From NCBI GenBank assembly GCA_029550925.1, contig JAKPGL010000038.1, positions 1-32,780 of the forward strand: a stretch of 32,780 bases of DNA. The letters are read 5' to 3'. Each line of letters begins with the position of its first letter. The stretch's first letter is position 1. The stretch comes from Planctomycetota bacterium. Its GTDB lineage: Bacteria; Planctomycetota; Planctomycetia; Pirellulales; Thermoguttaceae. Made by a program: the position numbers and the translations under genes. The notes under the pieces were generated by a model, which was not told the origin of the DNA, ran no database searches, and saw only the letters and a program-made list of their open reading frames with translations. Shown one piece after another: positions 1 through 32,780 of this stretch.

Positions 1-29
1 TACTGATCAAAAGAACGTTTGCCTTCCAT

Positions 30-101
30 GGCGATCCCTCTCCGTTACCATGGGCCAATTGGATTTGCTTTTTTTGCCCATATTCTGAGAGAGGGATCGC
101 C
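30..101. repeat. 13-bp inverted repeat upstream of the photolyase
   Basis: GGCGATCCCTCTC at 30-42 is the exact reverse complement of GAGAGGGATCGCC at 89-101, with 46 bp between; CTTTTT follows. It could be a hairpin terminator of an upstream gene, or the ends of a tiny insertion that removed the photolyase 5' part. The two cannot be told apart here. Confidence 0.55.
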
Positions 102-133
102 TTTTTGACAAGACGAATTAGGTTTTCGGATAG

Positions 134-1321
134 GCTCTTAGTCGGCAGGCGTGTGTGGTGATTCTGGACGAGCAGCCGATTCGGCTTTCCGGGATGCCGG
201 CGGAGGAGACGGATTGGCCGGTGCGGGCAGAGGCGGTGGATGGTTGTGGGCTTTTGCCGATCCGGGCAACCGACCAGGTCTTTCCCACGGCGTTTGCCTT
301 TCGACGTTTTTTGCAGCGAACGATTCGAGACCATCTATTGGAATGGCCGGCCGCAGAGCCGTTGGCCGAGGTGCGGTTCCCCCGGTTCAACGGTTTGGCG
401 GAAGAAATCCAGCGCCGCTGGCCGCCGGCCTGTCCGGAACTACTTCAGGCGCAGGCCGAGGCGATTGGCCGGCTGCCGATCGACCACCGGGTCTCGAGCA
501 GCCCGATGGTCGGCGGTCGTCAGGCGGCTTTGGGACGGTGGAAGCGATTCTTGACGGAGCAATTGGCCCGTTATCCGGCGGAACGGAATCATCCAGATGC
601 GGACAGCACGAGCGGTATATCGCCTTATTTACATTATGGACATATTAGCGTGCACGAAATGTTTTTCGCTCTGGCCCAGCAGGAATCGTGGACGCCGGAT
701 CGGCTTTCCCGCAAACCCAGCGGCCAACGTCAGGGATTCTGGGGCATGAGTGAAGCGGCCGAGGCGTTTCTGGATCAACTGGTAACCTGGCGCGAGGTAG
801 GCTTTAATTTTTGCACCCATCGGAGCGATTATGATCAGTACGACTCCCTGCCTGCTTGGGCCAAACAAACTTTGGCTAATCACCGAAGAGATAAACGAGA
901 CTATGTGTACGATCTGGAGGAGTTTGCTCAGGCCCGCACCCATGATCCGATCTGGAACGCCGCCCAACGGCAATTGGTCTTGGAAGGCCGACTGCACAAT
1001 TACCTGCGCATGCTCTGGGGCAAAAAAATCCTGGAGTGGACGGCCGGCCCGACGGAAGCCTTGGAAATCATGATCGAACTGAACAATCGATACGGTCTGG
1101 ATGGCCAGGATCCGAACTCCTATACTGGAATCTTCTGGATTCTGGGCCGATACGACCGCCCGTGGGGTCCGGAACGGCCGGTTTTCGGTACGGTGCGTTA
1201 TATGAGTTCGGAAAACACGGCCCGCAAGGTGCGGTTACGTCGGTATTTAGAGCGATACGGCATCCTGCCCGACCAGGGACTTTTAGAACGTCCGGGCGAG
1301 CTGTCTGCCGGCGGTGATTGA
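134..1321 (+). pseudogene. phr: Class II CPD photolyase, N-terminal half missing or frameshifted
   Basis: The open frame (GTG 155 or 158 to TGA 1321, about 388 residues) carries the C-terminal FAD-binding half and linker of a class II cyclobutane pyrimidine dimer photolyase, which repairs UV dimers with light. Seen: SGISPYLHYGHIS, the REVGFNFC stretch, DKRDYVYDLEEF, THDPIWNAAQ, LHNYLRMLWGKKILEW, LDGQDPNSY and the RPVFGTVRYMS end, in the family's order. Class II enzymes are usually about 450-480 residues; roughly the first 100 residues of the alpha/beta antenna domain are absent. This frame is closed by stops at 119 and 131, and homology seems to start near base 134. Another frame is open from base 3 to about 160, so a frameshift near 145-152 is possible, or an insertion or rearrangement at the inverted repeat 30-101. 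The rest may lie left of the window. Family assignment is firm; whether the gene works is doubtful. Confidence 0.8.
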
Positions 1322-1468
1322 TCCGACCTGGCGGACGGTAGTTCCCCGACCGGCATGGCCGGGGTAAAAGGGAAAAATGGGTTCCTTGTAAACCGAGCGA
1401 CCCGTTGAAGGCGGCTTCTGCGGAGGACTGCCACGAGCAACTAGGTCGAACAGAGGAGGACCCTCAGG

Positions 1469-3004
1469 ATGAAAAAGCCGCAGATTGTGGTCCTTGGGGC
1501 TGGCCCGGGGGGGTTGGCGTCGGCCATGGTGCTGGCCAAAGCGGGATTGCCGGTAACCGTACTGGAACGACTCCATCGGGTCGGCGGGCGCTGTTCCCGG
1601 ATTGAGCGGGATGGATTTGTCTTTGATCGGGGACCGACGTTTCTGCATTATCCTTGCGCCCTGCGAACCCTGTTCCGAAGCGTGGGCCGGGTCCTGGAAG
1701 AAGAAGTTCCTATGGTCCGCCTGGACCCGATCTACCGACTTTTCCTGAGCGACCGGGGCCATTTGGACACCTCCCGAAGCGTGCCCGCCATGGAAGCGCA
1801 AATCGCCCGTTTCCAACCGGCAGATCGGGCTGGGTTCCGAGCGTATCTTCAGGACAATATCCGCAAATTCGAGCGGGTCATTCGGGTCTTGCAGCGTCCG
1901 TTTTGTCGGTGGACTGATCTGGCCGGTCGAGAAATTCTGGGGTTGCTGCCGGTGCTACGTCCCTGGGCCAGCCTGGAAAAAGACCTGAGACGCTTCTTTT
2001 CCGATCCGGATTTGCGAATTGCGTTTACGTTTCAGTCGAAGTATCTGGGCATGTCGCCCTATCGGTGTCCGAGCATGTTTTCGGTGCTTGCCTATTTGGA
2101 ATACGCCTATGGGGTGTTTCATCCGATAGGGGGCTGCAACATGGTATCGGAGAAGTTAGCCCAGTTGGCCCAGGAGTTTGGCGCCCAGATTTTGCTCGGT
2201 CAGGATGTGGAGCAGATTGTTTTCCGTGGCCGCCGTCCGATCGCCGTCCGAACGGAACAAGCCGAATACCCCTGCGACGTGCTGGTGATCAATGCGGATT
2301 TTGCCCGTGCGATGGAACGGCTTGTGCCCAACGTGCTTCGCCGCCGATGGTCGGACGCCAATCTCCAACGCAAAAAATACTCCTGCTCGACCTACATGCT
2401 CTATTTGGGGATTGAAGGAACCTTGGACGATCTCTTGCACCATAATATCTACGTGCCGCCCCATTACCATGAGTATCTGAAGGACGTGGAAGACCGGCAT
2501 GTGCTGAACGAGCATCCGGCTTTTTACGTCCAATATGCCTCCAAGACCGATCCGACGCTGGCGCCGCCGGGTCATAGTACCTTATATGTATTGGTTCCGG
2601 TGTCCCACCAGCATCCGAATATCGACTGGCAGCAGGAGCGTCTGCGGTATCGGGAGCTGGTGCTGGATCATTTAGCCCGGATAGGCATCCCGGATCTGCG
2701 AAGCCGAATCCGCACGGAACTGATCGGCACGCCGGCCGATTGGGAGTCCTGGCAGATTTATCGGGGGGCCACTTTTAACCTGGCCCATACGCTCAACCAA
2801 ATGCTCTACTTCCGACCGCACAATCGGTTTGAGGAATTGGAGAACGTCTATTTGGTAGGCGGCGGCACCCATCCGGGCAGCGGTCTGCCCACCATCTTCG
2901 AATCCGCCCGCATTAGCGCCAAACTCATCCTGGAAGACCTGGGTCGCGATAGCCAATTCCTGCAACCAGGCCCCTTGGACCCGCCGGAAATCCATTGGGA
3001 GTAA
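1469..3004 (+). CDS. crtI: Phytoene desaturase-type carotenoid oxidoreductase (CrtI/CrtN family)
   Basis: This 511-residue FAD-dependent desaturase acts on carotenoid precursors such as phytoene or the C30 dehydrosqualene series, probably at the membrane. Seen: a Rossmann FAD site near residues 6-33 (VVLGAGPGGLASAM followed by VTVLE), the RCSRIERDGFVFDRGPTFL stretch typical of the family, and the C-terminal signature around VGGGTHPGSGLPTIFESA. Length fits the usual 490-520 residues. ATG 1469 is preceded by GAGGAGG at about the right distance, which fixes the start. It stands alone 150 bp after the photolyase, in the same direction. Pairing of a light-repair enzyme and a carotenoid enzyme is common, but co-transcription is only inferred. 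Substrate (C30, C40 or an HpnE-like role) cannot be decided from sequence. Confidence 0.85.
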   Translation: MKKPQIVVLGAGPGGLASAMVLAKAGLPVTVLERLHRVGGRCSRIERDGFVFDRGPTFLHYPCALRTLFRSVGRVLEEEVPMVRLDPIYRLFLSDRGHLDTSRSVPAMEAQIARFQPADRAGFRAYLQDNIRKFERVIRVLQRPFCRWTDLAGREILGLLPVLRPWASLEKDLRRFFSDPDLRIAFTFQSKYLGMSPYRCPSMFSVLAYLEYAYGVFHPIGGCNMVSEKLAQLAQEFGAQILLGQDVEQIVFRGRRPIAVRTEQAEYPCDVLVINADFARAMERLVPNVLRRRWSDANLQRKKYSCSTYMLYLGIEGTLDDLLHHNIYVPPHYHEYLKDVEDRHVLNEHPAFYVQYASKTDPTLAPPGHSTLYVLVPVSHQHPNIDWQQERLRYRELVLDHLARIGIPDLRSRIRTELIGTPADWESWQIYRGATFNLAHTLNQMLYFRPHNRFEELENVYLVGGGTHPGSGLPTIFESARISAKLILEDLGRDSQFLQPGPLDPPEIHWE

Positions 3005-3079
3005 CCGGCCTGCTATCTAAGACGCCGTAGCTGTCGGAAACGTGAGGCCATTCCTTAACCGACAAACGTTTGGACGCTG

Positions 3080-4150
3080 CTAGTCGGCAAGCCAATCGGC
3101 CAGGTGCTCGGCCACGAAGGCGTCGTCGGTCAGATGCGGGTACATGCGGCAGACCCGGTCGATCTGGTCGGCCTGACCGGGGCTGAGCGTTTCCGCCGGA
3201 TCCAGGCAGTAGTTGGTTTCCAAAAGGCCCTGGCGGCGCAGGACCTCATGGATGCCGGCAATGCAGCCAGCAAATCCGTTGGCTACGTCGAACAGGGCGC
3301 CGTTGGCGTCGGTAAGTTCGACGTTTCGGGCCAGGAGTTCCTGCGGCACGGGCTGGCCGGACTGGGCAACCTGTCGGCACTGGTGGAAAAGCTCTACAGC
3401 CGTCCGGGTCCAGCAGGCCCATTGGCCCAGAAGGCCGCCGACAAATCGCCGCTCCACCACCCGACCGTCCACCTGGAACCGAAACGGCGTCAATAGGTCG
3501 AGCAGAATGTTGTCGTCGTTGCCGGTGTAGAGGGCGATGTCTTCGCGGCCGCTGTCGGCCAAAGCACGAACCACATCGATCGTCTGATAGCGGTTGAACG
3601 GGGCGATTTTGACGGCGACGACCCCCGGCAATTCGAAAAGCTCCCGCCAGAACCGATAGGGCAACACCCGGCCGCCTACCGCTGGCTGGAGATAAAAGCC
3701 GAAGATCGGCAACACCTGGGCCACCCGTCGGCAGTGGGCCAGCAGCTCCGGCAGATCGGCGTCCCGCAGGGCGCCCAGGCTAAGCAGACCGGCATGGAAG
3801 CGGCATTGCCGGGCAAGTTCCGCCTCGGCCAGGGCCTGGTCCAGCCGACCGCAAATGCCCGCCACGCGCACCAACGGGGCCGGTAACGTCGTATCCAATC
3901 GGTCCAGCTCCTCGGCGGCAAACCGATAGAGCGGCTCCAACAGACCGATCTTCGGATCCCGGATGGCAAACTGGGTGGTATGCACCCCGATGGCAATGCC
4001 GCCGGCACCGGCCGCCGCATAATAGCGCCATAAGGCCCGCTGCCGGCGGGGATCCCACCGGCGCCGGCTATCCAGGGCCAACGGACTGGCCGGGATGACC
4101 ACCCCCTCGCGCAACCGCTGGGCTGCCGCCTGAGGAAGTTTTTCTACCAT
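3080..4150 (-). CDS. DapA-superfamily (dihydrodipicolinate synthase/N-acetylneuraminate lyase) protein
   Basis: A 356-residue class I aldolase-type TIM-barrel protein. The Schiff-base lysine is visible at about residue 181 (VVAVKIAPF), and the matching tyrosine lies 28 residues earlier (FGFYLQP, about residue 153), the same spacing as in DapA. It is longer than true DapA (about 290-300) and has an additional C-terminal segment after the barrel. The true substrate is unknown; such relatives cleave or form 2-keto acids of sugars or amino acids. ATG 4150 is chosen over a longer frame starting at 4228 because GGAGG lies 9 bases upstream. It is the last gene of the minus-strand run and converges with the desaturase gene 75 bp away. 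Confidence 0.8.
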   Translation of the reverse strand: MVEKLPQAAAQRLREGVVIPASPLALDSRRRWDPRRQRALWRYYAAAGAGGIAIGVHTTQFAIRDPKIGLLEPLYRFAAEELDRLDTTLPAPLVRVAGICGRLDQALAEAELARQCRFHAGLLSLGALRDADLPELLAHCRRVAQVLPIFGFYLQPAVGGRVLPYRFWRELFELPGVVAVKIAPFNRYQTIDVVRALADSGREDIALYTGNDDNILLDLLTPFRFQVDGRVVERRFVGGLLGQWACWTRTAVELFHQCRQVAQSGQPVPQELLARNVELTDANGALFDVANGFAGCIAGIHEVLRRQGLLETNYCLDPAETLSPGQADQIDRVCRMYPHLTDDAFVAEHLADWLAD

Positions 4151-4239
4151 ACAAAGAGACCTCCATAACGCAGAATCCCTAGATTTCCATCCCCATCCCG
4201 CGCACAACCAGAGTGTCTCGAAGAGCACGTTGCCTCGGG

Positions 4240-7029
4240 TTACTTTTTTTCGGAGGGGGGTTTTTCGGCAGGCGCCGGCGCGGAAGATTTTCCCAAACGA
4301 ACCTGATATTTGTTCAGGTCATAAAGGACGCTGTAGTGGATAGTGATCCCCTCATCGAGCAAATAGCACATCTTGACTAACCACGCTTGGAGATAGGCGG
4401 TGTTCATGGCCTGTCGCACGGCCTCTCGGTCTTTCTCAGGCATTCTCTTTTTGGGGTCTTGTTGAGCATCCTGTTGGAGGCGGCCTGCAGCGCGATCGGC
4501 GGTATCCAAGAAGGCGACTGCCTGATCGACGGGAGGTTTTTTCGCGAACTCTCTGAGGGGAGGACTCTTTAGCCGAGCATCCAACCGAAGCCGGGAACCG
4601 GCCAGTTGCGGCCTGATTTCAAGGACGACTCCTGGATGGTCGTTATTCGCCGCATCCGTCCACATGAAGTTCACCAAGATGGGCTTTTTCGGATTGATGG
4701 AGGAAGGTTTGGGAGGATCAAAAACCACTTTATACCGGAGTCGTTCCAGTTTTTTCTGCTCTTTATGGGTCTTCCATACTTCGGGTTCTTCGAGTTTTAC
4801 TTGTGGGGAAAAATCCAGCAGAATACGTTCCGGGTCTCCCGGCAGGTAAGGAATCTCCACGTAGAAAGGTTTCGAGGAAGGTTTCAGAGGGTGGAACTGG
4901 AGAGGAGGAACGTCGATCGGTGATCGCAGATACAAGGGGACCGTATCGGTACGGTATGTCATGTCCACCACACAATTGCGCAACAGATTCGCCTGAGCCG
5001 GGTCCGCCCCCGCCTCCCAAGCGAACAGCAGTTCTTTGGAATCGTTTTTATACTCGAAGTAGGCTACCCGTGCCGGCTCGGAGGGGCCTTTTTCTCGCGG
5101 GCCTCTGTCCAGGAACACATCCCAATGCCAGCCGGCGTCGGTGCGTTTCTGGTCCATCCGAAAGCTTAGCTGACCGCCCTTAAATACCAAATTGCCTCCG
5201 ATCAACTGAAGATACCATCGGGCCTCGGCGTCGAAGGCCAGTTTGCCCAACACATTGGGAGCGGCGGCTGAGGCTTCCTTAGGGAACTCGGGCAGGTTGA
5301 TGGGTTTGACGTTCCCCTCCGTGTCCAGAAAGGCAGCAAAGGGGCTCTTGGGGGACGGGGGTTTGGGTTCTTCTTTTTTAGGTTGTTCCTTCGTCGCCGG
5401 GGTGGAAGGTTTCTCTTTCGCGGGAGGAGTTTGATCCGGTTTGGCCGGGGGTTTTTCTTCCGGTTTGGGGGGAGGGGGGGTTTCCTTCGGTTTTTCTGCA
5501 GGTTTTTCTGCAGGTTTTTCTGCGGGTTTTTCTGCGGGTTTTTCCGCAGGTTTTTTCTCCGGGGGTTCGGTCGTAGGAGGTTTCTCCGGAGTCGGCGGAG
5601 TGGGAGGCTTTTCCTGCTTACCGGTTTCAGACGGCGGCGCTACCGGAGGCCGGGGCGGATTGAACTCAGAGGGCTCCTCTTCCACTCTGGGTCCAGCGGC
5701 CATTTTGGGCTTCCCCTTTGCCTGGGCAGAGGATCCCGAGGAGGCCTGGATCAGCAACCACACCAGCACTAGGCCCACTACGACGACGGCAGTCGCTCCC
5801 CCGGCAATCCAGACCCAGGGAGGCAAAGCGGAAAGAGGTTGTTTTTTGGGGGTGGTTTGGGCCAAGGGGGAAGCCGCTTTCTTGGCTGATTTTTCCCCGG
5901 CCGCCGATACTTCCGACTCTGGGGTATCTTTCGGAGAGGATGTTTTTGCGCCGGGTTTGGTTTTGGAGGAGGATTCTGTTTCTTCCAATTCTTCCAAGGG
6001 GACGGCTTTTCGGAGTTTCGGTTGCGGAGGTCGCCATCGGGCCAGCAGTTTACTGAGGTGTTCAGCCGACTGGAATCGGTCGGCAGGTTTTTTGGCCATC
6101 ATTTTTCGGCAGATGGCCATTAGGTCTTTCGGGGCGTCAGGGCGCAGGGAGGCGATATCCGGTGGGGGTTGGGTTTGGTGTTTGACGATCCGTTCGTGGA
6201 GGGTTCCTTCGCCGAAGGGTGGTTTGCCGGTCAGAAGGAAAAACAGGGTACAGCCGAGGGAATAGATGTCGGCCCGGGCGTCCACTTTTTCCCCCCGGGC
6301 CATTTCCGGGGCCTGATAATCCACGGTGCCTACGAGTCGGGGATCGGCCTGTTTTTGTTCTTCGGTGGAGGCGGCGAGTCGGGCCAGGCCCAAATCTAAG
6401 ATTTTGACCACGCCCTCTGGGGTAACCAATAGGTTCGAAGGTTTAATGTCGCAGTGGATCAGGTTGTGTTGATGGGCGTGGGCGAGTCCGTCGGCGGCCT
6501 GACGAATGTAATCCGCCGCTTGTTGGAAGTCGAGCGGTCCTTCTTCTTCGACCAATTGCTGGAGGTTTTTCCCTTCGACGTATTCCATGACCAGGTAATA
6601 TCGGCCCTCTTCGCAATCGACGTTGTAGGCCCGGACGATATTGGGATGATCCAAGGCGGCGATGGCTCGCGCTTCGGCCAGGAATTGCTCCAAAGCGGCC
6701 TGATCTTGCGAGATTTGTTTCGAGACCACCTTCAAGGCCACCCGGCGATTCATCATCGTATGATGGGCCAGGAAAACGCCGCCCATGCCGCCGCGGCCTA
6801 GCATCTCGATGAGTTTGTATTTCCCGAGAAAGAAGACCGTGGTTCGTCCCGCTAAAAGCTGCGCCGCCTGCCAACGGGACAAAAGCCCCTGTTGCACCAG
6901 CAGCTTAGCCAACGCTTTGACCTCGGTCGTCTCGGAAGCCCGTTGCCGGGCTTCGGCCAGTTGGGCCTCGTCCAATAGGCCGCTTTTTTCCAAGGCTTCC
7001 AAAAAAGCTTCTACTGTGGTGACGGCCAT
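4240..7029 (-). CDS. Membrane Ser/Thr protein kinase with Pro/Lys-rich spacer and unknown exported domain
   Basis: A 929-residue eukaryotic-like kinase. An N-terminal helical segment (1-65) precedes the kinase domain (about 70-335): glycine loop GRGGMGGV (78-85), ATP lysine in VALKV (100), HCDIKPSN (192-199), DLG (212-214), APE (240-242). HRD is replaced by HCD, so this is a non-RD type that probably does not need activation-loop phosphorylation. One TM follows (about 404-428), then a Pro/Lys/Glu-rich stretch with KPAE repeats (493-515), then about 340 residues of a domain I do not recognise, presumably outside the membrane. ATG 7029 has AAAGGA upstream; the frame extends to 7104 without a better site. 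It lies downstream of a second kinase gene with 423 bp between, so it may have its own promoter. The partner and signal are unknown. Confidence 0.88.
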   Translation of the reverse strand: MAVTTVEAFLEALEKSGLLDEAQLAEARQRASETTEVKALAKLLVQQGLLSRWQAAQLLAGRTTVFFLGKYKLIEMLGRGGMGGVFLAHHTMMNRRVALKVVSKQISQDQAALEQFLAEARAIAALDHPNIVRAYNVDCEEGRYYLVMEYVEGKNLQQLVEEEGPLDFQQAADYIRQAADGLAHAHQHNLIHCDIKPSNLLVTPEGVVKILDLGLARLAASTEEQKQADPRLVGTVDYQAPEMARGEKVDARADIYSLGCTLFFLLTGKPPFGEGTLHERIVKHQTQPPPDIASLRPDAPKDLMAICRKMMAKKPADRFQSAEHLSKLLARWRPPQPKLRKAVPLEELEETESSSKTKPGAKTSSPKDTPESEVSAAGEKSAKKAASPLAQTTPKKQPLSALPPWVWIAGGATAVVVVGLVLVWLLIQASSGSSAQAKGKPKMAAGPRVEEEPSEFNPPRPPVAPPSETGKQEKPPTPPTPEKPPTTEPPEKKPAEKPAEKPAEKPAEKPAEKPKETPPPPKPEEKPPAKPDQTPPAKEKPSTPATKEQPKKEEPKPPSPKSPFAAFLDTEGNVKPINLPEFPKEASAAAPNVLGKLAFDAEARWYLQLIGGNLVFKGGQLSFRMDQKRTDAGWHWDVFLDRGPREKGPSEPARVAYFEYKNDSKELLFAWEAGADPAQANLLRNCVVDMTYRTDTVPLYLRSPIDVPPLQFHPLKPSSKPFYVEIPYLPGDPERILLDFSPQVKLEEPEVWKTHKEQKKLERLRYKVVFDPPKPSSINPKKPILVNFMWTDAANNDHPGVVLEIRPQLAGSRLRLDARLKSPPLREFAKKPPVDQAVAFLDTADRAAGRLQQDAQQDPKKRMPEKDREAVRQAMNTAYLQAWLVKMCYLLDEGITIHYSVLYDLNKYQVRLGKSSAPAPAEKPPSEKK
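5489..5548. repeat. 12-bp tandem repeat encoding KPAE units
   Basis: Five 12-bp units (GGTTTTTCTGCA with minor changes) inside the kinase gene encode the AEKP repeats of the wall- or periplasm-spanning linker. The number of units could vary between strains. Confidence 0.85.
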
Positions 7030-7452
7030 GGAAACATCCTTTCGCAAAAAACCCGAGCGCCTTGCCCTTCCGGCCAACCCCGAACGTCTGGTCCTGAAGG
7101 ACAAACGCCCCTGGCATTTTGGCTTGCTCAGAAACTAGCAGAACCTTCCCGTAGAGGCTTTCTTTTAGTGTACCATTCCATCGGGGGGATGTAAACTCTC
7201 CGGGGACTCTCTCCTCCCGAGGATTTTTCCCAAAAGGGTGCGGCTGTGGTTGTTTTCGCTCCCACAGAAAGGAGATATTCCTTTTCTCAACGTCTGAACG
7301 CTTTATGTCTGAAACATTTCGGCTCTGTGGAAAGGTTCTCTGGAGAGAGGCGGATGTTGCCCATCCGGTTCGGTTTTTTCAACTTCTGGGGGCTTCCCAC
7401 CGGAAAAAGGTTCCACAGAGCCGAGCATTTCCAGAGCGGGTCTCTGGCGGGC
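7030..7452. other. Intergenic gap between the two kinase genes, with an inverted repeat
   Basis: This 423-bp gap has no convincing gene. It holds TCGGCTCTGTGGAA at 7319-7332 and its exact reverse complement at 7411-7424 (78-bp loop). These may be the ends of a short element, or a large stem that uncouples the two kinase genes. No clear promoter for the downstream kinase was found. Confidence 0.5.
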
Positions 7453-9036
7453 CTACTCCTGCTGAGAAAACTTCTCTCGCAGCCACGTTTCCCACTCCTG
7501 GGCCGTTGCCCGTCCTAATTCCGATCGGATTTTCTGCACCACATGCCCCAGCAGTTGCTGCATCTGGCGATCTTTCAGTTGATGGCGGATGGGCCACAAT
7601 TGGACCAGCAAGGCGGCTGCTTCTCGGTACTGTCCCTGCAGGGTGTAAATGCTACATTGGCCTGCCAGTCCGTAGGCTTGCATTTCGCTTTCTGGCTCTC
7701 CCAGCAAGGCGCATTCTTCGAAGATTTTCATGGCCTCCGCATAGCGACCTTCTCGCAGATAGATCCGGGCCAACTGCTGTTTGGCTCGAAAGACCAGATA
7801 CGGCTTTTCAGGAAAGTATTCCAGCACACTTTGCCAGGCTTCTTCGGTGTTCAACTGGGCCGCATAAAACCACTGTCGGAGAGCGCTTTCCTGTTGGGGG
7901 ATCATTATCCCTGGAGGGGGGGTGTCGGCCAATAAGCCGGGGTGCTGCCTAGCCTGCCACCCTGCCCAAAAGCCGCCGGCCAAGGCCCCCAATATCCCCA
8001 CCGCCCAAGCGATTCCCAGTATCCATCGGGCGGCGGTGGTTCGCCCCCTCGAAACCTGTCGAATCACCTTGGAAACCCGCTGGCTCAACTCCTCCAACGA
8101 CTCTGAGGGGGCTTCGGCCTCTCCGGTTTCGGCAATCGGGGCTTCGACCGAGGCGTCGCCGCCGCGGAGATGGGCCTGTACTTTTTCCAGATCGGCCAGG
8201 AGTTCTCGAGGGGAGCTATACCTTTGTGGGAGGGATTTGGCGAGCATCTTATGGACCACCCGACAGAGCGCCACCGGCAAATGCGGGCAAAGCGATTCCA
8301 ACGGTCTGGGTTCTTTGTGGAGGTGTTGAAACGCCAGGCTCAGCACCGTCTCCCCGGTAAACGGCGCCTGGCCGGAAAACATCTGATAACAGGTTACTCC
8401 CAGAGAATAGATGTCGCTTCGGCAGTCCAACGCCTTGCCTTCCAATTGTTCTGGGCTCATGTAAAGCGGGGTGCCTAGGGTCATGCCCGCCTGGGTTAGA
8501 CCAACCCCTTCGGGCTGAGAGAGAATGCGGGCCAGGCCGAAATCGGCCACTTTGACCTCCCCGGATCGGCTAATCAAGATGTTTTCCGGTTTGATGTCCC
8601 GATGGACCACTTCGTGTTCGGCGGCCTTGGCCAACGCCGAGGCGGCCTGCTTGAGGATCGAAAGGCCCTGCTCCACATCGGGCGGTCCATGTCGGGCGAG
8701 CCATTGCCGAAGGTTCTCCCCTTGCACATATTCCTGGGCGATAAAGTGAATCCCATCCACGCAGCCGACTTCGTAAATCTGCACGATATTCGGATGCACC
8801 AAAGCAGCCGCCGCCCGAGCCTCCCGTTGAAATCGGGCCACCGAAACCGGATCGTTGGAAAATCGGCCCTTGAGCACTTTGACCGCTACCAGCCGTTGCA
8901 AGCTGGCTTGCTCGGCCAGATAGACCTCGGCCATCGCCCCCTGTCCCAGACGGCGCAAGAGCCGAAAATTGCCCAACACCCGGCCTGTCAGGTCGGGTTC
9001 AGGCCCATCCGCAGCCGACAACCTGGATTCCGACAT
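7453..9036 (-). CDS. Membrane Ser/Thr protein kinase with TPR-like exported tail
   Basis: A 527-residue eukaryotic-like kinase. Seen: glycine loop GQGAMAEV (31-38), ATP lysine (53), HRDIKPEN (145-152), DFG (165-167), MSPEQ in place of APE, and a single TM (about 338-358). The last 160 residues are helical with a tetratricopeptide-like unit (ARIYLREGRYAEAMKIFEECALLGEPE, which is two overlapping helices). Unlike the next kinase it has a full RD catalytic loop. The start at ATG 9036 is chosen because the kinase domain begins soon after; the frame runs back to 9360 but that part lies antisense inside rnpA. The RBS is weak. It starts 57 bp after rnpA and is probably co-transcribed with it. The phosphorylation target is unknown. 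Confidence 0.88.
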   Translation of the reverse strand: MSESRLSAADGPEPDLTGRVLGNFRLLRRLGQGAMAEVYLAEQASLQRLVAVKVLKGRFSNDPVSVARFQREARAAAALVHPNIVQIYEVGCVDGIHFIAQEYVQGENLRQWLARHGPPDVEQGLSILKQAASALAKAAEHEVVHRDIKPENILISRSGEVKVADFGLARILSQPEGVGLTQAGMTLGTPLYMSPEQLEGKALDCRSDIYSLGVTCYQMFSGQAPFTGETVLSLAFQHLHKEPRPLESLCPHLPVALCRVVHKMLAKSLPQRYSSPRELLADLEKVQAHLRGGDASVEAPIAETGEAEAPSESLEELSQRVSKVIRQVSRGRTTAARWILGIAWAVGILGALAGGFWAGWQARQHPGLLADTPPPGIMIPQQESALRQWFYAAQLNTEEAWQSVLEYFPEKPYLVFRAKQQLARIYLREGRYAEAMKIFEECALLGEPESEMQAYGLAGQCSIYTLQGQYREAAALLVQLWPIRHQLKDRQMQQLLGHVVQKIRSELGRATAQEWETWLREKFSQQE

Positions 9037-9092
9037 ACGGTCCGTTCTTCGAAGAAGGGTTCCCCAACGATTCCCCGCCAGATGGAGCGCCG

Positions 9093-9506
9093 TTATTTGC
9101 TTTTTCCCGGGGGGCTTTTGGCCGACCGTGCTTCCCGTTCCCGTCGGGCCTTCTGCTTTTGAACCTTCTCGTTCACGTGTCGGGCCAGCCGCCAGAGCGA
9201 TCGCTGAAGCGACTTCAGAGGGGGAACGTCGGGCGTCTGGGGAATCACCACCAAATCCAGCCCGGCCGGCAAGTCCGCCTTCGACAACCGAAACGCCTCT
9301 CGGATCAGCCGCTTCCACCGATTCCGATGCACCGCCGGCCCCAACCTCGCCGACGCACAAATGCCAAGCCGGGGATGTCCCAGATCATTGGCCCACCCAT
9401 ACAGGACGATCCACCCGTCCGCCGCCCGACACTTCTGCTCAAAGACCCGCTGGAAATCTTTTTGCCCACGAAGTCGATAGGTCTTAGGAAACGAAAAGTC
9501 CGGCAT
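9093..9506 (-). CDS. rnpA: Ribonuclease P protein component
   Basis: 137 residues; the basic protein subunit of RNase P, which trims the 5' leader of pre-tRNAs. Seen: the family signature RNRWKRLIREAFR at 61-73, an upstream aromatic/basic start (FPKTYRLRGQKDFQRVF) and a lysine/arginine-rich tail. Length fits the family (110-140). In most bacteria rpmH (L34) lies directly upstream and yidD/yidC downstream. Here none is seen: upstream are 80 bp and a family 2 repeat, then a DnaJ-type gene; downstream is a kinase. Confidence 0.92.
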   Translation of the reverse strand: MPDFSFPKTYRLRGQKDFQRVFEQKCRAADGWIVLYGWANDLGHPRLGICASARLGPAVHRNRWKRLIREAFRLSKADLPAGLDLVVIPQTPDVPPLKSLQRSLWRLARHVNEKVQKQKARREREARSAKSPPGKSK

Positions 9507-9587
9507 CCAACGCCCTCCGGAGAAAATATGCTGAAAAGTTACCTATTCCCCAGAGTTATTTGTCTCTTGGAGGATATTTTAGGTTCC

Positions 9588-9777
9588 GTAACATTTTAGC
9601 CGAATGCAAAAGAGTTTTATTTTAGAGCGAAATTTACCCAGGATTGTCACTGCCGCTCTAGCGGGAATCCAGAAAACAAAACCTCTTGCAACACCTGGAT
9701 TCCCGCCTGTGCGGGGACAAGCCTGGACTGCTGCTTGCGCAGGAATGACAAAGTACTGCACTCGGCTGAAATGTTAC
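9588..9777. repeat. Family 2 palindromic element, copy 2a (190 bp)
   Basis: Begins GTAACATTTTAGCCGAATGC and ends with the near-exact inverse of it (two mismatches in 21). Inside are further inverted segments (GGGAATCCAG / CTGGATTCCC). It starts 81 bp upstream of rnpA and ends 6 bp after the dnaJ-type stop codon. No convincing target duplication was seen. Confidence 0.85.
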
Positions 9778-9783
9778 GTCTTT

Positions 9784-10758
9784 TTACCATCGCAAATGGG
9801 CGCGGAGTTTCGGCTGAGGGTGGGCCTGGTCGATCTGCCGGAGCATCTGCACCTCCGAGTCCGAAAGGTCTTTGGGCAAAACGATCTGAATTTCCGCATA
9901 GAGGTCCCCGGCCGACTCATTCCCGTGGGCGGGGACCCCGTAGCCGGCAATCCGGAGTTTCTTCCCGCTGGAAATGCCGGCCGGTATCCGCAGCGATACA
10001 GGGCCGCGGGGGGTAGGAATTTCAATTTTGGCCCCCGCAGCGGCTTCGCCCAGGCTAACCGGCGTCTCCACATAAAGATGCTTGCCCCGGCGTTGGAAAC
10101 ATGGATGGGGTTCCACGTGGACGGTTATCAGCAGATCGCCGGGTTTCCCCCCTGCGGGTCCAGGTTCGCCTTGGCCTTTCAACCGCAGCTTTTTCCCCTC
10201 TTCAATGCCCGGAGGAATTTTCAGTCGGATGGTCTCCACTTTCCCCGAACCATGCCGGACGCGCAATTCCTGTTCCCCGCCCAAGATAGCGGTCGTAAAG
10301 GGGATGGAGATTTCCGTTTTGATGTCTTGGCCGCGGGCCGACCGACTCGCGGTCCGAGCCTGTCCGGTGGATCGGCGGAATTGTTCAAACAGATCGCCCA
10401 AGCCGCCCGGAGCTCCCCCGCCGCCGAATCGGTCTCCGAAAAACTGCTCAAAGATGTCTTCCAAACCGCTAAAACCTTCTGGCCCGGAGGTCCATGTGTA
10501 GGTGTGGCTTCCCCCCGGCGAGGGACCGCCTCGACCCATCGTCTCGAACGCGCTGCCGTAACGATCGTACAATTCTCGTTTTTCCGGGTCGTTGAGAATC
10601 TCAAAGGCAGCCTGGACCTCTTGAAACTTCTTCTTGGCGTCTTTGTCGTTGGGGTGGAGGTCCGGATGGTATTTGCGGGCCAACTCTCGGTAAGCCTTTT
10701 GGATCTCCGCCTGAGAGGCGTCCCGTCGGACCCCCAACACTTTATAGGGATCTTTCAT
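9784..10758 (-). CDS. cbpA: DnaJ-type co-chaperone without zinc domain (CbpA-like)
   Basis: A 324-residue Hsp40 protein. Seen: J domain at 1-65 with HPD at 31-33, a Gly/Phe-rich region (GGPSPGGS, GDRFGGGGAPGG), and two C-terminal beta-sandwich substrate domains (IPPGIEEGKKLRLKGQG and IPAGISSGKKLRIAGYG). The CXXCXGXG zinc repeats of class A DnaJ are absent, so it is class B (CbpA/DnaJ2). It would stimulate the ATPase of a DnaK-type partner and deliver substrates. ATG 10758 is chosen because the J domain starts at residue 3; the frame runs back to 10860. It is transcribed divergently from priA. Whether it serves the Hsp70-like protein at 22-24 kb is unknown. Confidence 0.9.
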   Translation of the reverse strand: MKDPYKVLGVRRDASQAEIQKAYRELARKYHPDLHPNDKDAKKKFQEVQAAFEILNDPEKRELYDRYGSAFETMGRGGPSPGGSHTYTWTSGPEGFSGLEDIFEQFFGDRFGGGGAPGGLGDLFEQFRRSTGQARTASRSARGQDIKTEISIPFTTAILGGEQELRVRHGSGKVETIRLKIPPGIEEGKKLRLKGQGEPGPAGGKPGDLLITVHVEPHPCFQRRGKHLYVETPVSLGEAAAGAKIEIPTPRGPVSLRIPAGISSGKKLRIAGYGVPAHGNESAGDLYAEIQIVLPKDLSDSEVQMLRQIDQAHPQPKLRAHLRW

Positions 10759-11138
10759 AAGCGTTCCGGGTTTACTTCTGCTGGCCTGGAATCCCTGGAC
10801 CGGCTTGCGGCCTTCCATCCCAGAAGGCCTTAGGGGAGCGACGCCGACCAGCAAGAACAAGAAAAATTCCCGCCCCGAATGGGTGGGCGGGTTCCAGCGT
10901 CGCTGCTTCCCACCATAATATCATTCTAAGGGACGCCTCGGCCGTTTGGAAGAACTCGCCGTTGCCCGCCCGAGGGTTGGAAAAGCCCCGGACGCTACTC
11001 CGGGGGTAGCAGGCCGGGGAAAGGGGACAGGACTCCCCCTAGAACAGAAATGGCAAAATACGAACTTTCCCCAGGTAGCCGCCATCACCTACTTCCCCCG
11101 GGCGAAATGGCTGCGCTTAGTCGAAGAGGAAGCCCATC
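10759..11138. other. Divergent intergenic region between the dnaJ-type gene and priA
   Basis: 380 bp between two divergently transcribed genes. Apart from the minus-strand hairpin at 10862-10891, no gene or clear promoter box was identified. Confidence 0.4.
10862..10891 (-). terminator. Hairpin plus T-run in the dnaJ-type leader
   Basis: Read on the minus strand, CCCGCCC (10891-10885), a 9-base loop, GGGCGGG (10875-10869) and then AATTTTTC. This is the form of an intrinsic terminator, about 105 bp upstream of the co-chaperone start. It may stop antisense transcription from the priA side or act as an attenuator. Confidence 0.45.
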
Positions 11139-13445
11139 ATGGCTCGGTCCGGTGGAACGGAAGGACCATCACCCCAGTTGCCCAGTCTGTTCGACCATCT
11201 TCCCCCGTGGGAGGAGGACGATCGGGCGGAGGCCCTGACGGCCAAGGTGGTGTTTCCTGACGGGCCGCCGGGCGATTTCGACTATCTGGTTCCGCCGGAG
11301 TTGGCCTCTCGGCTTCAGCCGGGCCAACGCGTCCGGGTTCCCCTGGGCAAAGGCAACCGTCTGGTGGTGGGCTATTGCGTAGAGGCGACGATCCAGCCAG
11401 TGGGCCAACGGGTCTTAAAACCCATTCGGCAACTGGTGGATGAGCGGCCGCTGCTTTCGCCGGCGATGCTTCGGCTGACCCGATGGATGGCCGACTATTA
11501 TCTGTGCGATTGGGCCGCCGTGTTGGACACGGTGCTTCCGGCCGGGGTGAGGCATCGGGCTGGTTTGCGACTTACAACCTTTTGGGCGCCAAACACGGAG
11601 GCCCTGGCCAAACTGGACCTAGCCACCCTGCCGCCCAAACAGCGATCGATCCTTCAGATCCTTCGGGACGCCAACGAGCCGCTCACGGCGCCTCAACTGC
11701 AAAAGCTGGCCAAGTGCTCTGGGGGGCCGATCGCCGCCTTGCAACGCAAAGGGCTTCTGGTGGGCCGAGCCGTCCGAATCCGCCGACAGGATATTGTCCT
11801 CCCGCCGGAACCACGCCAGCCCAATCTCCCCCTCAACCCCGATCAGCAAAAGGCCCTGGACGCCATCTGCCAAGTCCTTCACAGCGGACAGCATCGGACC
11901 ATCTTGCTGTACGGAGTAACCGGCAGCGGCAAAACCGAAGTCTATATCCAGGCTATTCAGGAGGTGCTTCGGTTTGGCAGACAGGCGATTGTCCTGGTTC
12001 CGGAGATCAGTCTCACGCCGCAAACGCTTCAGCGGTTTCGCACCCGGTTCGACTCCGTAGCGGTGCTCCATAGCCATTTGACGGATGCGGAACGGCATTG
12101 GCAATGGGAACAGATCGCTTCCGGCCGGGTGCAGGTGGTCATCGGCGCCCGCAGCGCCGTGTTTGCACCCACTCCGCATTTAGGAATGATCATTTTGGAC
12201 GAAGAGCATGAATCTTCGTTCAAACAGCAACAAACCCCGCGGTATCACGCTCGGGAGGTGGCCCTCCAACGGGCCGCCGCCGAATCCGTGCCGCTGGTGC
12301 TCGGCTCCGCCACCCCTTCGCTGGAAAGTTGGCTTAAGGCGCAACAGGGCCAGTACCTCCTCATCCAGTTGCCCCGCCGAATCAACGATCGGCCGTTGCC
12401 CCCGGTCAGCACGATTGATCTGCGCACCGAAAACAGCGGCAAAAAAGCGACGGCGATCACTCGCCCCCTTTATGCGGCCATGCGGGAAACCTTGCAGGAG
12501 GGCGGCCAGATCATCCTGCTGTTGAACCGACGAGGTTATTCGACGCACATCCAATGTCCGGCCTGCGGCTATGTGCTCAAATGTCCCCACTGCGACATTG
12601 CGCTTACGCACCATCGGACCGAGCAAATCGCCCTGTGCCACTATTGCGATCATCACGAGCCAGCGCCGTCGGCCTGCCCCCAGTGCGAATTTCCGGGCAT
12701 CCTCTATCGGGGATTGGGCACCCAGCGATTGGAGGTGGAGGTGAGAAGTCGGTTTCCGGGGGTTCCATGCGTGCGTATGGATACCGACTCCATGCAAGCT
12801 CGCGGCGCCCACGTCCGCGCTCTGGAAGCCTTCCGCACCGGACGGGTCCGCATCCTGCTGGGCACCCAAATGATCGCCAAAGGATTGGACTTTCCCGAGG
12901 TTACCTTGGTCGGGGTGGTCAACGCGGACACCGCCTTGCACCTGCCGGACTTCCGCGCCGGAGAACGCACCTTCCAACTGGTCGCCCAAGTGGCCGGCCG
13001 CACCGGTCGAGGCCCTAAAGGCGGACGCGTCCTCGTCCAAACCTTTACCCCGGACCATCCGGTCATCCAGGCGGCCATCCAGCACGATTATCCCCGATTT
13101 GCCCAAACCGAATTGTCCCTCCGCGAGGCGTTTGGGTATCCGCCGTTTTGTCGGATGATTCGGCTGGTGGTTCGGGGCCCCCATCCTCAGCCCACCGCAG
13201 AGTTTGCCAACCTGCTGGCCGAGCGAATTCGAGAACAATTGACCGGCGTGGATCCCCCAGCCAGGGTCTTGGGACCAGCTCCGGCGCCCTTTGCTAAACT
13301 CCGGGGGCTCTATCGGTATCACATCCAATTGCAATCTCCCGACGGAGAACAACTGCGAAAGGCGGTTCGGAAAGCGTCCGAGAAAGTGGAAACGCCGGAA
13401 AACATCCAATGGATCGCCGACGTCGATCCGGTGGAAATGTTGTAA
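11139..13445 (+). CDS. priA: Primosomal protein N' (replication restart helicase PriA)
   Basis: A 768-residue 3'-5' DNA helicase that reloads the replisome at stalled forks. Domains in order: 3' DNA-binding domain (GDFDYLVPP to GVR), winged-helix linker, helicase lobe 1 with Walker A GVTGSGKTE (about 259-267) and DEEH box (about 354-357) then GSATPSLES, zinc region with four CXXC pairs (CPAC, CPHC, CHYC, CPQC; from about residue 473), and lobe 2 with GTQMIAKGLDFPEV and QVAGRTGRG. All key motifs are intact. Length is in the normal range (730-820). ATG 11139 has AGAGGA upstream. It stands alone on the plus strand. Confidence 0.96.
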   Translation: MARSGGTEGPSPQLPSLFDHLPPWEEDDRAEALTAKVVFPDGPPGDFDYLVPPELASRLQPGQRVRVPLGKGNRLVVGYCVEATIQPVGQRVLKPIRQLVDERPLLSPAMLRLTRWMADYYLCDWAAVLDTVLPAGVRHRAGLRLTTFWAPNTEALAKLDLATLPPKQRSILQILRDANEPLTAPQLQKLAKCSGGPIAALQRKGLLVGRAVRIRRQDIVLPPEPRQPNLPLNPDQQKALDAICQVLHSGQHRTILLYGVTGSGKTEVYIQAIQEVLRFGRQAIVLVPEISLTPQTLQRFRTRFDSVAVLHSHLTDAERHWQWEQIASGRVQVVIGARSAVFAPTPHLGMIILDEEHESSFKQQQTPRYHAREVALQRAAAESVPLVLGSATPSLESWLKAQQGQYLLIQLPRRINDRPLPPVSTIDLRTENSGKKATAITRPLYAAMRETLQEGGQIILLLNRRGYSTHIQCPACGYVLKCPHCDIALTHHRTEQIALCHYCDHHEPAPSACPQCEFPGILYRGLGTQRLEVEVRSRFPGVPCVRMDTDSMQARGAHVRALEAFRTGRVRILLGTQMIAKGLDFPEVTLVGVVNADTALHLPDFRAGERTFQLVAQVAGRTGRGPKGGRVLVQTFTPDHPVIQAAIQHDYPRFAQTELSLREAFGYPPFCRMIRLVVRGPHPQPTAEFANLLAERIREQLTGVDPPARVLGPAPAPFAKLRGLYRYHIQLQSPDGEQLRKAVRKASEKVETPENIQWIADVDPVEML

Positions 13446-14202
13446 CCTGTCTGGGTATCCCCTTCCCTTTTCTCTCAGATCGTTTCCCTCGGCGGCACCG
13501 ACTTGTGTGGATACCGAATGTCCCTTGGGAAGGCCAGGAAATCGTACCTCTCTAAAGATGGGCAATATACACAAGATAAATAAAATAAACAATTTAAGAA
13601 AAATGTCCAACGGTTTTTTCTCTTTTCTCCCGTTTTCCCCTCTTTAGGGATTAGAAAAAGTTGGTAAAATTGGGAAACAGGAAATGGAAGTGGCCTCCAG
13701 ATAAGGAGTTGTTTGGAGGCGGAGCCGGGAGAGGTGGAGAAGCAGACAAGCCCCCAGAGATGTTAAACAACTGAAACAGCAGGAACAGGGGGGATTAGGA
13801 AAGCAAAACGGATTCGTAGTCTCGGAGGATTTTAGGGTTGACGCCGTGTTTGTTAATTTTTTCTCCAGGGTGGTCAGAGAAAGATAAAGGGGGCGCCCCG
13901 GCGGAGAGGACGGTGAACAAAGAGATTATCCTTTTGGGGAACATTGTTCGCAGAGGGACCTTTTGACGCTTAGGGACCCGTAGGGAAAGGAGGTGTACAT
14001 CTTTAATTCAACCGGCCCAGACGAACGAACCGAAGAAAAACGTCGGTCGAGCAAGGCATATTCACGCTCGCCGAAAAACATAGAGCAGTCCGCGACTTTG
14101 CGCAGGAAAGTCTCTGGGAAAGGGCAGGCAGTACGAATCGGCGGAAGGAGGCCGTGCGCACGCCGCACGGCGCTCGGCAAACAAGCGAAAGGAGGCTGAG
14201 CC
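13446..14202. other. Long leader/intergenic region before glgC
   Basis: 757 bp without a credible gene. The first part is AT-rich with pyrimidine runs (about 13560-13670). A perfect 7-bp stem (GCCGTGC 14151-14157 / GCACGGC 14165-14171, 7-nt loop) lies 31 bp before the glgC GTG. A short frame at 13993-14199 is compositionally poor and not called. Confidence 0.45.
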
Positions 14203-15531
14203 GTGGTGGGATACGACGCTCTGATGAAGGATGTCTTGGCTGTCATCTTGGCCGGCGGCAAAGGGGACCGACTGAAGCCGTTGACTCGGGACCGGGCCAA
14301 ACCGGCGGTGCCTTTCGGCGGCGCCTATCGAATCATCGACTTTACTCTCTCGAACTGCCTCAACAGCGGGCTCCGAAAAATCCTGGTCCTCACTCAGTAC
14401 AAGGCCATGAGCCTGGACCGGCACATCACCATGGGCTGGAATCGTTATTTCTGCCGAGAACTGGGCGAATTCGTTGATGTCGTTCCGCCTCAGCAGCGGA
14501 TCGACGAAAGCTGGTACCAAGGCACCGCCGACGCCGTCTATCAGAACATCTATACGATCGAAAAAGAATCCCCAAAGTATGTCATCATTTTGGCCGGTGA
14601 TCATATTTACAAGATGAATTATCGGCTCATGCTGGAGGCCCACATCGCCAACCAAGCGGATGTTACCATCGGGCTGCTTCGGGTCCCGGTCGAAGAAGCT
14701 CGACGCCGTTTCGGCGTCATGGAAGTCGATGATACGGGCCGAGTTCTCGGGTTCCAGGAAAAGCCCGAATATCCCAAGCCCATCCCCACCGATCCCAACT
14801 GCTGTTTCGCCTCCATGGGCATTTATGTCTTCAACGCCTCGTTGCTTTTCGAAGAATTGTGTCGGGATGCGACCCGACCCGGAAGCAAGCATGATTTCGG
14901 CGGGGATGTGATCCCGGCCATGGTGTCGGCCAGGCGGGTCTATGCCTATGAATTCCTCGACGAAAACCGCAAATCCACGGCCTATTGGCGGGACGTGGGC
15001 ACGTTGGACGCCTACTACGAGGCCAATATGGACCTGGTGGCGGTCGATCCGCTGCTAAATCTTTATGATGAGCAGTGGCCCATCCGCACCTATCAGCCGA
15101 ATTATCCGCCGCCCAAGTTCGTCTTCGCCGAAGAAAAACGCCGAAGCCAAGCCCTGGACAGCATTGTCTGCCTGGGCTGTATTGTTTCCGGCGGCACGGT
15201 GCTCCGATCCATCTTGGGACCCCGCACTCGCATCAATAGCTACGCCGAAGTAACCGATTCCATTCTCTTAGGCGAAGTGGATATCGGTCGGCACGCCAAG
15301 GTACGTCGCGCCATCATCGACAAAGAGGTTCGGATTCCGCCGGGGGCCGAGATCGGGTTTGATCCGGAGTTGGATCAGGCTCGCGGCTTCGTCGTAACGC
15401 CGCAAGGAGTTACCGTCATTGCCAAGAGCGACGGGGTGGAACATTTTCCCGTACCGCCGCCCAAGTTTGCCGGGTTTCGGGTGGGGATGCCCACCCGTAT
15501 GGAAACCGGTCTATCCCAGGCCGAACAATAA
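14203..15531 (+). CDS. glgC: Glucose-1-phosphate adenylyltransferase (ADP-glucose pyrophosphorylase)
   Basis: 442 residues. It makes ADP-glucose from ATP and glucose 1-phosphate, the committed step of bacterial glycogen synthesis. Seen: nucleotide site LAGGKGDRLKPLTRDRAKPAVPFGG, WYQGTADAVYQNI, GDHIYKMNYRLML, the glucose-1-phosphate region around FQEKPEYP, and the C-terminal left-handed beta-helix repeats. Length matches GlgC (about 420-440). GTG 14203 is chosen because AAAGGAGG lies 7 bases upstream; ATG 14224 is an internal alternative closer to the conserved core. No other glycogen gene is adjacent. The 757-bp leader with a stem near the start could carry regulation. Confidence 0.95.
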   Translation: MVGYDALMKDVLAVILAGGKGDRLKPLTRDRAKPAVPFGGAYRIIDFTLSNCLNSGLRKILVLTQYKAMSLDRHITMGWNRYFCRELGEFVDVVPPQQRIDESWYQGTADAVYQNIYTIEKESPKYVIILAGDHIYKMNYRLMLEAHIANQADVTIGLLRVPVEEARRRFGVMEVDDTGRVLGFQEKPEYPKPIPTDPNCCFASMGIYVFNASLLFEELCRDATRPGSKHDFGGDVIPAMVSARRVYAYEFLDENRKSTAYWRDVGTLDAYYEANMDLVAVDPLLNLYDEQWPIRTYQPNYPPPKFVFAEEKRRSQALDSIVCLGCIVSGGTVLRSILGPRTRINSYAEVTDSILLGEVDIGRHAKVRRAIIDKEVRIPPGAEIGFDPELDQARGFVVTPQGVTVIAKSDGVEHFPVPPPKFAGFRVGMPTRMETGLSQAEQ

Positions 15532-15653
15532 AAAACACCCGATTTCCTTTACCCCGACGGCGGAACCATTCCCCGGCTCTTTCGGCGGACAGGCCGATTC
15601 GTGGGAGGCGGGGGCGGTTTTCTCTTTTGGCCGCTGCTGCCGCCGAGGCGCTT

Positions 15654-16493
15654 TCAGAGGGTGGGAGATAAGGAGTAAATATCTCCTACGCTGGGGTGGG
15701 ATCGGCTCAGCTCTTGATACACCGCTTCCACGATTTCCGGGTCGATGCACGTAGCGCCCTGCACGGCCCCGGCCAACAGCGCCCAGTCGGCCAATAGAGC
15801 GATCCGTCGCGGCACGCCTCCGCTTCGTTCGTGCAGGTGTGCCGTCGCTTCGGGCGTAAAGATCGGTTCGTTTCGGCCTGCTCGGCTCAGGGTTTCTTCC
15901 AGATACCGCTGGGTGTCCGAAAGTTCCCAGGGGTCCAGGGTCATTTGTAAATCTACCCGGTCCAAAACGGCGGCGCCCAGTTGTCGGAGCAGTTCCGGCC
16001 GACCGGACAGCACCACCGTAACGGCCCACTGCGGCCGAAGCGCGCACCCCAAAAGCCGGGTCAACGTCTGCCAGCCTTCCTCATGGGCCGATTCCATCTG
16101 GTCCCAGAGGATCACCGCCGGCTGGCCGACCAAGCTGGCCTCGCGAAACCGGTCGAACAGTTGACGCCATAAAACAGCGATCCGAGCTTCGGGTTTTGGC
16201 GTCCGGTCCAGGCTCACCAACATATCCCAGAGCAATTCTTGACCGGTTGCCCCTGCCGCGCTGATTTGGGCTGTCGGACGGCCTGCTTGCCGCAGTTTCG
16301 TCGAAAACACCTCCAGCAGAAGGCTTTTGCCGGTCCCGGCCCGGCCTATCAAAAGCCCAAACCGCCGTCCGTGCTGGACCAGAAACTCTAGGCGCGCAAG
16401 GGCCTCCTCGTGGACCCCGCTCGGGAAGAAACCCTTCGGGTCCAACCCACACCGAAACGGCGATTCTTTTAACCCCCAATACGAGTAATCCAT
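15654..16493 (-). CDS. ExeA/GspA-type AAA ATPase, stand-alone
   Basis: A 279-residue AAA ATPase of the ExeA (general secretion pathway protein A)/TniB-like group. Seen: the usual start MDYSYWGLKESPF, Walker A GRAGTGKS (50-57), a Walker B-position strand AVILWDQMES where the common DEAQ/DE is altered, and a sensor-like LSGRPELL. ExeA homologs help insert secretin multimers through peptidoglycan; TniB homologs regulate transposition. No secretin, peptidoglycan-binding domain or transposase lies next to it, so the role is open. ATG 16493 fits the family start. It converges with glgC and is divergent from rsmE. Confidence 0.8.
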   Translation of the reverse strand: MDYSYWGLKESPFRCGLDPKGFFPSGVHEEALARLEFLVQHGRRFGLLIGRAGTGKSLLLEVFSTKLRQAGRPTAQISAAGATGQELLWDMLVSLDRTPKPEARIAVLWRQLFDRFREASLVGQPAVILWDQMESAHEEGWQTLTRLLGCALRPQWAVTVVLSGRPELLRQLGAAVLDRVDLQMTLDPWELSDTQRYLEETLSRAGRNEPIFTPEATAHLHERSGGVPRRIALLADWALLAGAVQGATCIDPEIVEAVYQELSRSHPSVGDIYSLSPTL

Positions 16494-16665
16494 GACGGAA
16501 AATTCCGCATCTTTTTTCTTTTCGGTAAGATAAATGGCGAGACTTCAGCCGGAACCCAGAAGTACACCTCTTCGGGGGGGGCAATCGACCCAATCCGCCC
16601 CCCCAAGAACCGGAACCCTTCTTGATCGGCTGTTTTCCAACTTGGTAAAAGGAGCCTTACCTCGG

Positions 16666-17502
16666 ATGAGCGAGCGTTATTTCGTCGCCGAACCGATCCA
16701 CTCCGACCGGGTCTGTCTCCGCGGCCCAGAAGCCCATCATTTGCTCCATGTAATGCGGGCGCGGGTGGGCGACCGGACGCTGCTTTTCAACGGCAGCGGT
16801 TGGGAGTTTGAGGCGGAACTGGTCCAGGCAACCCGTCAGGAGGCGCACTTGCGAATCTGCCGACGGGCCTATGTGGATCGGGAGTTGCCGGTCCTTTTGG
16901 TCCTCGGCGTCGCCTTGCCCAAGGGCGATCGGCAGAAATGGTTGGTCGAGAAGGCGGTGGAATTGGGCGTCGCTCGCCTGACGCCCCTATTGACCGATCG
17001 GAGCGTGGCCCACCCCGGCCCGGGGATGCTCGATCGGCTCCATCGTTCTGTCATCGAAGCCAGCAAGCAGTGCGGCCGAAATGTGCTGATGCAGATCGAG
17101 GGACCAATGAGCTGGTCGGAGTGGCTTTCAGCCTACCCAACCGCACAACTCCGTTGGGTGGCCCATCCTTCTGGCCCCACAGCCTGGCCAGAATCCAGCC
17201 GCTTGCAGACCCCCAACCAACTGCCCAACGGCATAGGGTTGCCTGGACTACCGGCGATTCCACCGGGCGTGGCGCCGACCCCGCCCACCAAACCCCTCTG
17301 GGCGGTCGCCGTGGGGCCGGAGGGCGGCTGGACCGACGCCGAACTAGCCGCCGCCCAATCGGCCGGTTGGCAACTACTCGGCCTAGGCCCCCGCATCCTC
17401 CGGACCGAAACCGCCGCCCTGACCCTGGCCGCCCTGCTGGCCGCCGGCGCCGCGGGCCTGCTTGCCCCGGAATCGGCAACTCCTCCTGGATCGCCTGGGT
17501 AA
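16666..17502 (+). CDS. rsmE: 16S rRNA (uracil-1498-N3)-methyltransferase
   Basis: A 278-residue SPOUT-class methyltransferase that modifies U1498 of 16S rRNA using S-adenosylmethionine. Seen: N-terminal PUA-like part (RYFVAEPI, HHLLHVMRARVGD), KGDRQKWLVEKAVELGV, EASKQCGRN, GPEGGWTDAEL and the knot end LGPRILRTETAAL. A proline-rich insert (about residues 165-210) between the last two motifs is longer than usual. ATG 16666 is preferred over 16534 because homology starts there and AAAAGGAG lies upstream. Its last 120 bp overlap the antisense XRE regulator gene. Confidence 0.92.
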   Translation: MSERYFVAEPIHSDRVCLRGPEAHHLLHVMRARVGDRTLLFNGSGWEFEAELVQATRQEAHLRICRRAYVDRELPVLLVLGVALPKGDRQKWLVEKAVELGVARLTPLLTDRSVAHPGPGMLDRLHRSVIEASKQCGRNVLMQIEGPMSWSEWLSAYPTAQLRWVAHPSGPTAWPESSRLQTPNQLPNGIGLPGLPAIPPGVAPTPPTKPLWAVAVGPEGGWTDAELAAAQSAGWQLLGLGPRILRTETAALTLAALLAAGAAGLLAPESATPPGSPG

Positions 17503-18072
17503 TTTTCCGACCGAGAGCAACGGGGTAGCTGGTTCTGGCGGCTCGTTGGATTCGGGGCGAAGGGAACCGTCCTGGTCGTGAGGGTCTTCCGCCACAGCGC
17601 TATAGAGGCCTTCGATGACCCTCCGGACCAGCTCCGCATAACTGGTTTCCAACAGGAGGGCCAATTGTTCATGGGTGCGCCGGTTGCGATTCATCTGTTC
17701 GACAGCCCGTAGTGCGCCGTAGCGGGTGAGGGGGCCGCCGGCGCCCACCCGGCTAAACAACTCGTCAAAATCGCCTTCGCTCCAGCCCTGAAATAGCTCT
17801 GGCCGCTCCGCAATCAGTTCGGCCACGGCCGGGTTGCTCTGCCGATCCAGGCGCTGGTAATGCCATTGGGCAGGTGGGAGGAACAGTTGGTCGGCCGACA
17901 CGCCCAGGCCGTCGGCCAATCGGTGCAACGTGCGCCAGTGGGGACGTTTGCAACCGGCCAATAGGCCCCGGATGGTTCGGCGATCCAGCCCGGTGCGTCG
18001 GCCAAGCTCAGCCGCCGAGGTCCCCTGCTGGGCCATCAGCCGCCGGAGATTGTCGCTTACCAGCTTGTGCAT
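17383..18072 (-). CDS. XRE-family transcriptional regulator
   Basis: 229 residues with an N-terminal helix-turn-helix (about 5-60: LRRLMAQQGTSAAELGRRTGLDRRTIRGLLAG), then a helical middle region of unknown role. The last 40 residues are low complexity (Gly/Arg/Gln) and lie antisense to the rsmE 3' end, so the C-terminus is probably unconstrained or the gene was extended after losing its own stop. ATG 18072 follows GAGGA and a near-consensus promoter (18102-18130). A palindrome overlapping the -10 box suggests self-repression. The regulon is unknown. Confidence 0.78.
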   Translation of the reverse strand: MHKLVSDNLRRLMAQQGTSAAELGRRTGLDRRTIRGLLAGCKRPHWRTLHRLADGLGVSADQLFLPPAQWHYQRLDRQSNPAVAELIAERPELFQGWSEGDFDELFSRVGAGGPLTRYGALRAVEQMNRNRRTHEQLALLLETSYAELVRRVIEGLYSAVAEDPHDQDGSLRPESNEPPEPATPLLSVGKLPRRSRRSCRFRGKQARGAGGQQGGQGQGGGFGPEDAGA

Positions 18073-18094
18073 CGGGACGGTCCTCGGGGAGTTT

Positions 18095-18130
18095 ATACGT
18101 ATGTATAGCTAATCCTCCCGTCCCTGTCAA
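18095..18130 (-). promoter_or_regulatory. Sigma-70-type promoter of the XRE gene with overlapping palindrome
   Basis: On the minus strand TTGACA (18130-18125), a 17-base spacer and TATACA (18107-18102). ATACGTAT at 18095-18102 is a perfect palindrome at the -10 edge and is a candidate operator. It lies about 23 bp from the start codon. Confidence 0.7.
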
Positions 18131-18698
18131 GCCCCCCGGAAAGCATACCGGGCCTCTCTACTCCCCACTCTCCCCCGGAGCGGCAAAAGGTCGCTTCCTT
18201 ACAGACGCGGCTGTTTTTGATCAGAGGCGACCACGCCACCGGCTCGACTCCAGGGAAGATGGCTTGGAAAAACGAGATACCGCCCCAAGACATATCGCAA
18301 CGAATACGCCGTCCAAGGGGCTGGGATGTAAAAATCGCGATTTTTTGGCCGTTTGGCGTGTAACAGGCGGAATTTTCCGGACTCCACTGGTGTACCTGCG
18401 AGGAGCTCATCCTCTCCCTAACCCCCCAAACGCCCGCACCTTACGCCACACCGCAACCGGCTCGGGACATCCCCCTTCCCTTATCGGAGCAATTACGGTA
18501 TTTTAGATATCAGATAAAGGAATAAGAGCATCCACCGGAAAGACCATCTTCCATACCCTTTGCGGGGTATGGGAGGTCTGTCGATATCTTCCGGGATTTC
18601 ACTTTATTAGAGGGTCTCCATTCCCCTCCCCCAAGCCGATATCGAAAAGGGGAATAATTACCAATTCCACCAGACGGCCGGACCAATATCGGATTTTT
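18131..18698. other. Gene-free stretch with a strong hairpin at 18541-18579
   Basis: Nothing coding is convincing. AGACC and CCATACCC on the left pair with GGGTATGG and GGTCT on the right around a short TTTGCG loop. No T-run follows. It may be a repeat remnant or an RNA structure. Confidence 0.4.
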
Positions 18699-18893
18699 GT
18701 AACATGTCAGCCGAATGCAAAGGAGGTTTATTTTAGGGCGAAATTTCCCCAGGATTGTCATTCTCGCGAAAGCTCTCCATCCAGGGTCCTATGAGGCGGC
18801 TACTTTGTTATTCCTCCCAAGCAGAGGCTGCAAGAAGCCTAGATTCCCGCTTTCGCTGGGATGACAAGGTACTGCATTCGGCTAAAATGTTAC
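18699..18893. repeat. Family 2 palindromic element, copy 2b (195 bp)
   Basis: Starts GTAACATGTCAGCCGAATGC and ends GCATTCGGCTAAAATGTTAC. It is flanked by a perfect 8-bp direct repeat GGATTTTT (18691-18698 and 18894-18901), which is direct evidence of transposition. Confidence 0.9.
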
Positions 18894-18964
18894 GGATTTT
18901 TAGGGTCTTTTGAGGGCTGGGTGGTTTTGTTTGTTATCCAAAATCAATAATATCAATAGAAAAC

Positions 18965-19038
18965 GGGCGGCTAGCTCAGTTGGTTAGAGCGCCATCCTCA
19001 CACGGTGGAGGTCGCGCGTTCGAATCGCGCGCCGCCCA
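18965..19038 (+). tRNA. tRNA-Val (CAC)
   Basis: A full cloverleaf can be drawn: acceptor GGGCGGC/GCCGCCC, D arm GCTC/GAGC, anticodon stem CCATC/GGTGG with loop CTCACAC (anticodon CAC, reading GTG), T arm GCGCG/CGCGC with TTCGAAT, discriminator A. CCA is not encoded. Its 3' half is the likely attachment site of the adjacent integrase. Confidence 0.95.
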
Positions 19039-20325
19039 CTTGACAATTGTGCATCATAGAGCGGACTTGTGCAAGAGGATGCGTAACCTGATAATCCGCA
19101 AAAGGTTGGGGAAAATCTTGCACAACGCCGCTTTTCCTGCAACCCTCTTGCAGAGCCGCTTTTTGCGCTTTTGCTGCGCTGGAATCTGCGCCTTTCCGGG
19201 GCGGCTGCCAATCGATCATCTGCTGAAATGCCGCTTCTGTCGGATCGATGTAATGGCGCAAAGCCACTGAAGGGGTATTGCCCAAAATCTTAGTTACTAC
19301 CCCTAAAGGAAACACCGCGGCCAAGTCGCTCTCAAAACTGCTTCTCAAGTTTTGAAAAAGTTTCGGCCAACCTTCCAAACCAGCCTTTTGAATAATCCGC
19401 TCAAACTGAGTCCGCAAATTGCAGTTGATCCAGCCATTAGGCCCTTGTGCTTTTTTCCGCCACTGCTCTGGGAAAATGTAGTCTGCCCCTTCGGGGGCTA
19501 GCTGCCTGGCCTCTTCCAGGTAAGGCCGGAGGGCCTTATTGATTGGAATAACTCGAAATGCCTTGGCGCTGGTTTCTGTCTTCGGACTTGGCACCGTAAG
19601 CTGGTTTTTGACAAAGTCCACGTGGAGCCATCGCAAAGAGAAAGGTTCCGATGGGATACGCAGACCGCCGAAACGGGCCAAAGCCACCAGGAGCCGCCAA
19701 TAGATGTTCGGGCAGGCCTCAAGCACTTTTTCCACCACTTCGAAGGGATATACATCCTTCGCTGGCTTACATCTCCCACCGAAACACGAACGTGTTCAAA
19801 CGGATTTCGGACAACTAGTCCTTTTCGGACGGCATCCATAAAGGCATGACGGGCATGCTGAATCCGCCGGGCAATGGTGGCTTTGCTCAGGCCGTCGGCT
19901 ATGAGCCGCTCCACATACGCCAACGCGTCCTCTTGATTGATAGAATCCAATGGCCGGGAACCAAACATCTTTCGGAGCTTGGCAATACCGACTTTCAAAG
20001 CTGTAATGGTGGCCGGTTTCGATCCTAATTTTCTTCTCTCCTCAAGCCATCCGTCCAGGTACTCGGCCACCATCAGCCGGGGTTTCGGGGGGACTAGGCC
20101 GGTGGAGGCCAGTTGATCGTACAGGTCGGAAGCCAAAGAGCCGAGCCACTCGGCGCATTCCAATGGGACGGGCAGGCCCACCTTCTTGGCCGCAAGAATC
20201 GCTTCAATCTTCGTCTTGACGTAACTGGCTTCACGCATTTCACACTTGCCTAGTCGGATAGTGTATCTTTTTCCATCTAGGCCAAAGAACAAGATTCTTT
20301 TTCTTCCGTTGGGGTCTTTTGCAAC
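18998..20325 (-). pseudogene. Tyrosine recombinase/integrase, frameshifted, overlapping tRNA-Val
   Basis: Two frames together form one site-specific integrase. The N-terminal part (from about 20325 down to 19740) starts in VAKDPNGRKRILFFGLDGKRYTIRLGK and holds the core-binding helical domain. The catalytic part (19738 to 18998) holds GLRIPSEPFSLRW with the first catalytic arginine, NLRSSFESDL, and GNTPSVALRHYI with the tyrosine. The join is at 19741-19747: reading EVVEKVLEA after MYIP needs one extra base, so a single-base deletion is likely. There is no normal start codon: a TTG lies at 20292, but the conserved start runs upstream to the edge of the 215-bp element at 20325. The C-terminal tail (GGARFERATSTV) is translated antisense through tRNA-Val, with the stop inside it. 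The integrase is almost certainly inactive. Confidence 0.85.
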
Positions 20326-20539
20326 TGGAGTTTACCCAGTGTGGGATGATCGCCAAATACCGGGCAGAAGCTAAAATTCGCTCATCTTTCGGGTTACCGC
20401 CGGGATGTCGTCCGTGCTAGCACTCGAGCGGGTTGGTATGATCCGAGCTGGGCGGTCCAAAGCGACCTGACCTGGGCAATCACCGTAAATTCCGGCCAAT
20501 TCGCACATCCCTACGAAATCAACTCTGGGTAAACTCCAG
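20325..20539. repeat. 215-bp element with 15-bp perfect inverted ends
   Basis: CTGGAGTTTACCCAG (20325-20339) and its exact reverse complement (20525-20539) bound 185 bp of non-coding sequence. The outer nine bases CTGGAGTTT equal those of family 1, suggesting mobilisation by the same transposase. It abuts the integrase 5' end. No target duplication was seen. Confidence 0.75.
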
Positions 20540-20553
20540 CAGTCTCTACATGC

Positions 20554-20581
20554 TTGACAGCGCCGGGGGGGTGATTATACT
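20554..20581 (+). promoter_or_regulatory. Promoter candidate for the membrane protein/Hsp70-like pair
   Basis: TTGACA (20554-20559), 16-base spacer with a G-run, TATACT (20576-20581). It points right towards the gene at 20918, which would give a leader of about 330 nt that includes family 1 copy A. Confidence 0.6.
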
Positions 20582-20732
20582 ACGAAGTCAGCAATGGGTG
20601 TTTTTTAGTCCTCGTGGGCTTTGAAAGCTCCTTTCGCCTGTTTTCGAAGGCCACAAGGTAAAAATGGGAATTATTCAGAGCTTCCGTTACAAAAAAACAA
20701 CATTTGGACAGCTGGAGGAGTTTAGTTGGTAA

Positions 20733-20859
20733 CTGGAGTTTTGCAAATTTGGGATTTCCACCGATCCTGTACACTAATCGACCTTTAAAAATCTCGGAAT
20801 TTTTGAGGGACCTGTTCAGTGTACGAACACCTGAACAAGTCCATTTTGCAAAACTTTAG
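20733..20859. repeat. Family 1 palindromic element, copy A (127 bp)
   Basis: CTGGAGTTTTGCAAA start and TTTTGCAAAACTTTAG end, with a central stem around the AAAATCTCGGAATTTTTGAGG region. Flanked by TTGGTAA (20726-20732) and TTAGTAA (20860-20866), a likely decayed 7-bp target duplication. It lies in the leader of the rightward gene pair; 20582-20732 holds no gene. Confidence 0.85.
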
Positions 20860-20917
20860 TTAGTAATTTAAAGTCCGAGAAGTAGGCCAAGCTTCTTGCT
20901 AAAGAAGAGACGCCAGT

Positions 20918-22018
20918 ATGATAAACACCGAACAAAAGTTACAGGAATGGCGAAAAGCCTGTGAACCTTTGCGGGAGAAGTTGCTGGATGCCATTGTGGA
21001 AGAATATGCAAATAAACTGGGAACTTCTCCAGACCCCAGCGAATCTGTCATTCAAGACGCCGAATATGCTGTGGCCCGACTGATCGAAAGCAAAATCGAC
21101 AACCAATGGGTAGAAGCAATTTACGGCGGTCCCCTGCCAAACTCTGAGTTTGCCGAATCTGTCAAATGGGCCGTTCGGAAACACTGTCCTCTGCCGAAAC
21201 TATCAGATCTGTTGCTCTATGAGGAGCGACTCCCCCTATGTTGGATTGTGGTTTGGGGAATTTTCGGCTGTTTATTGGGAATGCTGGTCTTGGATTTTCT
21301 GGTAAGAGTAGCATTGGGGGAGCCGATTACGGGACTTTTTTTGGGCGCCTTGGTGGGACCTGTAATTGGAATATTGGTGGTATGGCATGCGGCATATCAT
21401 GATTGGGTACGGCGCATTATCCAAACGACTTTGGGGGTAGCAGTAGTCGTTGAGATTTTAAACTTGGCGAAGGATTTCTCCTTCCGAAAAATCATCAGCA
21501 CCGCTAAAAGAGTTTGGAGCTATACCCAAATATATACGCCTCTCAAAAGGATCGGGCTCTATATACTTCTAATAATTATTTTGTTGTCCCGGGTTCGCTT
21601 AGAGCGGAAGTTAGCGAAGGATCGCTCACTCGTAGCGGTTCGGAGTGTGATGATGCAGTGGTTTGATGTTGCTATATTGACCATAGGGATATTGGTAGAA
21701 ACACAAAAGGGAAAAACACAAACACCTTCTTGGGAAGATCTGTTAGGAGAGATCGCCCAGAAGTTGACAGAGCTCCGAAGACTTCCGCCAGAAGATTTAC
21801 CAGAGGGGATCGAAGAAGTCATCGCAGCATTTACACAAAGGGGAATTACGGTCGATGAGCCAGATACATTTGTTTGGCAAACCGAGTCTTATGAGAAATA
21901 TGAGACATTTGGAGAAGTAGAACCAGGAGATCGGGTAATCGTAGAACGTTCGCCAGTAATTCGTGAGGGAAACGTAATTAAAAAAGGTCTCGTTCGTAAA
22001 GATCGTAAAAGGAGTTAA
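20918..22018 (+). CDS. Three-TM protein of unknown family, partner of the Hsp70-like gene
   Basis: 366 residues. A soluble helical N-terminus (1-100) is followed by TM segments at about 107-130, 135-157 and 211-224, then a helical cytosolic part (230-310) and a compact beta-type end (315-366) with VEPGDRVIVERSPVIREGN and a basic tail. I do not recognise the family. The C-terminal small beta unit directly upstream of an Hsp70-like gene raises the idea of a GrpE-like exchange factor or membrane adaptor, but no GrpE signature can be asserted. ATG 20918 has a modest AGAAGAGA site. Its stop is 2 bp before the next start, so the two are surely co-translated. Composition is AT-richer than the left half of the window. 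Confidence 0.8.
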   Translation: MINTEQKLQEWRKACEPLREKLLDAIVEEYANKLGTSPDPSESVIQDAEYAVARLIESKIDNQWVEAIYGGPLPNSEFAESVKWAVRKHCPLPKLSDLLLYEERLPLCWIVVWGIFGCLLGMLVLDFLVRVALGEPITGLFLGALVGPVIGILVVWHAAYHDWVRRIIQTTLGVAVVVEILNLAKDFSFRKIISTAKRVWSYTQIYTPLKRIGLYILLIIILLSRVRLERKLAKDRSLVAVRSVMMQWFDVAILTIGILVETQKGKTQTPSWEDLLGEIAQKLTELRRLPPEDLPEGIEEVIAAFTQRGITVDEPDTFVWQTESYEKYETFGEVEPGDRVIVERSPVIREGNVIKKGLVRKDRKRS

Positions 22019-22020
22019 CC

Positions 22021-24120
22021 ATGCCGGACGATACAGTATTAGGCATCGATTTTGGGACAACAAATTCTTATTACTCCATTTGTTCCTTGGAATCACTTTC
22101 CCCTCGGGGAATAGATCTTGGAACCGGCCGAGATGGATTGGCCACGGCTATTTTATATCGAAAAGGAAAACGTTCACTCATAGGAGATCAGGCTCTCCAC
22201 GAATATGGCGAGGCGACCGAGGCAGAAAGAAAAGAATACCAATATAAACTACATACTCAATTTAAACCAGAACTTGGGAGAAGTGAAGAGGCAAGACGAA
22301 TAACTCAGGATTTTCTGAGAGTTGTTTTAGAAGAGTGTCGTACTCGACATTTACATATTGACCCGAAACAGTATCGGGTCATTTTTGGCATTCCTAGCGA
22401 AGCGGAGAAGGATTATCGTGAGGCCCTTTCCGAGACGGCCCGCCGGGCAGATTATGGAACCATCAACATGCTCGAAGAGCCTATTGGAGCTCTGGTAGAT
22501 CATATATTCCACGAGGATATTTCTGTTCGTGATGCACAAAAGGGTATTTTACTGATTGACTTTGGGGGAGGCACCTGCGATTTTGCCTTCCTCCTTCGCG
22601 GACGGGTCCTCCATTCTTGGGGAGACATGAATTTGGGAGGTCGCCTTTTCGACGACCTTTTCTTCCAATGGTTTCTAGATCAAAATCCCAATGCTCTACC
22701 ACAAATGCAGAAAAACGGCGACGAATTCTATGTCCATTTTTACGTATGTCGACAGATCAAAGAAGATTTTTCGAATGCCATGGCAAGGGACAGAAACGAA
22801 CCGGTGCGGTGCAAAATGGTGGTTACCCACCAAGGGAGTTATGGTTTCCTGAAAAACATGACCTGGGATGAATTCCTCCATAGAGCCAAACATTATTCTC
22901 CGTCGGAAACGTTTCGACGATACCTCGTCGAGTTAGGGGTCAAGGATTCCCCTTTCTATCAGAGCCACGGCCCTGTTGATCTTCTGGCTTGGTTTCGGGA
23001 TTGCTTAAAGGAAGGATTACAAAAACACAACCGGAACAAAAGTGACATTGAGGTTGTGATTCTTGCGGGCGGGAGCAGTTTATGGCCATTTGTTCCGGAA
23101 ATCGTAAAAGAAGTCCTGGGGATTGAAGAGAGAGGAATTATGCGAGCGCTGCGCCCTTATGTGGCCATTGGGGAAGGCATCGCCTTGCTGCCGGGACTGA
23201 TAAGTAGATTACAAATAGAGGCCGATAAGCTTTCTCAAGAAAAGAATGAATTTTCAGAAAATCGCCGCCGAGAATTTCAGAATCTTCTGGATGAGACCGT
23301 TCAACAGATAAGCCGAGACGCTATTTATGATTTTTTCGATGATCGGGTTAAGGTTATATGTGCAGACTTCCGGAAATATGGGGGTTCTCGAGAAGAGTTT
23401 GAAAAACGTGTCTCCAGTGCTTGGGATTCTTTTCAGCCAAAGTTGAAGCAAATTGCTGAAGAACGATTAGCCAAGTTGCTGGCAGTATTCTTTGAGCGAT
23501 ATATGGAACTTTTTACAGAATGGTTCCAAAAACATAAAGTTATTCCTTCCACGGACAAATTGTCCGTAAGTAAAGAAGAAATAGGAAAAATTCCATATCC
23601 GGGCCCCATTCTGAATGAAGATTTTGGTATAGGATGCTTATTACTGAAGTTTTGCAAATTTGGGATTTCCCCCGATCTTGTACACTACCGACCCTCAAAA
23701 ATCACGGGATTTTTGAGGGTCTTGTTCAGTGTACGAACACCTGAACAAGCCCATTTTGCAAAACTCCTGTTATTAGGCGGCCTTGGATGGGCCTTGGGAT
23801 GGTATCCTGGATGGTATCTTGGATGGTATCTTGGAGGAACGATAGGAGGAATAGCGGGGGCTGTGATAGGACTGCTTATAGGAAGTGCGCTTACCGGGGA
23901 GAGCACGGCAAAACTTTCTCCCGAGAAATGGAAGAAAATACTTGAGAAACTTGATCGTTTTCGGACGGAGGCCGAAGGAAAGCTCGCGGAAGAGCTGAGG
24001 GAACGGTTGACAAAGTTTCGCGAAGAGGTCCAACGAGCAATTGTAAGCCGGATTGACGAGGAGCTCGACGCAATTAAGAAATTTGTGACGCATTTACAGC
24101 AAGCTCTGGCAACCAGCTAG
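22021..24120 (+). CDS. Membrane Hsp70-like ATPase with an in-frame repeat insertion
   Basis: 699 residues. The actin/Hsp70 ATPase fold is intact: phosphate-1 loop LGIDFGTTNS (7-16), phosphate-2 loop LLIDFGGGTCDFAF (177-190) and adenosine motif VVILAGGSSLWPF (345-357). The canonical beta substrate-binding domain is absent. It is replaced by helical coiled-coil (395-505), a Gly/Trp-rich hydrophobic membrane hairpin (585-625, with GWYPGWYLGWYL from a 12-bp tandem repeat) and a charged coiled-coil tail (632-699). Residues 542-583 are the translation of a family 1 element (23644-23769), with TTATTA on both sides. Removing element and duplication joins DFGIGCLL directly to LGGLGWALG. ATG 22021 follows AAAGGAG. 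It is probably a membrane-tethered regulator or assembly ATPase, not a housekeeping DnaK. Confidence 0.88.
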   Translation: MPDDTVLGIDFGTTNSYYSICSLESLSPRGIDLGTGRDGLATAILYRKGKRSLIGDQALHEYGEATEAERKEYQYKLHTQFKPELGRSEEARRITQDFLRVVLEECRTRHLHIDPKQYRVIFGIPSEAEKDYREALSETARRADYGTINMLEEPIGALVDHIFHEDISVRDAQKGILLIDFGGGTCDFAFLLRGRVLHSWGDMNLGGRLFDDLFFQWFLDQNPNALPQMQKNGDEFYVHFYVCRQIKEDFSNAMARDRNEPVRCKMVVTHQGSYGFLKNMTWDEFLHRAKHYSPSETFRRYLVELGVKDSPFYQSHGPVDLLAWFRDCLKEGLQKHNRNKSDIEVVILAGGSSLWPFVPEIVKEVLGIEERGIMRALRPYVAIGEGIALLPGLISRLQIEADKLSQEKNEFSENRRREFQNLLDETVQQISRDAIYDFFDDRVKVICADFRKYGGSREEFEKRVSSAWDSFQPKLKQIAEERLAKLLAVFFERYMELFTEWFQKHKVIPSTDKLSVSKEEIGKIPYPGPILNEDFGIGCLLLKFCKFGISPDLVHYRPSKITGFLRVLFSVRTPEQAHFAKLLLLGGLGWALGWYPGWYLGWYLGGTIGGIAGAVIGLLIGSALTGESTAKLSPEKWKKILEKLDRFRTEAEGKLAEELRERLTKFREEVQRAIVSRIDEELDAIKKFVTHLQQALATS
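23644..23769. repeat. Family 1 palindromic element, copy B, inside the Hsp70-like CDS (126 bp)
   Basis: CTGAAGTTTTGCAAA start, GCAAAACTCCTG end, central stem CCCTCAAAAATC/GATTTTTGAGGG. Perfect 6-bp target duplication TTATTA (23638-23643, 23770-23775). 126 + 6 = 132 bp = 44 codons, so the reading frame is kept and there is no stop. Confidence 0.93.
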
Positions 24121-24161
24121 CGAAAACCGCCGTCAAGGTCCGGAAAGATGTTTCTTAACTG

Positions 24162-24317
24162 GTAACATTTTAGCCGAATGCAGTACTTTGTCACTGCTAC
24201 GCAAGCAGACCCCCAGGTCTTTCAAGAGGTTTTGTTTTCTGGATTCGCGCTACAGCGGGAATGACAACGCCGGGTAAATTCCGCCTTAAAATAAGCCACC
24301 TTTGCATTCGGCTGTAC
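24162..24317. repeat. Family 2 palindromic element, copy 2c (156 bp)
   Basis: Starts GTAACATTTTAGCCGAATGC; the far end GCATTCGGCTGTAC is shortened. It is inverted relative to copy 2a and fills the gap between the two converging gene pairs, where it could act as a two-way transcription stop. Confidence 0.8.
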
Positions 24318-24328
24318 AAATATCGGAA

Positions 24329-26332
24329 TTATTTGACGGGCTTTTCCTCGAGCCACTGAAGACATTCCAGGATCTTTTGGGCGAATAGCTCGGTATCGGG
24401 AGATTGGGAAGCCATTTGGGCAAGCTCTTCTAGGGATTTGGCACCCCCGAAACCGAAAAGCCATTCTCTAGCAACTATTTTGGCCACTTTGGTACTGGTA
24501 GTAAGAGTGATTTTAAAATACTGGGCAGAACGTTCTGCGCAGCGGGTCCACCAGGAAAAGTTATTGGTTAATTGGGCGGTGTGCCGAAGCACCTGAGGGG
24601 AAGATTCCAATATATTCCCGGCTCCTCGGGCGGCCAACTGCCCAAGTTCTTGGGCGGCTTCTTGCCCGAGTTGTTTCCCAAACCGTTTGGAAGTTTGTTC
24701 GCTTATTTCCTCAATGATTTCTTTGCCGGTCTTTTTCCCCGCCCCTTTGAACCCAAATTTCAGGCCCGGGAGATCGGTAACAGTAAAAACCACGTCTACT
24801 ATACCGAAAATCAATTCCCCCCAAGTAGGCGTATATCCCTTGGACATCACCCAAAGCAACTGGTAGGCATCATATCCAGGAATACATTGTACGGCGAGGC
24901 TCGGAGGCCGTTCGAATTCTTTCAGCTCATCCAGGCCGCGTTCTTCCAGACGGCCCAGGGCTTGAGTTAGGTTATGGCTGTTCTTCATCGCATAAAAAAC
25001 CACCCGATGGTCGAGTTTCAAGAGAAGTTCATGAAATCGGTGAGAAAGAGGATGAAGCAAGTGTTGGGTATAGGAACTTGCAGCCTTGGTCTTATATCGC
25101 GCCATCATGGCAAGCATTTGAAGGGTGAGGGCCAGCTCTTGATCGCCGATTTGGGCGGCTCGCCGGACGGCCTCGAAAGCCTTTCCGGTTTTCTGGGGGA
25201 ACTGATCGGCATGGTATCCGTCGATCAGCAGCGAAGGCAACGGAACATCTACGGAGTTAGCCGGATCCACTGATACCGCCAGGCATCGGGCGATCAAGTC
25301 GGCGCGGGGATCATATTCTACAAGGAAACGGATACTATGTTCATCTGAGGTTAATAGGCCATACCAAGTATCTCGAACCAGGGTGGGCGATTCTGAGGTT
25401 TCCGGGCAATTGCGAGCTTTCTCTGCCACGGTCTGCAGCACCTGCCAAGCCTTTTCAAGTTTTCCTTCCTGTTGGAGTTTTCGCAGATCTTCTTGGTTGC
25501 GGGAAAGAGCTTCTAAAAACACAGGCAGTTCCATGGGCGGTGTTTGATCCACCCATTCGGGAAATTGTTTTGCCAATAGAAGGCCGTCCAATCCACGACA
25601 TTCAATCCACCCTTTGGCCCTTTCGCCGATGTCTAGGATCGCTTCCGTAACCTCTTGGACTCCATGGGACCCTTTCGCTAAATGGAGCGGTAACAAACAC
25701 GCCACGGTGATCTCCGGGTACCATTTCAAGCTCCGCTCCACTTTTTCCAGCAGGAGAGGATTTGGGCTTTTGGGATCTCCGTAGGCTACGACTAAAAACG
25801 GCAACATGCATGGAGATTGATGTCCAAGGGTTTTTGTTTGCTTCGGCAATGCTTCGATTCGGTCAAGAAATTCGGGCAGTCTGCCTCGGGCGGCCAACTG
25901 TTTCAGATAGGGGCGTGCCGAAACCAGCAACCTGACGGCGGTCTGGCCGCCCAGTCGCTTGGCTAATTGGTGAAACGTATCGGGATATTCCCGCATGACT
26001 GTCACCGCCTCATCTCCTAAAGCCAGCAAGGCTTCTGCTGCCCAATCGCCCTGCTCTTTGACGATATTGACTGCTGTCCAGCCATACTCTTTGGCCAACC
26101 AATCCAGCTTTTTCTCTTTGTCTTCTGGATTCCAACTGGTTAACAACTGTTCGAGCCGCTTTCTGGCTGGATTCGTATCTTCTGGGCCCTTTGTGGCCTG
26201 GTTCGTCGGAGGAGAGGGATGAGAACCTCCCGAATCAGAGTCGGGGTCCTTAGGGGAGTTATTTTGGGAGAAGAAAAATGCCGCTATCAGCACCCCCATG
26301 ACTGCGACTACTATAATGTATCTTATGTTCAT
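24329..26332 (-). CDS. Membrane-anchored helical-repeat protein of unknown function
   Basis: 667 residues. One N-terminal TM/signal anchor (about 4-22: RYIIVVAVMGVLIAAFFF) is followed by a Ser/Pro/Asp-rich linker and then almost all-helical sequence with HEAT/ARM-like pairs (for example WAAEALLALGDEAVTVMREY). Near residues 500-560 is a Gly/Lys-rich amphipathic stretch (GFKGAGKKTGKEIIEEISE) as seen before membrane-active or pore-type helices, but I draw no function from it. ATG 26332 is certain: AGGAGGTG lies just upstream. The frame extends to 26398 only because it reads through a family 1 element. It lies downstream of the giant GTPase gene on the same strand, 352 bp of repeats apart. Confidence 0.8.
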   Translation of the reverse strand: MNIRYIIVVAVMGVLIAAFFFSQNNSPKDPDSDSGGSHPSPPTNQATKGPEDTNPARKRLEQLLTSWNPEDKEKKLDWLAKEYGWTAVNIVKEQGDWAAEALLALGDEAVTVMREYPDTFHQLAKRLGGQTAVRLLVSARPYLKQLAARGRLPEFLDRIEALPKQTKTLGHQSPCMLPFLVVAYGDPKSPNPLLLEKVERSLKWYPEITVACLLPLHLAKGSHGVQEVTEAILDIGERAKGWIECRGLDGLLLAKQFPEWVDQTPPMELPVFLEALSRNQEDLRKLQQEGKLEKAWQVLQTVAEKARNCPETSESPTLVRDTWYGLLTSDEHSIRFLVEYDPRADLIARCLAVSVDPANSVDVPLPSLLIDGYHADQFPQKTGKAFEAVRRAAQIGDQELALTLQMLAMMARYKTKAASSYTQHLLHPLSHRFHELLLKLDHRVVFYAMKNSHNLTQALGRLEERGLDELKEFERPPSLAVQCIPGYDAYQLLWVMSKGYTPTWGELIFGIVDVVFTVTDLPGLKFGFKGAGKKTGKEIIEEISEQTSKRFGKQLGQEAAQELGQLAARGAGNILESSPQVLRHTAQLTNNFSWWTRCAERSAQYFKITLTTSTKVAKIVAREWLFGFGGAKSLEELAQMASQSPDTELFAQKILECLQWLEEKPVK

Positions 26333-26349
26333 AAGGCACCTCCTGTTTT

Positions 26350-26669
26350 GTAACATCTGGAGTTTTGCAAATTTGGGATTTCCCCCGATCTTGTACACTA
26401 CCGACCCTCAAAAATCACGGGATTTTTGAGGGACCTGTTCCGTGTACGAACACCTGAACAAGCCCATTTTGCAAAACTCCAGATTTTAGCCGCATGTAAA
26501 AGAGTCTTATTTTAAGGCGAAATTTGGCCCCGTTGTCATCCCCGCGAAAGCCCCCGATCCGGGCAATGAGGTTGGTTGGAAATCTGGACTGCCGTTTGCG
26601 CAGGAATGACAATTTGCAACCGGTCTGACACCTTTGAGCATCCTGCCGCTTCATTTGGCTAACATATTA
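26350..26669. repeat. Family 2 element, copy 2d, interrupted by a family 1 element
   Basis: GTAACAT at 26350-26356 continues as ATTTTAGCCGCATG at 26483 after family 1 copy C. The right end (CATTTGGCTAACATATTA, to about 26669) is diverged. The insertion shows that copy C came after copy 2d. Confidence 0.75.
26357..26482. repeat. Family 1 palindromic element, copy C (126 bp)
   Basis: CTGGAGTTTTGCAAA start and TTTTGCAAAACTCCAG end, with the same internal stem as copy B. Only AT is shared on both sides, so the target duplication is not clean. It lies just upstream of the RBS of the 667-residue protein. Confidence 0.9.
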
Positions 26670-26670
26670 T

Positions 26671-26681
26671 CAAAACTCCAG
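26671..26681. repeat. Solo family 1 end
   Basis: CAAAACTCCAG, identical to the family 1 right end, stands alone four bases from the stop codon of the giant GTPase gene. It is probably a deletion remnant of a full copy. Confidence 0.5.
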
Positions 26682-26684
26682 TTG

Positions 26685-29600
26685 TTATTCTCCGGGTAGG
26701 GTTGGCGGTGGGGTGATCTTGGGGCTAATCCACCGAATTTGGGCTTCCGACCAGTTGTGCCCCATCCAGTTCGTATTGCTGGCATCGATCTTCTGAGGAG
26801 AAGTACAAATTTTTATAAGACTGTATTTATCCGAAATGGAAATTTTCCCAACATAGTGACCTTTTTTTCCCACTTGTTCATCCCAGATATCAATCGTAAC
26901 TTGGGTGCCCGGGCTCCATGATAACTTTATCGCCTCTTGGAGTGCCACAGTGCCCTCGCCTTCGATCTCATAGGTGCCAGGAATAATATACTCCTTTTGC
27001 CCTACCTGAACTCGGAAGGCAAAGTCAAAATCTAAGTCCCAAGGTGGCCAGATGTTATTCCTAGGGATCCCCTTGCCTTCGATGTGAGTGATTTCGTACT
27101 CCCGAACACCTTCAAACTGTTGGAACCACTTCAATAGTTGTCTTGCGGCGTTCCACCGTTTGTTGGAAATTTTTTGGTAATAGGGAGTTTTAGGGTCAGT
27201 ATAGCGTTTTAGAGCGGTTTCTAAGTTTTCTAATTGCTGGTTGGCTTCGAACTTCCGCAGAGTTTGATATTCATGGTCTTCCCATCGGGTCAGGAGGTCA
27301 TCCTGAAGGTTCTTGGTTTTGGCTCGCTGCTGATCTTTAAGCTTAGGATGTTGTAGCACCTTTTGTAATCGTTTGTAGAGTTCCTCGAAAGAGGCTGATT
27401 CTTTTTTTATCTCGGATTCTACCTGGGCCAATTCATTTTCCACTTCGGCTTCTGCAATTTTTTGTTCGACGGCCGAGAGGCGACTGCTAAGTTTTTCCAG
27501 TTGTCTCCATGGCCCTAGCTCGTCCTGGAGGGTTTCGAAGATTTTTTTCGCTTCCGTATAGCGTTTGTTGGTTAATGCCTCTGCGATCTTTTGCTCTAAG
27601 GAGCGGAAATACTCTTCGATTTTTCGGTCGGCACGGCTACGTAAATCGTCCTGATACTCTTGCGGGGTCGTAATGTCGTTGGCCTTTTGGTAAAGGGTGT
27701 GGAAAGCTTCTTTCGGATTTTCGTTCAATTGGCTTTCAAAATGGCTCCAGTCAAGGTCTACAGCTCGGTCGATCAGTTTTTTCCGACGTTTTTCCCAATC
27801 CCATTCGGAGAGTTTTTTCAGTTGATTATGGATTTCGGGCGAAAGAAGGCTCGCCCATTGGACGGCAGAAAGAAACCGTTGCTCGGTTTCGAAAACAGAG
27901 AGTTTCATTTCAATCCACTGATGGAGCAGCGGCGGCGACAAGTTCTGGATTTTTCCCCCAAAGCGATCCAGTAGGTCATGGGCTTCCGCAAATTTCTTTT
28001 CCTTAACGAACTGTCCCGCTTGTTGGATGGCTTGCTCTACTTGGCGCAAAAGGAGTGATTGCTCCCAAGACGACAGTTTCTCTTTGATTGTCTGGGCCAT
28101 TGTATTTTGATGGGTTTTGGCCCAAGTTAATTCTCTTTCCAAAGAGTCTAGGTCCGCTCCGGGTGTTTGAAGCCGATCTTGAAAATCGTTCGCCCACGTT
28201 CCCCATGCTTCGTCCCATTCCTTGCCCCACCATTCCGGATCACGTAGGTTGGCCGGAATGGCTAAAAGGTGTTCGATGAGCAATGACCATTTTTTCTGTC
28301 CACGGAGTACTCGGCTGTAGCTCTGGTACCATTCCTTGGCCTGTGGGACGGCACACTGTGGAATCCATTGCCGGCATCGGTCCAGGATAGTCTCTGCCTC
28401 GGCAAATTTCCCGGCGGCCACTTGTTTGGTGGCTTCCTGGACAGAGATCTCTACAAAACGATCGGCAATTCCCCTTTGGAACTTTTCTATTCTGGAGGGC
28501 CAATCGTCCCAAAAAACGTTTCGTTCGAATTCTGAAAGCAGCTCATATACCTTGGTAGGTTCGCCTTCTTTAAGCAATATGTCTATTTGAGGCTGCAGGT
28601 AGGTGAACCATTTCTGGGCGATTTCCTGCCGTCGCTCTGCCTTCTGACGTTCCCAGTCTGTTTTGTCCTGTCGAGAGAGTTGTGTGGGAAATTGCACACG
28701 TTGGACAACTTCTTCCAGGGCTTCTTTAAACTTATTCTGTTGAAGAGCGTCTTCGGCTTTTTTGTTGGCCTCGGACCAAACATAGTCGGCATGTCCGCGT
28801 GCTACCGTTTCACGGAGGTTATCTATTTCCTGCCGATATGGAGCGCACTCCGGGGGAGGCAGCAGCGAGAGAGTGGTGTCGATGGTGTTAATCGTTCTAT
28901 AGGCTTCCTCATATTGACGTCCGCCATATAACGCGTCGATTTCCCTTCGCAAATGGGCGGTCAGGTCCCGACAGATATTGGTCAGAGGTCTTTTCACTTC
29001 TTCCCACAGGCGACGAACTTCTTCCAGATAAGATTCCGGCGGCGTGGGAAGATTTCTATATTCGCTAAACCATTCTTGGGCTGCTTGCCGACGCTCCTCC
29101 AGCGAAAGCGCCTGGGAACCCAATTGATCCTCATACGGTTTCATCCGCTGATAGATTGCCAGGACGTTGAGGGCAACCTCGGCTTGAGGGATATAATCGG
29201 TAGCAACCCACACCGAAGATTTCCAGCGTTCCAAAGCCCCCACCATTTCGGAGGCCGAATCAGGGGATGCACGCACCGTCGTATGAGCAGTTTGGAGGAT
29301 CGCCTGGAAGTTGTTAAGTTCCCAAGTGCGACAAAATTTGCTCCCTAATAAAGCAAGCCCTCCGAGCACCAGGAGTGTAATACCTAGTGCCCAACGTGCC
29401 CGCCGGCGGAGTACTTTGGCATTTCGTTGCACACAGGGCGCCCCGGCAAAACGGCTTTGGGTTTGTGCCACTACTCGGCCTGGGGAAAACCATTTCCATA
29501 TCCAAGGAAAATACCACCATACACTTCTGGGAAGCTGTTGGGCAGTCCACATCCAGCCTTCCGGGATGCTATTGAACATCCAGCGAAATACCTGGAGGAT

Positions 29601-31748
29601 GTCCAGTTGCTTGGGATCGACCGACTCCAGGTCTAACTGAATTTCCGGTTTGGGTCCCTTTTGACCGTCGGCTTGCCACTGCTGGACCTTTTGCCGATAT
29701 TCCACCACTTGATGGCCCAACTGCACTCCCAACTGGCTGACGGCGAAGATGCGCAACTGGGGTCGGCTGTCCAGGGAAAACCAGGGAATCAGCCGTTGAT
29801 ACCAGGACCGCTTTGGCCGTTTCGATTCCGCCAATCTGGTTTGCAATGAGTCGAACACTCCGGGGAAGAGCAGTTTAAACAGCCATTCGCCCAGTCGCGT
29901 CGATTCTTCCACAGACAGGCTTGGTTGCTGAGCAAGTTGGATCATGGTCTGTAATTCGGGATCCTCCGCTTTGCCATGCTGCTGAGCTAACTGACGAAGC
30001 AACTCCGGCGTCCAGGCGTCGCGTTTGGTCATCAAGATGGCCACGGATCGAGAAAAGGACTTGCCCAGATCGAGCCGATCTGCGGCAAACATATTGGTAA
30101 TGGCCTCTTGTTGGGCTCGTAACCTGGCTTTTAGTTCTCCGTTTTCCAAATCCGTCGGATCAATGATGATGAAAAGCCCGTCCACGTCTTTCAGCGCAGC
30201 GGCCAAATCTTTTCGTTTGTCGGGTAGATTAGCCCATTCGCCAGGATAATCTACCAAGTTCAGACGCATTTCTAACTTGCCGGCTCGTTCTGCACCTTCT
30301 GCTTGGCCGCCGTCGTGTGGGGAAGGGGCATCCGGGTTTTCCCAGAAAAATGGCCAGGTAAGATCCAGTTCGATGTTTCGTTCTTCTTTGGTGGGCTGGC
30401 AGCGGGTTACTTCCTCTTCCATTTGTCGAAGCACAGTGGAATCCGGAGCATCCCGATGCGGACGAAGACTGGCGCCGGGAATCCCCCGATGGAGATGCTT
30501 GGTAAGCATGACCGTAAATGTGGTCTTGCCGACCCGTTGCAGCCCGAGAAGCCCGATCTTCAACTCCCCTTCCGACACTCTCCGGGGAAGATATCTTTTC
30601 GGAGCGGCCTTTCCCGGAGCCGGTTGTTCCACCTTTCTTTTCGCCCATTGGCCGATGGTGCCTTGTCGTTTGGCTAACAACGGCAGGAGCTTCCATAGTA
30701 GCCAGTTAACAACTCGCAAAACCCAAGGCGCCACCATAAGAATAACAAGAAAAAGTAAAACCACAAGAACGATTAGTTGTATAGCAAACGCTACCACACC
30801 CTGCCAGGCCAAAGGAAGCAATGGTGCCAAGGCAGCGGCCAAAGCGGCGCCAACCCGCCTAGTGAACATCCAAACCGCGCCTGGTATACCAAGTACCAGC
30901 TTCCATCCCCTCCTGAAACGGTTCCTGGGTGGAATAGTTTCTGGGGGTAATTTTCGGATACGAGCAATCAGTTCCTCAAAATGTTTGGTCGGTTGTCCCA
31001 ATTCATCGAAATATTTCACCGGATTCTTCCATAACTCATCCAGGTGAGGCTTTAATTCGGGGTCCTGCCAGGCCCGTTTCAATTCCTCCAGGTGTTCCGA
31101 GATCCGAGAGACTGTCTTTGTGTCGGCTTTCCTAGCGAAGGAAACAAACTCCGGCCCAATCTCCCGGGTTCCTCGAACGACGGTTTCCAGGGCTTGGTCG
31201 GTTTGCATTTGCCGACAGACGTATAACACATCCGGCCCGCATTTTTGCACGGCCTCGGCGATATCGTCGAACGATCGGCCCAATTTGCCCCATCGTTGAA
31301 TCAACTCACCGGATTGTTCCACCAGTCCCAGCAGCGCACCGCGGGAAACATCGTCTAACTCATGGATAGACTTTCGCAGGGATTCCGAAATGGGAAACCC
31401 CATTTTGCCCAATCGCGCAAGTACTTCATCGGTAGCGCTTGGACGGTGAAGTTCCTTGCCTACCTGGGCCAACGCTTCATCGGTATGGTTTTGGAGAGTA
31501 TTCAACAGCTTCCCCATCTTGGTAGAGACTTCGTCGGACTGTTTTACGAGGGATTCGGATAGGGATTTTAATAAACTTCGGAACCCTGCGGCCTCCGCCG
31601 CGGCCCCCCATAGCACGAACCAAAACAGCATGATCATGCCAACACACAAACCGAGCGAACGATTTCCGGAAGAACCCTTGCCCCTGGGTTTGATTAGGAA
31701 AACGCTCTTCCCTATGGACAGACATTGCTGGGACGCTGTGGTCTTCAT
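26685..31748 (-). CDS. Giant membrane GTPase with exported repeat region
   Basis: 1687 residues. In order: signal peptide or first TM (about 33-54, ending AEAAG), an exported helical region (55-290), a strongly hydrophobic membrane region (about 301-348), a cytosolic G domain (about 395-680) with Walker A GLQRVGKT (402-409), switch II DYPGE (500-504) and base-specificity box TKRD (574-577), another TM (787-803), and about 750 residues of helical, TPR-like repeats (units such as NKFKEALEEV, GKFAEAETIL, KKFAEAHDLL, KRYTEAKKIF). The last 130 residues are beta-rich (DLDFDFAFRVQVG, TQVTIDIWDEQVG). ATG 31748 is chosen because AAAGGA and AAAGG precede it and the signal peptide follows; the frame extends to 31796. 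Layout resembles TssM/IcmF; homology is not shown. The gene is first in its pair. Confidence 0.85.
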   Translation of the reverse strand: MKTTASQQCLSIGKSVFLIKPRGKGSSGNRSLGLCVGMIMLFWFVLWGAAAEAAGFRSLLKSLSESLVKQSDEVSTKMGKLLNTLQNHTDEALAQVGKELHRPSATDEVLARLGKMGFPISESLRKSIHELDDVSRGALLGLVEQSGELIQRWGKLGRSFDDIAEAVQKCGPDVLYVCRQMQTDQALETVVRGTREIGPEFVSFARKADTKTVSRISEHLEELKRAWQDPELKPHLDELWKNPVKYFDELGQPTKHFEELIARIRKLPPETIPPRNRFRRGWKLVLGIPGAVWMFTRRVGAALAAALAPLLPLAWQGVVAFAIQLIVLVVLLFLVILMVAPWVLRVVNWLLWKLLPLLAKRQGTIGQWAKRKVEQPAPGKAAPKRYLPRRVSEGELKIGLLGLQRVGKTTFTVMLTKHLHRGIPGASLRPHRDAPDSTVLRQMEEEVTRCQPTKEERNIELDLTWPFFWENPDAPSPHDGGQAEGAERAGKLEMRLNLVDYPGEWANLPDKRKDLAAALKDVDGLFIIIDPTDLENGELKARLRAQQEAITNMFAADRLDLGKSFSRSVAILMTKRDAWTPELLRQLAQQHGKAEDPELQTMIQLAQQPSLSVEESTRLGEWLFKLLFPGVFDSLQTRLAESKRPKRSWYQRLIPWFSLDSRPQLRIFAVSQLGVQLGHQVVEYRQKVQQWQADGQKGPKPEIQLDLESVDPKQLDILQVFRWMFNSIPEGWMWTAQQLPRSVWWYFPWIWKWFSPGRVVAQTQSRFAGAPCVQRNAKVLRRRARWALGITLLVLGGLALLGSKFCRTWELNNFQAILQTAHTTVRASPDSASEMVGALERWKSSVWVATDYIPQAEVALNVLAIYQRMKPYEDQLGSQALSLEERRQAAQEWFSEYRNLPTPPESYLEEVRRLWEEVKRPLTNICRDLTAHLRREIDALYGGRQYEEAYRTINTIDTTLSLLPPPECAPYRQEIDNLRETVARGHADYVWSEANKKAEDALQQNKFKEALEEVVQRVQFPTQLSRQDKTDWERQKAERRQEIAQKWFTYLQPQIDILLKEGEPTKVYELLSEFERNVFWDDWPSRIEKFQRGIADRFVEISVQEATKQVAAGKFAEAETILDRCRQWIPQCAVPQAKEWYQSYSRVLRGQKKWSLLIEHLLAIPANLRDPEWWGKEWDEAWGTWANDFQDRLQTPGADLDSLERELTWAKTHQNTMAQTIKEKLSSWEQSLLLRQVEQAIQQAGQFVKEKKFAEAHDLLDRFGGKIQNLSPPLLHQWIEMKLSVFETEQRFLSAVQWASLLSPEIHNQLKKLSEWDWEKRRKKLIDRAVDLDWSHFESQLNENPKEAFHTLYQKANDITTPQEYQDDLRSRADRKIEEYFRSLEQKIAEALTNKRYTEAKKIFETLQDELGPWRQLEKLSSRLSAVEQKIAEAEVENELAQVESEIKKESASFEELYKRLQKVLQHPKLKDQQRAKTKNLQDDLLTRWEDHEYQTLRKFEANQQLENLETALKRYTDPKTPYYQKISNKRWNAARQLLKWFQQFEGVREYEITHIEGKGIPRNNIWPPWDLDFDFAFRVQVGQKEYIIPGTYEIEGEGTVALQEAIKLSWSPGTQVTIDIWDEQVGKKGHYVGKISISDKYSLIKICTSPQKIDASNTNWMGHNWSEAQIRWISPKITPPPTLPGE

Positions 31749-31916
31749 GCCTTTTGTCCTTTCTGGGCGCAAAACCGATTTATAAAAGAAAAGCACTTTC
31801 TGTATACCAGCTACGGATTATTTTAGTTTCCCCTACTGAGGCACCAACACACATACAATATATGGTGGTTACTGTTCCTCAAACTACTATTCGTAGTCTC
31901 TGGTTCTAAAAATTTC

Positions 31917-32105
31917 GTAACATTTTAGCCGAATGAAGGCCCACAACCTTTTCTGGGCAAATCCCCACCATGTCCCTGCCGCTCTAGCGGCAGTCCAGGC
32001 TTGTTCCCACACAAGCGGGAATCTAGCCGGCGAAACAGGCAACAACTGGACACCTGCCTTCGCGGGGCTGGCAAGAAAGATCACTCCATTCCGCTGAAAT
32101 GTTAC
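31917..32105. repeat. Family 2 palindromic element, copy 2e (189 bp)
   Basis: GTAACATTTTAGCCGAATG start and CCGCTGAAATGTTAC end. Flanked by AAAATTTC (31909-31916) and AAAATTTT (32106-32113), an 8-bp target duplication with one change. It lies 169 bp upstream of the giant GTPase start; no clear promoter was found in the gap. Confidence 0.88.
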
Positions 32106-32172
32106 AAAATTTTCTGTATGGGGATTAGGGTTTGATAAAAAAGCTCTCTAGAGGAAAGGAAAGGTAGAGACT

Positions 32173-32360
32173 GTAATACTTCAGCCGAGGGAAGCCCATT
32201 TGCCTCTCTCCCGGCCGTCGAGAGGCCGGCTGAGCCGAAGGCGAAGCCGGCTGAGGGGGCTAAAAGGCCGCCTGTTTCCTTCTGACCTCTCAGCCTAAGC
32301 CTCTCCCCGCGGTGGGCAGCGGGGAAACCTAGGCCTAACTTCATTCGGCTGAAATGTTAC
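32173..32360. repeat. Family 2 palindromic element, copy 2f (188 bp)
   Basis: GTAATACTTCAGCCGAG start and CATTCGGCTGAAATGTTAC end. Once family 1 copy D is removed, the flanks are TAGAGACT and AAGAGACT, an 8-bp target duplication with one change. Confidence 0.85.
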
Positions 32361-32362
32361 AA

Positions 32363-32488
32363 CTGGAGTTTTGCAAAATGGGCTTGTTCAGGTGCTTGTG
32401 CACTGAACAGCCCTCTCAAAAATCCCGAAATTTTTGAGGGCCGGTAGTGTACGAGATGGGTCGAAATCTCAAATTTGCAAAACTCCAG
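32363..32488. repeat. Family 1 palindromic element, copy D (126 bp, reverse orientation)
   Basis: CTGGAGTTTTGCAAAATGGG start and GCAAAACTCCAG end. Perfect 6-bp duplication TTACAA (32357-32362, 32489-32494), whose left copy contains the end of family 2 copy 2f, so D landed after 2f. Confidence 0.92.
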
Positions 32489-32494
32489 TTACAA

Positions 32495-32780
32495 GAGACT
32501 TTTTGGTAATACGTTAGGTGTTTCAGTGGTTTTGGCGGTAGGGGAGGTAGTTTACCTGTTTTTACGTATTCGGAGAGGGTTTGGACAACCGTAGCCACGG
32601 GATCGGGGCCGGGGTTGTTTCAGGGTGCGATAGATGCTCATGAACTGGAGTTTTGCAAAATGGGCTAGTTCAGGTGTTCGTACACAGAACAGGTCCCTCA
32701 AAAATCCTGTGATTTTTGAGGGTCGGTAGTGTACAAGTTGGTGGAAGTCCCAAATTTGCAACACTCCAGATGAAAACCAC
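32495..32780 (-). pseudogene. Decayed transposase C-terminus (IS66-like), runs off the window
   Basis: Reading left from the window edge and skipping element E gives VVFMSIYRTLKQ, then after a one-base shift ATVVQTLSEYVKTGKLPPLPPKP. This resembles the end of IS66-type transposases (a run such as SIYRTLK, a helical stretch and LPPLP). It is interrupted by family 1 copy E (130 bp added with duplication, not a multiple of three) and by a frameshift, so it is dead. The family is recalled, not searched. Confidence 0.5.
32645..32769. repeat. Family 1 palindromic element, copy E (125 bp, reverse orientation)
   Basis: CTGGAGTTTTGCAAAATGGG start and TTGCAACACTCCAG end. 5-bp duplication ATGAA (32640-32644, 32770-32774). 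It lies inside the transposase remnant. Confidence 0.88.

Follow-up and report, generated by a model that had tools for sequence, protein, structure and literature searches.

Small palindromic elements fused in frame to protein-coding genes have been described from Rickettsia, enterobacteria, Neisseria and Coxiella (PMC2229807; PMC10969869; PMC2759123; PMC5896051). The Rickettsia palindromic elements (RPE) are 105–146 bp long, have inverted ends and lie in frame inside protein genes (PMC2229807; PMC10969869); R. conorii carries 44 of them, almost half in ORFs (PMC10969869). A Rickettsia guanylate kinase with such an element is translated and active, with an altered substrate affinity (PMC2229807). 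The ERIC or RU-1 elements of enterobacteria (127 bp) are mobile and mainly intergenic, with in-frame fusions reported (PMC2759123; PMC2229807), and the Correia elements include a 107-bp form with open frames that is fused in genes (PMC2229807). The Coxiella element QMITE2 occurs chiefly between genes or in 3′ untranslated regions, is occasionally located in frame within an ORF, and has direct repeats of 7–11 nt (PMC5896051). Other palindromic repeats have been reported from planctomycetes (PMC3733652), and searches of the open-licence literature listed no in-frame MITE family comparable to ours for this bacterial group.

Here we describe a new MITE family from the genome of a Planctomycetota bacterium, one copy of which (copy B) lies in frame within an Hsp70-like gene, a kind of protein insertion that is already known for such elements from a few other bacteria. 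The window, i.e. the whole stretch of DNA analysed around this gene, comprises 32,780 nucleotides. At 126 bp, the element is nearly equal in size to ERIC/RU-1 and likewise mobile and mainly intergenic, but belongs to another host phylum; Correia elements and QMITE2, by their descriptions, have other lengths and other hosts. In outcome, the element resembles RPE, for which the target duplication is given as unknown (PMC2229807), whereas that of the present family is plain.

The inserted element

The element is a near-palindrome with 15-bp terminal inverted repeats, flanked by two exact copies of TTATTA. Its features and those of the host gene are as follows (window coordinates):

22021–24120, plus strand: Hsp70-like gene, 699 aa (Pfam HSP70, E 2.6e-10 for the whole protein; nucleotide-site motifs; LeoB profile)
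23638–23643, no strand: left target-site duplication TTATTA, exact match to the right copy
23644–23769, plus strand: MITE copy B, 126 bp, read in the sole open frame of the family consensus
23644–23658, plus strand: left terminal inverted repeat (family consensus CTGGAGTTTTGCAAA; copy B has CTGAAGTTTTGCAAA)
23690–23721, plus strand: central hairpin, a 14-bp perfect stem with a 4-base loop
23755–23769, minus strand: right terminal inverted repeat
23770–23775, no strand: right target-site duplication TTATTA, exact match to the left copy

Because a codon boundary falls at 23638, the element plus one TTATTA corresponds exactly to codons 540–583 of the 699-aa ORF, i.e. to 44 stop-free codons added in frame. 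An initial sequence-only reading had proposed just this, and its coordinates, lengths and frame for the element and the duplication all proved right.

As RNA, the strand of copy B folds with −60.2 kcal/mol (z = −7.1), and none of 200 shuffles folds as well. Such a strong hairpin in the transcript might speak for removal of the segment at the RNA level, which the same reading had offered as one option. However, a single tRNA is the sole Rfam match in the window at the gathering threshold, with no known intron or ribozyme family among the matches, and the segment is bounded by transposon ends and a target duplication. In addition, 126 bp is below the size of any self-splicing intron that we know of. 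Splicing is thus not supported, and we consider it almost certainly wrong. A search for a terminator in or near the element found none.

The Hsp70-like gene and the insertion site

The gene would encode an actin-like ATPase part, followed by a glycine-rich hydrophobic stretch and coiled-coil-like parts, the latter two named by eye. We aligned the protein with 11 homologs, one in G019, seven in genus g9 and three in genus g22, setting aside four matches from G085 and G087 as well as weaker ones. It retains three nucleotide-site motifs in this alignment, and a LeoB profile matches residues 604–696, downstream of the insertion and in the same frame. As the homologs are distant (34–40% identity), the empty site is visible as protein and not as sister-strain DNA. 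A search of wider genome contigs with peptide patterns confirmed no Hsp70 relatives.

Since the aligner spreads 18–27 homolog residues over the 44 element columns, the alignment gap alone is no clean test of an insertion, and we instead compared the spacing between flanking anchors. This spacing is 82 residues in the window protein with the segment and 38 without it, compared with 39 residues in nine of the 11 homologs, 30 in another and 45 in the last, so that all 11 aligned homologs lack room for the segment. Together with the inverted ends and the exact TTATTA duplication, this bears out the proposal of a mobile palindromic element inserted in frame, as far as the DNA and protein sequences can tell. 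The further statement that the protein joins smoothly without the segment holds for the spacing (38 versus 39 residues), but removal leaves the similarity scores for the C-terminal part nearly as they were: without the segment, the best BLAST score is 30.0 bits, versus 26.9 bits with it, and for some homologs the score becomes lower.

These data also bear on the possibility that short reads joined unrelated flanks through a repeat during assembly. For three contigs (C10, C42 and C172), an end lies no more than 1 base away from a scored copy, and for a fourth (C223) it lies inside a short element fragment, which would fit such a joining. Nevertheless, the 6-bp duplication at copy B is exact, the reading frame continues beyond it into the LeoB match, and the spacing without the insert is within one residue of that in nine of the 11 homologs; we therefore regard an artefact as highly improbable.

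Alternatively, the gene might already be non-functional and decaying, in which case the insert would be a passenger. The hydrophobic stretch follows the insert directly and, compared with the three homologs profiled, is reduced in length and strength whether the insert is kept or removed; the codon score after the insert is weak (8.6 bits over 116 codons). On the other hand, all 699 codons are free of stops, the three nucleotide-site motifs are retained, and the hydropathy peak is identical with and without the insert, making decay an unlikely explanation overall. Given the weakness of the hydrophobic stretch relative to the homologs, its earlier label as a 'membrane hairpin' rests on the alignment. 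There is also a slim chance that the 44-residue transposon peptide was co-opted as a new linker or membrane-proximal segment before the hydrophobic stretch and has been kept by selection in this lineage.

Some further features of the locus may be recorded. After the insert, a short tandem repeat (window 23790–23835) encodes GWYPGWYLGWYLGG; none of the 11 aligned homologs has these ten additional residues. The gene is neighboured by genes at window 20918–22018, 24329–26398 and 26685–31796; a neighbouring protein has tblastn matches beside five of the 11 homologs (three of them over 43 residues only), and two large neighbouring proteins are encoded on the minus strand, one with a Double-GTPase 2 match.

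The MITE family in the genome

A first search of the genome with copy B listed 81 matches, counting both strands. Among 87 candidates, 40 were scored and all proved to be element copies, the 39 besides copy B at 87–98% identity to it. We then built a family profile from 27 of the first 30 copies (three did not fit the trimming pattern) and used it to score the stretches around the 74 places in the genome with the right-half element pattern, together with the window. This yielded 79 copies or fragments, three of them weak (22–27 bits). Besides copy B, the window contains four, all outside gene calls:

20733–20859, plus strand: family copy, 127 bp
26357–26482, plus strand: family copy, inside which the stop-to-stop frame of a minus-strand gene opens
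32363–32488, minus strand: family copy
32645–32769, minus strand: family copy

Sixty-eight copies are near full length, 41 of them exactly 126 bp long, and the 126-bp copies differ from each other by a mean of 7.4 bases. Exact duplications of 5–7 bp surround 43 of the 68, compared with a chance level of 1.0 on average and 6 at most (2,000 trials, right flanks shuffled among copies). Thirty of these duplications are 6 bp long, with an A+T content of 77%. At the other 25 near-full copies, an exact duplication of 3–10 bp is absent, owing to decay, to recombination among copies or to the assembly. The exact 15-bp end occurs 103 times in the genome, versus zero times for the pattern read backwards. 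As the elements are short and multi-copy, too short for a transposase gene, and have terminal inverted repeats and a target-site duplication of narrow size range, we read the family as a MITE, i.e. a non-autonomous terminal-inverted-repeat transposon, that multiplied in this lineage. Its ends are presumably unlike those of ERIC.

The inventory may lack a few, perhaps ten, decayed copies. Neither the left-half pattern (60 places, all in stretches already analysed) nor a divergent copy as query (40 of 90 candidates scored) led to new copies or places. With up to two mismatches, 147 of 172 end sites fall in the analysed stretches, seven of the 147 outside scored copies; the 25 sites beyond these stretches include some chance matches (four in the control) and one lone end at C149:624. 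This lone end (L102) lies beside, and is joined to, a second dispersed repeat family (GTAACATTTTAGCCGAATGCAG...), which occurs in the window at 9598–9777, 18708–18893, 24162–24314 and 31971–32039. At least three MITE copies (window 26357, L145 3107 and L156) are located at the GTAACATTTTAGCCGAATGCAG repeat motif.

Position of the copies relative to genes

For gene calls, we used a codon-usage caller trained on 166 long ORFs. By these calls, one of the 79 copies lies inside a CDS, while 69% of the 408,461 bases examined are called coding, a figure that is not the coding share of the genome, as the stretches were chosen around copies. A looser ORF listing places other copies inside open frames, yet for none of them are the coding scores of the two sides both positive; L169 comes nearest, with −6.9 to its left and 10.7 to its right.

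The copies are also unevenly placed between genes. Neighbouring 3′ gene ends lie within 15 bp of a copy in 8 of 72 cases and within 50 bp in 21 of 72, compared with 0 of 70 and 5 of 70 for 5′ ends. The copies thus avoid gene starts and interiors and occur just past stop codons, a placement that selection and target choice would each produce. The eight copies within 15 bp of a stop codon are L130, L140, L141, L149, L153, L159, L161 and L174, and a role of the element at transcript 3′ ends is possible. Seven copies (L131, L137, L145, L158, L167, L182 and window 26357) contain the beginning of a neighbouring gene's stop-to-stop frame; the starts of these genes are called outside the element, and an element-borne start is possible.

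Is the element selected to be translated?

The sequence-only reading had suggested that the element might be selected to be translatable and spread as a harmless protein segment. Several observations fit this idea. The canonical length plus duplication is divisible by three. That the frame used by the Hsp70-like gene is open in other copies too applies to 37 of the 41 copies of exactly 126 bp. It also applies to 21 of the 25 copies that keep the frame by virtue of their length and exact duplication, but to only 43 of the 68 near-full copies.

However, the family consensus is open in one frame out of six, the one read in the Hsp70-like gene, and this is unremarkable, given that 79% of 5,000 shuffled sequences likewise have an open frame. 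Likewise, the inserted length is divisible by three in 25 of the 43 copies with an exact duplication, and the frame is lost in the other 18. The substitutions point in the same direction: over the three codon positions, the changes number 80, 47 and 44 when all are counted in the 41 copies of 126 bp, and 32, 26 and 25 when only distinct changes in the other 40 are counted; of these distinct changes, 23 of 83 are synonymous (28%), compared with 24% of all possible single changes. The substitutions thus reveal no coding constraint. Finally, a single copy of the 79 falls in a CDS by our gene calls, which leaves no group of genic insertions for counting the bias towards one frame that the suggestion implies. 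Selection for translatability is therefore not supported, and we hold it to be very doubtful.

Distribution and candidate partners

The family was seen in this genome only: none of 59 relatives, including two of the same genus, has an element match (up to 14 candidates scored per genome), and an exact 24-base element pattern found no match in wider genomic and viral contigs, a collection that may exclude the own or a near genome. The exact 15-base end CTGGAGTTTTGCAAA, by contrast, is found in 8 of 118 other genomes of the same taxonomic family, with 1–5 sites each versus 103 in the present genome. Two of these genomes have elements that share this end: in G115 there are two (L188 and L199), each about 165 bp long and with a second end that can be recognised, and in G067 one of 71 bp. 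As judged by eye, they differ from the present family in that the interior is not shared.

A search for an autonomous partner covered one transposase family, DDE_Tnp_1, and found two genes in the genome, at C34 and C195. The gene at C34 (locus L128, 3200–4740), IS5-like as assigned by eye, directly adjoins a fragment of the family, yet has different, imperfect 36-nt ends of its own, and the one at C195 has no family end within three mismatches across its 2,607-base locus. Five sites where an exact end continues unlike the family interior all fell inside copies already scored. In the relatives, the end loci that were read (L193–L197 in part, with L207–L210 left out) show short elements or single ends only, with no transposase between paired ends.

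Discussion

The segment in the Hsp70-like protein is very probably a copy of a non-autonomous terminal-inverted-repeat transposon that inserted into a tolerant linker in the only frame that its sequence leaves open. We propose that a transposase acting in trans, presumably from an element not found in the assembly, would recognise the CTGGAGTTTTGCAAA ends and insert the 126-bp unit at an AT-rich site, duplicating mostly 6 bp (5–7). As 126 and 6 add up to 132, a multiple of three, a canonical insertion preserves the reading frame. Copy B landed, on our reading by luck, in the sole permissive orientation and phase, in the linker before the glycine-rich hydrophobic stretch, leaving the gene open and 44 codons longer. 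These would be translated as part of the protein, which probably tolerates them, and the insertion may have been retained because the site is a linker. Other genic insertions may have broken their genes and been lost, or the transposase may avoid genes; either would explain why nearly all copies examined are intergenic.

The comparison with RPE, made by description, fits the outcome of one event in one gene, but does not extend to their habit of frequent genic presence: almost half of the R. conorii elements lie in ORFs (PMC10969869), compared with one of 79 copies here.

The family described here thus adds a well-marked case of in-frame protein insertion. It also illustrates that selection for translation does not follow from an open frame combined with a length that is a multiple of three, since this family has both and, by our count, is almost never genic.
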